64,000 nt of DNA from Caballeronia sp. SBC1 (GTDB lineage Bacteria; Pseudomonadota; Gammaproteobacteria; Burkholderiales; Burkholderiaceae): contig NZ_CP049156.1 of NCBI RefSeq assembly GCF_011493005.1, positions 2,976,001 to 3,040,000 of the forward strand, in the 5' to 3' direction. Shown here piece after piece: positions 1 to 64,000 of the stretch. The translations under genes were made by a program, and so were the position numbers. Numbering within the stretch: position 1 is the first letter of the stretch; each line of letters begins with the position of its first letter. The notes beneath the pieces were generated by a model. It made no database searches, was not told the origin of the DNA, and saw nothing but the letters and a program-made list of their open reading frames with translations.

Positions 1-196
1 CATGGATGAACGGCAGATAGGCATCGATCTGCGAGGGCCGCAGCACTGGGCCAATCCGGGGCAGTCCAGCCTGCGCCAGCACGCGCTGGACGGTGCCGCG
101 GTTGACGTGTAACTGGCGCGCGATGGTGCCACAGCGCCACTTCTCGACATGGTAGTAGCGCAGGATCTGCGCTTCGAGTTCAACTCCGATGGTCAT
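1..196 (-). CDS. IS21-like transposase, N-terminal part (runs off left edge)
   Basis: The first 65 codons of a transposase that continues beyond the window. They contain an N-terminal helix-turn-helix (TIARQLHVNRGTVQRVLAQA), the usual DNA-binding start of IS21/IstA-type and related DDE transposases. The DDE catalytic core is not in view. The ATG overlaps the stop of the upstream Cys-rich ORF as ATGA, so the two are probably translationally coupled. Assignment to IS21 rather than another HTH-DDE family is inference from this N-terminus and its partner ORF. The IstB helper would lie outside the window. Confidence 0.7.
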   Translation of the reverse strand, partial: MTIGVELEAQILRYYHVEKWRCGTIARQLHVNRGTVQRVLAQAGLPRIGPVLRPSQIDAYLPFIH

Positions 197-642
197 GGGT
201 CACTTCCTGTGCAGTGAGTAGCAGTACGAACGTCACGAAAGACCCGACGGCGCAGTGGCCCGAGGCGTACGAAGCCCGGACAGACGCAGTGGCAGAAGTG
301 GCAATGCTCAGCCACCGGTGTGGCGCTGTTAGGTACCGCTGCTCTGGCCGCCGACGTCGTCGAAGTCGGTGCCAGTAGAGCATCGGCGGCAGGCACGGCG
401 GAACCGTGATGCGTCACTTTATTCTGGCGGCTGCGATAGCGGCGCATTCGTTGGGCGTGCGCAAACCGGCCGTGGCGACTGCGCTGATAGCGCTGAGCGG
501 CCTCGCGCAAGCTGGCCTGGCGTGAGGCCCGAGAGCAGTCGCCTTCGCAGTAAATCTGTCCGCGGTCACAACGGCGGCAAACAATGACCTGCGCCCGGCA
601 GCTGGCGCAAACAAAGAGGCGGCCTGACGCCGGCATCGGCAA
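193..642 (-). CDS. Cys-rich protein preceding the IS21-like transposase
   Basis: 149 residues with a Cys-pair N-terminus (CASC, then CRRCDRGQIYC and a further Cys) that could bind zinc, an Arg-rich middle, and a His/Cys-rich tail (HCHFCHCVC). From memory, small ORFs of this type precede IstA-like transposases in Burkholderia, Cupriavidus and Ralstonia, but I know of no assigned function. It ends in a 4-nt ATGA overlap with the transposase, so both are likely on one transcript. The start at 642 is the first ATG of an MPMP sequence, and the second ATG is an alternative. It could be a transposition accessory factor or a regulator. Confidence 0.6.
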   Translation of the reverse strand: MPMPASGRLFVCASCRAQVIVCRRCDRGQIYCEGDCSRASRQASLREAAQRYQRSRHGRFAHAQRMRRYRSRQNKVTHHGSAVPAADALLAPTSTTSAARAAVPNSATPVAEHCHFCHCVCPGFVRLGPLRRRVFRDVRTATHCTGSDP

Positions 643-731
643 TCCCCGTCAATGCCGATGCGATATCGACAGGGCTGACGGGGCATGCAATACTTTGCAG
701 GCACCGTACCCCGTCGTGCGCGTGCTGGGCT

Positions 732-987
732 CGACACCGGATTGGACCTGGCAGTTTAGGCCGGTGTCGGGCCTGTTTCTTCGGCGGTAAGCCTTCTTCT
801 ACCGCATCCAGACCCCTGCGTCACCCCTTCCTGAAACGAGCCGCGCCGGGTGCGTCTGCACTCGCCCTTCGGGCTCCTTTCGACGCACCCGATACCGCCC
901 ATCGATGCCGTCGACAACAAGCACCGAACAGTTCTGCAGAACAGGAATCGTTTCGCATTTCTGATCGACGCCGCCATCCGGTGTCGG
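732..987. repeat. Repeated CCGGTGTCGG motif in the IS21-like end region
   Basis: CGACACCGG at 732-740 is inverted against CCGGTGTCG at 761-769. The ten-base CCGGTGTCGG recurs at 761-770 and 978-987. The outermost copy lies where the recombinase reading frame to the right stops resembling its family. This fits the several transposase-binding repeats found at IS21-family ends and puts the IS end near 980-1000. The exact terminus and target duplication cannot be fixed here. Confidence 0.45.
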
Positions 988-2107
988 ATTCTGATCGCCG
1001 TTCACACCCAATCGCTCGAAATGCTTCCCCAAACTCTTCCGAGATATGCTGGAGGGTCAGCGGTTCACCGTTGTCGACTCGCACGAAAAGGAATTCACAT
1101 CTTTTCCTTTTTGGCACTTTTGCATCGTCGAGGAGATGTTCACGACCTCCAGTGATGTAGTCGTTGACCATCCGGCACCAAAGAAGGCTTATCGGCTTCT
1201 TGAACGCATTGCCAAACTTCTGAACTGAGGGACGTATCAAAATTTTCGTCTCACCCCTCGCAGCAGCTTTTGCAATTTCTTTATCGGAAAAATCGTCGAC
1301 CGTGAGGCTTTGAAGCGCATTTCGCCGCCAACCAGTACAGTGCGCAAGGCGCAGCATCAACACGTTTCTCTCCGCAACCGCCGGGGTTCGATTTTGTCGG
1401 AACCAGACAATCAGCGCCTCAACGTCATCTTCTGTCGCCCAATACTGGTTCTGTGATGTTCGCGACCCCTCGCCGACCTGGGAGAAGCACTTAGGGTAAA
1501 GACGCTTGCTCGAAAAGGTCTTCAACGTGCCGTCCCGCTTCGCTTCAACAATAACGCTTCGAATTCGGAAGCCTCGTCCGCTTCCTATGACCTTCTCACA
1601 AAGGCGGCATTCCTCCTGTGCCCACCAGTAGAAATCGTAAAGAACCCTCATTCGATAATTCGCTGTACGCTTCGCTGATAAGTCGTTGCGGCATCGAGGG
1701 TCCTTCTCGATTTCACTAAGAACCCAATCACGGAAAACAGCGAAATGGTTATCGTCGAACTCGGTCCATTCAATCCCTGATGCTGCGAGGTACCGCGAAA
1801 GTGCCTGGAGAGCATACGCTACCTGTTCGATACCGGAGTCGTATGCCTGGGAGCCAGTCGGAGAATTCTTATCAAGTAGATTGCGGGCGCTGTAGAGGGC
1901 GTATTGATTAAACGCGTCGATGCGCTGGAGCTTAGAGTCCCGAAAAATCGGCACTCGACGGTCTTCGCGAAACATAACCATCCGCATACTGGGGTCGAAG
2001 ACTCGCTTAGCTCTCGACGCCGATAGACCGACCACCTTAACCAGATAAGCCTCCGTCGTGGTTGGAGCAATTGCTAAGCTAGGCTGGTCTCGACCGGTAC
2101 GTGCCAT
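821..2107 (-). pseudogene. Tyrosine recombinase C of the trio, 3' end lost to the IS21-like insertion
   Basis: The N-terminal SAM-like and early catalytic parts of a tyrosine recombinase, including the first catalytic Arg in CTGWRRNALQSL (about residue 261 from the MARTGR start). The C-terminal box with the second Arg, the His and the Tyr nucleophile is absent. After about residue 370 (near position 1000) the frame becomes low-complexity Arg/Ser sequence that looks like IS DNA. It is the last gene of the leftward island operon and overlaps the end of the RecD2-like gene by about 29 nt. As it stands it cannot be catalytic. Starts at 2119 and 2107 are both possible, and I prefer 2107. Confidence 0.7.
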
Positions 2108-4142
2108 CTTCGACCTCACTTTTCCATTTACCCAGACAACCAGCTGACTTCAGCAACTGGTTAGTGCCTACTACTATCGTCGCCGAGGCCGAACATGAAG
2201 TCGCGAGAGTGACGGCGCTGACTGCCAGGAAACGCCTATCGGCCAAAAGGAGAATGACGAATTCGACGCGCGGTTGAATTGGCTCGTTGTACGAGCTTGA
2301 ATACCCAAGCCGTAGCAACGAAAGCTCACTTTTCCGAATCTGGACTTCGCCAACGCAATCAAAGCAAACCACCATTGCCAGTTCATGTACTCCACCCTCA
2401 TCATCGAATTCAACTCGACCGCGCTTGAACACTTCACGAACCTGCCCTCGCGCGCCGCGTAAAAGCCGGCGACGGAAGTTGTTGCCATTCCAGATAACGA
2501 AATCGCCATTTGTCGCAAACTGTTGCCGCGACAGCGCCGCGAGTTCACACGGCAAAGACTGGTACTGTCTTGCATCAATGTTCTCGTTGTGAAACTGCCG
2601 ATTTATCTCGTTCGCCGCGCCCCGGGTCATGGTCATGAAGAGCGTTTCGCCGACCGAAGAACACATGCGAAACTGCCTGCACGCGATGTCATACCCTTCT
2701 TGATGGTGGCTCGCTTGGAGGTAGAGCCTAACGATATGACTCTCTCCATTTAAAGCTCTACGTAGCGTTTCCGGAGAGCAGAGGTCGAGCGTCGTTTCGG
2801 TCCATTTCACTGTAGTCTTTCTCGTGCTCGCGGACTGAATGGCACTGGTTCCTAAAAACTTTAGGCTCACGTTATCTTGAAGATGCGAGTCGACCGCGAA
2901 TGGTGCATATAGAATTAGAACTATCCGGTCAACCGAGCTGAGACGACGCAGGAGAGCATGCAACACAGTGAAGCTCAGAAGAGAGGCGTCGTAAACTACG
3001 GCGACGTGGAAGGAGCCTAGCGCCTCGATTCCCGACGCTAACACCTCCTGTACGGAACTCCGCGCGCTGCTCTCCGGAACACGCACTCTCCGGGAGATGC
3101 TGTCCGACCCACACAGATGTAGGATATGACGCCCATCCGCCACTGGGCGTAATGCCGTTATTCCCTCCGCATCTTCACAAGCAAGTATCTGGAGCTCGGG
3201 CGCGGTTCCGAGTTCGGTGAGCAGAATGTCCTTGTCAAAGGTACCCACTAAATGACGCCGACTATTTACAACCTGGACAAAGGATTTCTCAAGCATCGCG
3301 GCGCCGAGGCCTTGGATAAGGCTATTTCTTACGGGCATGCAGTACTGAACCGACTTACCCTTTACGGTTTCCCTGATAGCCAATGCTGCCTCAGCATTGT
3401 CGTCAAGCAAGCGGGAAACTCTACGCTCTACGTCTTCACGTTTCACTCTTAAAAAGCCGAGTGCAGCAGCATCGTTGAGCACCTTTACGCATGCTGCGAG
3501 GCGTCTGCGCTTCGATTTCGGTTTGACTCCGAACACATCCCTCGCCATGCGGTCGACGGGCCCCCAAGTGTCGAAGGGCGTCAAGCAGTAGGGGTCGCTC
3601 TCTACTCTGCTCTCTAAGGCTCGTCCCCACATCTCATAGGCTCTTTGCACTGTTTGGAACGACAGGTTGTTACGTATTGCCCATCCTTCTATCCAAACCT
3701 GTTCACAATACTGTGCCCACCCACGGATAAGAGTCTCAGATTGCCGTCGTGTCAGCCCGTGAGCAATGAGCGCCTCCGAGTCGTACGAATCCAGAATCAG
3801 GAAAAGTCGGGTATTTGTCCTTCGCCATATCTCGGAAATCGCAAGACGACCAATCCCAGTGAAGAACGGATGATATTCAACTAGCGAAACGATTTGCTCA
3901 CCTTGTGGCAACACACGAAATACCGAGTTGGCCACAAGCTGCAGTCCATAGACCGTTTCCTCGTAGGTTCCGAGCACTTCGACTACCTCACCGAGCCAAG
4001 GCGCATCCCTCAGGACGCGAAAGGACGCTTTGACTCGTACCCCGCCGACCGACGCACCTCCCTTAATCCGGAAAATGGCACCTCCAAATGGGCCATGACT
4101 TGTGACTTTGTTAACAGTGCCTACCAACCGAGCGGACCTCAT
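2079..4142 (-). CDS. RecD2-like protein with degenerate helicase motifs
   Basis: 687 residues from the ATG that overlaps the preceding stop as ATGA. The architecture follows RecD2 helicases: an N-terminal OB-like region, helix-hairpin-helix repeats (FFTGIGRLAISEIW near 97, then HGLTRRQSETLI), the YCLTPFDTWGPVDRMARDVFG segment near 190, and a C-terminal part where GDFVIWNGNNFRRRLLRGARG (split here for length near 550-570) matches the RecD2 GDxVxxxxNNY...FNGDxG motif. The ATPase motifs are eroded. At the Walker A site the sequence is HLCGSDSISRR with no GxxGxGKT. The Walker B DEAS reads YDAS (near 389). The motif VI QGS region reads SCSAS. I infer a non-hydrolysing structural or DNA-binding role in recombination. 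It could also be a decaying gene, but the frame is fully open. Confidence 0.6.
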   Translation of the reverse strand: MRSARLVGTVNKVTSHGPFGGAIFRIKGGASVGGVRVKASFRVLRDAPWLGEVVEVLGTYEETVYGLQLVANSVFRVLPQGEQIVSLVEYHPFFTGIGRLAISEIWRRTNTRLFLILDSYDSEALIAHGLTRRQSETLIRGWAQYCEQVWIEGWAIRNNLSFQTVQRAYEMWGRALESRVESDPYCLTPFDTWGPVDRMARDVFGVKPKSKRRRLAACVKVLNDAAALGFLRVKREDVERRVSRLLDDNAEAALAIRETVKGKSVQYCMPVRNSLIQGLGAAMLEKSFVQVVNSRRHLVGTFDKDILLTELGTAPELQILACEDAEGITALRPVADGRHILHLCGSDSISRRVRVPESSARSSVQEVLASGIEALGSFHVAVVYDASLLSFTVLHALLRRLSSVDRIVLILYAPFAVDSHLQDNVSLKFLGTSAIQSASTRKTTVKWTETTLDLCSPETLRRALNGESHIVRLYLQASHHQEGYDIACRQFRMCSSVGETLFMTMTRGAANEINRQFHNENIDARQYQSLPCELAALSRQQFATNGDFVIWNGNNFRRRLLRGARGQVREVFKRGRVEFDDEGGVHELAMVVCFDCVGEVQIRKSELSLLRLGYSSSYNEPIQPRVEFVILLLADRRFLAVSAVTLATSCSASATIVVGTNQLLKSAGCLGKWKSEVEDGTYRSRPA

Positions 4143-4507
4143 TCCGGAATCCATGTTGCAAATTCCTCCAGGTAAGACAGTCTCGATAGCTTGCGACGCG
4201 CCACTGCAAGCTCAGCAAGAAGGTCACATTTCTCCTCGCGGGTGCCCTCCGATACAAAGCTCTTGTGCGAGCGACTCGGCGCCGGCGAGTGCAAGCGAAG
4301 TCGTAAATCAAGACCATCAAGCAGAGCACGGATTTCCGCATTGCTGCCTACAGAAGATGCGGGGACTCCCACAATCTTACAAACCTTTTGGCGGCTCACC
4401 GTTCCAAATTGGTTTAGAGGCAACTCAGCCAATGGTGTGTTCTCAATCCACTCTGACAGTCGCTTCGCATTTCTGCCAGCCTTGTCTCGATTCGACATTG
4501 TGGTCAT
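4139..4507 (-). CDS. Small helix-turn-helix protein of the recombinase island
   Basis: 122 residues. The first half has a winged-helix or HTH look (VSRQKVCKIVGVPASSV followed by a helical segment). The second half is charged and helical, including EEKCDLLAELAVARRKLSRL. Its ATG overlaps the upstream coiled-coil stop by 4 nt and its stop overlaps the RecD2-like ATG by 4 nt, so it is inside the operon. By size and position it resembles the small fourth protein of GInt operons or TnpC of Tn554, which bind DNA and help integration. I see no firm sequence match, so the role is inference. Confidence 0.55.
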   Translation of the reverse strand: MTTMSNRDKAGRNAKRLSEWIENTPLAELPLNQFGTVSRQKVCKIVGVPASSVGSNAEIRALLDGLDLRLRLHSPAPSRSHKSFVSEGTREEKCDLLAELAVARRKLSRLSYLEEFATWIPE

Positions 4508-5124
4508 GACTTCTCCAGTTTCGCGTCTCGAAGTCCCGTCACGTTGTGCAAAGAAGACGAAAGGTCCGCGTTCCTCTTCTCTAACTGCTTGATGCGTTCC
4601 TGGAGTTGTTGCTCGTTGTACAACCGAGTCGACTTCTCGCTTTGAAGGTCGTCACGCGCCTCAGTTATTCCGTCCAACAAGATGGCAATCTCCGTTTCCT
4701 GCTGCTTAATTAGGCTGCGCTGCCACGCGCGTTCGCTGAGTAGTCTTCTTATGAGGTTGGACTTATTTGCGTGCAAGAGTTGACGTTGAGCTCGCTTGAG
4801 AAGCGTCTCAAACAGGCTTATGACGAGCGACTTCGATGCCGAATGATACGGTTGGTCCAGAGTACCCCGACTCGGTCCACGGAATTCAAGATGTTCCGAC
4901 TCGCGAACAAACTTTGAATTCTGGCTACCGTCCCATGTCGTGAATGCGCTGATGCTGGTCGGAAAGTACTCAAGCACGAGTTCACCATCTCTGTCCCTCA
5001 GCGGCTGCCCGTCGTCAAGCGCTCTCCAAGGTATTGCACGCACCCACCGTTTAAGGACGTCAATCTTCTTATTGATTGTTTCCTCAGCTCGCTGCTTCCC
5101 TACGATAGAAATCAGCTCAGGCAT
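4504..5124 (-). CDS. Coiled-coil accessory protein of the recombinase island
   Basis: 206 residues. The N-terminal half is of unknown fold, with a Trp-rich segment (KRWVRAIPWRAL). From about residue 120 to the end it is a long heptad-rich coiled coil (KQQETEIAILLDGI through QLQERIKQLEKRNADL). It overlaps the recombinase B stop by 8 nt and the next ATG by 4 nt. A coiled-coil protein beside tyrosine recombinases suggests a bridging or DNA-organising partner, but I recognise no named family and it could equally be a regulator. Confidence 0.5.
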   Translation of the reverse strand: MPELISIVGKQRAEETINKKIDVLKRWVRAIPWRALDDGQPLRDRDGELVLEYFPTSISAFTTWDGSQNSKFVRESEHLEFRGPSRGTLDQPYHSASKSLVISLFETLLKRAQRQLLHANKSNLIRRLLSERAWQRSLIKQQETEIAILLDGITEARDDLQSEKSTRLYNEQQLQERIKQLEKRNADLSSSLHNVTGLRDAKLEKS

Positions 5125-7168
5125 ACGTTTTCTCCTGAAACATAATTGGCTTCCACGTATCTACCAAGCGACCGACAAATTTCTGCATCTCCGTCGCAGT
5201 TTTCAACTCTGAGTCCAGAACCGCTCTCAGTCCATCGGCAGCGTCCCGTGCTGCTAATTGCAGTTTCAATGGACGACGCGTGTCACCGGCAGCGGCCATC
5301 AAAGAGGCGATTTCCAACTCTACAGCGGAGCGGTGACTCGGCGTGGTGATAGCGTGAATACAGCCAGCACACAGTTCGGCGCTAGCCTTTTCGGGACATA
5401 CTCGACTTTCGTTAGGGCTATAGCAGTTCGCTTGGCGTTTCGTTTTATTCGCGCAGCCCGCTGCACAAGTCGTATTCGCCTTCGGTACCGGGGAATAGCC
5501 TTCCTCCTCCGCGACCTCCCGCGTCTGCCTCGCCCTTTCCTCCATTGAGGCCTCCTTGAACGAAGCTCTCGACTCCAAACTTCGTGCGATTCTCGCGACG
5601 ATTCGAGAGAAATGACCTCCAACGCTCTCGCCACTAAGAATCTGAAGAATCTTCTTCTCGAAATATTCTGAGCGCTCCTCCTCGAGAATTGAGTCGAATG
5701 CCGCATCTTCCAAATCAACCAGAGGAAAGAGCGACTCAACGCTTCGACCATCTTCCGTATCTTTGGCGTCCTCTGTGTACACCCGAGTCGTCTCGAGGGT
5801 GATATGGCAAAGATGCCGGCTCAGAGCCATTAAAATAGGATGGTCATGCCTATACATGTATATCAAGGCGAAGCACCGGCGGTATATATGCGATGCAGTG
5901 CTTTTTTTAACTGATACGTTTAACTTCGAAAAGAAGAACTTTGCCACTCGGTCGAACGCCCATTCGGACGCTTTGCCTTCGAACGAAGCATAGGTGAAGT
6001 TGCGAAAAACAAACAACTTGTCCTTGCGCGCCGACCGGACGTCGCTAGCCGATTCCAAAAGCGGCGCGCCGAGAGGACGAAAAACTTGTCCAAGTCGCTC
6101 AAGGACATCTACAGCTCGCTCCACCACCTCGTTTGCCCACATCGTGACATAGCACTGGAGCGTTTTCTCCACATAGATGTCCAGATATGAGCCACTGTCT
6201 TGACCTTCTGCGGCCGTCAAGCACCCGCGGTATAGTCCATACGATTTCCCAAATCCAATCACCTCTTCCCGCCGACGTCCATGATTGAAAAGGACCGAAA
6301 TTGCGCAAGAAATCTGTAGTTGCAGAATCAGAGTACGGAGACTGAATCCCTCCTCCTTAACGAGGGAGGGGAGTCCCTCCGGGAGGTCAAACGTTCGTGC
6401 AATTTCTTTGTACTTCTCGTGCACCCTGCGAGTTATGGTCCTCCTCGCCACGTTCGGATGAACCGACTTAAGATGGTCCGACTCCAAGTGGGCCCGAGCA
6501 ACTTCGCACAGTTGGATTACACCGTCTGCTCGGACGTAGGTCCATTTGAGCGCCTCGGAGAAGATAGTTACAACATCATCGATGCTCAAATTTTCAGTGC
6601 GCTTATCTTCCTTACCTAAGAGCGATTTCGCACGGGCTAAGGGTGCGGGAAAGGGACGAGTCTTGAATGAGTCAAAGCCGGGAACGAGCGCACAGCGATT
6701 CAAGAATTTAAGTGATACATACAAGCTGTTCTGTGTTACATGGGGTGCCTGCGTGGCCCGCTCAAGCTTCTTTGCCGAACCCGAGGCCTTGAAAATTTGA
6801 GTCACGATGTTCCGCGGAATAAATACTGACTCAATCGGCAGATGAACTTGCGAACGGATAAAATCGATGTTGAGATGAAAGAAGCGGGTTTGGAGTGCCC
6901 CTTCAAGAGACCTAGCAAAATCACCGTCACGTTGTGCCCTTTCGATGAGCGCGTTCAGGCGACCGCTGTAATCCAGCACACCCCACCAACCCTTTTTTGC
7001 GAGTTCCTTAGCTAGTTTTTCGAGTAGCTTCGGTTCAACCTGTTCCAGCTTATATCGACCGCATCTGAACATCCATGCTACGAGGCGAATGAAAGTTCTT
7101 ACGGTCCTAACAGCCACGCCCCAGACATCACCACGATGCGAATTGTGGCAGTCCTCATTGACGAGCAT
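5117..7168 (-). CDS. Tyrosine recombinase B of the trio, with a C-terminal Cys cluster
   Basis: 683 residues as annotated. Catalytic residues can be placed: Arg I in NHGRRREEV (298-300), H-x-x-R in ASHIYRRC (about 427-430), His 455 in RHLCHITLE and Tyr 464 in TTRVYTE. It should therefore cleave and rejoin DNA through Tyr 464. After the catalytic domain there is a Cys-rich cluster (about 568-603, starting CAAGC and ending CAGC) that looks zinc-binding. The frame stays open upstream of the ATG (residues reading NRPTGKASVHKTPIK and on) right up to the IS30 element. The true N-terminus therefore probably lies beyond that insertion, in the 8354-8587 fragment. Confidence 0.7.
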   Translation of the reverse strand: MLVNEDCHNSHRGDVWGVAVRTVRTFIRLVAWMFRCGRYKLEQVEPKLLEKLAKELAKKGWWGVLDYSGRLNALIERAQRDGDFARSLEGALQTRFFHLNIDFIRSQVHLPIESVFIPRNIVTQIFKASGSAKKLERATQAPHVTQNSLYVSLKFLNRCALVPGFDSFKTRPFPAPLARAKSLLGKEDKRTENLSIDDVVTIFSEALKWTYVRADGVIQLCEVARAHLESDHLKSVHPNVARRTITRRVHEKYKEIARTFDLPEGLPSLVKEEGFSLRTLILQLQISCAISVLFNHGRRREEVIGFGKSYGLYRGCLTAAEGQDSGSYLDIYVEKTLQCYVTMWANEVVERAVDVLERLGQVFRPLGAPLLESASDVRSARKDKLFVFRNFTYASFEGKASEWAFDRVAKFFFSKLNVSVKKSTASHIYRRCFALIYMYRHDHPILMALSRHLCHITLETTRVYTEDAKDTEDGRSVESLFPLVDLEDAAFDSILEEERSEYFEKKILQILSGESVGGHFSRIVARIARSLESRASFKEASMEERARQTREVAEEEGYSPVPKANTTCAAGCANKTKRQANCYSPNESRVCPEKASAELCAGCIHAITTPSHRSAVELEIASLMAAAGDTRRPLKLQLAARDAADGLRAVLDSELKTATEMQKFVGRLVDTWKPIMFQEKTYA

Positions 7169-7249
7169 TTTTAAAGTGTCAAATAGTCGAGGATGGTCTA
7201 TTAACTTTATCGGAGTCTTATGGACGCTCGCTTTTCCGGTAGGGCGGTT

Positions 7250-8317
7250 TCAAGCGTGAAGTGCAACACCAGCAATGAGATCTTGCTTGAGTTGAGAGAA
7301 GACTTCGTGGGGAGACTGGAAGCCGAGGATTTTGCGAGGGCGGTGGTTCAGGGCATGCTCAATGGCAGTGAGTTCCTGATGCGAGACGTCGCTCAAGTCC
7401 ATACCTTTGGGTAGGAATTCGCGGATCAGGCCGTTGGCGTTTTCGTTGGTACCGCGCTGCCAGGGGCTGTGGGCATCGCAGAAGAAGATGTTCATATGCA
7501 GGCGTTTGCTCAGGGTTTCGTGCATTGCCATCTCTGAGCCCTGATCATAGGTCATGGTTTTGCGCAAACTCTCAGGAATGCTTTTGAGTCGGCGATGAAA
7601 GCCTTCAAGGACATCTGGCGCGGTGCCCCCGTCAAGCTTGACCAGCATGACATAACGGCTTGTTCGCTCGACAAGGGTACCGACCGAAGAGCGGTTCATA
7701 GCCCCCTTGATGAGGTCGCCTTCCCAATGACCCGGGACGATGCGTGCGGCCACCTCCGGCGGGCGCAGGTCGATGGAGGTCATGTTGGGCAGACGGCTCT
7801 TGCGCACGCTGCCACGAGCGCGAGGCAGGCGCGTCTTGTGACTCTTACGCAGCAGGTCGATCAACTCCGCTCGCAGCGTGCCCCGAGGCATAGCGTAGAT
7901 GGCGCAGTAGATCGTCTCATGTGAGACCGCGAGCGGCTGCTCGGGCAAGGCTGGCTCAGCCGAGGACGCAGCATAGTTCATGTCCCGTAGTTTGCCCGCG
8001 ATCTGCTCGGGAGACCAGTGACAACGCAGCCCGCTGAGCACCATGCGCCAGAGCGGTGTCTGCGTGTCGGCACCCAGCTTACGTCGAGCGGCACTGGCGC
8101 TCGCACGCCGGGCGCGGCAGCGCAGATGAGCGCTCCCGGCTTGGTAGCCACTGGCCTGGGCCGTAGGATGGAGCTTGCCGCGGCTAATCTCCCTGCTGAT
8201 GGACGAGTGATTCAAACTCAGTTGCCGGGCAATTGCCCGGCAACTGAGTTTGGCTTGGAGTAAGGCCTGGATCGACATGCGATCAGCCGCGGTCAAGTGC
8301 GAGTAGTGGGTTCCCAT
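7250..8317 (-). CDS. IS30-family transposase
   Basis: 355 residues with the IS30 layout: N-terminal HTH (SCRAIARQLSLNHSSISREI), then a DDE catalytic domain with Asp in PGHWEGDLIKG, Asp in TMTYDQGSEM and Glu in NENANGLIREF. The start at 8317 gives the usual MGTHYSHLTAADR beginning. The last codons run through the terminal repeat and the stop TGA at 7250-7252 lies just outside it, so the frame appears to end in flanking DNA. The gene is full-length and looks active. It separates recombinase B from its likely 5' end. Confidence 0.9.
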   Translation of the reverse strand: MGTHYSHLTAADRMSIQALLQAKLSCRAIARQLSLNHSSISREISRGKLHPTAQASGYQAGSAHLRCRARRASASAARRKLGADTQTPLWRMVLSGLRCHWSPEQIAGKLRDMNYAASSAEPALPEQPLAVSHETIYCAIYAMPRGTLRAELIDLLRKSHKTRLPRARGSVRKSRLPNMTSIDLRPPEVAARIVPGHWEGDLIKGAMNRSSVGTLVERTSRYVMLVKLDGGTAPDVLEGFHRRLKSIPESLRKTMTYDQGSEMAMHETLSKRLHMNIFFCDAHSPWQRGTNENANGLIREFLPKGMDLSDVSHQELTAIEHALNHRPRKILGFQSPHEVFSQLKQDLIAGVALHA

Positions 8318-8356
8318 TTGTGCAGCACCTTACAGGACGTAGGCTGTTGCACTTCA
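7257..8356 (-). mobile_element. IS30-family insertion sequence
   Basis: About 1.1 kb bounded by inverted copies of TGAAGTGCAACA (7257-7268 and 8345-8356). Outside this 12-bp match the two flanks no longer agree, so these are taken as the ends. I cannot identify a target duplication by eye. It contains one transposase gene. Confidence 0.7.
8213..8252. repeat. Perfect 40-bp palindrome inside the IS30 transposase gene
   Basis: Two 20-base arms, perfectly complementary with no loop, centred between 8232 and 8233. They lie in codons for the HTH region (around KLSCRAIARQLSL). The match stops exactly at both ends. In mRNA this would form a long hairpin roughly 65-105 nt after the start codon. Confidence 0.9.
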
Positions 8357-8587
8357 AAATTGATCGCGCCTAGCGTCTATCTCAGTTGACCCACTGAACA
8401 GAAGCTTTTTCTCAGCGACTTCCGAGTTATGGCTTGCTACGTTCAGCCATATCTCCGAGTCATCCCAATCGCTGAGGTATCGCTCGTGCCTCCTTTGTCG
8501 CAACGGGTCGCACTCGCTGCCGGAGGAGTGATTGCAAGCTTCACCTCCAAACATTTGCTTCCGGAAGGCTCCTCTGCCGTTTGCCAT
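8354..8587 (-). pseudogene. Probable 5' fragment of recombinase B, cut by IS30
   Basis: 77 codons beginning MANGRGAFRKQ, 4 nt after the stop of recombinase A and preceded by GAGGTGAG as a ribosome site. The frame runs into the IS30 end and stops there. The downstream recombinase B frame is open right up to the other IS end. The simplest reading is one gene split by the insertion. I could not prove the exact frame join because the IS boundaries are uncertain by a few bases. It might instead be a separate small gene. Confidence 0.45.
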
Positions 8588-8591
8588 CGAC

Positions 8592-10907
8592 TCACCTCAT
8601 TCTAAGAAACGATGAAAATGGGCTACTCTTCAATAATCTGTAAAGAGCGGCACAGAAAACGATGCGCGGCAAATGGTATTCAAGGAACCGAACTTCGTTA
8701 AATGATTTAAGAAAGCCAAGATTTTCCGAATAGTATTTCTGTTGCTCTATGCAATGAATTGCGTCGGCCTCAGTGATGTCTATATTCGTAGCTCCCGCTG
8801 ATGCCAGCCACTGGTCCACATGACTATTAGAATTTTCGCTAGAGAAAGGAGAGAGGGGAAACAACAGGCGCTTTGCAGCCTTCGATTCACTGCTTTCATC
8901 TAGGGTTATTGCGCCTGTGACCCATCGAATCGATTTCGCTAGCACTCGCATGAACCGACGGATGTTCGCCTCATGAAGCAAGGACAGGCTTTTCAACTTA
9001 ATATATCGCGCGGTGGTTGCCAGACTTGCATGACCGGCCTTCACTTGCACTAGAATAATATCTCCACTGCCAACCAGATAAGCGTGATTTAAGCTCAACG
9101 TACGATAATCCCTTATCGTTAAACGCGCGAGTCCGTTTTCACGCAAAAATATCTCTAATTCGGCAGCAAAGCGTCCCATTTTCGCAATTCTGCGACTATC
9201 GTTCCGAAGTAAAAGTGGGCAGAATAGCGAGGCGGTTCCCCGCAGGGCGAATAGGCTAACGTTCTTGCTGTGCCATAATAAAAGTTCGACGGCGCGACAA
9301 GAGAGTGCGTCTTCCGCACGATGTTCGACAAGCTCGTCCTCTTGACTCTGGTCCGTCTTTGGTTTGATGCTCGTCAATTTATAGCCGCTGCCTGTTTTTC
9401 GGACTCGCGACTCGGTCAGTAATGCGAGCGTCGACCCGTTCCAGCCAGTTTTCAGAAGCAAAATCACGAAACACGCGACAATAGAGCGATGCGTCAGGTA
9501 GAACTGGGAGAGTGCGGCGTCAAAAGCATAACCAGCAGATGGTTGAAGCCCGTAACTCAGTAAAAGCTGTGATAAACCAAACCCCTTGTTTTTGGCGCAT
9601 GCTGTCTCATACATACGTTTATCATGTACCGAAGACACCAGGAACCAGTCTAACGCTTCTTGAGAAAGCCGTTTCATCGTGGCATACGAGGGTCCTCGTC
9701 CAGCCCTGTATCCGTCCAACAGCGTCGGGGTTATTGAATTCGGCGGTGCCTTTTCGAGAATTGCATTCAATTTTTGAACACACTCCTCTTGTTCGTTAAG
9801 GACCTGCTGGCACACTATTAAATACTTATCTATATGTGCTCGAAGTTCCGCAGATGCCTTCGCGAACCCATCATCATCTGAATTTACTGAAATCAATTTC
9901 AAAAAATCAATAGCTGAACTGATTTCGCGATTTTCCCTTCTTTTATTGACATCGCTCACGTCCTTTGAAGGCTCATAAACTTCACTATAGCAACCGGTGG
10001 CCGCGTCAATGAAAGTTTGCCCTGTAGCAAGGCGTGCCAGGTTGTACATCAAAATTTTCTTAAAACCACGAAACAGGTGCTGGCGGCTTTTAATGTGTGG
10101 GATAGCACTGTCCGCAAGCCAGAAAAGTCGAGAAATGTCGGCTGCACTCAGCAACGCAGTCGGAGTCGAAAGAAGTTCACGCGATTCGTCAGATTTCGTC
10201 ATAAAACGCAGCGCCTGCAGGAAAGGCCCGAAGTCCGATTTGTTCAACGTTTCGGGTGCGTCGGCCAGTGCTTCCGAAAGAACCCCTCCCCTTTTTATCC
10301 CAAGTGATTCAAGATTGACTACGCCACGTCCATTTAAAGTATGGCCATTGGAGTTGCCTCGTAGGTGAAAGATTCGGATATTGCCCTGAGTGTCGGGTTT
10401 AATTTTTGCAAAGTATTCCACTTTCTGCTCTGCTACAGATTTCCCATCCGACAGTGGTGATTTGCAATAGGCCAATAAAGTCGCAAACATCTTTAGTTTT
10501 TCGCTCCCTCCTTGTAGCTGTGTTGCTGATTTCTCCGCTAGAGAGAAGATTGTTGCGACATCCGCACTCGTTAGGTTTTGGGACGGTCTTGAAAGTAAGG
10601 TTATTCCTAATTCGTGTGTGGTCACTTTTCCCAATACAGAAACGAACCCTTTAAACACAGAGTCCGATATGACATCGGGCAAATCGCGAATTGACTGGGC
10701 CAAAATCCCGAACGAGCTCAGTTCGAATTCGTCGAGGCGGAGCGCGCGAGTGTGACTCGTATGGCCGGTTCTGGTTGACGACCACGTAGAAACATCGAAG
10801 GCCGACGTTGAGACTTTGCGCCCGTTCTGTTCCGCGTCGACTTTGGCGACCCAGTTGGTTTGAGAAGCAGGCCCTGGAATGAAACCCGTTGCCTTACCGT
10901 TCGCCAT
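8592..10907 (-). CDS. Tyrosine recombinase A of the trio, Arg I position substituted
   Basis: 771 residues, first gene of the island operon, with GGAGG correctly spaced before the ATG. A long N-terminal region without recognised domains (1-450) is followed by a C-terminal recombinase domain: IRDYRTLSL (Arg 602), KAGHASLATTARYI with His 626 and Tyr 635. At the Arg I position, where the family has TGxR, this protein reads TGWNGSTLALL, so residue 490 is Asn. If aligned correctly, one catalytic Arg is missing and the protein may act only as a partner of the other two recombinases. It lies next to the island end at about 11000, a usual place for integrase genes. Confidence 0.65.
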   Translation of the reverse strand: MANGKATGFIPGPASQTNWVAKVDAEQNGRKVSTSAFDVSTWSSTRTGHTSHTRALRLDEFELSSFGILAQSIRDLPDVISDSVFKGFVSVLGKVTTHELGITLLSRPSQNLTSADVATIFSLAEKSATQLQGGSEKLKMFATLLAYCKSPLSDGKSVAEQKVEYFAKIKPDTQGNIRIFHLRGNSNGHTLNGRGVVNLESLGIKRGGVLSEALADAPETLNKSDFGPFLQALRFMTKSDESRELLSTPTALLSAADISRLFWLADSAIPHIKSRQHLFRGFKKILMYNLARLATGQTFIDAATGCYSEVYEPSKDVSDVNKRRENREISSAIDFLKLISVNSDDDGFAKASAELRAHIDKYLIVCQQVLNEQEECVQKLNAILEKAPPNSITPTLLDGYRAGRGPSYATMKRLSQEALDWFLVSSVHDKRMYETACAKNKGFGLSQLLLSYGLQPSAGYAFDAALSQFYLTHRSIVACFVILLLKTGWNGSTLALLTESRVRKTGSGYKLTSIKPKTDQSQEDELVEHRAEDALSCRAVELLLWHSKNVSLFALRGTASLFCPLLLRNDSRRIAKMGRFAAELEIFLRENGLARLTIRDYRTLSLNHAYLVGSGDIILVQVKAGHASLATTARYIKLKSLSLLHEANIRRFMRVLAKSIRWVTGAITLDESSESKAAKRLLFPLSPFSSENSNSHVDQWLASAGATNIDITEADAIHCIEQQKYYSENLGFLKSFNEVRFLEYHLPRIVFCAALYRLLKSSPFSSFLRMR

Positions 10908-10949
10908 GCAGACCTCCGGGATGGATGGTTGCCTGACGGGGGTTATAGG

Positions 10950-11234
10950 TCATTCGTTCAGTAAGTCAAGCTCCTTCATCCTACATAAAAGGACGTACTC
11001 ACCGCGAGAGTGTTTCTTGAGGTAGAGCGGCATGGCCCCGGTCAACTTGTCGTCACGTTTGAGCAGCAGGAAATGCGGCCGCCAGCCGGTGCGGGCGACA
11101 GCGCAGCCCGTGTCCTGCAACGCCGTCAGGAATTCGTGGCGGACGAAGGGGTTGTCACCGGCGAGACGGTTCCATTCATCCGGAGTCACGGAATCGAGCG
11201 AATCGACCACATGTATTTCGACCTTGCGGTTCAA
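10950..11234 (-). pseudogene. 5' fragment of a FemAB/GNAT-like (DUF482) gene cut by the island
   Basis: The N-terminal part reads like the peptidogalycan biosynthesis/GNAT family: VTPDEWNRLAGDNPFVRHEFL, then GWRPHFLLLKRDDKLTGAMPLYLKKHS. The family normally continues from HSxGEYV for almost 300 more residues. Here the frame after GEYV becomes unrelated (LLCRMKELDLLNE) and stops. The break falls at about 10990-11005 and marks the right edge of the recombinase island. The start is probably TTG at 11234, with an AGCGAGG ribosome site. The missing 3' part is not in this window. Confidence 0.65.
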
Positions 11235-11414
11235 CAGGCTTACCTCGCTTCAGGCTTGTTCGGGCTGAGTGCCGGGCGCTTGGTGCAGCGCGGAACAGTT
11301 ATTCTCGCCGAAGTCGCGGGATTTTGTTCGAAGGGATTCGTGGCCGGGGCTTGAGGGATAATGCGCGACATCCGTTTCTCACCCTGTATCTCACCCTTTT
11401 CCCAAGCTTTCTCC

Positions 11415-11729
11415 ATGCCCTGGTTCCTGTACCTCATCGAATGCGCCGACGGCAGTCTCTATACCGGGATTGCTACGGATGTTGCTGCGCGGTTCGCGAA
11501 GCATGCGAGCGGCGATGGCGCAAGATATACCCGATCGCGTAAGCCCGTGGCCGTGCGCGCTTCGTTTGAGCTGAGTGGCCGGGCAGAAGCGTCGCGTGCC
11601 GAGTACTGGGTGAAGCGATTACCAGCGGCGCGGAAATGGAAGTTGGTACGGGGAGATCTGGAATTGGCAGCAATAATGCCGGCCGTGGAAGTGGAAGCCG
11701 ACTCCAGCACTCACGCCGAAGCGCGATAA
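11415..11729 (+). CDS. GIY-YIG domain protein (YhbQ-like)
   Basis: 104 residues from the ATG at 11415, chosen because the family begins MPWFLYLIEC. GIY-YIG motif halves are LYLIECADGSLYTGI, followed by RFAKHASGDGARYTRS and AEYWVKRL. These small single-domain GIY-YIG proteins are widespread. Their nuclease role is predicted, and in most cases the biological role is unknown. It stands alone on the plus strand between two broken genes, facing away from the FemAB fragment. A longer upstream start exists in frame but adds residues with no family support. Confidence 0.85.
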   Translation: MPWFLYLIECADGSLYTGIATDVAARFAKHASGDGARYTRSRKPVAVRASFELSGRAEASRAEYWVKRLPAARKWKLVRGDLELAAIMPAVEVEADSSTHAEAR

Positions 11730-11860
11730 GCGATGCACCCCGGGCGCTCACCACGTTGCGGTTAACAAGCGGCAGCATTCAGACCGCTGACTCACGATCA
11801 ACACAATCAGCTTCTGCGCCAACGATCGAAACCCGTTGGCGCAGAACCGTCTTTCTGCTT

Positions 11861-12757
11861 TTAAAGTGGAGTCGTCGTCAAAATGCCGCCGCCGACTGCC
11901 AAAGCAGAACTTCCCAGTAATTTCCCACTGTCGCCACGTGCAAATGAGGTGAGTCCGGACTCTGAACTGGCCATGCCAATTTTTGCCCAGTTCAGTTCAC
12001 CGTCCTTTGTGTCGTAGACGTCACCGAACATCTCGAGTGCGAATCCGTACGCCGGGGTGATGCAAAGAAGATCCGTGATACGCGTGGTATCCGGAATCGT
12101 CAATGCACTCCATGTCACACCGCCGTCGATGCTCTTCAGCACAGGGCCGGAAGTTCTGTTCCAGATCGGAGCCGACGCATATCCGGTTTTAGCATCGACG
12201 AAAAACAGACTGCGTCCGAACGCAACTCGTCAAAAAACGGACTGGCGCCCAAATGCCACTCTGGATCCGGTATCTGAGCGGACGTCCACGTTGTTCCACC
12301 GTCGGTCGTCCTCCCAATCTGCATCTTCGAAACGAGGTCGGTGCCCAAAATCCATCCATCACGCGCATCAATTGCATGCGTCGGGCGTCCATCAGAGTAT
12401 CCGCTTGGAAACTGCACGTTTTACCGCCGTCGATCGTGTTCACCACAATCCCAGCGGCACTAACAATCCATCCGTTTTGACCAACAAATTGAACTGCTCG
12501 GATGCATCGACCTTCGAGGGGTACACTCAAACGGACGTTTTCCCAAGAAACGCCTCCATCCGAGGAGTGCATAACGCCAGCATAGGTAAAATCAAGTCGC
12601 GATCCGCCTTCGACTGGAAGCAATTTCTGCTGCGGACAACCGACGACCCATACCTTCTTGTTGTCAGCGACTGCGATGTCGCCAAAGCCTGCACCGCCCT
12701 TGCCGTCATCGTCCTTCGGCAGCATCAGTGTTGGCCACCGTTATCAGTCGACTTCAC
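11861..12757 (-). pseudogene. BNR/Ycf48-like repeat protein, frameshifted
   Basis: Several BNR-type repeats are visible but lie in different frames: KSTDNGGQH near 12735, HSSDGGVSWENV near 12540, then GRTTDGGTTWTSAQ near 12300 and KSIDGGVTWSALT near 12120. At least three frame changes separate them (near 12730, 12415 and 12170). The family consists of beta-propeller proteins. No intact start remains, because the 5' end is fused to the dam fragment. Not functional. Confidence 0.7.
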
Positions 12758-12923
12758 GTCGTTCGGGACTTCGACCTCCGCCGGTGGCCGCATAAAGAAG
12801 AGCACCTCGGCACCCGCGAAGACCTCAACGTAGCAGCTGTGCGCAGGAAAATCGCGGAATCAGGATGTCGGCGAGACGTCGCTTGCCACCAACCCATGGA
12901 ACAATCGGTATCGCCATGGTCAT
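12758..12923 (-). pseudogene. Dam-type DNA adenine methyltransferase, 5' fragment, frameshifted
   Basis: Starts MTMAIPIVPWVGGKRRLADI, the WxGGKR motif of phage-type D12 class N6-adenine methyltransferases. It continues after a one-base slip in a run of T (near 12848) as PAHSCYVEVFAGAEVLFFM, matching the family's second conserved block. The rest, including the DPPY catalytic motif, is gone, and the sequence passes directly into the BNR remnant. The start has a GAGGTG ribosome site 12 nt after the relaxase stop, so it was once the last gene of the conjugation operon. Confidence 0.7.
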
Positions 12924-12934
12924 CACCTCGCGTA

Positions 12935-13948
12935 TCAGCGGTACACTTCCGGACCACCAGCGTTTGGCTGACTGCCACGATCCGGCAGGGGCCGGTCTGA
13001 CCGCTCGCGTCGAGCCGGCGCCATGGGCGCCACCAACGGCCCATTCTGCTGCACCGGCATATTCCGTACGAAGTCGACAATCTCCAAGGCCAAGCGCCGG
13101 TCATCGTCCTCCCCTGACGCGGCCATCGCCAGCGCCATCTCGCGCCACGCCGCGAACACGCCGTAATGTGCCTCCCAGCCCGCGCGCCGCTGCGCGTCCG
13201 TCGCCACCGAGCGCCAGTACCGCGGCGTTTCTCCGCGGTCCAGCATGTGCACGACGGCCTGCTTCGGATAACGGCGCGCCGCCCCGCGCGTGCGCCGTGA
13301 CGTTGCATTCGCCTCGACACCGCGTGCCTGGAGCTGCTGCGCAAACCGCTCCCGCCAGCGCTGCAGGTCGCGCTTTCCCGGATTGAGCCGTCGCCCATCC
13401 AGGCCCCTCACCTGCACGCACAGATGCACATGCGGATGCGCCTCGTCATCATGCGCGGCGAAGACGTAGTCGCGACCATCGCCGAATTCGAGCGCCGCAA
13501 AATCGCGCGCCGCATCACGTACCGCCCGCCGGTCCGTACCTGGCGGCATCGACAGCAGGATGTTGAACACCTCGCGACGCGTGCTGGTCTCCGGTACGCC
13601 CCAGCCCCCGAACTGCCACGCATCGGCCAGATCGTGCAGATCGGCGACGCCCGCAATGGTCTGCCCGTCCTGGTCCTCGAGTTCGACCTTGCCGTTGCGG
13701 GAGATGTAGCGCAGATGCCGGCGCACCGCACCCATGCCCTGCGCACTGGCTGCCCTGTTGGTGATTTTCACCATCACCTCGGGCGTATGTTTCAGCGTGC
13801 GCGCCAGCTGCTCGCGCACACGTGCCGCTTGGCTCCCGATCTGGACACGCGAGAGCCGCGGCGCCCCGACGTGCCGCAACGGCTCGTGGAACAGCCGGTC
13901 GCCCCAGTTCAGGAGCATCGTGTCGATGTAGATCTTCGGAAAAGGCAT
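12935..13948 (-). CDS. VirD2-like relaxase
   Basis: 337 residues from ATG 13948, which follows the accessory gene stop by one base. Relaxases nick oriT and stay covalently bound to the transferred strand. Motifs: HLRYISRNGKVELED with the candidate nicking Tyr, MPPGTDRRAVRDAARDFA, then the metal-binding HUH-type AHDDEAHPHVHLCVQ and ANATSRRTRG, all matching the VirD2/MOBP layout. It is last in the leftward conjugation operon. It is shorter than Agrobacterium VirD2 and lacks a long C-terminal tail. Confidence 0.85.
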   Translation of the reverse strand: MPFPKIYIDTMLLNWGDRLFHEPLRHVGAPRLSRVQIGSQAARVREQLARTLKHTPEVMVKITNRAASAQGMGAVRRHLRYISRNGKVELEDQDGQTIAGVADLHDLADAWQFGGWGVPETSTRREVFNILLSMPPGTDRRAVRDAARDFAALEFGDGRDYVFAAHDDEAHPHVHLCVQVRGLDGRRLNPGKRDLQRWRERFAQQLQARGVEANATSRRTRGAARRYPKQAVVHMLDRGETPRYWRSVATDAQRRAGWEAHYGVFAAWREMALAMAASGEDDDRRLALEIVDFVRNMPVQQNGPLVAPMAPARRERSDRPLPDRGSQPNAGGPEVYR

Positions 13949-13949
13949 G

Positions 13950-14492
13950 CTAGCGACTCCAGCGATCAATGTTCGCGCGAAGCAGATCCGACACCGCGCG
14001 CAGATGGGCATCGATCTGCGCCTTCAGCTCCACGAGCAGGCGAGCGTTACCCGCAACGGCAGCCGTCCCATCCCGGTCGACTTCGCGAATCACCGGTCCC
14101 AGTGAGCGGCTGATCCTCGCGAGCGCGTGGTTCGAGGCGGCGAGCAGCGCCATCTCCTGCTCGCCAAACTGGGGGGCATGCGTCAACTGCGCGCGGATCA
14201 GCGCAACGACCCAGCGATTCGCGGTGAACCCGCATGTCGTTGCCTGCCGCCCGATCGCGTGCAATTCGGATGCGGTCAGGCCGATCTCGAGGCGTTTGCG
14301 ATGCTCGCCAACGGGAAGCGAGTGCATGACGTCGGTGCAGCCGGCCCGATACTCCGGCTCATCTGCGGCAACTGCATCGAGGATCAGTTGCCGCACACCT
14401 TCGGCTGGCGTGACATGATTTAGGGTGCACCAGTCATCCCAGCGCGGCTTTAGCTCGCCGAGTTCAATGGACAGACGTGCGCGGGCGTCCAC
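13950..14492 (-). CDS. MobC-like relaxosome accessory protein
   Basis: 180 residues directly before the relaxase, with a one-base gap. The central part (KRLEIGLTASELHAIGRQATTCGFTANRWVVALI, given in two pieces: KRLEIGLTASELHAIGRQA and GFTANRWVVALIR) looks like the ribbon-helix-helix relaxosome proteins that bind oriT. The C-terminal half is helical. The position next to a VirD2-type relaxase supports the role. The exact family is not certain. Confidence 0.65.
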   Translation of the reverse strand: MDARARLSIELGELKPRWDDWCTLNHVTPAEGVRQLILDAVAADEPEYRAGCTDVMHSLPVGEHRKRLEIGLTASELHAIGRQATTCGFTANRWVVALIRAQLTHAPQFGEQEMALLAASNHALARISRSLGPVIREVDRDGTAAVAGNARLLVELKAQIDAHLRAVSDLLRANIDRWSR

Positions 14493-14500
14493 GGGTGCTC

Positions 14501-16129
14501 CTACAGCGACGGCTGGTCAGGCCCGGACGGCGTACGCTCGAGCTCACGCTCGGCTGACCGCCCAGGCGCCGGTCGCGGTGCGCGAAAACGCGTGGACGGT
14601 GCCTTCGGATCAAACACCCTCGGTGTGGGTACAAGTACGCCCTCGGCGCGAAACGTGTCGTAAAGCTTCCCGGCGTACGGTTCCACCTGCCCGATTGACC
14701 GGTCACTGAAGCCTTGTGCACGCATGGCCGCGACGATGACCGCCATCTGCATTGCCCGCTGACTATCGACAGCATCCCCGGAACGGCCCGGATGCGGCGT
14801 TCGAGAAACCGCAGGGCTACCGCCTCCCGCATCGGCCGGCGATTCACGCCCGGACTCACTCCCCGACTGACGCTCCGACTCGGTCCCGGACTCGCGCCCT
14901 GACTCCCCGCGCGAGGAAAGTGACGCCGCACGCTCCTGTCCCTCGACGTCGACCTGCCAGGTATTGCGGTACACCTCCTTTTCCTCGTACCCGATAATCT
15001 GTCCGGTTGCCTCAACCACGGGAACGTCGATGCTCACCCAGCGTTTGTCAAAGTTCTGCAGCGTAACGCGCTCACCGCGTGTCGCCCCCGACTCGGCGAT
15101 GGCCCGCTCCAGGACCACGCCCCATACGGCGTGGTCCGCCCCTGCCCCGTCCCGATAGACCACATAGTACGAATCGTTGCGCGCCGGATTGTGCTGGTAA
15201 GGTGCGCTGCCATACTCGACCAGCTCGTCCGTATAGCGATGGACATCGGGCTCGTCCTGGCCGCTCGTTTTGCGCTCCATCTCGCGCCCTGTTTCATGGC
15301 CCGTACCACTACCACTCCTCGTTTCGTTTCCGCCTGTGCGATGGGCCGCCGGGATGGCCGTAGCTTCGCGCGCGTCGCCAGGTGCCGCCTGGGCCGCGGC
15401 ACCGGTCTGAATATGAGACCTGGCTGTACGCGAAGCCGGTGCGGCATCCACCGCTGGCGCGACGGACACCGGATCGGCAGCAGGAGCCGGTGGACGCGTG
15501 CCATTCGTACGCGGGAGAGTCTCCCCGGCATATGCGACACGGCTGTTCATGAGTTCGCGCCGACTCTCGCCAAGCCGTGCGAGATCGGCCACCTTCGGCT
15601 GGTAACCACTTACCTGAAGACCAAGCAGCGTCGCCTGCAGCCAGACTTCGCGCCGGAACTCCTCGTGTCCAGACACGAGGATCCGCTCCCACGATTTCGC
15701 CTTGACCATGTCCACCATCGACTCGACCACGTCGGGCCGGTTGTTCTGGCTCACCAGGTACGGCCCGAGATCCTCGAATGCCATCTGATACGGCGCATCC
15801 TTCAGGAAATACTGGTTGCCCGCCCGCAGATAACGCTTGCGCACGCGCTCCGGTGCCTCTCCAAGCGGTGCCGAGGCCCGGTCTGCGGCTTGGGTCCGGG
15901 AATCTCCGGGTTGCGCCTGCCCAGGATCGTTGCGCATCGCCTGCTCACGCAGACGCGCCCGCACCGCATTGAATTCGCGGCGCCGGCGCGCATCCATTGC
16001 CTCTGCCGCCGGACGGTCCAGACCTTCCCTGGCTCCGCCCGCGCCGCCCTCTTCCGGCGACGGTGCCCGCTCGATCACGTTGATCAGCGGATCCCGTGCA
16101 GCGCCATCAGCCAAAGTCGTTTCGCTCAT
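14501..16129 (-). CDS. LPD7-domain protein of the conjugation module
   Basis: 542 residues. Residues around 100-190 (YLRAGNQYFLKDAPYQMAF, ILVSGHEEFRREVWLQATL, MVDMVKAKSWERI) match the large polyvalent protein-associated domain 7 often found with relaxases and primases. A second folded part near 300-390 (DSYYVVYRDGAGADHAVWGV, NFDKRWVSIDVPVV) resembles the domain repeated in the primase gene upstream. Long Ala/Pro/Ser/Arg-rich linkers separate them, with a Ser/Glu/Arg-repetitive stretch near 410-430. The function is not defined. Probably a DNA-processing partner carried into recipients. Confidence 0.65.
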   Translation of the reverse strand: MSETTLADGAARDPLINVIERAPSPEEGGAGGAREGLDRPAAEAMDARRRREFNAVRARLREQAMRNDPGQAQPGDSRTQAADRASAPLGEAPERVRKRYLRAGNQYFLKDAPYQMAFEDLGPYLVSQNNRPDVVESMVDMVKAKSWERILVSGHEEFRREVWLQATLLGLQVSGYQPKVADLARLGESRRELMNSRVAYAGETLPRTNGTRPPAPAADPVSVAPAVDAAPASRTARSHIQTGAAAQAAPGDAREATAIPAAHRTGGNETRSGSGTGHETGREMERKTSGQDEPDVHRYTDELVEYGSAPYQHNPARNDSYYVVYRDGAGADHAVWGVVLERAIAESGATRGERVTLQNFDKRWVSIDVPVVEATGQIIGYEEKEVYRNTWQVDVEGQERAASLSSRGESGRESGTESERQSGSESGRESPADAGGGSPAVSRTPHPGRSGDAVDSQRAMQMAVIVAAMRAQGFSDRSIGQVEPYAGKLYDTFRAEGVLVPTPRVFDPKAPSTRFRAPRPAPGRSAERELERTPSGPDQPSL

Positions 16130-16181
16130 GATCTATCCTCATATGGTCCGTTCCCGGGCCCTGCCCGATCGAGGGCACACC

Positions 16182-18164
16182 CTACCGGTCGGGATGTCCG
16201 CCGGGCTCGCGTCCCGCACGCTCACGGGCCTGCGCGAGCGCTGCCGCGCGTGCCTCACGAAACCGTGTCCACGACACCGACTGCAACTGCTCGAGCGTCG
16301 GGTCGAGGTCCGCGCCGAAACCCGCCTCGCGCGCCGATTTCTTCAACGACGCCACCACGCGCTCAAGCTGGTCGCGCGCACGGTCCCACGGATAGACCTT
16401 CGGCCGGTCACCGTCGTAGCCAATCTGCACCTCGGCGCCATTCATCCGCTGGTTCTGGTCCATCCACTTCAGCCGGTCCGAGACAAATTCCATGTGGTCC
16501 TTGCGGTGGAACACCACGCTTCGCGTCGCCACCTCCTGGATCACGTAGTGTTCGGTGTTCAACACCTCGCCGCGATAGGGGCCACCGTTCTCACGCGGCG
16601 TCGCCATCCGGATCTGCGCGCCGAACCGGTGCTGCGCCAGCGCCCGGATTTCGCCAGGCACATCATCCAGGCCGTACAACGCCTGCCCAATCTCGCGGCG
16701 CGGTGCCGCGCGGGATTGCGCCTGACCCGGGTGGCCCGCGTCCTGTGCGTCCTGTGCGTCCTGTGCGTCCTGTGCGTCCTGTGCGTCCTGTGCGTCCTGT
16801 CCGAACGCAAGCCCGCTGTCCGTATCCGCGCCTGCAAGACCGGCGTCCTGCTGCGGCACACCAGACGAGCATGCTTCCGGCCGCGCCTCCTGCACCGGCG
16901 CATCCTGTGTCTGCTGCCTGCGGCCGGCCCTGCGCCGTTTCGTGCCTGTGGCTTCATCCGTCATTGCGTCCGTGAGTTCCTCTTTCACGCGTCCCATGTC
17001 TGCGTCCTCCATCCATTCAACCGCTGTACCGCGAGCCACCCACCCTGCATCGGCACCGGGTGGTGCACCGGTCAACGCAGGGTGGTCCGTAGTGATCCTG
17101 CTTGCGACATCACGTAAAAGCTCACCGACGGCATCCAGACCGGATAACACTGCCATGTCGTTGAAATCGGTCGGCTGCGTGCCATCGATGCGGGCATCCG
17201 GGGTGAACGACGGCAGTGCGAGAGCCGCCTGTGCTGCCTGCGCGGCTTGGCGCGCAAAGCTCTCGCCCTTGCCAGGTTCTCCAAGGACGATGAGTGGAGC
17301 ACGCGGGTGTCGCTCGCGCAGGCCTGCAGCAACCTGGGGCAGATTGCCGGCGGACAGCGTCGCCACCACCATCCAGCCGGTCGCCCGATGCGCTGACAGT
17401 GCCGTCGCCACGCCCTCCGCGATCAGGATCGGCGTGTTGCCAGCATCCTCCGTCAAAGGTCGATTCACCCAGTAGCCGCCCTTTTTTGCACCACCGGCCA
17501 GCGACGATTTACGTCCCATACCGTCGATCAGCTCGAGCGTCGTCATCGCGTCGCCAACCCGCGCCGGCACAATCAGCACACGGCCCGCGAGCGGCTCTTC
17601 CGCACTCAGCGGCATGTAGCCAAGCAGCGCCTTCAGTTCGAGTGCCTCGAGTTCGCGCAACGTTGCAACCGGTTCGAGCTGCTTGCGCACGAGGTACGGA
17701 TGCTCGGGCGCAACGGGCCGCGCCCATTCCCAGATCGACACGGCCGTCTGCGCCACAGCTGCGTGGCGCGCACGCACACGGGCCTCCTCATGTGCCGCCT
17801 CATGTGCCGCCTCCCGGCTGCGACGCGCGAATTCCTCGCGGTCCGGACCCGGTGAGGCCGCGGTGATCGTACCCGGCATGCGCGAGGCCTTGACATCAAA
17901 GCCGTGCTGCTGAGCGAGCCAGAAGAGGGAAGCCAGCGTCTTGCCACCCGACGCGCGTGCCGAGCGCCATGTCGTGCGCGCCGCACGCTCGTTGTAGTTT
18001 TGCGCGCTGCGACTCCATTCATCCCAGATTTCAAAGCCCGCATCACCCAGCCCCTGCCTGACGGCGAACGCCATGTCCACCCAAGTGGCGTAGTCGTCGG
18101 CCGGGATCACCGCGAGCGCGGCACGAACACGGTTCGTTTCATCGACATAGGGTGCGTTCATCAA
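16182..18164 (-). CDS. PriCT-2/TOPRIM plasmid primase
   Basis: 660 residues. The N-terminus (ALAVIPADDYATWVDMAFAV, WDEWSRSAQNYNE, WRSARASGGKTLASLFWLA) is the PriCT-2 domain of primase-helicases. Residues about 160-340 carry a zinc-free TOPRIM-type domain (PILIAEGVATALSAHRATG, then APLIVLGEPGKGE and QPTDFND), expected to prime synthesis on the transferred strand. After a linker with seven QDA repeats, the C-terminus holds the same NTEHYVIQEVATRSVVFHRK type domain as the LPD7 neighbour. ATG at 18164 or 18161; the latter overlaps the VirD4 stop. Confidence 0.8.
   Translation of the reverse strand: MMNAPYVDETNRVRAALAVIPADDYATWVDMAFAVRQGLGDAGFEIWDEWSRSAQNYNERAARTTWRSARASGGKTLASLFWLAQQHGFDVKASRMPGTITAASPGPDREEFARRSREAAHEAAHEEARVRARHAAVAQTAVSIWEWARPVAPEHPYLVRKQLEPVATLRELEALELKALLGYMPLSAEEPLAGRVLIVPARVGDAMTTLELIDGMGRKSSLAGGAKKGGYWVNRPLTEDAGNTPILIAEGVATALSAHRATGWMVVATLSAGNLPQVAAGLRERHPRAPLIVLGEPGKGESFARQAAQAAQAALALPSFTPDARIDGTQPTDFNDMAVLSGLDAVGELLRDVASRITTDHPALTGAPPGADAGWVARGTAVEWMEDADMGRVKEELTDAMTDEATGTKRRRAGRRQQTQDAPVQEARPEACSSGVPQQDAGLAGADTDSGLAFGQDAQDAQDAQDAQDAQDAQDAGHPGQAQSRAAPRREIGQALYGLDDVPGEIRALAQHRFGAQIRMATPRENGGPYRGEVLNTEHYVIQEVATRSVVFHRKDHMEFVSDRLKWMDQNQRMNGAEVQIGYDGDRPKVYPWDRARDQLERVVASLKKSAREAGFGADLDPTLEQLQSVSWTRFREARAAALAQARERAGREPGGHPDR
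16738..16800. repeat. Seven tandem copies of GCGTCCTGT
   Basis: Seven exact 9-bp units within the primase gene, coding on the minus strand for seven Gln-Asp-Ala triplets in a linker between the TOPRIM and C-terminal domains. The unit length keeps the frame, so copy number can change by slippage without destroying the protein. Confidence 0.95.
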
Positions 18165-19966
18165 CGGTCTCCCGTGATCGGCCCAACGTTCGACTCACAC
18201 TTGGACTCACTCCTGCGCCCCGCCTTGCGATCCGCCCGCGCTGCCGGGCCGGCCTCTTCCTTTGCCCCGCTCGCGTTGCCGCCCGTGCGCTGTTTCCGGA
18301 TAGCCGGAGCCGCACGCAATTCCGCCACGTCCGGTTCGGACAGCGAAACCATGCGCTTCGCCGCCACAATGCGATTGCGTGGCACACCAAGCAGCATGAA
18401 ATGCCGCTCGACATAGGCACTCACGTCGTCCTCGCTGAGCTCGTCCAGATGCGCCGGCAGCTCGCGTGGATCCCAGGCCTGCAGCACCTCCAGATGTTCG
18501 ACCGGCACATTGATGAGTCCCGCTGCGGCAGCATCGACCTCCGACGGATCAAGATCGCGCAGGCGTCGTTCGGTCTGCGCGGCAAAGCGCGCGAGATCGA
18601 TCGCCGCGACCTTCGGTGGCGCCGCAAGGCGTGCGGTAAAGGCAGGATCACGCCAGTAGCAGATCTTGTCGGCGAGGATGGGCTTGGTGTTCTCGAGCAG
18701 GATGATTTGCTTGCCGCGCCCGAGCTCCTTCAGCTCCTGGGGCAGAAGCAGCGGCCGGCGCTGCTCAGAGATGCTCTCGCTCGAGCCGCCCCGGCCACCG
18801 AAGATCGCATTCGAGCGGCTCACGCTGCGCGACTTGTCGGTGAAGGTGCCGAGCATTTCCGAATATTCGTTTGCATCCTTCTGCTCGCGCGGCGCATAGA
18901 GGATCTGCATCGCGTGGTTCGTCACGAACGTGCGCGCATCGGCGCGCCCGTATACCGACTCAAGCTGCGAGACCGACTGCACAATCGACAGCATGCGCAG
19001 GTTGAACCCCGCCATGTACGGGACGGCCCGCGCGATGATCTGGATCTTCCCGATCGAGGTGAATTCGTCCATCAGCAGCAGGCACTGGAATTTCAGCGCG
19101 GGATTGCGTTCCGGCAACTCCTTCGTATTGAGATTGACCAGCTGCGAGAACACGAGGTTGACCAGCAGCGCCGCCTCGCTCAGGTGATCCGGTGTGATGC
19201 CGATATAGACGGACATGCGACGCTTTCTCACGTCGCGCAGATCGAAGTCGTTACCACTCGTCGCTGCATCGACAATGGGATTGGCCCAGATCGTGAGCGG
19301 CGCGTTGAAGGTCGCGAGGATGCTCGCGAGCACCTTGTCGTCGTTCGCGAGAAAGCGGTTCAGCGCGTCGACACAGGGGCCACTTAGGAGGCTGCGGTGC
19401 TGCAGCAGCGCCCTCTGCAGGTACGCCTTCATCGGCATGCCGTTGCCCGAGGACTGCCGCAGAACCTCTCCCATCGTGACCCGATAGTCAGGCACATCCA
19501 CGTTGCCGGCGCGGCGCGCGTCCCGCCACTCGCACAGCAGTAGCACGATACCGAGAAAGAGATTGCGCGCCTGGTCCTTCCAGAAATCATCGTGACCGCC
19601 GACCGGATACAGGGTGTAGCCGATGGCGAGGATGTCTCCGACACGAAATGCACCGCCCGAGATCGTCGACAGCGGGTTGAACCGGTGCGTGCGGCCATCC
19701 TCGGCGAACGGATTGAACAGATAGACCGCCTGACCGTGTGCACGCCGGAACCCGGCGGTGACGTTGTAGTTTTCCTGCTTAATGTCGAGCACGACTATCG
19801 AGTCAGGGTAACTGAGCAGGTTCGGGATCACGATGCCCACACCCTTGCCCGAGCGCGCTGGCGCGGCAAGCAGCACGAACTGCTGTCCGGCAAAGCGCAG
19901 ATAGCGCCCGCGCCACACACCGACAACGAGTGAGGGACCAGCGTTGCGTGTCACGGGCGTGCTCAC
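18161..19966 (-). CDS. virD4: VirD4/TraG coupling protein, ATPase part
   Basis: 601 residues from GTG 19966, which overlaps the stop of the upstream membrane ORF. This is the cytoplasmic motor of the type IV coupling protein: Walker A APARSGKGVG, Walker B-like LLLMDEFTSIGK, and the RecA-type core with QSVSQLESVYG. It recruits relaxosome DNA to the VirB pore. The C-terminal tail after about 500 is charged and variable. In related coupling proteins the membrane part and this part form one chain. Here they are split between two frames, by frameshift or by true gene fission. Confidence 0.85.
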   Translation of the reverse strand: MSTPVTRNAGPSLVVGVWRGRYLRFAGQQFVLLAAPARSGKGVGIVIPNLLSYPDSIVVLDIKQENYNVTAGFRRAHGQAVYLFNPFAEDGRTHRFNPLSTISGGAFRVGDILAIGYTLYPVGGHDDFWKDQARNLFLGIVLLLCEWRDARRAGNVDVPDYRVTMGEVLRQSSGNGMPMKAYLQRALLQHRSLLSGPCVDALNRFLANDDKVLASILATFNAPLTIWANPIVDAATSGNDFDLRDVRKRRMSVYIGITPDHLSEAALLVNLVFSQLVNLNTKELPERNPALKFQCLLLMDEFTSIGKIQIIARAVPYMAGFNLRMLSIVQSVSQLESVYGRADARTFVTNHAMQILYAPREQKDANEYSEMLGTFTDKSRSVSRSNAIFGGRGGSSESISEQRRPLLLPQELKELGRGKQIILLENTKPILADKICYWRDPAFTARLAAPPKVAAIDLARFAAQTERRLRDLDPSEVDAAAAGLINVPVEHLEVLQAWDPRELPAHLDELSEDDVSAYVERHFMLLGVPRNRIVAAKRMVSLSEPDVAELRAAPAIRKQRTGGNASGAKEEAGPAARADRKAGRRSESKCESNVGPITGDR

Positions 19967-20451
19967 AGCAACCCCGCCGCGCGGATCTCCGCCTCGCTCG
20001 CAAAGCGCGCGCTGCCATACAGATGCCGTCGGCCGGAGGGACCCCACAGGGCGTATGCCGCAGCGCCCGGCGCGCCATACGCCAGCAGCAGCCCGAACAG
20101 CGCGGAACCGGCGATCCGGCGGCCTTCCTTCGGCAGGCCACCCGCGTACCACGCCCGCGCTGCATCGAACCAGCCCCACATCCCCGCATGGAACGGATTG
20201 ACCCGCAAGCTCGCGTACAGGAAAAACGAGGCGAACCACATGGCGGCCGCAAGACCCGCTGCAAATGCAGCCAGTACCACCAGCGTGATCGCGCCGTGGC
20301 GGGCGTGATACCAGAGTTCATGCCGACCTGGTGACAGACTTTCAGACTGATCGGCCGGCATCATCATCGCTGTCGTGGCCGATGCGGCCTCACCCTGCGC
20401 GCTAGGCTGCACGACGGACTGTCCAGCGGGATTCGGAATTGATGCTTTCAT
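19963..20451 (-). CDS. VirD4 N-terminal membrane part as a separate ORF
   Basis: 162 residues from ATG 20451, chosen for AAGGAG eight bases upstream; a TTG at 20469 is weaker. Two hydrophobic segments (ITLVVLAAFAAGLAAAMWFA and SALFGLLLAYGAPGAAAYAL) flank a periplasmic stretch. The end RRHLYGSARFASEAEIRAAG is the segment that precedes the ATPase core in normal VirD4 proteins. It stops at TGA 19963-19965, overlapping the GTG of the ATPase ORF. Together the two ORFs make a full coupling protein. Confidence 0.75.
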   Translation of the reverse strand: MKASIPNPAGQSVVQPSAQGEAASATTAMMMPADQSESLSPGRHELWYHARHGAITLVVLAAFAAGLAAAMWFASFFLYASLRVNPFHAGMWGWFDAARAWYAGGLPKEGRRIAGSALFGLLLAYGAPGAAAYALWGPSGRRHLYGSARFASEAEIRAAGLL

Positions 20452-20476
20452 CGGGATTGCTCCTTCCAATTTCCGG

Positions 20477-21598
20477 TTACCCGAGCGCGGCCCGGTATCG
20501 GCGCACCGGATCGAACCATATCTCGGTCATCGCCCAGCGCTTTCCGGTCTGCGTGCCGGTCTCGTCGAACACCGGCTGCGCCTCCATGTGCGCCACCACA
20601 TCGATCGTGAGAAACAGCAGGCGCTTGAGCGCCGCATCGTCGTAGGCGCCAGCTTCGGGATGTTCCTTCGCCATCAGCGCAAACCGCTCGATGGCAACCG
20701 CTGCGCTGGAGGCGTGGTAGCTCGTGATCGAACCGGAATGTCCGGTCGTCAGCAGCTTGAGGAAGTCGTACGCTTCCGCCCCGCGCAACTCGGCCAGCAG
20801 CACGCGGTCAGGACGCATGCGCATCGTGCTGGCGATCAGGTCCGCGGGTGTCACCCGCGCCTGGCCGTGGCCACCCTTGCTGTAGACGAGATGCACGCAG
20901 TTCTCGATATGACGGATAAACAGCTCCCGGACATCCTCGATGGTCACGATGCGCTCGCCCGCAGGGATGTGCTGGCACAGTGTCTTCATGAAGCTGGTCT
21001 TGCCCGATCCCGTACTGCCGACGATCACGATGTTCAGACGACCTGTGACCGCCCGCGCGAAGAAGGCCGCAAAGTCACGCTCGTCGAGCCGGCGCACCAG
21101 TTGATGATCCGATTGCCGAAGCAGGCTGAGTGCATCGTCATCGAGCCCCGCCGGGCGAAGCCACGACGTGTCGTCAAACAGGCCCTCGGCGCGATAGCTG
21201 CCGAGCGTCTTCTCTTTTGAAGAGGGCCGGCGGATCGTGACCGACACGGTGTGCGGCGGCACCACTGGCGGCACCACGATCTGGATGCGCGCGTCGCCCG
21301 GCAGGAGCGCCGAAAGCACCGGGTGCTCGGCCGACACCACCTGGCTGGTGAGCGTCGCAATTGCCACCGCGAACGACATTAACCGCTCGAAGTCGAGATC
21401 GGGATAGTCGTGCGCACGCCAGCCGAGATGCGTCTCGGTCAACACGCGCTGAGGCCGGTTGATCACCAGCTCGGTCACATCCGTCTCATCGAGCAGCGGT
21501 GCAAACGGGCGCATCAGCTCACGCACCGACGCATCGTCGGGTAGACGCGCAAGCGGCACTTCGTCAAGCCGGTCTGGTATGGATGCGCCCGTGTTCAT
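20477..21598 (-). CDS. virB11: VirB11 traffic ATPase
   Basis: 373 residues. Hexameric cytoplasmic ATPase that switches the T4SS between pilus building and DNA export. Walker A GSTGSGKTSFMK, Asp box TIEDVRELF, Walker B-like RPDRVLLAELRGAEAYDF and His box TGHSGSITSYHA are all present and in order. The start ATG overlaps the VirB10 stop by 4 nt. Length is typical. Confidence 0.93.
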   Translation of the reverse strand: MNTGASIPDRLDEVPLARLPDDASVRELMRPFAPLLDETDVTELVINRPQRVLTETHLGWRAHDYPDLDFERLMSFAVAIATLTSQVVSAEHPVLSALLPGDARIQIVVPPVVPPHTVSVTIRRPSSKEKTLGSYRAEGLFDDTSWLRPAGLDDDALSLLRQSDHQLVRRLDERDFAAFFARAVTGRLNIVIVGSTGSGKTSFMKTLCQHIPAGERIVTIEDVRELFIRHIENCVHLVYSKGGHGQARVTPADLIASTMRMRPDRVLLAELRGAEAYDFLKLLTTGHSGSITSYHASSAAVAIERFALMAKEHPEAGAYDDAALKRLLFLTIDVVAHMEAQPVFDETGTQTGKRWAMTEIWFDPVRRYRAALG

Positions 21599-22872
21599 CG
21601 GAGCGCCTCCGGCTGCAACGCATAGACCGTGCTGAAATCCAGATCCCGTGCGACGATGATCGTGAATTCCGCGCCCTGGTTCTGCGTGAGCGTCGGCGGG
21701 ATGTTGATCGTGCTGTCGAGTACGCGCGTGGCCATGTCGTTGCCCTGCTGCTGCGTGTTCTCGAAGACGACGGGTCCGTTGCTGTTCCCGCCACGCGTCG
21801 CGAGGTAACCGATTGCATCCTGGGTCATGCCGAGCAGCATCGCCGCGCCAATGCGCTCGCCCCAGTGGTTGTTCACGTAACCACCGACACCCATGCGTCC
21901 CAGCGCGTCAGCAGCCGGTGAGTCAATTTCGACCGTCACGCCATGGGGTGTCCTGATCCTGACTGAGAGGACGAATACACGGGTCTGCCCCGGCGACAGG
22001 TTGGAGCGGTATTCGCTGTTGATCTGCGAGCCACGCTCGATGAGCACCACGCGCCCGTCATCCGAATACACGTTCCGCGTGACCGTGCAGGTGGAGATGC
22101 CAGCTTCCGTCGAATCGAAGGCGGTGTCACCCACACAGTCGATCTTCGCGCCCTGGGCAAGAATCAGGCTGCGATTGCCGAGGAGCCCCGCCGTGACCCG
22201 GGGTGTCAATGTGGGCGTCAGCGCCTGGCCAAGTGGGCTGCCGGCCTGCCCACGGTCAGCAGTGGGTGTAGTCACGGTGCCCGACACGGACGCCGGCGCA
22301 GGCGTGCCGACACCGCTCTGCGGCGCGCCGGTCATTGCGCTCTCCTGTGTCCCGGAACTGCTGGAGCCTCCCGTCGCCAGTAACGGCGCGTCGTAGTAGC
22401 TGCGCACGGTCGGGGCGCGCGCGGAATTCGCCGGCGAACGCGTGAGCGCCGCGGCGGACGCGGGCACGCCCTGACCCTCAGGCGCGCTTGCGGGGTGTGC
22501 ATCCGATGCCGGCATGCCGGTGGCCGATGCCGGCTGGTCGCCGAAGATCCTTCCCTGCACCGGCTGGTCAAGCGCGGCGTCGCGTCGGGCCTGGGCCGCC
22601 GCGTCGTGCCGTGCCAGAAGGCCGTGAACGCTCCAGACCGCCCCGGCGACCACGACCGCCACGATGGCGAGCGGCGTCAGCCACCACGCGCGTGGACGAC
22701 CGCTGCCGTGTTGCCCCAGTTCTGGCATGCCGCGGTCGGGCGATGCGCGGTCTGGACCTTCGGCAATGGCCGGATTCTCCAGGTTGCCCGCATTATCAGG
22801 ATTGACAGGATTGCGGCTGCGGTCAGCGGGACCGTCCGGTTCGATCAGGTTGCGCGGGGTATCGTCACTCAT
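21595..22872 (-). CDS. virB10: VirB10 core-complex protein
   Basis: 425 residues from ATG 22872, with GGAG upstream inside the end of virB9. A short cytoplasmic tail, one membrane helix (PLAIVAVVVAGAVWSVHGLL), a long Pro/Ala/Ser-rich periplasmic linker and the TrbI/VirB10 C-terminal beta-barrel domain (LILAQGAKIDCVGDTAF, RGSQINSEYRSNLSPGQTRV, GVTVEIDSPAADALGRMG, then the antenna region). It spans both membranes and senses ATPase activity. Confidence 0.92.
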   Translation of the reverse strand: MSDDTPRNLIEPDGPADRSRNPVNPDNAGNLENPAIAEGPDRASPDRGMPELGQHGSGRPRAWWLTPLAIVAVVVAGAVWSVHGLLARHDAAAQARRDAALDQPVQGRIFGDQPASATGMPASDAHPASAPEGQGVPASAAALTRSPANSARAPTVRSYYDAPLLATGGSSSSGTQESAMTGAPQSGVGTPAPASVSGTVTTPTADRGQAGSPLGQALTPTLTPRVTAGLLGNRSLILAQGAKIDCVGDTAFDSTEAGISTCTVTRNVYSDDGRVVLIERGSQINSEYRSNLSPGQTRVFVLSVRIRTPHGVTVEIDSPAADALGRMGVGGYVNNHWGERIGAAMLLGMTQDAIGYLATRGGNSNGPVVFENTQQQGNDMATRVLDSTINIPPTLTQNQGAEFTIIVARDLDFSTVYALQPEALR

Positions 22873-23689
22873 GGCCGCCACTCCGCAGAACACGCTTCAC
22901 GCCAGTCACCGTCGTGCCATCCTTCGGTGGCACACCGTCCATGTCGTACGCGTCGTTCCAGATGCCCACCGCCTCATCGGCGAGCCGCAGCACGAAGCGC
23001 TGTGCAACCTCATGGATGACGATAACGTCGCTCTCGATGTGCCGATCCACCACGCTCTCGCTACCGTCCTCCGCGACCCGGAAGATCGCGGGAATGCGGC
23101 GGTTGTTGGGGATGCGCAGGTACGTGAACCGGCCGTCGTCCCAAGCGGCAACCGGCGCAATGTCGTCCGAGTGCGGCATGACCTGCATCGAGTAGCGGGC
23201 ATTGCGCACAACCCGCGGCTGTGCAAGGCGCTGCTGCATAAGTGCCCGATCCGCATCGATGCGGGCTTTTTCCTGTACCTCATCCTGATAGCTGAACGTG
23301 ACGCGGTACACCTCCTCGTCATTGGCGAACTTCGCCTTCAGGGGCAGCACCACGAGATCGAAGCTGTAGCTGCGCAGGTCGGTACGGATTTCCAGGTTCG
23401 TGTCGTGTGCGGCAAGCTGCGGCTTCAGCCACACGTCGTGATCGCCCCGGTTCGCCACGACCTGCCAGCCGTCGCGGTCTCCTGGGGCGACAACCAGAAT
23501 CCGTTCATGCGGATCGAGCGCAATATGGGTGGCAAAGCCGCGCTGTGCGTCGATGCGCACCACCTCATCCGCGCGGTACAGCACCTGGCGCACACGCGAA
23601 TCGCGTGACCAGCCGGGCACGTCGTAGGCGTGTGCAAGCTGGGTCGCCAGCGAGGCGAACATCGCCACAATCAGCAAGCGCGGATTCAT
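22865..23689 (-). CDS. virB9: VirB9 outer-membrane core protein
   Basis: 274 residues from ATG 23689, chosen because it begins with a clear signal peptide (MNPRLLIVAMFASLATQLAHA). Conserved VirB9/CagX features: GFATHIALDPHERILVVAPG, LRSYSFDLVVLP, the C-terminal FTYLRIPNNRRIPAIFRVAEDG (split: FTYLRIPNNRRIPAIFRV). It joins VirB7 and VirB10 in the outer-membrane ring. Overlaps virB8 and virB10 by a few bases each. Confidence 0.92.
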   Translation of the reverse strand: MNPRLLIVAMFASLATQLAHAYDVPGWSRDSRVRQVLYRADEVVRIDAQRGFATHIALDPHERILVVAPGDRDGWQVVANRGDHDVWLKPQLAAHDTNLEIRTDLRSYSFDLVVLPLKAKFANDEEVYRVTFSYQDEVQEKARIDADRALMQQRLAQPRVVRNARYSMQVMPHSDDIAPVAAWDDGRFTYLRIPNNRRIPAIFRVAEDGSESVVDRHIESDVIVIHEVAQRFVLRLADEAVGIWNDAYDMDGVPPKDGTTVTGVKRVLRSGGHE

Positions 23690-24390
23690 CGGGCACCTCC
23701 CGCTGCAGATGACGAGGCCGGTGGTGTGTATTCGGGATCGCGGCTGTAGGCTGTCACCGTGAAGCCAAACGGGTTTTCGACCGCCGTGCTCTCCCGCGTG
23801 AACACCGGCGGCCGGTAGGTGTAGGCGAGCGTCACCACGAACCGCTGTGGCGGTTCGGCGTTGTCCTCGCCATGTTTGCGCGTGGTGCACTCGATATGCA
23901 CCACCGCCCGCCCCGATTCGTCCGGTGGCAGCGTGGTCGACAGGATCCGGATGCGGCGCTCGGTGCCGGGACCGAGTTGCCGGTCAAGTGCATCCGGGCC
24001 GCTGTAGATCTGGCGGTAATCCCGTGCGACCGTATCCGCGCTCATGTCGAGCACCCGGTCGTAGTCCATCTGCAGCAGGCCCCAGTCGTAGCGCTCGCGC
24101 GAGCGCACATAGACGTCGACCCAGTGCTTGTCCTGGATCTCGCTCGTGTGCACGTGCTTCGCATCGAGCACATCGATCACCTGTGACTCGCCCGTCAGAC
24201 GGTCGACCTCGATGGGTAGCGGCACCACCCGGTAGAACGGCACCATCACCGCGAGCGCCATTGCGCTGAGCGCGGCGACGCCCACTGCCGCGTAGGCCAC
24301 GTGCCATGCCCGCCGCTCGGAATGTGCCTGCATATCCGTGAGCGAAGCCTCGATGTCCAGCACGCGCCGGTAGTCATGGCTGGCTTTCAT
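23686..24390 (-). CDS. virB8: VirB8 inner-membrane assembly protein
   Basis: 234 residues. A short cytoplasmic N-terminus, one membrane helix (VAYAAVGVAALSAMALAVMV), then the NTF2-like periplasmic domain with YVRSRERYDWGLLQMDYDRV and VVTLAYTYRPP. It nucleates the inner-membrane complex. The start overlaps the stop of the tiny lipoprotein gene by 4 nt. Confidence 0.92.
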   Translation of the reverse strand: MKASHDYRRVLDIEASLTDMQAHSERRAWHVAYAAVGVAALSAMALAVMVPFYRVVPLPIEVDRLTGESQVIDVLDAKHVHTSEIQDKHWVDVYVRSRERYDWGLLQMDYDRVLDMSADTVARDYRQIYSGPDALDRQLGPGTERRIRILSTTLPPDESGRAVVHIECTTRKHGEDNAEPPQRFVVTLAYTYRPPVFTRESTAVENPFGFTVTAYSRDPEYTPPASSSAAGGAR

Positions 24391-24545
24391 GAGCGGGCCC
24401 CATCCGTTGATGGCACCGGCGGCACACGATTCACCGGCACGCGATGCGCGCCGTCGGGCAACACCGGTTTCGGCGGATTGCCGCTACACGATTCGATAGG
24501 GATGACTAAACAGAAAATTAGTATGGTAACCATCAGATTCTTCAT
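24387..24545 (-). CDS. virB7: Small VirB7-like lipoprotein
   Basis: 52 residues, reading MKNLMVTILIFCLVIPIESC at the start: a lipoprotein signal with lipobox IESC, so Cys 20 would be lipidated. The mature part is Pro-rich (NPPKPVLPDGAHRVPVNRV). GGAG precedes the ATG at 24545, and the stop overlaps virB8. Size, lipobox and position between virB5 and virB8 are those of VirB7, which anchors VirB9 to the outer membrane. Sequence conservation in this family is too low for more. Confidence 0.8.
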   Translation of the reverse strand: MKNLMVTILIFCLVIPIESCSGNPPKPVLPDGAHRVPVNRVPPVPSTDGARS

Positions 24546-24556
24546 GCTGCGCTCCT

Positions 24557-25261
24557 TCAGTTGCCGAACGTGGCCGGGACCATCTGGTCCTGCAACCGTG
24601 CCGTGTTGCCAGCCCGCCTCATCACGAGCTCACCCTGCTGCTCGGCGATCAGCCGATCCTCGGTATCCGAGAGCATCCTGAAGAGCTGCAGCTTCGTCAT
24701 CTCGTTACCCACCGCGGTACTCTCCGACTGGATGCGTGCCTGCAGTTCGGCAACGCCTTTGGGATCCTGCGTGACATCGATCTGCTGCATCAGGCTCTGG
24801 ATCTGGTTCAGCTCCTGAAGCTCGATCTGGTACGCCTGCATGCCGAACGCCTTGTCCTGGAAAGGCTTGTCGAGCGCGCGCTGACAGACCTGCTGGTCGA
24901 TCCCGCTCTGGTCCTCGCAGTTGTAGATCTCGCCTGCCGAGCGCAGCGCCTGCGCGCTGCCAGTGAGACCCGCATAGCCGCCGTTCTGGATCGCCGTATA
25001 GACACTCGTCCAGTTCGACGGCAGGGAATTCGCCAGCACCGGATTGCTGAGCAGTGCGCCGAATCCGCGGGACCCGTTCATCGACTGGTAAAGCTGGATC
25101 TCTTGCTGGACTTGCTGTTCGAGCTGGGCGACCGTCGAGATGGCCTGCGCGACGTTCTGCGCGTCGAAAACCGGAATGCCCTGCGCATGAACCGGCCCCA
25201 CGACGGCAGCAGCGAGGACCGCCGCAGCGGCAACGCGCACCAGTGCGTATGGTTTGCTCAT
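24557..25261 (-). CDS. virB5: VirB5 minor pilus protein
   Basis: 234 residues from ATG 25261, beginning with a signal peptide ending VHAQ. The mature protein is almost all helical with Gln-rich coils (VAQLEQQVQQEIQLYQSM, YQIELQELNQIQSLMQQI), as in VirB5/TraC proteins at the pilus tip. Two Cys pairs near the middle (YNCEDQSGIDQQVCQ) may form a disulfide. It lies after virB6, the reverse of the Agrobacterium order. Confidence 0.88.
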   Translation of the reverse strand: MSKPYALVRVAAAAVLAAAVVGPVHAQGIPVFDAQNVAQAISTVAQLEQQVQQEIQLYQSMNGSRGFGALLSNPVLANSLPSNWTSVYTAIQNGGYAGLTGSAQALRSAGEIYNCEDQSGIDQQVCQRALDKPFQDKAFGMQAYQIELQELNQIQSLMQQIDVTQDPKGVAELQARIQSESTAVGNEMTKLQLFRMLSDTEDRLIAEQQGELVMRRAGNTARLQDQMVPATFGN

Positions 25262-25277
25262 GATGTTTGCTCTCGCT

Positions 25278-26459
25278 TCAGTCACCCTGGCCACCCAGAT
25301 GTTCACGGGCCGCACGTTGATACGCCGGCACTTCACCGCTGCCGCCCGGGGCACCGCCGGTGCTACCCCCGGGACCACCACCGAAGCCGCCACGGTTGTC
25401 GATCGCACCGCCCGGGCGCCGCTCGCCATGTCCCCAGCGCAGCGCGGTCATGAAGCCCGCGATCACCTGGCGCGAGGCAAGACCGGCGACGAATGCCCCG
25501 AAACCCGACAGCGTTGCGCCGCCAGCGAGGCCCGAGGCGACCGCCGGCAGTTGCCAGCCCACCATGGCGAGGAACGCACCGGTCACGAAAAGGCCCAGTG
25601 CCGAGGCAAGCGTGGCCACACCGGTCAGGCGCTGCTGTGCGTTCGCAACCAGGCTCGCCGCGTTCGCACCAGGTGCCGACGTGGTCACGTGAAATGTCGC
25701 GAGATCGCTCGAAAAAGCGGTCAGTGCCATGCCCAGAAAGGCGGCGACCAGTACCTGCAGTAACGCATAGTTGGCGACCTTCGCCGTCCACGCCTCAAAA
25801 AAGCGTGCAGTCGGGCTAAACGCGCCGCAGGCGATGAACGCCGGCCCGAGCCCCAGCACGAGATCAAGCAGCATCCTCGCCATTACGACTTCGAATGCGA
25901 GCACCATCAGGAAAATGGAGCCGCCCAGCGCGGCCACGAGCCCGCAAAGGAAGTCACCAACGCCCGCGACGATGCCGCTTGCGCTGAAGCCTTCGTGCAT
26001 CGCCTGGTCGAAGTAGGCGTCCATCACAAGATCGATCTGCTGGTCGTAGCAATCGAGCGTCTGATAGATGGCCGCCGCACTCGAGCCAGTCACGCTGCTG
26101 CCGCTGACCGAACCGCATCCGGGGTTGCCTGCTCCGGTATTCGCGGCCGCACTCTGGATCGTCTGCGCGAGTCCGGCCGTGACGTCATTAACGGCGGTGA
26201 CGACCTGCGCCTGGTAGATGCCCGTACCGAGCGCGAAGGCGAGGATGATTGCCAGTTTCAGGCCACGCCACGCAAACGCGGGCACCGACTCGTGCGCTTC
26301 ACCGCGCACCACCGCAAGACCATATGCGAGAACCCAGATGGCGACCGCCGTGGTGACTGCCGGCACGAGCGCACTGGAGAGAGCAGACGAAACATTCGTC
26401 ACATACGTGCCCATGCCGTTTTCCAGCGTGCCGCCGACCGCAGTAAAGAGCCCGCTCAT
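25278..26459 (-). CDS. virB6: VirB6 polytopic membrane protein
   Basis: 393 residues with about six or more hydrophobic segments, including AVTTAVAIWVLAYGLAVV, GLVAALGGSIFLMVLAFEVV and the conserved LLDLVLGLGPAFIACGAF, followed by a Gly/Pro-rich tail. VirB6/TrbL proteins form the inner-membrane channel part of the T4SS. The start overlaps the VirB4 stop by 4 nt. Confidence 0.9.
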   Translation of the reverse strand: MSGLFTAVGGTLENGMGTYVTNVSSALSSALVPAVTTAVAIWVLAYGLAVVRGEAHESVPAFAWRGLKLAIILAFALGTGIYQAQVVTAVNDVTAGLAQTIQSAAANTGAGNPGCGSVSGSSVTGSSAAAIYQTLDCYDQQIDLVMDAYFDQAMHEGFSASGIVAGVGDFLCGLVAALGGSIFLMVLAFEVVMARMLLDLVLGLGPAFIACGAFSPTARFFEAWTAKVANYALLQVLVAAFLGMALTAFSSDLATFHVTTSAPGANAASLVANAQQRLTGVATLASALGLFVTGAFLAMVGWQLPAVASGLAGGATLSGFGAFVAGLASRQVIAGFMTALRWGHGERRPGGAIDNRGGFGGGPGGSTGGAPGGSGEVPAYQRAAREHLGGQGD

Positions 26460-28924
26460 CGCGCACCACCTTTGCGCGGCGACAGACCGGGAAACGCCTG
26501 CGCGTTTGCGGCCCGACGCTTCGCAAGCTGCTCGTGAAAGACCGGCAACCAGTCATCCGGGTCGTCACCCACCCCGGCGCGGATGGTGTCGAGCAGCTCG
26601 ACGTTATCGGTCGTGCCCGACAGCACATCGAGCACGTCGCCAAGACCGGCAAGATCCAGCCGGCCGATCGCCGAGCGGTGACCCTGCTTGAAGAGAAAGA
26701 GCCGGCTGTTTTCTCCGAGGTTGCGTACTATGTTGAACTCGGCTTCGGTCAGCTTGAAGCCGCGCACATAATCGTCATAATCGGCGCGCGGGTTGGGCAG
26801 GAAGAAGAACGTCGCGGTCTGCTCGATGAGCGCGCGCGCAATGTCGCTGCGCAGCACATCGGCCGGTGACTGCGTATCAAAAATACCAAGTCCGTTTTGC
26901 TTGCGGATCGTCTTCTGCTTGTTGTTCGCAAAGTCCGTGAAAACCGGGTCGCCGAGCCGCTTCCAGAACTCCGTCATCACATAGACGAAGCGCCGGCCGT
27001 CGATGAGGCTTTGCGTCAGATGCAGCAGATACATCGTGAGGGGCGTCGATACTTCGGGATCGTCGAGCAGCTCAGTGTCGTCAAAGCCAAAGAGACGCGC
27101 ACGGGTAAAGTCGAGTCGGTCCACAGGGTTATCGAGCAGCCAGCCCAGCCGCCCCCCCGCGCACCATTTCGCGAGCCGCGTATGCAGGCTGTTCTCCCCG
27201 ACGTTGGGCAGCAACTGGCGCACCACCGACAGGCGCCGCAGCGGCTTCTCCATGCGGGCCACCTCACGCACGGCCCGCGAAATATCCATCTCGTCCTTCG
27301 CCGGCAGCAGCAACCCGTGATTCACCAGCTTGCGCACGAGCCGCTCCCAGAAGTCGATCACGAATTCGTCCGGCTCGAGCTGGAAGGGATTGAGCCCCGT
27401 TGGCTCTCCGCGGCGGAACACGCTATAGATGCCGCCCATCGCGCGGATCGCGATCTCGGTGCCCCGGTCCTTGTCATAGAGCACCGCGGTAATGCCGAAC
27501 TTCATCGCCATCGCAAGCAGCATCAGTTCCAGCACCGTCTTGCCGGCGCCCGCCTGCCCTATGATCTGGACATTGGCGAGTGCCTTCTCATCGGTCGAGT
27601 CCTTCTTCTCGGGTGTCGCGTGAAAATTGAGATAGAGCGGCTGGCCGCTTGGCGTCTTGACGATCGTGATTGCCTCACCCCACGGATTGCCATCGCGCTT
27701 GCCCGTTGCGAAGTTGTGCAGGCTTGCAAGCCCGCAGAAGTTGCGCGAGGTCAGCTTCGCCTCACGCGGGCGGTAGCGCCAGTTCCCTGGCAGTTGCGCG
27801 AACCACGCGGCGTCCGCCACCAGGTCGACCAGCGCGGCCTGAAAGCCCGCGTCGGCCAGTTGCGTGCGGGCCATCGCCACGTGCTTTGCAACGTCGTGTG
27901 GCGTGTCGCCCAGCACCGCGAGTGAATAGTGATATTCGCCCAGCACGAACTCGCCATTGATCAGCTCGTCGAGCGCCCGGTCCATCGCAACAACCTGCGA
28001 CACCCCCACATCCTCGGCCGCCAAGAGCTGGTTGCGCTGCCGCTCCAGCGCCTCCTTCGCGGCGGCCCGGTCGAGTATGGTGAAACTCTGCGTCTCGATA
28101 TACTCGAAATCGCCATACAGCATCCCGTTGAGCATGCCGGGCTCGGTTTCCTGTGGATAATCCTTCAGGTCCAGCAACGCGGCATAACGGGTTGCCGACG
28201 GCATGCGAATTTCGACTTTCTCGGTACGGAAGAAGAGCCGCGAGGTTGGCAACGCCTCGCGGATCATGCCGGAAGGCACCGGCACGGGCTCCCACACGGC
28301 ATTGACAAGATAGCCGAGAAATTCCAGCGCCGCGGAAAAACGGCGCGCTCGCCGGGCGTACTGCATCTGCTTCATATGGACCCCCAGCGCCACCGGGCCG
28401 TACGGTTTGAGACCCGATTCAACCTGTGCAGCGATGTCCTCCATCACCTTGAGTGCCTCTTGCTGGTCACTCCGGATGTCGTCCAGCGTGCGCCGGTTGG
28501 CCTGGCTGAACAGGCGCCCGAGTCGTGTCCGGTTGGGCCGGTAGACAACGCTCAGATAAAGCTCGTTGGCCATCATCCGGTACCCGGTAAAGCTCTCGTA
28601 ATAACGAGTCGCCAATTGCTGGCAGAGCCGGTTGGCATACGGCGTCGCGAAGTGATCCGTGACGCGCCGGCGCAGTCGGTGTGCCCAAAGGCCCACGTGC
28701 CCGCCGGCCAGCCCCCGCACCAACTGATTAAATCCCTCATGGCGCGCGAGGATCTCGGCAGGGTCAGCCGCCTCGAATGCGATGCCAGCGATCTTCCAGA
28801 CACGCAGGTAGTCCCCCTCACGGGTGCGGATGACCTGATCGGTCACATGCGTCGAATACGGAACAAAGTTAGCGAGCACCACTTCCCGGTTTGCCACGGC
28901 CACGAGCTTTGGATCGGCATGCAT
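26456..28924 (-). CDS. virB4: VirB4 T4SS ATPase
   Basis: 822 residues. The largest and most conserved T4SS ATPase, needed for pilus assembly and substrate transfer. N-terminal CagE/TrbE-VirB domain, then Walker A in IIGQAGAGKTVLELML, Walker B-like FVYVMTEFWKRLGDPVF and the NGLGIFDTQSPADVL motif. Length is normal for the family. The ATG lies 2 nt after the virB3 stop. Confidence 0.95.
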   Translation of the reverse strand: MHADPKLVAVANREVVLANFVPYSTHVTDQVIRTREGDYLRVWKIAGIAFEAADPAEILARHEGFNQLVRGLAGGHVGLWAHRLRRRVTDHFATPYANRLCQQLATRYYESFTGYRMMANELYLSVVYRPNRTRLGRLFSQANRRTLDDIRSDQQEALKVMEDIAAQVESGLKPYGPVALGVHMKQMQYARRARRFSAALEFLGYLVNAVWEPVPVPSGMIREALPTSRLFFRTEKVEIRMPSATRYAALLDLKDYPQETEPGMLNGMLYGDFEYIETQSFTILDRAAAKEALERQRNQLLAAEDVGVSQVVAMDRALDELINGEFVLGEYHYSLAVLGDTPHDVAKHVAMARTQLADAGFQAALVDLVADAAWFAQLPGNWRYRPREAKLTSRNFCGLASLHNFATGKRDGNPWGEAITIVKTPSGQPLYLNFHATPEKKDSTDEKALANVQIIGQAGAGKTVLELMLLAMAMKFGITAVLYDKDRGTEIAIRAMGGIYSVFRRGEPTGLNPFQLEPDEFVIDFWERLVRKLVNHGLLLPAKDEMDISRAVREVARMEKPLRRLSVVRQLLPNVGENSLHTRLAKWCAGGRLGWLLDNPVDRLDFTRARLFGFDDTELLDDPEVSTPLTMYLLHLTQSLIDGRRFVYVMTEFWKRLGDPVFTDFANNKQKTIRKQNGLGIFDTQSPADVLRSDIARALIEQTATFFFLPNPRADYDDYVRGFKLTEAEFNIVRNLGENSRLFLFKQGHRSAIGRLDLAGLGDVLDVLSGTTDNVELLDTIRAGVGDDPDDWLPVFHEQLAKRRAANAQAFPGLSPRKGGAR

Positions 28925-28925
28925 C

Positions 28926-29246
28926 TCATGCCCTCCTCTTCAGGCGCACCGGCACATAAGCATGCGCACCCCAGAACCGGCGGTTGCGCTGCGGCAGACC
29001 GATGCGCAGACGCAAGACCAGTTGCGCGAGCCGCTGGTCGTCGTTGCGCGTGATCACCCGCATCGCGACGAATACCGGGATCATCAGCAGGAGAATAGCC
29101 ACACCGACCGGGGGACTCGCCAGCAGCGCCCAGATGGCCGGGATCAACATGCCGCCTCCGACCATCAGCGCGGACACGAGCGGCACGCCCCAGAGCATCG
29201 CGGGGCGGGTGCAGCCCTTAAATACGGGATCCTTGAGCGCATTCAT
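28926..29246 (-). CDS. virB3: VirB3 inner-membrane protein
   Basis: 106 residues with two adjacent membrane helices (ALMVGGGMLIPAIWALL and VGVAILLLMIPVFVAMRVIT), and the family start DPVFKGCTRPAMLWGVPL. VirB3 works with VirB4 at the inner membrane. Immediately upstream of virB4. Confidence 0.9.
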   Translation of the reverse strand: MNALKDPVFKGCTRPAMLWGVPLVSALMVGGGMLIPAIWALLASPPVGVAILLLMIPVFVAMRVITRNDDQRLAQLVLRLRIGLPQRNRRFWGAHAYVPVRLKRRA

Positions 29247-29269
29247 GGTTCTGCTCCCTTTCTCGGGGA

Positions 29270-29611
29270 TCAGGAAGTCGGGATCAGCATCGCGGCGATC
29301 ACCGTCGCGCAGCCGACGAACAGCCCCCCGATGAAGACATTCGCGATGTCACCGAACCGGGCGTGCTGGAACATCATCTTGAAACCGGCCCAGATGATCG
29401 AAATCGAGCACACCACGTCACCCACACCGAGCAGCGTCGTCTGGATCGTCGTCAACAGCGTGTTGACCTGGGAGAGCTGTGCGTAGGCCGGTGAGACCAG
29501 CACCGCTGCCAGGACGGCGCCGGTAGGAAGCTTTGCCAACCCGCGGGCGAAATCCCGGATCCTGCAGATCCGTTTTTCGGACTTATTTTCAATTAGGATA
29601 CTTAAATTCAT
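29270..29611 (-). CDS. virB2: VirB2 pilin
   Basis: 113 residues from ATG 29611, which has GGAGA just upstream; a further in-frame ATG at 29653 lacks one. A long signal region ends SPAYA, and the mature pilin of about 66 residues has two hydrophobic segments (LLGVGDVVCSISIIWAGFKM and GGLFVGCATVIAAMLI). This is the T4SS pilus subunit. A Cys occurs in each hydrophobic segment. Confidence 0.9.
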   Translation of the reverse strand: MNLSILIENKSEKRICRIRDFARGLAKLPTGAVLAAVLVSPAYAQLSQVNTLLTTIQTTLLGVGDVVCSISIIWAGFKMMFQHARFGDIANVFIGGLFVGCATVIAAMLIPTS

Positions 29612-29660
29612 GACAGTCTCCTTGCACGCCGATAACCAGATTTTTGCCTTCACCTATGCT

Positions 29661-30356
29661 TCAAAAAACCACCGCGCTAGTGTCCGAGGACTCGCCTTGC
29701 GGTTGCCCCGGCGCATTGCCCTGTGGTACCTGTGGCCCTGGACCATCAGCAGAAGCCGGTTGCGCCGGGAGCGGGCGCTGCGCCCGCTGCGGAAAACCAC
29801 CGCGACCCAGCGGCACGACCGGAATCGCCGGGATCGCCGGGATCAGGCTCACCGCCGGGTCGATCGCCGGTACGCTGGGGACCAGATGCGCGGACACGCT
29901 ATCAGCCGCGTTCTGGACCACGCGCTGCACATATCCCGTCCTGTATCCCGTCGCGAAGTCGCCGCTCGCGTAACAGGACAGGCTCGCTCGCAGTGCACCC
30001 TGGACTTCTGAGCGCGACTTGCGCGCCTGTGCGTAACAGTCCTGCAGGATTGCGGCGCCAGCAGCCAGGTTGAGGCAAGGATCAAATGCGTTCTGCATGC
30101 TCATGCCATACCGCGACCAGTTGGCCCGGTTCACCTGTGCGAGGCCCACGCTGTAATCCCATCCGCCCGCCTCCAGTGCCCGCACAGTGGCCGTGGCTTC
30201 CTCGAGGCTGGCTGGCTGGCGCAGCAGCCGGGCGTGCACCACGCCGATGGCGTAAGGGTTAAACGATGACTCGGTGCGCACGATCGCCGCCATTGTTGCC
30301 GGCGAAACTCGCGGGGCACACTGCTGCGCGAGCGTCATGAAGTCGAGCACCGTCAT
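29661..30356 (-). CDS. virB1: VirB1 lytic transglycosylase
   Basis: 231 residues. The SLT fold is evident: AAIVRTESSFNPYAIGVV with the catalytic Glu, YSVGLAQVNRANWSRYG, and NLAAGAAILQDCY. It opens peptidoglycan for the pore. A Pro/Gly-rich tail follows. There is no clear signal peptide, as in several conjugative VirB1 proteins. The ATG overlaps the upstream trbM-like stop by 4 nt. Confidence 0.9.
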   Translation of the reverse strand: MTVLDFMTLAQQCAPRVSPATMAAIVRTESSFNPYAIGVVHARLLRQPASLEEATATVRALEAGGWDYSVGLAQVNRANWSRYGMSMQNAFDPCLNLAAGAAILQDCYAQARKSRSEVQGALRASLSCYASGDFATGYRTGYVQRVVQNAADSVSAHLVPSVPAIDPAVSLIPAIPAIPVVPLGRGGFPQRAQRPLPAQPASADGPGPQVPQGNAPGQPQGESSDTSAVVF

Positions 30357-30922
30357 GAGCGGCCTCCCGCCTCATCGACATCACCGCCCTCTTCGCGTTG
30401 CATGCGCTCTAGAAACCGGCGCGCCGACTGCATCGGGTCGTAGGGTGCATCGGTACTTCCAGCACCATAGAATTCCGTGATCGTGTGGCCCTCGCCATTC
30501 GCATCCCACCAGACGCGCGTATAGAGCTCGCCGTCGATAACGACGTTGATGGCGCCGCGCGCACCACAGAGCAGCTCGCTCTTCTCGGGCCCACCCCAGT
30601 AAAGAAGATCCTCACGGCAATACGCAGCACTGGCGAAAGTGTTCGACGCGGATGTACCCTGCGAGCCACCTGCACCGAAGTCGCACGTCGGGAACGGATC
30701 GCCATGTCGCAACGCTCGCCAGAGTTTCTCGATCGGCGGCACGCATTCGGCGTACTGTTCCGGGCCACCCGGATTGGCGAGACAGAGGATCACCTGGCAG
30801 CCCCAGTCGTCGGCAAGGGCGAGCTTGGGTGCGATCACGCAGGTGCCGATGAAGCAGGCAAGTCCCGGAGCCAGGCAACGCATGAGGCGTGATGCCCATG
30901 AACGAATCGATACGTTACGCAT
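30353..30922 (-). CDS. TrbM/KikA-like conjugation protein
   Basis: 189 residues from ATG 30922, chosen for the signal peptide that ends ALADD. The Cys-rich motif CQVILCLANPGG, ECVPPIEKLW and PFPTCDFG is the TrbM family signature. The family is tied to conjugative transfer, with no biochemical role known to me. The C-terminal 60 residues are charged. Its ATG lies within the last codons of the ParA-like gene, so the two are coupled. Confidence 0.8.
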   Translation of the reverse strand: MRNVSIRSWASRLMRCLAPGLACFIGTCVIAPKLALADDWGCQVILCLANPGGPEQYAECVPPIEKLWRALRHGDPFPTCDFGAGGSQGTSASNTFASAAYCREDLLYWGGPEKSELLCGARGAINVVIDGELYTRVWWDANGEGHTITEFYGAGSTDAPYDPMQSARRFLERMQREEGGDVDEAGGRS

Positions 30923-31793
30923 GGACCATCTCCGTTGGACCGGGGTTAGCAGCAGATTCACCCTCCGTGCCGGAGCCCGGCCCGCACGCTGCGACGCAGT
31001 CCAGCCGAAGCGCGATCTCATCAAAGCAGTGGCGCACCGCGCGCCACGCGGGGCGTGCTGCCGCGTCGCTCCAGGCGATATCGAGCACCGACACTCCTGC
31101 GGCCTGTGCCTGTGCAATCGCATCCAGGCGGGGCATCCGAAGATAGCCATCAGGGTCGCGGGGATCCGGTATCAGCCACGCGCCCATTTGCGCCTGAAGC
31201 GCCCGCGCCTGTGCCCGCTGAAGCGGCGTATCTTCCACCATGTTCGGCAACAGTCCGAAGAAACGCAGCGCGGGATTGAGCCTGGCACGAACATTCCGCA
31301 CGCCGTGCGGACCATTGATCAGATCGTATGTACTGTCGAATGCTTCCCTTGACAGCACGATCGGACTCAGCATCGCATCCGCGTTTGCCTCAGCACACAC
31401 GGCGCGCGGGTCGGGCAGTGGCGGACAGTCGATCAGGCAGACGTCCACGAAAGGCGCCACCACGCGCAGCAGGTGTCGCATGTTTGCGTAGTAGCGCGCG
31501 CTGCTCTCGCCCGCCGCCGACCGGAGTCCGTGGACTGTGCGCGCCGGCAGTACCTGGATGCGAGGTGCGCGCGCTCTGCCTGTCTGCGCGTGCGGCTTCA
31601 CGGGCACACGCTCGCCGCTAGGCATCACCGCTTGAGCGGTGCGTGTGAGCGACGCCGTGCTGCAAGCGGGCTCCGCCAGATCAAGCACCAGTACCCTGGC
31701 TCCACGCACCCGGCGCAGATAATGCGCGAGTTGGCACAGCAGTGCGCTCCTGCCGGTACCGCCTTTTTCCGCTGCAATCAGAAGTGTCTTCAT
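30915..31793 (-). CDS. ParA-like ATPase with altered P-loop
   Basis: 292 residues. ParA/MinD-type fold: deviant Walker A at residues 10-16 reads KGGTGRS, Walker A' RVLVLDLAEP and Walker B VDVCLIDCPPLPDP. The signature Lys 10 is present. The second P-loop lysine, invariant for phosphate binding, is Arg 15. ATP hydrolysis may be weak or absent. There is no ParB gene beside it. ParA-like proteins at the head of T4SS operons may position the apparatus or the element. First gene of the virB run. Confidence 0.75.
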   Translation of the reverse strand: MKTLLIAAEKGGTGRSALLCQLAHYLRRVRGARVLVLDLAEPACSTASLTRTAQAVMPSGERVPVKPHAQTGRARAPRIQVLPARTVHGLRSAAGESSARYYANMRHLLRVVAPFVDVCLIDCPPLPDPRAVCAEANADAMLSPIVLSREAFDSTYDLINGPHGVRNVRARLNPALRFFGLLPNMVEDTPLQRAQARALQAQMGAWLIPDPRDPDGYLRMPRLDAIAQAQAAGVSVLDIAWSDAAARPAWRAVRHCFDEIALRLDCVAACGPGSGTEGESAANPGPTEMVHA

Positions 31794-32259
31794 GGTCCGT
31801 CATTCCCATCGACAGGCCGAGCGAAGCACCAGAAAGTCACGGGCGATGGAAAAAAGAACCCGCGGCGCCTGGGGACTGACCGCGGGCTCAACGGGGACCG
31901 TGGGCCAGAAAATAGAAAAGCCTGCGGATGCAGGCTTTGGGTTGTCTTGCGGCACACCACGTCGTCGCAGTGACTTCGGTACTTCGGGGCCGCTAACGCG
32001 TACTCGGTCGTGCTTCGCACGTTGACCGGATCAGATTGTTGGCTTCACTCTAGGCAAACGCGCGGTGCGATGCAAGAGCCCTCAGACGTCTCGCTGCCTC
32101 ACCATTTACCCACGTGTTCTCAGGCATTCCTATGTGTTCCCAAAATAAACTTCACGCGCATGAGCTTCCACACCCACGTTGGCATCGGCCGACGACGTCC
32201 ACCACCGAAACGCTGGCTGGTGAGCCGAGCCACCGTCGTCCACAAGGAGGTCGCACGCT
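31794..32259. other. Intergenic region upstream of the virB operon
   Basis: 466 bases without a supported gene. It contains the hairpin at 31917-31938 and should hold the promoter of the ParA-virB transcript. No clear -35/-10 pair stands out. It is the longest non-coding stretch inside the conjugation module, so an oriT or regulatory role is possible, but no nick motif was recognised. Confidence 0.5.
31917..31938 (-). terminator. Hairpin followed by a T-rich run on the minus strand
   Basis: A perfect 9-bp stem (AAAGCCTGC and its complement) around a 4-base loop. On the minus strand it is followed by TTTTCTATTTTC, as in an intrinsic terminator. It lies between the AlpA pair and the ParA-virB run, so it would end the short alpA transcript or attenuate read-through. 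Confidence 0.65.
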
Positions 32260-32586
32260 TCATTTTTCGCCGGCTGGAGGTAGACCAATGTTGCCGAGTT
32301 TTGGGCTATTGCCGCCAAGAGCCTGCGCCAATTCCAGGCGCGCTGCCGCGAGTTCCAGTTCGAAGCGTTGCGCTGGTCGTCGGGGTATGCGCAGTCGCCG
32401 GCAGACAACCTCGCGATGGGCATGCCAGAGATAGACCATCCTCAGCATCTCGCGATGCCTCGGATGCAACGTCTGCCAGGCTTTCGTCACCCGCGCCGCA
32501 TCGAGCGGATCGTAGGCGCCGCGCGACGTGTTTCCCCAGTTCTCGAGGCGACGGGCAAGGGGCACAGCAGCAAAGTCGCGACTCAT
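32260..32586 (-). CDS. Small HTH-like protein coupled to alpA
   Basis: 108 residues from ATG 32586, which overlaps the AlpA stop as ATGA. The middle (LHPRHREMLRMVYLWHAHRE followed by VVCRRLRIPRR) resembles a sigma-70 region 4 or antiterminator-like helix-turn-helix. I recognise no named family. The coupling to AlpA suggests a regulator of the conjugation genes. Confidence 0.55.
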   Translation of the reverse strand: MSRDFAAVPLARRLENWGNTSRGAYDPLDAARVTKAWQTLHPRHREMLRMVYLWHAHREVVCRRLRIPRRPAQRFELELAAARLELAQALGGNSPKLGNIGLPPAGEK

Positions 32587-32825
32587 GACCTCGGCTCCGC
32601 ATGGTCCGGACATTGCGGCACCGGAGTCCGGTAGCGGGTGGGATTCGCGAGGAACCGCTCGATGTCGGCGGCACGCCATCCGACCATCCGGACACCCAAT
32701 TGTATCGGCAGTGGAAATGTGCCGGCGCGCATGCGCCGGTAGATGGTTGAGCGTGACAGCCCCGTGTTCGCCTCGACCTGCCACCGACGCAGGATGACGA
32801 GCGGTTCGTTTTGTTTGCTGGACAT
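32583..32825 (-). CDS. AlpA-family regulator
   Basis: 80 residues with the MerR-like winged helix of AlpA proteins: ILRRWQVEANTGLSRSTIYR, RMRAGTFPLPIQLGVRMVGW, then AADIERFLANP. AlpA proteins activate excision or element genes in prophages and integrative elements (CP4-57 type). It is the most upstream gene of the conjugation module and likely controls it. Confidence 0.85.
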   Translation of the reverse strand: MSSKQNEPLVILRRWQVEANTGLSRSTIYRRMRAGTFPLPIQLGVRMVGWRAADIERFLANPTRYRTPVPQCPDHAEPRS

Positions 32826-33206
32826 GGCTTGCCCCCAGAAGGCGCCGGCTCAAGACGGTCGGAACACGAGGGCATTCAAGCAGCGATTTCGCCCGTCAGC
32901 CAAACCCGTCTTATCGACGGGATCTCCCGACGAGCCGGTGGGGCAGGCGTCGCAAGAGGTAGTGCGCTGACTACGCAACTTGATATTTGTTATCGAAAAG
33001 TCCAGCGTCGAGCCTGGTGAAGGGAGAATCGCGATGATCAGTGCCCGACCCGGGGCAACAGCCTCAAAGCCATATCACGCAGCCTGTCGAATCCGGGTAT
33101 TACAACCCGAGCTTTCACGGTAACGGGGGTATTCTCGCGGACTTCAGCGGCGCTATGATAGGCAAGTGTGCCTACTATAAAATCAACCGCAAAATTAGTA
33201 ATGCCT
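32826..33206. other. Intergenic region between alpA and the MntA-HepT locus
   Basis: About 380 bases between divergent genes. No ORF is supported. AT-rich patches near 32975-33000 and 33175-33205 could hold promoters for either side. This is also a candidate place for the right end of the conjugation module, but no attachment repeat was found by eye. Confidence 0.4.
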
Positions 33207-33398
33207 ATGATCAACAGAGAAAGATTCCTCGCGTTGCTCACCGAATCCGGTGTTACGCAGGTCAAGAGCGCGGGCCTGATTGCTGAGCAAACCCAGCGGC
33301 CATGCTCCGCGCGCACGGTGCGTTCGTGGGCTCAAGAAAGCAGTTGCTTGAATAGGCACAAGTGCCCATTATCACGAATCGTGAATCGGGAGATTTCC
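33207..33398 (+). pseudogene. Phage-type HTH fragment fused in frame to MntA
   Basis: MINRERFLALLTESGVTQVK and ARTVRSWAQESS look like a small HTH protein common in Burkholderia phage-like regions. The sequence then leaves that family and runs without a stop into the MntA gene. MntA itself has a good GTG start. I read this as the 5' remnant of another gene joined by deletion. A genuine fusion protein starting at 33201 or 33207 is possible. Confidence 0.45.
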
Positions 33399-33689
33399 GT
33401 GCGACCTTCTATGGCCCTTGACGCGCATCGCGCAGAGATTCGCCGGATTGTCGAAGCCAACATGGCGACCAATCCGCGAGTCTTCGGTTCGGTCGTCCGT
33501 GGTGAGGACAAAGACGGTAGCGATATCGACATTCTGGTCGATGCGCTGCCAGGCGAGACGCTGTTCGATCTGGGCGGCATTCAGTACGAATTGCAGCAAC
33601 TGCTCGGAGTACGCGTCGATCTGCTGACGCCCCGCGATATTTCAGTGAAATTCCGGGCGGATGTGTTGGCCGAGGCAGTGCCCGTATGA
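33399..33689 (+). CDS. mntA: MntA-like nucleotidyltransferase antitoxin
   Basis: 96 residues from GTG 33399 with GGGAGA six bases upstream; the length fits the family. Minimal nucleotidyltransferase motif RVFGSVVRGEDKDGSDIDIL carries the GSxxR and two catalytic Asp residues. In type VII toxin-antitoxin pairs, MntA AMPylates a Tyr of HepT and silences it. The stop overlaps the hepT start by 4 nt. Confidence 0.85.
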   Translation: MRPSMALDAHRAEIRRIVEANMATNPRVFGSVVRGEDKDGSDIDILVDALPGETLFDLGGIQYELQQLLGVRVDLLTPRDISVKFRADVLAEAVPV

Positions 33690-34105
33690 ACGCGAAGCAG
33701 CGTCAGTTGCGCCTGCACGACTATTTCGAACACATGCTCGAAGCATCACGTCTTTGCGCAGCGTATCTCGCTGGAATCAACAAAGCCGAATTCTTTGCCA
33801 GCCGAATGATCCAGCAGGCCGTGCTGATGAACATCGTCATCATTGGTGAAACGGCTACGCAGATTCGTGACGAGCACCCGGATTTTGTAAAAGCCAATGT
33901 CAATCCCGCAGTACCGTGGCACAAGATGATTGGCATGCGAAACCGGATGGCACATGGCTACTTCGACACGGATTTCGAATTTGTCTGGGACACGGTGAAG
34001 ACGCACCTCCCGCTGCTTGAACATTTTATCGCGACTCGGATCGAGCCGCAAAACGGGCCCGAGTCGGATGGTGCGACGCCTTCGTCGCCCGACTTCGGTA
34101 TGTAA
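33686..34105 (+). CDS. hepT: HepT-like RNase toxin (DUF86)
   Basis: 139 residues, all-helical HEPN fold. The active-site motif RxxxxHxY is present as RNRMAHGYFD; its Tyr is the AMPylation target in known pairs. The stretch IIGETATQIRDEHP is typical of the family. Translationally coupled to MntA. The C-terminal tail after about 120 is variable. Confidence 0.85.
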   Translation: MNAKQRQLRLHDYFEHMLEASRLCAAYLAGINKAEFFASRMIQQAVLMNIVIIGETATQIRDEHPDFVKANVNPAVPWHKMIGMRNRMAHGYFDTDFEFVWDTVKTHLPLLEHFIATRIEPQNGPESDGATPSSPDFGM

Positions 34106-34137
34106 AGGAAAAGATACGGACGCACTATTTTCAGCTG

Positions 34138-34407
34138 ATGCGGGCTGTGAAGGAAGCCGTACCAGCAGTTGTTCGAGGGCATAAGTCTGCCGGCTTGCTG
34201 ACGAGGGCTTTGATTCACATGATCGAGACTGAAGTCTTGGCCGATGTGGCCGCCACGGGAAAGTACATCAAGCGGATTCTGGACATGATCCGCGCTCCCG
34301 CTGCACTGGACTATCCGAAAGACGAACGCCCTGCTTCGTTTGAAGGGCATGGCTTTGTGCCGATCGTTTTCGGTGCCATCGAAGACGCTTGGCGTCGCGT
34401 CGACTAG
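34138..34407 (+). CDS. Hypothetical small protein
   Basis: 89 residues from ATG 34138 (the frame is open further upstream). Mostly helical, with HMIETEVLADVAATGKYIKR. I do not recognise it. It follows hepT by 32 nt, so it could be a third gene of that operon or a fragment. Confidence 0.3.
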   Translation: MRAVKEAVPAVVRGHKSAGLLTRALIHMIETEVLADVAATGKYIKRILDMIRAPAALDYPKDERPASFEGHGFVPIVFGAIEDAWRRVD

Positions 34408-34810
34408 GAAAACAAGGAAAACGTGGTGAATTTCATCAGGAGACGAGGATGTTCTCGGGAACGAACAATAGAGTTCGACACAAGCTCGCGTGGCTGCGAC
34501 CGGCATAAGGCCGGGTTCGTTCGCCGGCCAAGTGGAGTCACTCGGGAAGATTTCTCGAGGGCCCGCTCGGAGGCCGACAACAGACTTCCGTCGAAATTGC
34601 TTTGATCTGCCGCATCGGGTCATTCCGGACCGTTCGGTGAAGTTCATGAGTGTGCGCATCGGCTAGTCGTGACAGGCAGCAACGGGCGAACGCGACCTTT
34701 GCGAAAAGCTACATCAGGCACGGGAGCAGTCGATCACATCGCTGCTGTGTCACGAAAGTAAATTTCCCGTCCGTTATGCCGCGAGATCCTGCCGGGCCGC
34801 ACTTAGAGCA
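34408..34810. other. Gap with no recognised feature
   Basis: About 400 bases with overlapping short ORFs on both strands, none with family resemblance or a good ribosome site. I see nothing I can support here. Confidence 0.4.
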
Positions 34811-35764
34811 TCATCGCGGTATTGGCGCTCCTAGCGCAAGCAAACGATGCAAATCGGTCCAGGGCACGGTCACTTCGAGAATGCCGGATGCCATTGCATC
34901 TGCCTCACCGGGGTTGAACGAAATAAGAAGGGCCTCCTTGGTGAAGGACCACGCCGCTGGATCTCGCACGTCCTTGCCGATTCCGTCCGCAAAGGACGGA
35001 TCGACGTTCAAGCCCTGCAAGGCGCGATCACGTAAGAAGGTTTCCCATCCGCTATCCGGCGTGAACAGGTCCTCTGGCTTGAGGCGATGCAGGGCGGGCT
35101 TGAGCAAGTAGGAAATGTTGCTCATGGACACGGAAGCCGCTCCCGCAGCGCATTGCTCAGTGTGCAACATCTCGACGTTAATGAAATCGGGCATCGCTGA
35201 CTGGACTGTGAAATCCACAAACTGATCGCTGGCCGTCTCGGCGTCTCCGAAACACCAATTTGCCCGCGCTGTCGCGGCTGACCGGACTATCGCACCATTC
35301 CATTGTTCTGCTATCGGGGAAATCGGATGATCGATTCTTGGCAGGCCCGTGTGCTGTTCCAAAGGCATGCCGGTGACTTCTTGTTTCCCGATTGACGTGT
35401 AATGGTCAATTCGGCTGAACACGAAGGGACCAATGGAAGTGGCGGCGCTGCGCAGATCGTCGAGCCGGTCAGCGTATTGCCGTCGTAGACAGGAGGTGGG
35501 GCTTTCATCCCTCTTGTTATCAAGACACAGGACTTTCACGACTTTGAGCCACTGTTGCTGCCCGGTGCGCAGGATCATTTTTCCCGGGTCGGAAAGTGAT
35601 GACAGCGCCGCATCGTAGCGCTGTGCCATCAATGCGTCCTGAGCCGATAGTTTCAGATCGGCGCAAACCGTTTTCTCGAAACGGGTTCTGGCGTTGCCGC
35701 AGTCAAAACTTGCTGCCGTCGCGATTGAGGGCGCCAAACAGGCAACGGACAGGCTGACGATCAT
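34811..35764 (-). CDS. LprI-like (DUF1311) exported protein
   Basis: 317 residues from ATG 35764, chosen because it starts a signal peptide (MIVSLSVACLAPSIATAASF). The next segment (FDCGNARTRFEKTVCADLKL, AQDALMAQRYDAAL) is the LprI/DUF1311 domain with its paired Cys, seen in lysozyme-inhibitor-type lipoproteins. The larger C-terminal part (about 140-317) resembles RsiV/DUF3298-type domains. A periplasmic location is expected. Function is not known. Confidence 0.7.
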   Translation of the reverse strand: MIVSLSVACLAPSIATAASFDCGNARTRFEKTVCADLKLSAQDALMAQRYDAALSSLSDPGKMILRTGQQQWLKVVKVLCLDNKRDESPTSCLRRQYADRLDDLRSAATSIGPFVFSRIDHYTSIGKQEVTGMPLEQHTGLPRIDHPISPIAEQWNGAIVRSAATARANWCFGDAETASDQFVDFTVQSAMPDFINVEMLHTEQCAAGAASVSMSNISYLLKPALHRLKPEDLFTPDSGWETFLRDRALQGLNVDPSFADGIGKDVRDPAAWSFTKEALLISFNPGEADAMASGILEVTVPWTDLHRLLALGAPIPR

Positions 35765-36010
35765 CAAGTAACGTCCCAGCCGGGCCTGGTGTCGCTGGTT
35801 TGCCAAGCGACCTATTAATGTTTGTCGCGTAGCGATCAAGCGCCAACGGACCCACCGCGGCACCGAACAGTAAAGGCTGGAATGCGGACACTCAACGCGC
35901 GACATCTGCAGCACAATGGTTGGCCATAGGTGGATAGAGTGATGCGGCGGCCGGCAAAGTTGTGCGCCTCCGGGTTATTGACACGCGTTGGCGATGTCGG
36001 CGCAGCAGGA

Positions 36011-36748
36011 CTATTGGTCGTCGCTCAGACCACTCGGAACGCCATAGTGCGAACCGTCGTATTCCATTGTAAAGCTGGCCCGTCTGGCGGCCTTGTCCTT
36101 GCTTGCACATTGTTCCCCGGCCACCGTGTTGGTCGTGTCGACTGTCTTTTCGCTGACAAGTAGCGTTGCATAACCGCCGCGGCCGGCTGGACCGACCGAT
36201 ATTGCGCGGGACGTATCGGAGAACTGGCCGGCGCAGTTGCCGTCCCAATCTCCCTTGCTTTGTCGCGTCGTTAGATTGCTGAGCACCCGTCGAAGCTTGC
36301 GCTCGTCGATGACATAAAGACTGAGCGTGGTATCTGCGAAGGGATCCACTCGCGACGAGTTTTGAAAGCTCTTCCTTACGCCAAAGGCAAGTTCCTGAGG
36401 CGTAAGCCGCCAAGGTGCGGTATCGAGAGCAATGCTCTGCAGGCCCATCGCATCGGACGTAATGGCGGAGGGTTCGTAACTGTGAGCGATGACCGCTCCC
36501 GTCTTGCTGTCCGCCACCAGCACCTCGACATCATAGACGGTCTCATCGGTTGTCCCGCCTTTCTGGGGCAACGGCAACACGGCAAGCGTTTGCGCCGGAT
36601 TCGCGGGCCAAACCTTGCAAGCGGCATTGTCGGCGTTGACAGCCCGGCCGGGTTGCAGCGTGTGAGCCCACTCAGTAAAGCGTTCTTTGCAGTCCGCGTG
36701 TGCGAGAAGGGGCAAGCATAAGAAAGCCGATGCAACGAGAGTGCGCAT
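36011..36748 (-). CDS. Exported hypothetical protein
   Basis: 245 residues with signal peptide MRTLVASAFLCLPLLAHAD and two likely disulfide Cys near the start (DCKERF, AACKVWP) and two near the end. The segment PLPQKGGTTDETVYDVEVLV looks like a beta-rich domain. I do not recognise the family. It lies 250 bases upstream of the LprI-like gene in the same direction. Confidence 0.6.
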   Translation of the reverse strand: MRTLVASAFLCLPLLAHADCKERFTEWAHTLQPGRAVNADNAACKVWPANPAQTLAVLPLPQKGGTTDETVYDVEVLVADSKTGAVIAHSYEPSAITSDAMGLQSIALDTAPWRLTPQELAFGVRKSFQNSSRVDPFADTTLSLYVIDERKLRRVLSNLTTRQSKGDWDGNCAGQFSDTSRAISVGPAGRGGYATLLVSEKTVDTTNTVAGEQCASKDKAARRASFTMEYDGSHYGVPSGLSDDQ

Positions 36749-36889
36749 GGGTATGTGGTCGCAGGTTGTGGTGAACGTGAGCGATGCGCTGCCGCGGGAA
36801 TTCTACAAGATCAGGCAGACTTAGGGGCGGGATACGCCGCAGTGACGCTGCTGTTCACGGAAGCGTCGACCTCGATTGACTGATATCAG

Positions 36890-37072
36890 CCAGAGTGCGG
36901 ACATTCGGAGGGCTCGCCTGAGTGGCTCAAGTGGGTCCAGATGGAATGGACACCGCCCTCCCTTCGGGGAGGCAGGGGCCTGCGGGAACGCAGAGGCCCT
37001 CCAGAACCGATCGGCATGAATGTGCCAATCTATGGAGTTTCGACACGTCCACTTGAGGAACGGAGGGCCCAA
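36890..37072 (+). ncRNA. Structured 5' leader of the IS110 element (bridge RNA candidate)
   Basis: About 180 bases before the transposase with two strong adjacent hairpins: CCTCCC-TTCG-GGGAGG at 36957-36972 (UUCG tetraloop) and a 9-bp bulged stem at 36975-37000. IS110-group elements express a guide (bridge) RNA from this non-coding end that pairs with target and donor DNA. The location and structure fit. Guide loops were not matched to the flanks. Boundaries are approximate. Confidence 0.5.
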
Positions 37073-38095
37073 ATGAATGCTACGACATACGGTCTGGATG
37101 TTGCAAAGCAGATCTTCCAGATGTACTGGGTCGACGCGCAAACCGGCGAGATAGCCAACCGGCGCTTTCGACGCGACGAGCTGATCGCGTTTCTGGCTCA
37201 GCGGCCTGCGGGTCGAGTGGCGCTTGAAGCATGCGGTAGCGCGCACTGGTGGGCCCGCAAGATCAAGGCGCTCGGGCACGAGGTGGTGCTGTTGCACGCG
37301 AAGTTCATTCGACCATTTGTTCAGACGAACAAGACCGACGCGGCGGATGCCCGGGCGATCTGGACGGCGGTGCAGCAGCCGGGAATGCGAACCGTAGCGG
37401 CGAAGACAGAAGACCAGCAGGCCATGCTCGGTCTTCACCGGATGCGCTCTCTACTGATCAAGTTCCGCACCATGCAGGTGAACCAGTTACGAGGCCTCCT
37501 CTTCGAGTTCGGTGTGTCATTCCGCACCGGGCGCGTCGCCGGACTCAATGAGATCCGCGCACGCATGGAGGAACTCGAGGACGCCCTGCCGGGAGTCATG
37601 ATCAGCAGTCTGCAGGACCAGTTGAGACGCATCGACGGGATCGAACAGGATATCGATCAACTTGAGAAGCAGATCAACGGCTGGTACAAGCAGGAAGCGG
37701 CATGCCAAGCAATCGCTGAAGTACCTGGCATCGGCAAGCTTACTGCAACTGCGCTGATCGCTACGATTGGCGATGCAAAAACGTTCAAGTCGGGCCGTGA
37801 GTTCGCCTCGTTTCTCGGACTGGTTCCACGGCAAAGTGGAACCGGGGGCAAGATCTGGCTGGGGACAATCTCCAAGCGAGGCGATCCCTATATGCGCACG
37901 CTGTTGATCCATGGCGCTCGCTCAGTGATGTGTCACACCAAGGTGCCGACGGCATGGCAGAAAGGAATTCAGGAGCGACGAGCACCCAACGTAGTAGCGG
38001 TGGCCCTGGCCAACAAGATGGCACGCACCGCGTGGGCTATTCTCGCTCACAGCACAGCGTATGAGAAGCACCACGTCAGCGTGAGACCCGCTTAG
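37073..38095 (+). CDS. IS110-family transposase
   Basis: 340 residues from ATG 37073 with GGAGG upstream. N-terminal RuvC-like DEDD domain (GLDVAKQIFQMYWVDA, VALEACGSAHWWA, NKTDAADARAIW) and C-terminal Transposase_20 domain with the catalytic Ser region (IAEVPGIGKLTATALIATI, FASFLGLVPRQSGTGGK, LLIHGARS). Length is complete, so it may be active. Confidence 0.92.
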   Translation: MNATTYGLDVAKQIFQMYWVDAQTGEIANRRFRRDELIAFLAQRPAGRVALEACGSAHWWARKIKALGHEVVLLHAKFIRPFVQTNKTDAADARAIWTAVQQPGMRTVAAKTEDQQAMLGLHRMRSLLIKFRTMQVNQLRGLLFEFGVSFRTGRVAGLNEIRARMEELEDALPGVMISSLQDQLRRIDGIEQDIDQLEKQINGWYKQEAACQAIAEVPGIGKLTATALIATIGDAKTFKSGREFASFLGLVPRQSGTGGKIWLGTISKRGDPYMRTLLIHGARSVMCHTKVPTAWQKGIQERRAPNVVAVALANKMARTAWAILAHSTAYEKHHVSVRPA

Positions 38096-38462
38096 CAGGG
38101 CAGCAGAAAACGCAACACTGGAGTACCGATAGGTTGCTCAGGTTGATTAACATGTGATGGCAAAACAGGTCGGACCGCAGGAACGTAAGCCTGAACACAA
38201 GCTTGCACTTAAAGTGCGTGGCCGAGATGAGGACGTTCCTGGCGAATTCCATCAGGGCCCGCAGGCTTCGGCTTGCACGACAGGCCGGATATAAGACTGC
38301 AGCCGATACCTCATTTGAACATCACGACTAGATCGATCTGGCAAACCGGGCGGTGTCCATATAAGCTTGTGTGAAAACGCACGCTGATCGCCTAAACTGA
38401 AGTAACGCATTCAGGTCGGAGCGGGCACATGAAGCGATTCGTTGAAGGCGAAGTGGATAGCG
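38096..38462. other. Right end of the IS110 element and flank
   Basis: About 365 bases with no supported gene. The IS110 right end should lie within the first 100 bases or so; terminal repeats are not obvious, as is usual for this family. The rest is unassigned. Confidence 0.35.
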
Positions 38463-38780
38463 TCAACTACGATGGCCGCCCTTTGCCCACGTCGTGTCGT
38501 CCGACTGACTGCGCCGCCTGAGCGCGCGCCTCCAGAGGTCAATGACGTGAGCGCGGAACGCCGCCATGGTTTCGCTATTGGTGCGCACGGCGTGGTAGTT
38601 GAAGTAGCCCTGAACTACCCGTCGTAGCCATTTCCCTTGCTCGGGGATCGAGTGATGCCATCTGTGCCGCAACTCATCTTTGATTTCCCGCAGGGTGGCC
38701 CGAAGCCGGTCGCACCGGGTCTTTCGCCTGAGCATGAACTTGCCGCCCCGGGCGCGGCCACTGATGTGCGCCTTTTACGA
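38463..38780 (-). pseudogene. Group II intron reverse transcriptase/maturase, 3' fragment
   Basis: The C-terminal region of an LtrA-type protein: KFMLRRKTRCDRLRATLREI, SIPEQGKWLRRVVQGYFNYH and AFRAHVIDLWRRALRRRSQ. The RT domain and the intron RNA are absent. A short remnant only. Confidence 0.7.
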
Positions 38781-38787
38781 CGACCAG

Positions 38788-39003
38788 ATACTGGCGCCGA
38801 TCAGTTCACCCCACCCCATTCCGGTACCCAGGGCGCCCGCATTCGGCAAACTCGCGACGACGGCCCAGATCGGACTGTCAGGCATAGTCGAAAAGCTGGA
38901 ATACAACAAAGCGGCTGCCCTTTCGGATCTGCTGAACAGCGGCGCACAAATTTATAACCAGACACAACTGCAGAGCTCGACCGCCCAAGCCGCCGCGCTG
39001 TAG
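38788..39003 (+). CDS. Hypothetical fragment, possibly a T4SS protein remnant
   Basis: An open frame ending QIYNQTQLQSSTAQAAAL. Beyond the stop, the same frame continues with similar Gln-rich helical sequence (GQADLIYQQQRLAACQLDQA), which suggests a nonsense mutation in a longer gene. The helical Gln-rich character recalls VirB5/TrbJ tails, but I cannot assign it. Confidence 0.3.
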   Translation: MLAPISSPHPIPVPRAPAFGKLATTAQIGLSGIVEKLEYNKAAALSDLLNSGAQIYNQTQLQSSTAQAAAL

Positions 39004-39121
39004 GGCCAGGCCGACCTTATTTACCAACAGCAGCGTTTGGCGGCCTGTCAGCTTGACCAAGCCGCTTGCCAACAAAAATAGCCTTAGTTTCAAACACTTA
39101 GCAGTCATCGCCCGAATTTAC

Positions 39122-39150
39122 TTGATTTGTACGGCTAAAAACCGTACATT
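39122..39150 (+). promoter_or_regulatory. Promoter and operator of the TacA-TacT pair
   Basis: A -35 TTGATT (39122-39127) and -10 TACATT (39145-39150) are separated by 17 bases. An inverted repeat GTACGG-N7-CCGTAC (39129-39147) fills the spacer. Antitoxins of this type repress their own promoter through such palindromes. A third GTAC follows at 39153. Confidence 0.6.
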
Positions 39151-39173
39151 TGGTACAGCCAAGGAGGGCGATG

Positions 39174-39479
39174 ATGTTACCTACCGAAACCCACAAACCG
39201 GTCAAGGCCGCGCGGACTGACCGCATCGATGCCCGGCTGAGCGGTGAGCTGAAAGATCTGCTTGAACACGCTGCTGCTTTGCAAGGTAGCAGCGTGACGG
39301 CGTTCGTCCTCGCGAGCGCAGAAGAAGCCGCATTGAAGACAATCAAGGACCACGAAACGATCCGCCTTTCGGAACGTGATCGCGAAGCCTTTGTCGCGGC
39401 GCTGCTGAATCCCCCGCTTCCGTCTGAACGCCTGCGCTCAGCCGCCGCCGCCTATCTCAAAGAAACGGGCCCGGCTTGA
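39174..39479 (+). CDS. tacA: TacA-like antitoxin (DUF1778)
   Basis: 101 residues from ATG 39174 (AAGGAGG six bases upstream; an adjacent ATG at 39171 is possible). N-terminal ribbon-helix-helix (DRIDARLSGELKDLLEHAAA followed by LQGSSVTAFVLASA), then a helical toxin-binding tail (LSERDREAFVAALLNPP). It binds the promoter palindrome and blocks TacT. Overlaps tacT. Confidence 0.85.
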   Translation: MLPTETHKPVKAARTDRIDARLSGELKDLLEHAAALQGSSVTAFVLASAEEAALKTIKDHETIRLSERDREAFVAALLNPPLPSERLRSAAAAYLKETGPA

Positions 39480-39991
39480 TAGCCGGCAAATACCGGATCG
39501 AGCCGCTCCAGAAACACCACGAGCGGAGCGTGTTCCAATGCGGCACGGAAGAACTGGACCGCTATCTGCATCAACAGGCGGGGCAGGAGGAACGGCGGAA
39601 TGTCGCCATGCCTTTCGTCCTTACCGAACCACCTGTGCCAGACGTGATCGGCTACTACACGCTTTCTTCCCTGGGCGTGGAGCACGAGGCATGGCCGCTT
39701 GAGATCGCCAAGAAGCTGCCGCGTTATCCGCAATTGCCCGTGACGCTGCTCGGCCGCCTCGCCGTCGATATTCGTCATCGCGGCGGGGGCCTCGGCAAAG
39801 GTCTGCTCATGGATGCTTTGTATCGCAGCTGGCAGGCTTCGCGACAGATCGGCTCGATGGCAGTCATCGTGGATGCAATCGATCAAAAGGCCCGTGAGTT
39901 TTATGAAGCCTTCGATTTCGTCGCCTTTCCTGATCAGGAGCGCCGCCTGTACTTGCCGATGGCGACGATTGCGAGTTTATTTATCGGATAG
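39476..39991 (+). CDS. tacT: TacT-like GNAT toxin
   Basis: 171 residues from TTG 39476, which overlaps the antitoxin stop. GNAT fold with acetyl-CoA loop HRGGGLGKGLLMDAL, the family start IEPLQKHHERSVFQCG, and YYTLSSLGVE. TacT acetylates aminoacyl-tRNA and stops translation. The C-terminal FVAFPDQERRLYLPMATI is typical. A TTG start keeps toxin output low. Confidence 0.87.
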   Translation: MIAGKYRIEPLQKHHERSVFQCGTEELDRYLHQQAGQEERRNVAMPFVLTEPPVPDVIGYYTLSSLGVEHEAWPLEIAKKLPRYPQLPVTLLGRLAVDIRHRGGGLGKGLLMDALYRSWQASRQIGSMAVIVDAIDQKAREFYEAFDFVAFPDQERRLYLPMATIASLFIG

Positions 39992-39996
39992 CTGCA

Positions 39997-40979
39997 TCAG
40001 TCTGCAAACGGGCACTTCGATAGATCCCGCGAAGAATAATACCCACGGCACCCTGCCTTGAGATGGCTGTTGATCTGCGCCACCTCCGCCTCATCGATCG
40101 TTTCGTCCGGTCGAGACGCTATAAGGGCAAGTTCGGAGAGAGTGGGATGATCGTGTGCCCTGGAACGTGCGGCACGATGAACTCGCCGGATCGGGCATGA
40201 ATGCCCCCCACCCGGTGAGAACGTCGAGGTCCCGCGTGTAATCATTTATGAGCTGTTGCAATCGCATGCCGTTGAATTGTCGTGCGGGCATCTTGCCGCC
40301 TGGTCTGATGTACATGTAGTTGTTCATCTCCAGATTTTCTTCCTCGGTCTTCGTAAGCGCGCTACCGGAAACGCTGTTGAGCTGAATCTCCTGGGCCTCG
40401 AGATTTCGATGGCGTGACCGCATGTACCAAAGGGCAAACATGCGATCGATCGCGTGCTTTTGTTCCGGCGCGATCGAATGGGCCTGCCCGCGCAGGATCG
40501 GTTGGACGATATCCTGAAACTCGTCCTCGATCTGTTTCATGAGAACGCCTTCTGTGCGCTGATCCCAGGCGCGTTCCGCACAAAACACGACGTTCTTCGG
40601 TTTCACCCGGCGCGATTTGCCCTCGGACATCTCGAACAACGACACGCGCTTAACGGGCCCGACAAACGCTTGCATGCTGCACAGCGGGAAAACATGCTGT
40701 TCGACCGTCAGCCCATTCGGATTTCCCGGAAGAGTTCGCTCGATCCGCGAGTGGTTTGGCGGGACTTCTCTGATCGGCTTCGCAGCCGAGGCGAGCATCC
40801 GGGCCATGACGGCCGCCGCCGGAAATTCCGATTCCGGATCGCTTTCGAGGCGCACAACTCTGATGACCGGCATATTTTTTCCAATGCAGTTCAGCAAACC
40901 AACGAGCCTTGTCAGCAGCAGCAGCGTCAAATTCACGTAAAACAGACGGTTTGAAACTCAACGTGATGAAGGCGATCAA
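39997..40979 (-). pseudogene. Hypothetical gene (DUF4238-like), frameshifted
   Basis: The middle part is open (about 40200-40900): QHVFPLCSMQAFVGPVKRVS, KPKNVVFCAERAWDQRTEGV, MRSRHRNLEAQEIQL. The natural ending appears in two other frames (EFIVPHVPGHTIIPLSPNL near 40150, then ALIASRPDETIDEAEVAQI to 40000), and an N-terminal piece (SFKPSVLREFDAAAADKARW) lies in a third. The gene is therefore broken at least three times. Function unknown; the family link is tentative. Confidence 0.5.
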
Positions 40980-41074
40980 GTGTGGGGTTCAGGGTCAATC
41001 TGGTCTTTCATGCGGTAGCTCTTTCCTTCGATGACGACGGTCTCGGCATGATGGAGGACGCGATCGAGCATAGC
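40976..41074 (-). pseudogene. IstB C-terminal remnant (IS21 family)
   Basis: AMLDRVLHHAETVVIEGKSY followed by RMKDQI is the characteristic end of IS21 IstB helper ATPases. Only this tail of about 30 codons is left, and the sequence upstream is unrelated. Confidence 0.7.
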
Positions 41075-41327
41075 TATCGACGCCGCGAAGCCAGCGACAA
41101 ATAGAACGCGCGACCGGACGTCCTGCTTGACGCTATCCAAGCTCGCTACACCCCATCCGCGAAGCATCCCGATCTGGGATCCAATCCGCGTTCTCCACGA
41201 GCTCTGAGGCATAAGTCGATCATCGATCGGCAACGTGCGCGTGCTCGCTATCGCAGCGCGGTGCAACCGCGATCTCGGCTAAAATAGCGGGGTGCTCGCT
41301 CTCGCGCCAACCAGCGGAAATCATCCC

Positions 41328-42455
41328 ATGACCAGGACAAATCTCAGGTCCATCAGCATTGCTTCGGACCATAACCAGTCTAATCTGTCGAAAGGGCAAA
41401 AGGCGTTCAACACGCTCATCAAGCAGATTGAAAAGCGACGCGCCAGACTGAGTGCCTGGGAGGCTGCATTGCCTGCCTTCCATCGGAAATACGTAAGCGA
41501 TTTCGCTCCCCTTGAGCAAACTTCCACCGACTTGCGGACCAAGCTCGTACATCGCCTGGACCAGGCGTACGCTCAGAAGGGGCTGACCAAATCCGAGCGC
41601 CGCACGATTGCAGACCTGATCAGCGACCTTGCAGGTGAGCTGGTCGCGCAGAGCGCTGATCCGGAGCTTAAAACGATTTACAACCGGTACAGCGAATCTG
41701 ACTTTGACAGTGAAGCTGCCGCCGAATTGGACGACATGAAATCGGTGCTCGAGGCCATGCTCGGGGTCGAGCTTGGCGACGACGTTGATATGAGTTCTCC
41801 CGAGGATGTACTGCAGCGCGCGCATGCGCAAATGGAACAGCTGCAGGCACAAGATGCACTCGAAAACCAGGCTCGGGAGGCGCGCCGCGCCAAACGAAAA
41901 AAGACACCTAGGCAACTCGCAGCAGAGGCACGAGAACAAGTTGAGCAGGCCGAACTGAGCTTATCGATCCGCGAGGTCTATCGCAAACTGGCCAGTGCCT
42001 TGCATCCGGACCGCGAGACCGATCCGCAGGAACGTGAGCGCAAGACCACCTTGATGCAGAGGGCCAATCAGGCGTATAGCAAAAATAGCCTGTTGCAATT
42101 GCTTGAGTTGCAGTTGGAGTTAGAACACATTGACCAGAGCGTCATCAACAACATCGGCGAAGACCGGTTGAAACACTACAACAAGATTCTGAAGGAACAG
42201 GTCGGTGAACTCGACCACGAAATCCTGCACGTCGAGAACGGATTCAAGCACAGCTACGGAATTCCGCCCTTCATCGAGGTGTCGCCCGGCACCATCATGC
42301 GCAATCTTGCCGCTGATATCTTCTCGCTGCAGGAGAGCCTCCACGCACTTGAACATGACCTGCTCGTATTCGACGACGTCAAGCAACTGAAGGGCTGGCT
42401 AAAGTCCGTGAAACGGTCATTAGCCACGCCGCGTTTCGACGATATGCTGTTCTAG
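41328..42455 (+). CDS. J-domain protein
   Basis: 375 residues from ATG 41328. A helical N-terminal half (lysine and glutamate rich, coiled-coil-like near 190-230) precedes a J-domain-like segment: LSLSIREVYRKLASALHPDR carries the HPD motif that stimulates DnaK, followed by RKTTLMQRANQAYSKNSLLQ. The C-terminal 120 residues are helical and unassigned. Such J proteins recruit Hsp70 to a specific client. It stands alone among transposon remnants, so it is probably accessory. Confidence 0.75.
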   Translation: MTRTNLRSISIASDHNQSNLSKGQKAFNTLIKQIEKRRARLSAWEAALPAFHRKYVSDFAPLEQTSTDLRTKLVHRLDQAYAQKGLTKSERRTIADLISDLAGELVAQSADPELKTIYNRYSESDFDSEAAAELDDMKSVLEAMLGVELGDDVDMSSPEDVLQRAHAQMEQLQAQDALENQAREARRAKRKKTPRQLAAEAREQVEQAELSLSIREVYRKLASALHPDRETDPQERERKTTLMQRANQAYSKNSLLQLLELQLELEHIDQSVINNIGEDRLKHYNKILKEQVGELDHEILHVENGFKHSYGIPPFIEVSPGTIMRNLAADIFSLQESLHALEHDLLVFDDVKQLKGWLKSVKRSLATPRFDDMLF

Positions 42456-42487
42456 GGGAGCGTGGCCCTTCATGCTTCTTCCGTAGT

Positions 42488-42611
42488 GTGGAGAAAACAC
42501 CGCTTACGATTGTTCTGACCAGAGAAGCAGAGCATGACCTTGAGCAGGTCGGCGACTACATCTGACCGGACATATTGCGCCGCGCGCTGAGCTTCATACG
42601 CGAGCTACCAG
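42488..42611 (+). pseudogene. ParE/RelE-type toxin fragment with internal stop
   Basis: From GTG 42488: TPLTIVLTREAEHDLEQVGD, YI, then TGA at 42563-42565, then PDILRRALSFIREL in the same frame. This is the start of a ParE-family toxin, inactivated by the stop and truncated. No antitoxin gene remains beside it. Confidence 0.6.
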
Positions 42612-42763
42612 ATTTTCTACTGTGCCGTCTGGACAGCGCATCGGCGCGCGCCAGGTGATCATGGCGCGCAACTTCGCCGCGATCCTGTTCCCGTAACGGC
42701 CCATTGCCTCATCACGCACCCGGCTGCCCGGACCACATCGTGATGTGTGCAGGGCCGCAAGTG

Positions 42764-43798
42764 CTAGAACTTCATCCTGATACCAGCGCCCACGCTGTTG
42801 CCTGACGACACGCTGGTCATCGTGTCGTAACGCCATGCCGCGTACACGTCCGTGCGCTTCGACAGCGGATAGTCGTAGCCGAGCGCCACCGTCGACCATC
42901 GGATGTCACTGCCTTGCGCCGGCCACCGGCGCGTGCCTGCCCATGACACCAGCACGCTGCCTGTGCCGACCTGGGCACTCGCGCCGATCTGCACGGTATC
43001 GTCGGTCACCTCGTTGTTGTTATCCACGCGTTCGTACTGGAAATAGAGCTTGAGCGCGTCAAGCCGGTACGCCCCACCGACAAGCCATGCCGTCTGCTCC
43101 GTCGCACCATTGAGAAACAGCGACGCAGTGTGCAGGCTCTGGAGTGCAGCCGTTGCCGAGAAAGGCCCAGCAAAGTAGAGCACGTTAGCGCTGTAGTTGG
43201 CTTGGCCCGCATGGCCTGCGATGCCAGCGTTACTGTAGAGCAGACTTCCCGAGAGGCCGCCCACTTCCGGCGTGTGGTACGCGATCGAGTCGTCGATTGC
43301 TGTATCACTCTGTACCGACGCCGCCCCCATGGCGGACCCCAGAAAGCTGTGAACCACCATGGGCGAGAAGACGAACGAATTGCCAAACGGGTTGAACAGC
43401 AATGTGGAGACGAACAGCAGGGAATCATTGCGTCCGAGCGTCAGTTCCCCAAATCGCCCGCTGAGTCCGACGAATGCCCTGCGTCCGAAGAACGACTGCC
43501 CCTCGAAGGAACCCGTCTGGCCACCATTGATGCGGTAAAAGCTTTCGAGCGTGAAGACCGTCTTCAGCCCGTCGCCCAGATCCTCGGAGCCTGACATGCC
43601 CCAGTACGACGTTGTCATCCCTCCAGAGCCCACCTGCCAGGTATTGCCAGATGCCCCTGGCGTGCGGACTACGCCCGCGAACGCATCGGCAAGCCCGTAA
43701 AGCGAAACAGACGACTGTGCGTGCACTGCCCCGGCCAATGCGCATAGCGCGAGTGCTGCGACACATTTACCCCATCTTCCCCGACAATCCGTGTGCAT
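42764..43798 (-). CDS. Trimeric outer-membrane porin (OmpC-like)
   Basis: 344 residues from ATG 43798, which follows AAAGGAG and begins a signal peptide ending AGAVHAQ. The mature start SSVSLYGLADAFAGVV, the FFGRRAFVGLSGRFGELTLG block and the C-terminal strand ending in Phe (VGAGIRMKF) are those of Burkholderiales porins. It is the last gene of the leftward amide-catabolism operon, 74 bases after the AA_synth gene, and would admit the substrate. Confidence 0.92.
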   Translation of the reverse strand: MHTDCRGRWGKCVAALALCALAGAVHAQSSVSLYGLADAFAGVVRTPGASGNTWQVGSGGMTTSYWGMSGSEDLGDGLKTVFTLESFYRINGGQTGSFEGQSFFGRRAFVGLSGRFGELTLGRNDSLLFVSTLLFNPFGNSFVFSPMVVHSFLGSAMGAASVQSDTAIDDSIAYHTPEVGGLSGSLLYSNAGIAGHAGQANYSANVLYFAGPFSATAALQSLHTASLFLNGATEQTAWLVGGAYRLDALKLYFQYERVDNNNEVTDDTVQIGASAQVGTGSVLVSWAGTRRWPAQGSDIRWSTVALGYDYPLSKRTDVYAAWRYDTMTSVSSGNSVGAGIRMKF

Positions 43799-43872
43799 GT
43801 GTTCTCCTTTGTCTTTTTGGGTGATCTGTCCTGCGGTTTTGCCTTTTGCCGGGCAAGCCCGCTGACCGGGTC

Positions 43873-44418
43873 TCAGCCCGGCCGCACGCGCGCAAGCGGT
43901 CTGCCACGCTCGGCCAGTGCGATCGCAACCAGTACCTCGTCCGGCTCCGGTGAGTCGGGCACCGACAGAGACACCGTGTCGAAATGGTCGAAGCTCCACA
44001 TATCGGCAATGCCGTGAGTGGGTATATCGAGACAGGCGCCCGCTGCGCCGCGTTTCGTCACCGACGGCATGATCGTGGTCGCACCGGGCAGGCATTCACG
44101 CACCGCCTTGCCCAGCCGCGGATGAAGCAGCGCCGCGCCACACTCCAGCGGCACGCCCGTACCCACCAGCGCCCCCTTCCCGTAGCCCTGGATGTCGGCG
44201 GGCGTGCAACCCAGGGCCTGCAGTGCGCGCCCGGTGAGGAGCGCTCCGAGTTCGGCGCCCGTCGCGTAAAGCGTGTCCAGTGCGCCATCAGTGCCCTCAT
44301 CTGCCATCTTCAGAACGGCAGCCGCGACAGCCTGGCGGTGCGGCGGCACGACCGGCACACCAAGTTCTGCACATCGCTCGACCAAGTGAACGACCACCCT
44401 CGTAACCTGTACGCTCAT
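43873..44418 (-). CDS. AA_synth (DUF1185) family protein
   Basis: 181 residues. Family features: ADEGTDGALDTLYATGAELG, GYGKGALVGTGVPLECGAAL, then GATTIMPSVTKRGAAGACLD. Members are called amino acid synthesis proteins in databases, with no proven reaction known to me, and often sit beside amidases and ABC transporters, as here. The start overlaps the amidase stop by 4 nt. Confidence 0.8.
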   Translation of the reverse strand: MSVQVTRVVVHLVERCAELGVPVVPPHRQAVAAAVLKMADEGTDGALDTLYATGAELGALLTGRALQALGCTPADIQGYGKGALVGTGVPLECGAALLHPRLGKAVRECLPGATTIMPSVTKRGAAGACLDIPTHGIADMWSFDHFDTVSLSVPDSPEPDEVLVAIALAERGRPLARVRPG

Positions 44419-45845
44419 GGTCGCGCCTCCATCCCGTCTGCCGGACGCTCAAGCGTTGCGCCTGGTGCCGGGAAAGCGCCCCTCGCTGACTCGTACGCCC
44501 GCGCTGCGCGCAGGACCAGGGCATCGCCGCCCCGTCGGCCGATGATCTGCACACTGGTTGGCAATCCTCCGGCAAAGCCACACGGCATACTCGCTGCGGG
44601 AAGCCCGGTCTGGTTGCACCACGCGGTCAGCGCAGGTGCCGTACGCAGACCGGCAGGCAGGCCCGGTACGGGCGGCGGACCACAGTGGAACGTCGGCGTG
44701 AGCAGCAGGTCGTAGCGCTGAAAGAAAGCCTCCATCGCAGCAGTGAGTGCATGACGCGCAAGCAGTGCGTCAGCGAACGTTGCGGTGTCCACCTGTTCAC
44801 CTGCATCGGCAAGCGCCTTCAGGTCGGGATCGAGCAGTGTCCGGTGCGCCGCCTCCATATGCCGGGCACGCTGCGCGAAGTACACCGACCACTGGACCGA
44901 ATGCATGCGCCCATCTCCGTAATAGTCCGCAAGCGGCGTCACGTCGCTTTCGACAACATGCGCCCCAAGCAACTCAAGCGCACTGGCTGCCTGCCTGACA
45001 CACACGTCGATGGCCGGCTCGATGCGCACGCCGGCGGGAGCCGCGCAGTACGCGATGCGAAGGCCCGCGACGCCATCGTCGAGCCTCGCGCAGTAGTTCG
45101 CCCAATAATCCGAACTGCCGGCAATGCCTGAATGCCGGTCGCTACCCTGGTGCGTCATCACACTGAGCATGAGTGCGGCATCGCGCACGTTGCGCGCGAT
45201 CGGCCCCAGCGTAGACAGCGCGGTCCATGACGCCGCTTTGCCGGCCGGTACAAGCGAGAACGTGGGCTTGAACCCGACCACACCGCTCCAGCACGCAGGA
45301 ATCCGGATTGACCCGCCCCCGTCGGTCGCGAGCGACAGCGGTCCCATACCGAGCGCAACCGCCACTGCGGATCCACCACTGCTGCCCCCAGGCGAAAGCC
45401 GTGTATCCCACGGATTGCGAGTGGCCCCCGTCAGAGGACAATCGGTGACGATCTTGTTGCCAAACTCCGAGGTCGTAGTCTTGCCAAACGGTATAGCGCC
45501 CGCGCGCCGCAACCTCGCCACGGCCGGCGCGTCCTCGCCTTCGCGTTGCGGCGATGAGGTCCATGAGCCGTGCCGCGTGGGAAAACCGGCTACCGCGACG
45601 AGATCCTTGACCGAGACGGGCACGCCATCGAGCGGACCGCGCGGCTCACCCTGCATCCACCTGCGCTCGGCGTTGCTAGCCGCTGACATCGCTCCTTCCT
45701 CGTCGATGGCGCAGAACGCATTGACGACGGAATCGAGCCTTGTGACCTGGTCCAGCACTGCGCACATGACCTCCACCGGCGAGAGTGTCCGCTGTCTGAA
45801 GCCGGCAACCAGCTGACTGGCACCGAGCATGACAATATCGTCCAT
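44415..45845 (-). CDS. Amidase (amidase signature family) 1
   Basis: 476 residues. The Ser-cisSer-Lys triad can be placed: Lys 80 (GVPVSVKD), cis-Ser 155 (SPGGSSGGS) and nucleophile Ser 179 (TDGGGSIRIP). It hydrolyses an amide to acid plus ammonia or amine; the substrate is unknown. It is closely similar to the second amidase at 51763, with the same residue numbering. It lies between the transporter genes and the AA_synth protein in one operon. Confidence 0.92.
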   Translation of the reverse strand: MDDIVMLGASQLVAGFRQRTLSPVEVMCAVLDQVTRLDSVVNAFCAIDEEGAMSAASNAERRWMQGEPRGPLDGVPVSVKDLVAVAGFPTRHGSWTSSPQREGEDAPAVARLRRAGAIPFGKTTTSEFGNKIVTDCPLTGATRNPWDTRLSPGGSSGGSAVAVALGMGPLSLATDGGGSIRIPACWSGVVGFKPTFSLVPAGKAASWTALSTLGPIARNVRDAALMLSVMTHQGSDRHSGIAGSSDYWANYCARLDDGVAGLRIAYCAAPAGVRIEPAIDVCVRQAASALELLGAHVVESDVTPLADYYGDGRMHSVQWSVYFAQRARHMEAAHRTLLDPDLKALADAGEQVDTATFADALLARHALTAAMEAFFQRYDLLLTPTFHCGPPPVPGLPAGLRTAPALTAWCNQTGLPAASMPCGFAGGLPTSVQIIGRRGGDALVLRAARAYESARGAFPAPGATLERPADGMEARP

Positions 45846-45898
45846 TATGTAATCCTAATTTTTTGATGCATAAACCGCCTCACGCAGGAGGCCCCCTT

Positions 45899-47077
45899 CT
45901 ATCCTTCGCAGACTGGCGTGACCGGGTCGGTGGAATCGAGGATCGAAAAACTGTTGTCGGCGCGTGCCTGACCGATTCGTGTCTGGCAGAGCACGTGGCC
46001 ACCATCGTGGCTCACCCCGGTCCTGCCACGCGGCAGTGCGACGGAGACAGCAGGCAGCGCGGCCTTGACGCGCTCGGCGTCGACACTCCCCGCCGACCTG
46101 ACGGCCTCGGCGAATAGACGAATCCCCGCATAAGTGTTCTCACCGTGCGGCAACACGACGGCATAACTTCCCAGCCGAGGATCACGGGCATCGGCATAAT
46201 GCGCGGTATAGCGTGTGAGGAACGCCTGGTTTTCCGGATTGTCGATGCTCATGAAGTAAGACGACACGCCGATCGTGCCGGTCGACGCGCCCGTGGTCGC
46301 AATCGAGAGGGATTCGTGCGCAATGTCCGTCACGAGCAGCGGTTTCATCGCGAATGACCGGTACTGCTTCACGAACGTCACCGGGTCATCGCCGATGCTG
46401 TGCCACACGACCTGCGCGTTCAAGCTCGCGACGCGCTGCAGGACCGCACCATAGTCGCGCGTGCCGAAGGGCAGCCAGTAGACCTCCAGGAATTTCCCGC
46501 CGTGACGCGTCACCGCTGCCTGCAACTGCGGGATCAGCATTTTCCTGTTGCTGCCGATATCGGACACGACCGCGCAGACCGAACGTCCTTCGTCACGCAT
46601 GAGCCGCGCAATCAGCGGCTCAATCCGCTGGCTTGCGGCAAGGCCCGTCGTGAGCAGTCGCGGGTCACATCGTCCCTCGTCGAAATTCGGATAGACGACC
46701 AGCTTTCGCGCGGCTCTTGCCGCCTGGAGAGCGGCTTCGCGCTCCGACGGAAGCACCATGCCCGTGATCATCGCGACGTCGTCATGCATGAAGAGCTGCC
46801 GCGCCTTCTCGAGTGTGACCGCGGTAGACATCTGGGTGTCCTCGACGCTCAGTTGCAAGGGGCGCCCAAGCAGTCCACCCGCGGCGTTGATCTCGTCCAC
46901 TGCAAGTGCGGCGCAGTTACGGTTGGTCTGCCCCACACGCGTCAGGGGACCGCTGAGCGGTGCGAGCACGCCGATCTTCAGCGGCTCAGCCGAGCGCGCG
47001 AACGGGGAGAGGGTCGATGCAGCGAGGAACTCGGCCGCACCAAGCAGCACGGTTCGGGAAAAGTCACGACGGTTCAT
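45899..47077 (-). CDS. ABC transporter substrate-binding protein (amide/urea/branched-chain type)
   Basis: 392 residues. The N-terminus MNRRDFSRTVLLGAAEFLAA carries a twin-Arg motif, suggesting Tat export. The mature part begins LKIGVLAPLSGPLTRVGQTN, with LAVDEINAAGGLLGRPLQL, the periplasmic-binding fold of the LivJ/UrtA/AmiC group. YPNFDEGRCDPRLL resembles the urea/amide-binding branch more than the leucine branch. Next to four transporter genes. Confidence 0.88.
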   Translation of the reverse strand: MNRRDFSRTVLLGAAEFLAASTLSPFARSAEPLKIGVLAPLSGPLTRVGQTNRNCAALAVDEINAAGGLLGRPLQLSVEDTQMSTAVTLEKARQLFMHDDVAMITGMVLPSEREAALQAARAARKLVVYPNFDEGRCDPRLLTTGLAASQRIEPLIARLMRDEGRSVCAVVSDIGSNRKMLIPQLQAAVTRHGGKFLEVYWLPFGTRDYGAVLQRVASLNAQVVWHSIGDDPVTFVKQYRSFAMKPLLVTDIAHESLSIATTGASTGTIGVSSYFMSIDNPENQAFLTRYTAHYADARDPRLGSYAVVLPHGENTYAGIRLFAEAVRSAGSVDAERVKAALPAVSVALPRGRTGVSHDGGHVLCQTRIGQARADNSFSILDSTDPVTPVCEG

Positions 47078-47096
47078 GTTTTTTTCTCACTCGATT

Positions 47097-47840
47097 TCAC
47101 TGAATGTTTTCAAGATGAAATTCCGGCGCGTTGTCCGCCGCCGGGGAAAGATAGCGTGCGAGTGGGTGTTCGCCCGTATCGCCGGATCGCGGCTCAACGA
47201 TGCCGGCATGCACGAGCCGGCCGTTGCTCAGCACGATGCAACGCCGAGCACTCTGCAGGACAAGGTCGAGGTTCTGCTCGACGAGGAGCACGGCGAGATT
47301 TGAGCGGCGGCAGAGTTCGGGAATCACCTCGCCGATACGCTCCACCAGATTGGGCTGCACACCGTCGGATGGCTCATCCAGCAGGAGCAGTTTCGGGCGA
47401 CCACACAGCGCGCGCGCGATGGCGAGAACCTGCTGCTCGCCACCCGAGAGCGTGCCACCCTGCTGTGACAGGCGCGTCTTGAGCACCGGGAAGTAATCGA
47501 AGACATCCTCGAGGATGCCCGCACCACCGGCGGCCTGCGTGCCCATGAGGAGGTTCTCGCGCACGGTCAGTTTCGGAAAGATCCAGCGTCCCTGCGGCAC
47601 AAGTCCGATGCCCCGGCGTGCAATCTCGTGCGTGCGCAGGCCCGTGACCGGCTGCCCAAGGAAAGAGACCTCCCCGCTCACGCGCGGCAGCAACCCCATG
47701 ATCGCCTTCACCAGTGTGGTCTTGCCGGCACCGTTGCAGCCGAGCACACCGACCACCTCGTTCTGCAGCACGTCCAGCGTGAGGTTGTAAACCACATCCA
47801 CATCGCCGTATCCGGCGCACAGGTTTTCAATGCGCAGCAT
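47097..47840 (-). CDS. ABC transporter ATPase (LivF/UrtE type)
   Basis: 247 residues from ATG 47840. Walker A GCNGAGKTTLVKA, signature GGTLSGGEQQVLAIARAL and Walker B PKLLLLDEPSDGVQP are intact. The start overlaps the second ATPase by 14 nt. Confidence 0.92.
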   Translation of the reverse strand: MLRIENLCAGYGDVDVVYNLTLDVLQNEVVGVLGCNGAGKTTLVKAIMGLLPRVSGEVSFLGQPVTGLRTHEIARRGIGLVPQGRWIFPKLTVRENLLMGTQAAGGAGILEDVFDYFPVLKTRLSQQGGTLSGGEQQVLAIARALCGRPKLLLLDEPSDGVQPNLVERIGEVIPELCRRSNLAVLLVEQNLDLVLQSARRCIVLSNGRLVHAGIVEPRSGDTGEHPLARYLSPAADNAPEFHLENIQ

Positions 47841-48561
47841 GTGTCGCCCCCCGCCCCAGATAGATGCGGCGGATCTCCTCGTCGTCCGCGATCTCCGCAT
47901 ACGATCCCCGTCGAACGACCTCTCCCCGGTGCATGACCCACGTCTCACATGCGAGCGACTGCACGAAACCAAGGTCGTGTTCGATGGCGAGTACCGCACA
48001 TCGCTCGCGCAACCGGTGAATAAGGCCCACCAGCCGCTGCGCGTCCTTCGCGGACAGACCGGCTGCAGGTTCGTCGAGCAGCAGCAAGGCGGGCTGGCAC
48101 ATGATGGCCATGCCTATTTCGAGCCACTGCCGCTCGCCGTGCGGCAGATGCGAGGCGAGCTCGCGCGCCTGCCCGGACAGACCCACCTCCTCCAGCACCG
48201 CATCGGGATCGGGCATCGGCGAAGCCCGGTAAGCCGCAACCCCGAGACCGGCTACCACCAGGTTGTCGCGCACTGTCATCGTGAGGAAGGTGTTGGTGCC
48301 CTGGAACTTGCGCACCACGCCGCGCCTGCAAAACGCGTGCATCGGGCGGCCTGTCATCCGCTCGCCGTCGAGATACAGTTCGCCCGCACCTGAAGCAATC
48401 GCGCCTGAGAGCAGACCAACGAGCGTGCTCTTGCCGGCCCCGTTCGGACCGATCACACACAGCAGGTCGCGCGGCCCGATTGCAATGTCTACACCCGCCA
48501 CGGCGTTGATTCCACCGAACGCGCGCGACAGTCCGCTGCCCTGGAGAAAGTGGGCGTCCAT
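47827..48561 (-). CDS. ABC transporter ATPase (LivG/UrtD type)
   Basis: 244 residues from ATG 48561. Walker A GPNGAGKSTLVGLL, signature LPHGERQWLEIGMAIM and Walker B PALLLLDEPAAGLSA. The segment HGERQWLEIGMA is typical of the UrtD branch. The start overlaps the permease stop by one base. Confidence 0.92.
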   Translation of the reverse strand: MDAHFLQGSGLSRAFGGINAVAGVDIAIGPRDLLCVIGPNGAGKSTLVGLLSGAIASGAGELYLDGERMTGRPMHAFCRRGVVRKFQGTNTFLTMTVRDNLVVAGLGVAAYRASPMPDPDAVLEEVGLSGQARELASHLPHGERQWLEIGMAIMCQPALLLLDEPAAGLSAKDAQRLVGLIHRLRERCAVLAIEHDLGFVQSLACETWVMHRGEVVRRGSYAEIADDEEIRRIYLGRGATHAAH

Positions 48562-49634
48562 TACCGTTCCTCCTGTGCGCGGCTCGTGTGGTGAAGCAGC
48601 GGCCTGTTCACTTTCGCTCTCAGGATGCGGCGTATGGCCGCCGCGAGACCACTGACACGCAGGCCGTTCGGCATGAAGAGCACGCAGGCGAGAAACAGGC
48701 CACCGAGGATCAGTGGCCAACCGTCCGTGCTGTAGCTAGCGATGGTCTGCTTAAGGAGCGTCAGAACGACCGCCGCGATGACAGGGCCACCCGTTCTGCC
48801 CCGCCCGCCGATGGCCACCCAGAGAATGACCTCGGTCGCCAGCAGCGGCGAGAAGACGTCGGGCGCCACCACGCCCGAGCAGGACGCCATCAGGCCCCCG
48901 GCGATAGCCGCCAGCACTGCTGACACGACGAAAACACACAGCAGATGAAACGAGGTGTGATACCCGCATGCCTTCGCCCGCCATTCATTGGTTGCGATCG
49001 CATCGAGCACTTTGCCGTAGTGGCTGCGGCACACGACCCACGTTAGGGCTATCGCTCCGAGGAGCACCACGGCCACGGCGTACCAGGACGCGCGGGGACC
49101 ACCCAGATCAAATGCGTGACCGCTCACGCCCACCGACAGTCCGGGGATGCCGAGGATTCCCGTGTCTCCTCCCGTGATCGACTGCCAGCTGACGGCGAGC
49201 TGCTGCGCGACGATCAGCACTGCCAAGCTGATGATCGCAAAGAAGTGAAGCCTTACGCCCGCAAAGAGCAGGAAATAACCCACCACTGCGGCGACAGCCG
49301 CAGCGCAGAGCACCCCCGCAGCGAGCCCTGTCACGGGTGCCTGTCCAAACTGTACGGTCGCCACGGCAAATCCATACGCGCCGAGACCGAGAAACGTGGT
49401 GTGCCCGAGCGTAAGCACCCCGGCGCGGCCCCAGAGCAGGTCATAACTCAACGCGAGAATCCCCATGACCAGGGCATCACGCACGGTCGAGAGCAGCCAG
49501 GGGCCGACGAACAACGGCAGGATTGCCGCCGCTATCACTGCCGCACCCCACATCAGCAGGGGCGGAGCATCCTTGGGACCGAGAGCCGGCTGTGCGAGCC
49601 ACAGACGCAGGCCGGCTGCGTGTTTTTCAGACAT
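48561..49634 (-). CDS. ABC transporter permease (LivM/UrtC type)
   Basis: 357 residues with about nine membrane segments. Family motif YDLLWGRAGVLTLGHTTFLG, and the C-terminal ILWVAIGGRGRTGGPVIAAV are typical. Pairs with the LivH-type permease upstream. Confidence 0.9.
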   Translation of the reverse strand: MSEKHAAGLRLWLAQPALGPKDAPPLLMWGAAVIAAAILPLFVGPWLLSTVRDALVMGILALSYDLLWGRAGVLTLGHTTFLGLGAYGFAVATVQFGQAPVTGLAAGVLCAAAVAAVVGYFLLFAGVRLHFFAIISLAVLIVAQQLAVSWQSITGGDTGILGIPGLSVGVSGHAFDLGGPRASWYAVAVVLLGAIALTWVVCRSHYGKVLDAIATNEWRAKACGYHTSFHLLCVFVVSAVLAAIAGGLMASCSGVVAPDVFSPLLATEVILWVAIGGRGRTGGPVIAAVVLTLLKQTIASYSTDGWPLILGGLFLACVLFMPNGLRVSGLAAAIRRILRAKVNRPLLHHTSRAQEER

Positions 49635-49639
49635 ACGTT

Positions 49640-50521
49640 TTATCCTTTACCGAGAAGATGATGGGCCGCGCTGAATCCCGGAATCAGGCCCTGCGGCCTG
49701 AACCGGATCACCACGATGGAGAGGACCAGCACCACCGCCGATGCGAGCGAGGGGTCGACGCGATAACCCAGCAGCGTCTCGGCCGTGCCGATGACTGCAC
49801 TGCCCAGGATGCTGCCCGCAATCGAGCCGATGCCGCCCAGCACAATGACGAAGAAAGCCTTGGCGAGATACGAGACGCCCAGATGCGATTCCACCGAAAC
49901 CATGGGCGCAACGAGCACACCAGCGAGTGAGGCAAGCGCCGCGCCGCCACAGAACGCAATGCGATTCAGGCGCCGGGTGTCGATGCCGGTGGCCTCGGCC
50001 ATCGCCGGGTGCTGGATCACGGCACGCAACTGCATACCAAAGCGCGTGCGGGCGAAAAGCAGCCAGCACCCTGCCGTGACGATGAGCGCGACAGCGATCA
50101 CGAAGATCCGGTAGGCTGGATAGTTCCCCCCGGGGACCGGAACCGCTGCGTCGAACGGCGCGTACACCAGCATCGGCTGCGTGCCGAAGATGAGTTCCAG
50201 TGCCTTCTGCAGGATCAGGCTGACCGCGTAGGTCGCGAGAAGGGTATCCAGTGGCCGGTCGTAGAGAAACCGGATGATGAAACGCTCGAGGCACCATCCG
50301 AGGAGTGCCCCGGTTAAGGGTGCCGCCAGCAATGCCACCCAAAACGCCTCCTTCCCGGCAACCGCCTGCACGACAGCCAGTGTGTAAGCGCCGATCGTGA
50401 CCCACTCGGCATGTGCAAGGTTCACGATGTCCATCATGCCGAACACGATGGCAAGCCCAAGCGCCACCAGAGCCAGAATGCTCACGTAACCGAGAATGTT
50501 CAGAATCGTCGTCATTGGCAT
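49640..50521 (-). CDS. ABC transporter permease (LivH/UrtB type)
   Basis: 293 residues, eight or so membrane helices. GYVSILALVALGLAIVFGMM, DIVNLAHAEWVTIGAYT and VIVLGGIGSIAGSILGSAVI are family motifs. It is the first gene of the leftward operon that runs through the two ATPases, binding protein, amidase, AA_synth and porin. ATG at 50521 or 50515. The operon faces away from the XRE regulators. Confidence 0.9.
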   Translation of the reverse strand: MPMTTILNILGYVSILALVALGLAIVFGMMDIVNLAHAEWVTIGAYTLAVVQAVAGKEAFWVALLAAPLTGALLGWCLERFIIRFLYDRPLDTLLATYAVSLILQKALELIFGTQPMLVYAPFDAAVPVPGGNYPAYRIFVIAVALIVTAGCWLLFARTRFGMQLRAVIQHPAMAEATGIDTRRLNRIAFCGGAALASLAGVLVAPMVSVESHLGVSYLAKAFFVIVLGGIGSIAGSILGSAVIGTAETLLGYRVDPSLASAVVLVLSIVVIRFRPQGLIPGFSAAHHLLGKG

Positions 50522-50636
50522 AGGTCCAGGTCTTCATATCTGCGGGGCGTCGGCCCCATCCGTGTAACTGGCAAACGAACGGCTTTTCAGTCCGGACACG
50601 CTGTCCGTCATCACCCAAAGAATTCCTTAGGATCAT

Positions 50637-50655
50637 TACTAAGATATTCTTAGTA
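50637..50655. promoter_or_regulatory. Palindromic operator 1 (TACTAAG-N5-CTTAGTA)
   Basis: A perfect 7-bp inverted repeat with a 5-base spacer between the transporter operon and the first XRE copy. The same pattern occurs twice more around the intact XRE gene, which points to the XRE protein as the ligand. A second half-site (CCTTAG) lies just upstream at 50625. Confidence 0.6.
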
Positions 50656-50687
50656 TAGACGACGAGAAATTCCCAGAAACTCCGAGG

Positions 50688-51037
50688 ATGCAGAGTAATC
50701 AAGCGACATCCTCCGTTTTTGCCAGACGCCTGGGTCAGGCCCGTTTAAGCTCGGGCCTGACCCAGGAGCAGCTCGGCATCCATGCCGGCATCAACGAATT
50801 TTCAGTCAGTGCCCGCATCAACCAGTACGAGAGAGGCAAGCACATGCCCCTATCATAGTGAGGCAGCGTCTGGCCAGGGCGCTGCACGTCCAGACGTCTT
50901 TTCTCTACGAGGAGGACGATCTGCTTGCAGCCCTTCTTGCAGTTGCGGCCCGACTCACACGGGGAAAGAAGAAAATCATCCTCGCGAATGCCGAGGCGCT
51001 GACACAACCATCTTCCATAATCCGAAAAGCAAAGTAA
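50688..51037 (+). pseudogene. XRE-family regulator, frameshifted copy
   Basis: Begins FARRLGQARLSSGLTQEQLG and INQYERGKHMP, then a frame change (near 50860) gives a stop; the other frame continues RQRLARALHVQTSFLYEEDD. It is a clear paralogue of the intact gene next door (similar HTH and FLYEEDDLLA tail). A one-base change has inactivated it. Confidence 0.8.
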
Positions 51038-51051
51038 CGTTTAATCTCCTG

Positions 51052-51068
51052 ACTAAGATTTACTTAGT
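51052..51068. promoter_or_regulatory. Palindromic operator 2 (ACTAAG-N5-CTTAGT)
   Basis: A perfect 6-bp inverted repeat, 5-base spacer, 34 bases before the intact XRE start. Matches operators 1 and 3 in half-site and spacing, so it probably mediates autoregulation. Confidence 0.6.
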
Positions 51069-51101
51069 AAAATCCCTGAGCGAATCCGGGAAACTCACCG
51101 G

Positions 51102-51431
51102 ATGCCGCACGATACACCCACCCCTGATGCAGTTTTCCCCAGACGCCTGAAACAGGCGCGGCTGCGCTCGGGCCTCACCCAGGAGCAGCTTGGCATCCAT
51201 GCAGGCATTGACGAGTTCTCCGCCAGTACCCGCGTGAACCAGTACGAAAAGGGCAAGCACACCCCTGCCATACAGACGGGTCAGCGCCTGGCGCGCGCAC
51301 TCCTTGTCCCCACCGGTTTCCTCTACGAGGAGGACGACCTGCTCGCGAACCTGCTGGCAATCGCGGGCAGACTCAGCAAGGAAAAGAAAAAGGCTCTCCT
51401 CGACAGTGCAGAAAAGCTTGCGCAGGAATAG
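51102..51431 (+). CDS. XRE-family HTH regulator
   Basis: 109 residues. HTH: RLKQARLRSGLTQEQLGIHA, then RVNQYEKGKHTPAIQTGQRL. A short C-terminal FLYEEDDLLANLLAIAGRLS helix probably dimerises. It sits between the divergent transporter operon and amidase 2, flanked by three similar palindromes. Its role is likely control of one or both of those, plus itself. Confidence 0.85.
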   Translation: MPHDTPTPDAVFPRRLKQARLRSGLTQEQLGIHAGIDEFSASTRVNQYEKGKHTPAIQTGQRLARALLVPTGFLYEEDDLLANLLAIAGRLSKEKKKALLDSAEKLAQE

Positions 51432-51448
51432 ACTAAGAATTCCTGAGT
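51432..51448. promoter_or_regulatory. Palindromic operator 3 (ACTAAG-N5-CTGAGT)
   Basis: A one-mismatch copy of the operator pattern directly after the XRE stop codon, upstream of the amidase 2 promoter region. Confidence 0.5.
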
Positions 51449-51762
51449 CTCGGGTCAACGCTCACTGCGCCATGGCTGCGCCACTGCCTCGATCGCAACA
51501 CCGACCTTGATTGAACGACCATCCGGGCGAAATTCTTCGTGACGCCGCAACACGATGTCCGTCGAACTCCCGTCCCGAGACTAACGCTTCGTCGGTATCG
51601 CGCTTTGTCACAATTTATGAGCATTAAATTTACGTCCTGAAAACGAGCGTGTCAACGTCGTGGAATTGCTCGTTTACCCTAATTATTTGCCATATATTGA
51701 ATCCTTGACTTAGGTGAACGCCTCACCTATTTTCTATTTATGATTATTAAATAGGAAAGGAC
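51449..51762. other. Upstream region of amidase 2
   Basis: About 310 bases without a gene. The 3' half is AT-rich and holds the promoter and palindrome at 51705-51733. Nothing else stands out. Confidence 0.5.
51705..51733 (+). promoter_or_regulatory. Promoter of amidase 2 with an operator in the spacer
   Basis: -35 TTGACT (51705-51710), 17-base spacer, -10 TATTTT (51728-51733). The spacer is filled by a perfect inverted repeat TAGGTGA-N5-TCACCTA (51711-51729). A protein bound there would block RNA polymerase. The half-site differs from the CTAAG operators, so a second regulator, possibly the downstream GntR protein, may use it. Confidence 0.6.
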
Positions 51763-53187
51763 ATGAGCAGTGACATGTGTGATCTGACAGTGCAGGAGCT
51801 CCATGCGCTTTATGTGCGGGGTGGCACCTCGCCAGTGGAAGTAATGAACGCCGTGCTTCACCGCGTTGAGCGGCTCGACCCCACAGTGAATGCCTTCTGC
51901 CGGATAGCCGAGGATGCACTCGACATGGCGCGGGCGTCCGAGACACGATGGCATCGCAAACGGCCCCTCGGCCCCCTCGACGGCGTGCCCGTCAGCATCA
52001 AGGACAACGTCGCCGTCTCGGGCCTCGCCACGCGATACGGCTCGCGCATTACGGACGAAGTACCGGCGTCCCATGACAGTCCGTGCGTGGCGAGACTTCG
52101 CGAGTCAGGAGCGATCTGCTTTGCCAAGACCACCCTGCCCGATTTTGCCCACAAGATCGTCACCGACAGTCCGCTCACGGGCGTGACCCGCAATCCCTGG
52201 GATATGGAGCGCACGCCAGGCGGCAGCAGCGGCGGTGCCGCCGCCGCCGTCTCGCTCGGCATGGGCCCAGCGGCGATCGGCACCGACGGTGGCGGGTCCA
52301 TCCGGATTCCCGCCGCTTTCACCGGCACGTTCGGCTTCAAGCCAAGCTTCGGACGCGTCCCGCATGCCCCGCGCGGTCCGTTTGGCCTGTTGAGTCATAT
52401 CGGCCCCATGACCCGATGCGTGGCAGATGCCGCGCGGATCCTGACCGCGATCAGCCGGCCTGACAGCCGAGACTGGTACGCGTTGCCATTCGACGCCAGC
52501 GACTACGAACTGGGTCTGAGGTGCAAGCCGGCGCCCGGTGGCATCCGTATTGCCTATAGTCCGTCCCTTGGTCTACCTGTCACATCCGAAGCCGATATCC
52601 ACGACGCGGTCATGCGTGCAGCCGATACCTTCCGCCAGTTAGGTGCACGAGTCCAGCCGGACGACCCGCCTGGTATCGATCGCTGCAATGCAATCCACGC
52701 GACCCTGTGGCCGGCATGCTGCCGCCAGCTCACCGAAGGCATGGCCAACGACGGTGCTGCACTCGATCCGTCATTGCGCGCCTACTCCGACACGGGCGCC
52801 GGAATATCACGCCAAGCGCTACTCGGCGCGCTGATCGAAAGGGGCGAACTCGGGGCCAGCGTCAACGCATTCTTCGAACGATACGATCTCGTCATCTGTC
52901 CGGTTTATCCGCGTGTGGCCATGCGACTCGCCGAACTCCAGACCAGCGACGAACTGTTCCCGCACTTCACCGCATGGTGCAATCAGCTCGGGCTTCCCGC
53001 TGCCAGCCTCTACGCCGGCACAAACTCCGAAGGCCTACCTCTCGGGATACAGATCGTCGGCGGCCGTCACGCGGATGCACTCGTTCTCTGGGCAAGCCAC
53101 ATCCTCGAACTCGCCTTTGGAAAGGCTCCCCTAGCCGAGCTGGCACGTACGCTTTCCTCATCCGTTGCCGGCCGCAAAACGCACTGA
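51763..53187 (+). CDS. Amidase (amidase signature family) 2
   Basis: 474 residues from ATG 51763, preceded by GGAAAGGA. Triad Lys 80 (GVPVSIKD), cis-Ser 155 (TPGGSSGGA) and Ser 179 (TDGGGSIRIP), numbered exactly as in amidase 1. The two enzymes share long blocks, for example KIVTDSPLTGVTRNPWD here and KIVTDCPLTGATRNPWD in the other, so they are recent paralogues on opposite sides of the regulators. Its substrate is probably related to what the transporter takes up. Confidence 0.92.
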   Translation: MSSDMCDLTVQELHALYVRGGTSPVEVMNAVLHRVERLDPTVNAFCRIAEDALDMARASETRWHRKRPLGPLDGVPVSIKDNVAVSGLATRYGSRITDEVPASHDSPCVARLRESGAICFAKTTLPDFAHKIVTDSPLTGVTRNPWDMERTPGGSSGGAAAAVSLGMGPAAIGTDGGGSIRIPAAFTGTFGFKPSFGRVPHAPRGPFGLLSHIGPMTRCVADAARILTAISRPDSRDWYALPFDASDYELGLRCKPAPGGIRIAYSPSLGLPVTSEADIHDAVMRAADTFRQLGARVQPDDPPGIDRCNAIHATLWPACCRQLTEGMANDGAALDPSLRAYSDTGAGISRQALLGALIERGELGASVNAFFERYDLVICPVYPRVAMRLAELQTSDELFPHFTAWCNQLGLPAASLYAGTNSEGLPLGIQIVGGRHADALVLWASHILELAFGKAPLAELARTLSSSVAGRKTH

Positions 53188-53204
53188 GACCTTGCGTCTG
53201 ACGG

Positions 53205-53237
53205 ACGGCCAGGCCTGCCCGACGCAGGGCTGGCCGT
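53205..53237. terminator. Hairpin between convergent amidase 2 and gntR
   Basis: An 8-bp perfect stem (ACGGCCAG with CTGGCCGT) around a 17-base loop between two convergent stop codons. A bidirectional terminator is likely, though a long T run is lacking. Confidence 0.5.
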
Positions 53238-53241
53238 CGTA

Positions 53242-54078
53242 TCACGAACCGCGCTTCCCGCCCGCACGCAGACCAAGATCCGAGTCCAGTACCAGCTTTT
53301 GCCGTAAGGCTGCATGCACCTTGCGAAGCTGCGCCTCCGCTTCTTCCATGTGCACCGCCATGAGTTGTTCTACCGCGCTGGCGTCGCGCCGCCTTGCCGC
53401 ATCGAGAATCGCCCGGTGGGCAGCGACGGTCTTCCGCCCGAACGCCTGATATTCCTGTTGCGTGACGTTACCGGCCACGACCACCAGACTGTGCAGCATC
53501 TGGTTGATGATCTGGCACAAGCAGCGAAGGAACGCATTGGGGTTAGCGGCCGCCAGCACATCATGAAAATGGATGTCCTCATGTCGCTGGTCGAGCGCAT
53601 GTTCGTGACTTGCGACAAACGGCTCGCACACCTCCACGCTACGCTCCAGCGCTTCGAAGTCGGCGTCCGTCAGATGCTCCACCGCGCCTGCCGCAAGTAG
53701 AGGCTCCAGCACGCGCCGCACGCCGTAAATGTCCTCCAGACTGATGCTTTCGAAAAAGAGAAAGTTCTGCAACGACTGGAACGCGCGCGCAAGCGGCACA
53801 CGCGTGATCGTCGCGCCGCCATCCGGTCCCGTGCTCAGGCTCACCAGGCCCTGCACCTCCAGGGCCTTCAGGGCCTCCCGCATCGAGCCCCGACTGACCT
53901 TGAACAGGTCCTGAAGCTCGGCTTCCTTGTTCAACCGTACGCCCGGACGCACCTTGCCATCGTTAATCCAGCTCTTGATGAGCTCGGCCACCTGATCGCC
54001 CCGCTTGATCGTGCGGGGCCCCCTGTTGTCAGGCTGCAGCAACGGCTTTTTTACTGTCGTCTGTTTTCGCCCTGCCAT
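53242..54078 (-). CDS. GntR/FadR-family regulator
   Basis: 278 residues. N-terminal winged helix (GDQVAELIKSWINDGKVRPG, RLNKEAELQDLFKVSRGSMR, EALKALEVQGLVSLSTGPDG) and a C-terminal all-helical FCD ligand domain with the metal-binding pattern around DIHFHDVLAAANPN and TVAAHRAILDAA. It is convergent with amidase 2 and probably senses the amide substrate or product. Confidence 0.9.
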   Translation of the reverse strand: MAGRKQTTVKKPLLQPDNRGPRTIKRGDQVAELIKSWINDGKVRPGVRLNKEAELQDLFKVSRGSMREALKALEVQGLVSLSTGPDGGATITRVPLARAFQSLQNFLFFESISLEDIYGVRRVLEPLLAAGAVEHLTDADFEALERSVEVCEPFVASHEHALDQRHEDIHFHDVLAAANPNAFLRCLCQIINQMLHSLVVVAGNVTQQEYQAFGRKTVAAHRAILDAARRRDASAVEQLMAVHMEEAEAQLRKVHAALRQKLVLDSDLGLRAGGKRGS

Positions 54079-54312
54079 TCGTCACACCCGTAGTTGGCCA
54101 ATCATCGTTCGGTAGGGACATCATTATCGGTCATCTACTGACGACATGGCCGACGTTGCCGCGTCACGCCGGCCCACGCCCTCCTAATGTTCGGGGGTAG
54201 CGATGCGACGTTCCGGCTCCTACGCTCTAGACGAACGGCACGCGGGCAAGCGCCCCGTGATTCCGGTGCACGCCACGCCTCGGCGCACGCGCACCATTTT
54301 GGGAACCAGGTC

Positions 54313-54900
54313 ATGACCCGAGACGAACCGACGTCACAACAAGTCCATGCGATCGAGTACATCGGAAGAGCTCTCGCGGATCGGGGACTCGATCTCGAAC
54401 GGCTCGCCAGGAGCATGCGTGCCGTAAGTAGCGAATCGGACGCAACCGGCAAGATCGGAGGTCCTCCCTGGCGCCCAGATGACGTGCGAGCCCTGAACAT
54501 GAACCTCGTGCCTGCCGGCCGCGGGGGCTGCCCGGCCCTCCAGTCCCTCGTGGCGCAGGCGACATTGATGGCCTACCTCGGTGAAGCCGACGCAAGCCTG
54601 ACGCTTGCTTTGCCGGGCCCGGGGCTCGCCATGCCACCTGTCGTCGCGCTCGCCTCGGTAAAGCAGCGTGAGCAGTTCTTGCGGCGATTCGAATCCGACG
54701 CGCCGCGCTGGGGAGCTTTCACCATCACCGAGCCCGACTGTGGTTCCGACGCGACTGCCATGCGTACCAGCGCAAGAAAGACCGGTCGTGGCTGGGTTCT
54801 AATGGAACAAAGTGCTTTATCACGAACGGTGCGCGCGCCAACTGCGTGATCACGTTTGCAACGATCAACCGGCAGATGGGCCACTACGGTACGGGATGGG
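54313..54900 (+). pseudogene. Acyl-CoA dehydrogenase, frameshifted and truncated
   Basis: MTRDEPTSQQVHAIEYIGRA onward gives the N-terminal domain, and FTITEPDCGSDATAMRTSA is the FAD/substrate motif of acyl-CoA dehydrogenases. After WVL a one-base slip (near 54800) moves the match to another frame (NGTKCFITNGARANCVITFA). The C-terminal half is missing. Downstream, to about 55060, a different frame reads ALLEAHGAPYLYQHDEIWDL, the end of another gene I do not recognise. Confidence 0.7.
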
Positions 54901-55526
54901 CGGCTTCGTGGGCACCGCGCTGCTTGAAGCGCACGGCGCACCCTACCTCTATCAGCACGACGAAATCTGGGACCTGCTGCTCGCGGAGAATTTTGCCCGT
55001 ATCGGACACGTCACCGTCACCGATAGGTCATCGATCTCGCCCAGTGTTATGGCCTGGTGCCGGGCAGGCCGCTCCTGCTCTTTGCTCGGGGCGTCGGCGG
55101 GTTTTCAGCAGCGTTGCTGTTTCGTTAGCCTACCGACTCGGCCCCGCTTCGTCCACTTGCCCCAACCGCACCATTGGTATGGTTGTAATCCCTTACATGA
55201 ATCACCGAGCGGCAATCTGCAGACTATAATAAATGTGAATGCACTCGGGCGGGTGCATAGTACGCGTCCAGTTGGCCATTACCGATGCCGCGACCTGCGG
55301 CAATCGTAGTCGGGCCTCTGACTGGTCCCTCACTCCCGGAAACGGGTGTCGCATGAACCGCACAGTCGTTGGACGCGGGCCTCGTCTCATGTGGCACTTG
55401 GACTTCCAGACTCTGTGGCGCAGCGCCGGGGTAGCGAACATGAAACACGTCTCTCGACGCCGTTCGAACGAGGGCCAGCGCAGGCCGTCACCCATAGCTG
55501 ATCGTCTGCAAACTGGCACACCGGTC

Positions 55527-56222
55527 ATGCGTCTTGCATGTGCCACCGACATTCCTTCCCTCGTCGAGTCTTTCGGCCATGCGGCTGGGAAACTCGGCTT
55601 CCCGCATTACATGATCAGCCGCGTTACGCGGAGCCGTTCGAGCTGCACTCGGCGAACAGCGCTCGAGATGATTGGCTCACACTATCCGCAAGAGTGGGTG
55701 CAGCACTACCAGCGTCGGGATTACGCGGACACCGACCCCGTTCATCGGGCTGCGTTCCTCCAGTCGGCTCCCTACCGGTGGCATGACATCATCGGCTTGA
55801 GCAAAGCCGAGCGGCGTCTACTCGACGAAGCAAGAGAGGCCGGACTACCTGCGGGAATCAGTATCCCGGCCCACCAGTCCGATGGCAGTATCCTGCTGTT
55901 CAACTTGTCCGGCTCTCCACATTCCGTCAACAATGCAAACAACTCTCGGCTGGCATACCTGATCAGCACGCAGTTTCACTTCGAACTGCATCGCCTCGCT
56001 CTGATACCTTCAAGAAGAGCGGCACACCTGCTTACACCGCGTCAGCTGGAATGTCTGACCTGGGTCGCCCGGGGGAAAACCTCGGCCGAGATTGGCGAGA
56101 TCCTCGGGTGCTCCCGCTATACCGTTGACTACCACATCGAAGAAGCAATGGAGGCTCTCAACATCCGCGGCAGGACGGCCGCTGCCGTCAACGCGACCGT
56201 ACAGGGCATCATAAAACCCTAA
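55527..56222 (+). CDS. LuxR-type quorum-sensing receptor/regulator
   Basis: 231 residues from ATG 55527, chosen by family length. In-frame ATGs at 55440 and earlier also exist and none has a strong ribosome site. The autoinducer-binding domain has the conserved residues in context: YPQEWVQHYQRRDYADTDPV with Trp, Tyr and Asp, PYRWHD, and EAGLPAGISIPAH. The C-terminal HTH (LTPRQLECLTWVARGKTSAE, then IGEILGCSRYTVDYHIEEAM) is complete. It probably binds an acyl-homoserine lactone. The adjacent synthase is destroyed. Confidence 0.87.
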   Translation: MRLACATDIPSLVESFGHAAGKLGFPHYMISRVTRSRSSCTRRTALEMIGSHYPQEWVQHYQRRDYADTDPVHRAAFLQSAPYRWHDIIGLSKAERRLLDEAREAGLPAGISIPAHQSDGSILLFNLSGSPHSVNNANNSRLAYLISTQFHFELHRLALIPSRRAAHLLTPRQLECLTWVARGKTSAEIGEILGCSRYTVDYHIEEAMEALNIRGRTAAAVNATVQGIIKP

Positions 56223-56394
56223 ATCTGTTTTCCCTGCAATTCCACCGCACGTCCTACCCGTCGCCGTATAAGCGGCGTGCATCACTGCACGCTCGCGGGT
56301 ACTCGTCGACACCCTCCCAAAGCTCAGAGTTTCTGGGGCACAGACTCGCTGATAGCGTCGTGTCAACGGCTAAAAATAAGACCAGGAGGAGCCC

Positions 56395-56820
56395 ATGTCA
56401 TACGTCGTTGCTGGCAGGCTTGATGACCTGCCATCGGATATCCGTCACCATCTCGGAACCTTCCGCCACAAGGTCTTTTCGCGGGATCTGGACTGCCGGA
56501 CCATCGAGCCGGCTCAACGTCGGGCATGTCGTTGTTCCCTTACGCCATGGCGCTCGCCCTCTCGTTCGGCGCGACACGCGTGATCGGCGTGGTCTCGCAC
56601 TCTGTTGCACGTCTGTACCGACGCTTCGGGCTCGATCTGCGCGATATCGGCGTTGACACGGCGCCGGGCGGCGCCAATATCGTTGCGTGCTCAATCGATC
56701 TGGACCCTGCCGCGTTCCACAAACTCCAGTGCGATCCTGTCACGCTGCTGAACTCGATCACCCGCTTCGGACAGATCCCACTCGCGGAGCCTCGCATGCT
56801 GGGTCATTCGCATCCGACTG
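56395..56820 (+). pseudogene. luxI-type acyl-homoserine lactone synthase with internal deletion
   Basis: The start MSYVVAGRLDDLPSDIRHHL and GTFRHKVF is the LuxI N-terminus. After about residue 35 the family sequence is lost. The C-terminal part resumes in another frame near 56526 (YAMALALSFGATRVIGVVSH, then VARLYRRFGLDLRDIGV). Roughly 100 codons of the catalytic middle are gone. It lies 170 bases after the luxR stop in the same direction, the usual luxR-luxI layout. Confidence 0.72.
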
Positions 56821-56913
56821 AAGCGGACGCGTCTGCGGCGACGTGCCCCTCGCAGTTTGGGACAACAGAACGGTACACACGCAAGCGACAGTCTAGACGA
56901 CCGGCCCCTGACA

Positions 56914-57480
56914 TCAGCGCATGCCTGCAGGGCGGCAATGGTGCCGGTTGTCGGCCTCCTTCACCCAGTCCGGTCTGATAGCCGACGCATAGGCCTGTCC
57001 GCTGCGCGAAGCATCTCCATTCCGCTGTGAGCTCAAGCCTAGGCGCTCGTCGATCGCGTGCGCGACGGTCGCAGACTTCGGAGGATGATCGCGATCGCAG
57101 TCCGCCCAGAACGTACACATCGCATCGACCAGGACGGACAGTATCAACGTTACGTAGGGCAGTTTCACGACGATGCCCTCCTCTGGTCGATCGCTAGCGG
57201 ACTTGCCCCGATGCTCCTGGAACTCGTTCATGGGCATCATGATCCGCAGGGAATCGAGTTCACGCTGCAGGCGATTTTCAAACGAGTAGTGAACAGTCGC
57301 CGAGTGCGCAAGCGCCTTGCGCAGCTCGCAGAGCTGCCGGTCCTTCATCTCCATGCATCTGGTTAGCCGACGAACTTCGGCTTCGGCCCGCTGCAAACCC
57401 TGATCACGAGCAGCGTTTGCCGATAGCATGAGTGGGGCGCTCTCCATGCCAGCGACTGTCCATGCATTGAGTTCTTTCAT
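56914..57480 (-). CDS. Hypothetical coiled-coil protein
   Basis: 188 residues from ATG 57480 (MKELNAWTVAGM), with a GGGAACATC context. A heptad-rich segment (RAEAEVRRLTRCMEMKDRQL) is followed by one hydrophobic helix (YVTLILSVLVDAMCTFWADC) and a Ser/Arg-rich end. I do not recognise a family. A membrane-anchored coiled-coil protein is possible. Confidence 0.4.
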   Translation of the reverse strand: MKELNAWTVAGMESAPLMLSANAARDQGLQRAEAEVRRLTRCMEMKDRQLCELRKALAHSATVHYSFENRLQRELDSLRIMMPMNEFQEHRGKSASDRPEEGIVVKLPYVTLILSVLVDAMCTFWADCDRDHPPKSATVAHAIDERLGLSSQRNGDASRSGQAYASAIRPDWVKEADNRHHCRPAGMR

Positions 57481-58201
57481 GATGTTCCCTGCCTCAAATG
57501 CGCATGCTTGTACCGTTCCGGCCGCAGCAGTTCCCGCTGTCCAGCGCGAACGGGAAGGCACCGGGAGTCTCCGTCGCAGGTCAATCGCGGCGGTTAATTG
57601 CGGCGGAGTCATCGGACTTCAGCCACGTATCCTTTTTCGGTTTTCTCAGACGAAATATCAACTACGAAAAAAGGCAGGGTGTGCCATATCGGCGTCAGCA
57701 TGGATACGCAGCAGAAGTACCGACAGTTTTGGTGACCACCGGTCACCAAAACGGCGGGGCCACCGTCAGGCAGCGTGCATTGCCACTAAGCCGCGGACAT
57801 GCAGAACCCGCTGTCGTCAGGCGGGAATAGGTTGCAGAGAAAACTTCTCCATCGCTCGCAGGCGAGAGCGATCCGTAAAGACCGCCGAAACACGGCACCG
57901 CACTGGTATTGCCGCGGCTTTGATGGCCGAAGCGCAAGGCACGTATCAAACACAATGTCGTCCAGCGAACCGTAACGCTGGCCGGCGACCAAAAAAGGGA
58001 GAACTTCCAGACGATCGACGAAGCGTGATTTGACCTGTCTTTCGCAAACGAGGGGCGCCGCACACATTGGTGTTCGTATGTTTGCGGCGGTGATTCCGAG
58101 CCGGCATTCGTTTCGCAATCACCAGAGGCCTGGCGCACACCGATGTGCGCCAGGCCTACCGGGCCATTCAATCGAACCGATGCCCGACTGCTGATAATTT
58201 T
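57481..58201. other. Gap with no recognised gene
   Basis: About 720 bases. Several overlapping ORFs exist on both strands, but none has a ribosome site together with family resemblance. It may contain decayed genes belonging to the luxR-luxI region. Confidence 0.35.
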
Positions 58202-58483
58202 CTATTCCAATCTTGTCAATGAGACCGAGCTGGATTTGCGGCTGGTGTTGTTTGTTGGGTCGGAACGTGACCGTCGCGCGCTGGAATACCTAGTCTCTGT
58301 TAGCGATAGCGAGGCTGTCTTGCGCGGATATCGGGTCAGATTGATGTCAGCCCGGAGCGGAGCGCCTTTACACTCGACGTCGAGGTTCGCCGCGATTCTC
58401 GTTATGTATTTCGAGACCTGCGTCGTCGCGGCATCGAGTTGAATCTGGTATTGCCGCTCGGAAATCGGTGCAGAGATATCCAT
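58202..58483 (-). CDS. Hypothetical small protein
   Basis: 93 residues from ATG 58483 (MDISAPISERQYQIQLDAAT). Helical first half, Ser/Arg-rich tail. Unknown. AT-rich upstream sequence would suit a promoter. Confidence 0.4.
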   Translation of the reverse strand: MDISAPISERQYQIQLDAATTQVSKYITRIAANLDVECKGAPLRADINLTRYPRKTASLSLTETRYSSARRSRSDPTNNTSRKSSSVSLTRLE

Positions 58484-58699
58484 TGGCGTCCTCCAGCGAA
58501 AACGAAGCTGCCAACAGAACTCTAAACAAAAAAACACAAAATTCAATGACTACGTGAAACTACGCAATTTCACACCATTTCATTGCATTAACGCGCGTGG
58601 CCGAGTGGCCCTGCTGGGCGCCCCGGAAACCCTTTGGAGATTTTTCTATTTGAAAATCATCCGCTCACAAGCCTCATGCGGGCTCCAGCCGAGCAAAAC
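58484..58699. other. Upstream region, no gene seen
   Basis: About 215 bases between the small hypothetical gene and the ppa terminator. A GTGGCCGAGTGG string near 58600 recalls a tRNA start, but no cloverleaf follows. Confidence 0.3.
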
Positions 58700-58728
58700 A
58701 AGGGGGCAACCATCATGGCTTGCCCCTT
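58700..58728 (-). terminator. Intrinsic terminator after ppa
   Basis: A stem AAGGGG-CAA against TTGCCCCCTT (one bulged G) with a 10-base loop, followed on the minus strand by GTTTTGCT. It lies 60 bases after the ppa stop. Confidence 0.65.
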
Positions 58729-58787
58729 GAAGTCCTACCAACTGCTCGGAAAGCGAAATCAATCTTTCACTTCGCAATTGCCCTGCT

Positions 58788-59315
58788 CTACTTCTTGAAG
58801 TTAGCCACGCCTTCCGTGATTTCCTTGTGCGCGGCGTCCACGCCCTGCCAACCTTCGACCTTCACCCACTTGCCTTTCTCGAGCGCCTTGTAGTGCTCGA
58901 AGAAGTGCTTGATCTGGTCCTTCAGATACTCGGGCACGTCGTCAACCGTCTTCATGTGCGCCGTCATCGGACAAATTTTGTCGTGGGCCACTGCGACCAG
59001 CTTTGCATCGACACCCGATTCATCCGTCATCTGCAGCATGCCCAATGCACGTGCCCGAACCACCGAGCCAGCCAGCAGCGGGAACGGCGTGATCACCAGG
59101 ACATCGACAGGATCGCCGTCGCCTGAAAGCGTTTGCGGAATAAAACCGTAGTTCGCCGGGTAACGCATGCCCGTCCCAATGAAGCGGTCGACCACGAGCA
59201 GGCCCATGTCCTTGTCCGCTTCGTACTTCACCGGATCGCTTTGCGCCGGGATCTCGACGATTACATTGAAATCCTGCGGAAGATCCTTGCCTGCGGGTAC
59301 GTTATTAAAGCTCAT
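58788..59315 (-). CDS. ppa: Inorganic pyrophosphatase
   Basis: 175 residues from ATG 59315, chosen because family members begin [18 protein letters not shown]. Family I soluble PPase, which hydrolyses PPi to phosphate. Metal-binding motif [17 protein letters not shown] and [20 protein letters not shown] (given in part) are intact, as is [20 protein letters not shown]. Length equals the E. coli enzyme. A core chromosomal gene. Confidence 0.96.
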
Positions 59316-59665
59316 GTGCACTCTCTTCAAAGTGGAAATTCGGTGTCGGAGATAAACGAATTCAGTACGCGCCAACGCCACGTTTTGCTGCATTGCGACA
59401 ATACACGTCAAGCGCGAATGCACTGACTGCAGCGCGGCTTCAAGGCATCACCTTGGCCCATGAAACAGCGTAATTACGTCATTATAGCCAATCGAGAAGC
59501 GCGTTCTGGCGTCATCGGTACGCGGGGAAATCGGCGCAAAATAGACTGTCAGCAATGTGATCGGTAACGTAAACGGAGGTGAATGAACGCCAATCAAGCA
59601 CCGCGCGATCGAATGAAGCGATAGTACGTCGCCCCCGAAAACAGCCACGGAGACAGGAGTCAGGC
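59316..59665. other. Divergent promoter region between ppa and aldehyde dehydrogenase
   Basis: 350 bases without a gene. It should hold the promoters for both sides. AT-rich TAATTACGTCATTATA near 59471 is a possible promoter element; no certain boxes. Confidence 0.4.
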
Positions 59666-61105
59666 ATGGAAGAGGCAAAGCATTTCATCGGCAATCAGTG
59701 GGTCGGGGCAGCAAGCCACGAGACCATCCCCGTCATCGATCCCTCAGACGGCCAAGTCTTCGCCCAACTCGCGCGCGGCAACGCAGCCGATATCGACCGC
59801 GCCGTCCAGGCAGCCCGCCACGCTTACGAGGGCCCGTGGGGCCATGCGAGCGCCGCCGACAGAGGACGCGTGCTTTACAGGCTTTCGATGATCGTTGCCG
59901 CCCATCAGGACGAACTGGCGCATCTCGAAGCACGCGACACCGGCAAACCCCTGAAGCAAGCCCACACAGACGCGGCGGGCATCGCACGGTATTTCGAGTT
60001 CTACGCGGGCGCCGCCGACAAGCTGCATGGCGAGACGCTGCCCTATCAAACCGGCTACACCGTCCTCACCATCCGCGAACCGCACGGTGTGACCGGGCAT
60101 ATCGTGCCGTGGAATTACCCGCTGCAGATCTTCGGGCGCAGCGTCGGCGCGGCGCTCGCGGCCGGCAACGCGTGCGTGGTCAAACCGGCGGAGGACGCGT
60201 GTTTATCGATACTGCGCATTGCCGAACTCGCCGCCGAAGCAGGCTTGCCGGAAGGTGCGCTCAACATTGTCACGGGTTATGGATACGAGGCAGGAGCTGC
60301 GCTCGCGAGACATCCGGGCATCGATCACATCTCGTTCACGGGGTCGCCGGCAACGGGCGCCGCGGTGGTCAAGATGGCCGCCGATAACCACGTCCCCGTC
60401 ACGCTCGAACTCGGCGGTAAGTCGCCGCAAATCGTTTTCGCCGATGCAGACTTCGACGCCGCCCTACCCGTGCTCGTCTCAGCGATCGTGCAGAACGCGG
60501 GGCAAACGTGCTCGGCGGGCAGCCGCGTGCTGATCGAGCGATCGGCGTATGAGCCGTTGCTTGAGCGGTTATCGGAGGCGTTCACCGCGTTGAAGGTTGG
60601 CCCGAGCAAGCTCGATCTCGATTGCGGTCCGCTGATCAGCGCGAAGCAGCAGCAACGTGTGTGGGATTTTCTCTCCGATGCCCAACACGACGGCATCGCC
60701 ATGGCCGCGCACGGCGAAGTGATTTCCGAAGCCCCCGAAGCGGGCTTTTACCAGGCGCCGACGCTCTTGCGCGACGTCCCGCCGGCGCACCGTCTTGCGC
60801 GTGAAGAAGTGTTCGGTCCGGTGCTCTGCGCGATGCCCTTCGACGACGAAGCCGACGCGCTGAAGCTCGCCAATGGCACGGACTTCGGCCTGGTCGCTGG
60901 CATCTGGACACGCGATGGCGGACGGCAGATGCGCATTGCCCGCAAGGTTCGCTCAGGTCAAGTGTTCATCAATAACTACGGTGCGGGCGGCGGCGTGGAA
61001 CTGCCGTTCGGTGGTGTCAAACATTCGGGCCACGGCCGCGAAAAAGGCTTCGAAGCGCTGTATGGATTCACGGTGCTTAAAACCATCGCCATCAAGCATG
61101 GCTAA
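59666..61105 (+). CDS. NAD(P)-dependent aldehyde dehydrogenase
   Basis: 479 residues from ATG 59666 with AGGAG upstream. It oxidises an aldehyde to an acid. Catalytic Cys 282 (QNAGQTCSAGSR), Glu 248 (TLELGGKSPQ) and Asn 150 (VPWNYPLQ) are in place. First gene of a three-gene rightward set with an SDR and an MFS transporter; substrate unknown, probably a sugar- or hydroxy-acid-derived aldehyde. Confidence 0.94.
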   Translation: MEEAKHFIGNQWVGAASHETIPVIDPSDGQVFAQLARGNAADIDRAVQAARHAYEGPWGHASAADRGRVLYRLSMIVAAHQDELAHLEARDTGKPLKQAHTDAAGIARYFEFYAGAADKLHGETLPYQTGYTVLTIREPHGVTGHIVPWNYPLQIFGRSVGAALAAGNACVVKPAEDACLSILRIAELAAEAGLPEGALNIVTGYGYEAGAALARHPGIDHISFTGSPATGAAVVKMAADNHVPVTLELGGKSPQIVFADADFDAALPVLVSAIVQNAGQTCSAGSRVLIERSAYEPLLERLSEAFTALKVGPSKLDLDCGPLISAKQQQRVWDFLSDAQHDGIAMAAHGEVISEAPEAGFYQAPTLLRDVPPAHRLAREEVFGPVLCAMPFDDEADALKLANGTDFGLVAGIWTRDGGRQMRIARKVRSGQVFINNYGAGGGVELPFGGVKHSGHGREKGFEALYGFTVLKTIAIKHG

Positions 61106-61117
61106 ACAGGAGACGAC

Positions 61118-61876
61118 ATGAGACTGCAAGGCAAGACTGCGATTGTGACGGGCGGCGGATCGGGATTCGGCGAAGGTATTGCGAAGACATTTGCTCGCGA
61201 AGGCGCGAACGTCGTCGTGAACGATCTCAACGGTGCCGCAGCAGAGCGCGTGGCGAGCGAGATTGCGGTGAGCGGCGGCAAGTCAATCGCAGTCCCCGGC
61301 GACGTGACGAAGCAAGCCGACTGGCAAACGCTGTTCGATGCTGCCATAGAAGACTTCGGCAGCGTTCAGGTCGTCGTGAATAACGCGGGCACGACGCATA
61401 GAAACAAGCCTGTGATGGAAGTTACCGAAGCCGAATTCGATCGCGTCTATGCGGTGAACGTGAAGAGCCTCTACTTCAGCGTGGCGCAATTTGTGCCCTA
61501 CTTTCGCAAAGTCGGCGGCGGTGCGTTCATCAATATTGCATCGACAGCAGGCGTGCGGCCGCGACCGGGCTTGATCTGGTACAACGGCAGCAAGGCTGCG
61601 GTGATTATCGCGAGCAAGGCCTTGGCGGTTGAGCTTGGGCCGGACCGGATTCGTGTCAACTGCATTAACCCTGTGATGGGTGAAACCGGTTTGCTGTCCG
61701 AGTTCATGGGCATGGAAGACACGCCCGCGAACCGGCAGAAGTTCCTCGCGACCATTCCGCTGGGACGGCTTTCGACGCCGCAGGACATCGCGAACGCCGC
61801 GCTGTATCTCGCCTCCGATGACGCCGAGTTCATCACCGGTGTGGCGTTGGAAGTCGATGGCGGACGGTGCGTTTGA
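61118..61876 (+). CDS. Short-chain dehydrogenase/reductase
   Basis: 252 residues. Cofactor motif TGGGSGFGEG (11-20), NNAG (88-91), and the Ser 142, Tyr 155, Lys 159 triad (WYNGSKAAV). Classical SDR of the glucose 1-dehydrogenase/FabG-like group. Starts 12 bases after the aldehyde dehydrogenase, so they are cotranscribed and may act in sequence, alcohol to aldehyde to acid. Confidence 0.93.
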   Translation: MRLQGKTAIVTGGGSGFGEGIAKTFAREGANVVVNDLNGAAAERVASEIAVSGGKSIAVPGDVTKQADWQTLFDAAIEDFGSVQVVVNNAGTTHRNKPVMEVTEAEFDRVYAVNVKSLYFSVAQFVPYFRKVGGGAFINIASTAGVRPRPGLIWYNGSKAAVIIASKALAVELGPDRIRVNCINPVMGETGLLSEFMGMEDTPANRQKFLATIPLGRLSTPQDIANAALYLASDDAEFITGVALEVDGGRCV

Positions 61877-62069
61877 TCGTTCTGATTTCACGCTGACTGG
61901 CCTTTGAAAACACGCGTTTCTCAAGAGCCTGTGAAGAGGCATCTGATGCTTGCCGCCGGATGCCGATCATCGGTGTTTTCCCGATATAAAACAGACGGTT
62001 GCGGCGTGGAGTGAACAGCTAGAATCGGGCAGCACATTTTCCCATCGATAAAAATAGTCAGGAGACAAC

Positions 62070-63389
62070 ATGGCCAGTACTGCGGGTGATTTGCATCGAC
62101 CGGGCGCGGGTGCACCCCCCTCCGCGTTCGAAGCAGCGACGTATCGCAAGGTAGCCTGGCGGCTCTCGCCGTTGCTCTTACTTTGTTATGTGGTGGCGTA
62201 CCTGGATCGTGTGAATGTGGGCTTTGCCAAGCTTCAGATGACCACCGATCTCGGCTTAAGCGATGCCGTCTACGGCTTCGGCGCGGGCATCTTTTTCTTC
62301 GGTTATTTCATCTTCGAAATTCCCAGCAACGTCATCCTGCACAAGGTCGGCGCGCGCGTGTGGATCGCGCGGATCATGATCACGTGGGGCATCATTTCCG
62401 CCCTCACGATGTTCATCACCACGCCCACCATGTTCTATGTGATGCGTTTCATTCTTGGTGTGGCCGAAGCGGGATTTTTCCCCGGCATCATTTTGTATCT
62501 CACGTACTGGTTTCCGGCTGAACGACGCGGGCGCATGACGACATTGTTCATGACGGCGATCGCGTTATCGGGGTTGATCGGCGGACCTGTGTCGGGCTGG
62601 ATCATGAAGAACTTCGATGGTGTCAACGGCTGGCATGCGTGGCAATGGCTGTTCTTGCTGGAAGGCATTCCGTCGATTGTGGTCGGGATTGTGGTGTTCA
62701 TCTTCATGGATGACCGGATTGCGAAAGCTAAGTGGCTTACCGCTGAGGAGCGGGAGCTGCTGGAGCGGAATATCGCGAAGGACAACGTCGAGAAGGTCGA
62801 TATGCCCGTGCGTGAGGTGCTGAAAAGCGGCCGGGTCTGGTTGATGAGCCTGATCTACTTTTCGTTCGTGATGGGGCTTTACGGCGTGAGCTTCTGGCTG
62901 CCTACGATTATCAAGGCGACCGGGGTGACCGATGCGCTGACCATCGGCTTGCTGTCCGCGATTCCGTTTGGTGCGGCGGTGATTGGGATGCTGCTCGTTG
63001 CAAGGAGTGCGGACAAGCGCGGCGAACGGCGCTGGCATATCGCCATTCCGGCGGCTGTGGGGGCGTTGGGGCTGGTGGTGTCCGTGGTGTGGTCGACGAA
63101 TACGACAATGGCCATGCTCGGGCTGACCTTGGCCACAATGGGCATTCTCACTACGTTGCCGCTGTTCTGGAGTTTGCCGACGGCGTTTTTAGCTGGGACG
63201 GGTGCGGCTGCCGGAATCGCGATGATTAACTCGCTTGGGAATTTGGCAGGTTTTTTGAGTCCGTATCTCGTGGGATGGTTGAAGCAAGTGACTGCGTCGA
63301 ATGCTAGTGGCATGTATATGCTGGCCGCGTTTATGGTGCTGGGTGGCTTGCTCGCGCTGAGTGTGCCGAAACGGGTGGTTAACCGGTAA
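62070..63389 (+). CDS. MFS transporter (anion:cation symporter group)
   Basis: 439 residues, 12 membrane helices. The ACS-family motifs are visible: LLCYVVAYLDRVNVGFAKLQ, RFILGVAEAGFFPGIILYLT and YWFPAERRGRMTT. It takes up an organic acid such as a tartrate, hydroxy-acid or aromatic acid. The AGGAGACAAC ribosome site precedes the ATG. Third gene of the set, with a 193-base gap that may hold its own promoter. Confidence 0.92.
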   Translation: MASTAGDLHRPGAGAPPSAFEAATYRKVAWRLSPLLLLCYVVAYLDRVNVGFAKLQMTTDLGLSDAVYGFGAGIFFFGYFIFEIPSNVILHKVGARVWIARIMITWGIISALTMFITTPTMFYVMRFILGVAEAGFFPGIILYLTYWFPAERRGRMTTLFMTAIALSGLIGGPVSGWIMKNFDGVNGWHAWQWLFLLEGIPSIVVGIVVFIFMDDRIAKAKWLTAEERELLERNIAKDNVEKVDMPVREVLKSGRVWLMSLIYFSFVMGLYGVSFWLPTIIKATGVTDALTIGLLSAIPFGAAVIGMLLVARSADKRGERRWHIAIPAAVGALGLVVSVVWSTNTTMAMLGLTLATMGILTTLPLFWSLPTAFLAGTGAAAGIAMINSLGNLAGFLSPYLVGWLKQVTASNASGMYMLAAFMVLGGLLALSVPKRVVNR

Positions 63390-63401
63390 GACTCGCTGAA
63401 C

Positions 63402-63575
63402 ATGGGTGTCAACGTCAACTGCACGGAAAACTGCTCCCATAAATTCGACCAGTATTACGACTTCGCTCGCGAGCTTGTCGACCGCTACTGGGTGATGAGC
63501 CGTGGCGAGATCGTCGCGGGCGACGTGAGCACGGAGATGGAAGCGCATGGCGCACGAGAGTTGATCGCGGACTGA
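63402..63575 (+). pseudogene. urtE (urea ABC transporter ATPase) C-terminal remnant
   Basis: 57 codons ending [36 protein letters not shown] and ARELIAD, which is the UrtE C-terminus. The ATPase core is missing. urtE normally precedes ureD, which follows here after 44 bases, so the urea transporter genes were lost or displaced. Confidence 0.75.
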
Positions 63576-63619
63576 AGCTCGCCGTAACATGGCGACTCGC
63601 TCCCGATCCCGAAAGCCTC

Positions 63620-64000
63620 ATGCATCACGAACCTATAGCCGACCTGTTGCCATTGACTGCCTCCGATTCCAACGAGTGGCATGGCAAGCTCGAACTTGGT
63701 TTCACGCATCAACCTCCGGGACGAACGGCGCTCACGCATCGGAAACACATGGGGCCTTTGCGCATGCAACGGCCTCTGTACCCCGAAGGCGATGCCATCT
63801 GCCACGCGGTAATCGTGCATCCGCCGGGCGGCGTGGCGGGCGGCGACCGGCTGGCAATCGACATCGACTTAGCCCAGCAAACGCACGCCGTCATCACCAC
63901 GCCGGGCGCGACCAAGTGGTACAAGGCGAACGGTAAGCTCGCCACGCAGCGCATTAATATCCGCGTCGGCGCGAACGCAAAGCTCGACTGGCTGCCGCAG
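63620..64000 (+). CDS. ureD: UreD urease accessory protein (partial, runs off right edge)
   Basis: The first 127 residues. UreD/UreH motifs [53 protein letters not shown] and [13 protein letters not shown] are clear. UreD joins UreF and UreG to load nickel into urease. The structural urease genes are expected beyond the window. Confidence 0.95.

Follow-up and report, generated by a model that had tools for sequence, protein, structure and literature searches.

A gene on the minus strand (2079–4142) of the window, a 64,000-nucleotide stretch of Caballeronia sp. SBC1 DNA (contig NZ_CP049156.1), encodes a RecD2-like pseudo-helicase with predicted degenerate RecA-like lobes. Eight other full-length proteins share the loss of its core ATPase motifs, and eight of the nine lie in a conserved cluster of tyrosine-recombinase-like genes inserted in a host FemAB-like gene. 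We consider it rather likely that the protein has no motor function and binds DNA as a subunit of this island's recombination complex, a role that we infer.

Results

A RecD2-like protein without ATPase motifs

The open reading frame of the RecD2-like protein spans positions 2079–4154 on the minus strand (691 aa) and overlaps both neighboring frames, as a preliminary description of this DNA had stated. A start at 4142 is the better choice because the corresponding methionine (M5) is invariant across the nine aligned proteins and because this start leaves a 4-nt overlap with the upstream frame at 4139–4507. The proposed kinship with RecD2 is real but falls below the family thresholds: TIGR01448 scored 44 bits over residues 55–262 against a curated cut-off of 500, and the Pfam family HHH_RecD2 scored 24.6 bits against a cut-off of 27. 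Among the relatives described below, HHH_RecD2 exceeded its cut-off in P0003, G049, G320, G480 and G509, stood at 26.7 bits in G490 and was absent from the matches listed for G518; at E ≤ 0.01 it was found in eight of the nine full-length proteins. The segments YCLTPFDTWG and GDFVIWNGNNF, which had been read as RecD2 landmarks, both align with the intended RecD2 segments. Structural modeling predicted an SSB/PriB-like OB fold (residues 1–82), an HHH region (approximately 161–231), two degenerate RecA-like lobes and an SH3-like insert; the OB, HHH and SH3-like elements, which are the usual DNA-contacting parts, would flank the two lobes. Fold prediction given only three rows of the motif-less type failed (pLDDT 39), which makes the RecD2-like model dependent on the homologues of RecD2 that were supplied, and its best Foldseek TM-score was 0.47 by query length.

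The motifs were compared in an alignment of 29 rows, comprising nine proteins with lost motifs (hereafter dead), 19 intact ones (seven annotated plasmid records, nine genome loci and three housekeeping RecD2s) and a fragment from G369, a tenth row on the dead side that was left out of the counts. Eight of the nine intact genome-locus rows adjoin a VPA1267-like gene. The alignment confirmed that the ATPase motifs of the window protein are altered, as it lacks helicase motifs I, Ia, II, III, V and VI. Motif loss, which the preliminary description had proposed to check across homologues, is common to the dead group: GxGKT (motif I), DE (motif II) and QGS (motif V) are absent in all nine full-length dead proteins, and the core motifs are intact in all 19 other complete rows. 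The earlier assignment of individual motifs needed correction in two places. What was given as Walker A, HLCGSDSISRR, aligns with motif Ia; the residues in the Walker A columns are ILACEDAEG. What was given as the QGS motif, SCSAS, aligns with motif VI; it is SSSYNEPIQPRV that contains the QGS columns. The reading of YDAS as Walker B agrees with the alignment.

Beyond the cores of motifs I, II and V, the loss is graded among the dead members. Motif III is partly kept in G049 and G509 and motif VI in G509, whose protein also matches AAA_30 at 33.2 bits, above the cut-off of 27. The G509 gene (L061, 9336–11423) is the least degraded dead member, and its protein may stand near the point of transition. 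Across the nine dead proteins, invariant columns are scarce in the C-terminal part.

Distribution of the dead group

Protein searches covered about 5.8 billion proteins, with 7993 candidates scored in each. They returned no more than three dead-type matches: the protein of the window itself, a 98% fragment and P0003 from Caballeronia (673 aa, 47% identity to the window protein). Genome searches added dead members in G049, G320, G480, G490, G509, G518 and G554; since the protein searches had missed G049, G480 and others, absence from them means little. The eight other full-length dead relatives are 20–47% identical to the window protein, and the nine frames measure 666–723 aa. Confinement of the protein to this genome was ruled out by the relatives found in both kinds of search. 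Full-length dead members were found only in two genera and as P0003 (Caballeronia), in 2/58 genomes of the window's genus and 6/144 genomes of the second genus, which are minimum counts because weak or second matches in the genus searches were partly examined. An order-wide search gave a match at E ≤ 0.001 in 53 of 399 genomes, and the four best genomes after the window's own all encode intact proteins. Scanning of genome contigs returned no relative with P0003 as query and one distant Bryobacterales locus with the intact P. caribensis protein; a protein alignment offered no segment of sufficient conservation to serve as a query.

The nine dead proteins formed one group with support of 100/100 in a tree of full-length sequences, with long branches. 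In a weaker tree of the N-terminal part, housekeeping RecD2s fell among the dead group with no clean separation. Both trees are uncertain because of the long branches.

Purifying selection on the dead protein

Selection was estimated from one close pair, G480 and G554, whose RecD-like proteins are 93.6% identical. The gene carries 62 synonymous and 48 nonsynonymous changes in this pair, with a dN/dS of 0.256 (bootstrap 0.17–0.38). The ratio was 0.235 for the first 300 codons and 0.271 (0.16–0.46) for the remaining 398, and the former motor half is therefore constrained despite the lost active site. The other genes of the pair gave 0.257 (C), 0.336 (D1), 0.327 (D2) and 0.059 (E). Mean pairwise identity, calculated over eight dead proteins (with the near-copy G554 left out) and eleven intact ones, was 25.7% vs 27.7% before motif I, 17.7% vs 41.1% in the 1A region and 22.8% vs 35.7% in the 2A plus SH3 region for dead and intact proteins, respectively. 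The view that the frame is selected rather than decayed was thus upheld: with the core motif loss common to nine proteins and a dN/dS of 0.26 (upper bound 0.38) in one pair, well below 1, the dead group is not decaying, and its recent decay was ruled out.

A conserved cluster that is damaged in the window

The gene order A, C, D1, D2, RecD, E is conserved in eight loci (the window, G049, G320, G480, G490, G509, G518 and G554), which cover the dead members except P0003. G554 has an additional D1-like frame between C and D1, and its gene A is cut by the contig edge; G480 has space for an additional D1-like frame at the same place. All genes of the window cluster lie on the minus strand. Gene A (8592–10907, 771 aa) is tyrosine-recombinase-like, with a GHASLATTARY box recognized by eye. 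Gene C, also tyrosine-recombinase-like, is split by an IS30-family insertion (7243–8370, minus strand; transposase at 7250–8317, 26-bp imperfect inverted repeats) into a severed 5' part (8371–8599, start approximate) and a 3' part (5117–7242, with a frame at 5117–7168). D1 (4504–5124, 206 aa) shows 34% identity to the L008 counterpart and matched no Pfam family. D2 (4139–4507, 122 aa) is weakly VPA1267-like, at 28.9 bits against a cut-off of 90; D2 scored 28.5 bits in G509 and 23.7 bits in G320 against the same cut-off and gave no VPA1267 match in G049 (L008).

The third recombinase-like gene, E, is represented in the window by its 5' part (1008–2119). It is interrupted by an insertion whose inner end occupies positions 1–1007 (minus strand), with IS21-type genes (istB by Pfam) just outside the window. 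The 3' remnant of gene E, which holds the tyrosine, lies outside the window at G000:C1:2973226-2973684 and resumes near the end of the 5' part. The inner end of the insertion (window 1–1007 and leftward in G000) is 95% identical to a stretch of the Paraburkholderia plasmid pOLGA1 (L141). In the plasmid, an additional segment of about 6 kb, which carries three hypothetical genes and a site-specific integrase, breaks up the matching stretch.

Tyrosine-recombinase-like R/H/Y boxes were recognized by eye in A, C and E in most of the seven aligned loci (the window, G049, G320, G480, G490, G509 and G518); no histidine was seen in gene A of G320 or in genes C and E of G518. Pfam Phage_integrase stayed below its cut-off for E of the window and of G509, and A and C matched no Pfam family. 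Calling the locus a tyrosine-recombinase operon describes its kind correctly, but two genes of the window copy are interrupted, C by the IS30-family element and E at about position 1007. The machinery of this copy is probably not working because its own genes C and E are broken; the window thus holds a damaged copy of a cluster that survives intact in other genomes.

Insertion in a FemAB-like gene and a variable 6-bp footprint

Gene A adjoins a 5' fragment of a host FemAB-like gene (PF04339; 10995–11234, minus strand), whose 3' part lies about 107 kb away at G000:C1:2878566-2879462. In each of the eight genomes with the cluster, the FemAB-like gene is split at about codon 95 with its 3' part elsewhere, and a full-length, diverged FemAB-like gene lies just past gene E in the opposite orientation (in the window genome at G000:C1:2972057-2973217; L036, 15844–17124). 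The fragments are separated by 107.5 kb in the window genome, 115.5 kb in G049, 122.1 kb in G490, 42.7 kb in G320, 159.3 kb in G480 and 50.0 kb in G509, and the pieces lie on separate contigs in G518 and G554; G509 has one additional short FemAB-like match. This triple pattern was found in 2 of the 58 genomes of the window's genus, namely the two with a dead member, and in 6 of 141 genomes of the second genus, again the same six. Two genomes of the window's genus gave no FemAB-like match and two have one decayed gene in adjacent pieces, and one more genome of the second genus has two adjacent pieces.

The island FemAB-like copies are 74–92% identical to the two query copies. Identity to native genes was 51–57% for the G480 copy in the second genus (70–73% in two genomes) and 70–74% for the G049 copy in the first genus, decayed genes excepted. 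Between G480 and G554, the FemAB-like copies differ with a dS of 1.66 vs 0.08–0.17 for the operon genes. The divergence from native genes and this contrast in dS indicate that the spare gene did not arise by duplication of the host's and has had a separate history; it therefore did not travel unchanged with the operon. The spare gene would restore FemAB function.

Other contents of these loci were also recorded. PADLOC identified type I restriction-modification cargo at L036 14–5377, with HsdM near the locus edge, HsdS and HsdR. Small genes that are alike by eye lie near the FemAB copy in the window island (L036 14150–14818) and in G049 (L008 18627–19238), and PADLOC gave no match for the former. 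A decayed remnant is present in a third genus (L034 of G369, 6915–12905), where FemAB-like pieces flank RecD-like and gene A fragments.

The left island junction in the window (10983–11000, minus strand) reads host GAGTAC, a variable 6 bp GTCCTT and the element end TTATGT. Junction analysis covered seven left ends (all but G554) and six right ends (all but G518 and G554). All seven left junctions show host GARTAY, six variable bases and then the element end, which is TTATGT in six and ATATGT in one. The right end of the element is ACATAN in five of six cases and ACCTAT in one, and the host resumes with GTNTTCGAC in all six. Native genes in which the site could be located (five of the eight tried) read GARTACGTNTTC, with a perfect 12-bp palindrome in one. 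According to the accessible text of PMC10214605, SEs and Tn554 leave a 6-bp footprint, and a variable 6-bp footprint at one junction is what all seven left ends display. Given this shared feature, movement of the element by a tyrosine-recombinase reaction of the SE/Tn554 kind is likely.

Discussion

The preliminary description had offered the protein as a repurposed DNA-binding scaffold for integration and as new to such elements. Its account of the motif loss (apart from the two shifted motif labels), of selection and of the place in the cluster stands, its claim of novelty fails for the intact form, and the scaffold role is one that we infer. In the corresponding slot of the gamma-mobile-trio, an ATP-driven helicase would handle a single-stranded or branched intermediate of the one-strand-biased Tn554/SE-like recombination. 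In the dead branch, the protein would bind that DNA and present it to the recombinases A, C and E and to D1 and D2 without unwinding, holding strands or branched recombination DNA for the recombinases. We give about even weight to a broader proposal, that these are distinct, self-rescuing Burkholderiaceae islands with a near-palindromic FemAB-like site, a diverged spare copy and an obligate ATPase-dead RecD2 pseudo-helicase as the structural core of a three-recombinase system, in which the helicase of a GMT-like ancestor has turned into a passive DNA holder.

The protein might instead be a regulatory or targeting subunit and not a strand scaffold; it could, for example, govern directionality or site choice by sensing the FemAB target or the replication state. 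All junctions examined share a single position (GARTAY / GTNTTC) within one gene, so some subunit must recognize the site, and the predicted OB and HHH regions are in keeping with such a task. However, nothing ties the RecD2-like protein to the site and tyrosine recombinases usually recognize their own sites, and we regard this role as unlikely. It is improbable that the protein dimerizes with an active RecD2-like ATPase of the host or of another element and tunes it: intact RecD2-like ATPases do occur beside VPA1267-like genes in other genomes of the same family, but no examined locus has the dead and intact kinds side by side.

The dN/dS of the former motor half is about as low as that of the N-terminal part, and G049 and G509 still have pieces of motif III, as might be the case if residues outside the classical motifs supported an unusual NTPase or nuclease activity; the absence of the GxGKT, DE and QGS residues from all nine proteins and the scarcity of invariant C-terminal columns make this very unlikely. 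That the gene is a decaying pseudogene, open by chance, is hardly credible. Its neighbors C and E are indeed broken by insertions in the window, but nine frames of 666–723 aa are open, with 20–47% identity between the window's and the other eight, the core motif loss is common to them, and dN/dS is 0.26 with an upper bound of 0.38 in one pair. Decay of the dead group was already unlikely on these grounds.

It is an open question why certain tyrosine-recombinase islands require helper proteins besides three recombinases, and by what route the 6-bp footprint arises. Related operons with intact and dead RecD2-like proteins constitute a natural experiment that could separate a step dependent on ATP-driven unwinding from one for which a DNA-binding body suffices. 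The FemAB site together with the spare gene offers a simple marker for finding such islands.

Comparison with known systems

PriA is a host replication-restart protein outside mobile elements and belongs to a helicase family other than that of RecD2. The Deinococcus radiodurans PriA resembles the window protein in being a bacterial helicase-family protein named a pseudohelicase, according to the accessible text of PMC4504706. RecD2 of the same species (PDB 3e1s / 3gp8) differs from the window protein, which has no Walker A, Walker B or QGS motif and scores below the curated cut-off.

SE, Tn554 and GInt elements resemble the window type in overall make-up, with several recombinases and a small protein, and they differ from it in gene order. 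The 6-bp footprint is common to SEs and Tn554 (PMC10214605, accessible text), and insertion at a single site with carriage of cargo is common to GInts (PMC5385486, accessible text), which have contiguous ginABC then ginD vs the order A-C-D1-D2-RecD-E in the window. The main text of PMC10214605 and PMC5385486, as far as accessible, makes no mention of a helicase. The Alteromonas mediterranea pAMCP48-600 element (L042) follows the window's gene order by size and annotation, and homology to the window extends to genes C (31% identity) and E (23%). An integrase and an intact RecD2-like ATPase are among its last three genes; it differs in these intact ATPase motifs and in its first and small genes, which gave no blastp match to A, D1 and D2 of the window.

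The preliminary description knew of no recombinase-trio element with such a protein. This is wrong for the intact form, since intact ATPases occupy the same slot in the gamma-mobile-trio and related operons. A Klebsiella plasmid encodes an intact AAA family ATPase belonging to this family right after GmtY, GmtZ, GmtX and VPA1267, and comparable ATPases lie near recombinase-like and small genes in V. vulnificus, Rhodovastum, Bradyrhizobium and Rhizobium. The open-access literature searched yielded no description of the dead form in a recombinase element, and one gamma-mobile-trio paper, in the passages accessible, does not mention the adjacent ATPase; the VPA1267-family gene beside the trio is an association seen in L038 and no published defining feature. 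The NCBIfam models for GmtY, GmtZ and GmtX scored 553, 1055 and 255 bits on the Klebsiella control and gave no match for A, C, D1 or E of the window. The window type resembles the gamma-mobile-trio in its series of overlapping or directly adjoining genes, which encode recombinases, then two small proteins and then a RecD2-like protein, and in its weakly VPA1267-like D2. It differs in that the ATPase is intact there and dead here, in having E as a third recombinase-like gene beyond the RecD2-like one and in its FemAB-like insertion site.
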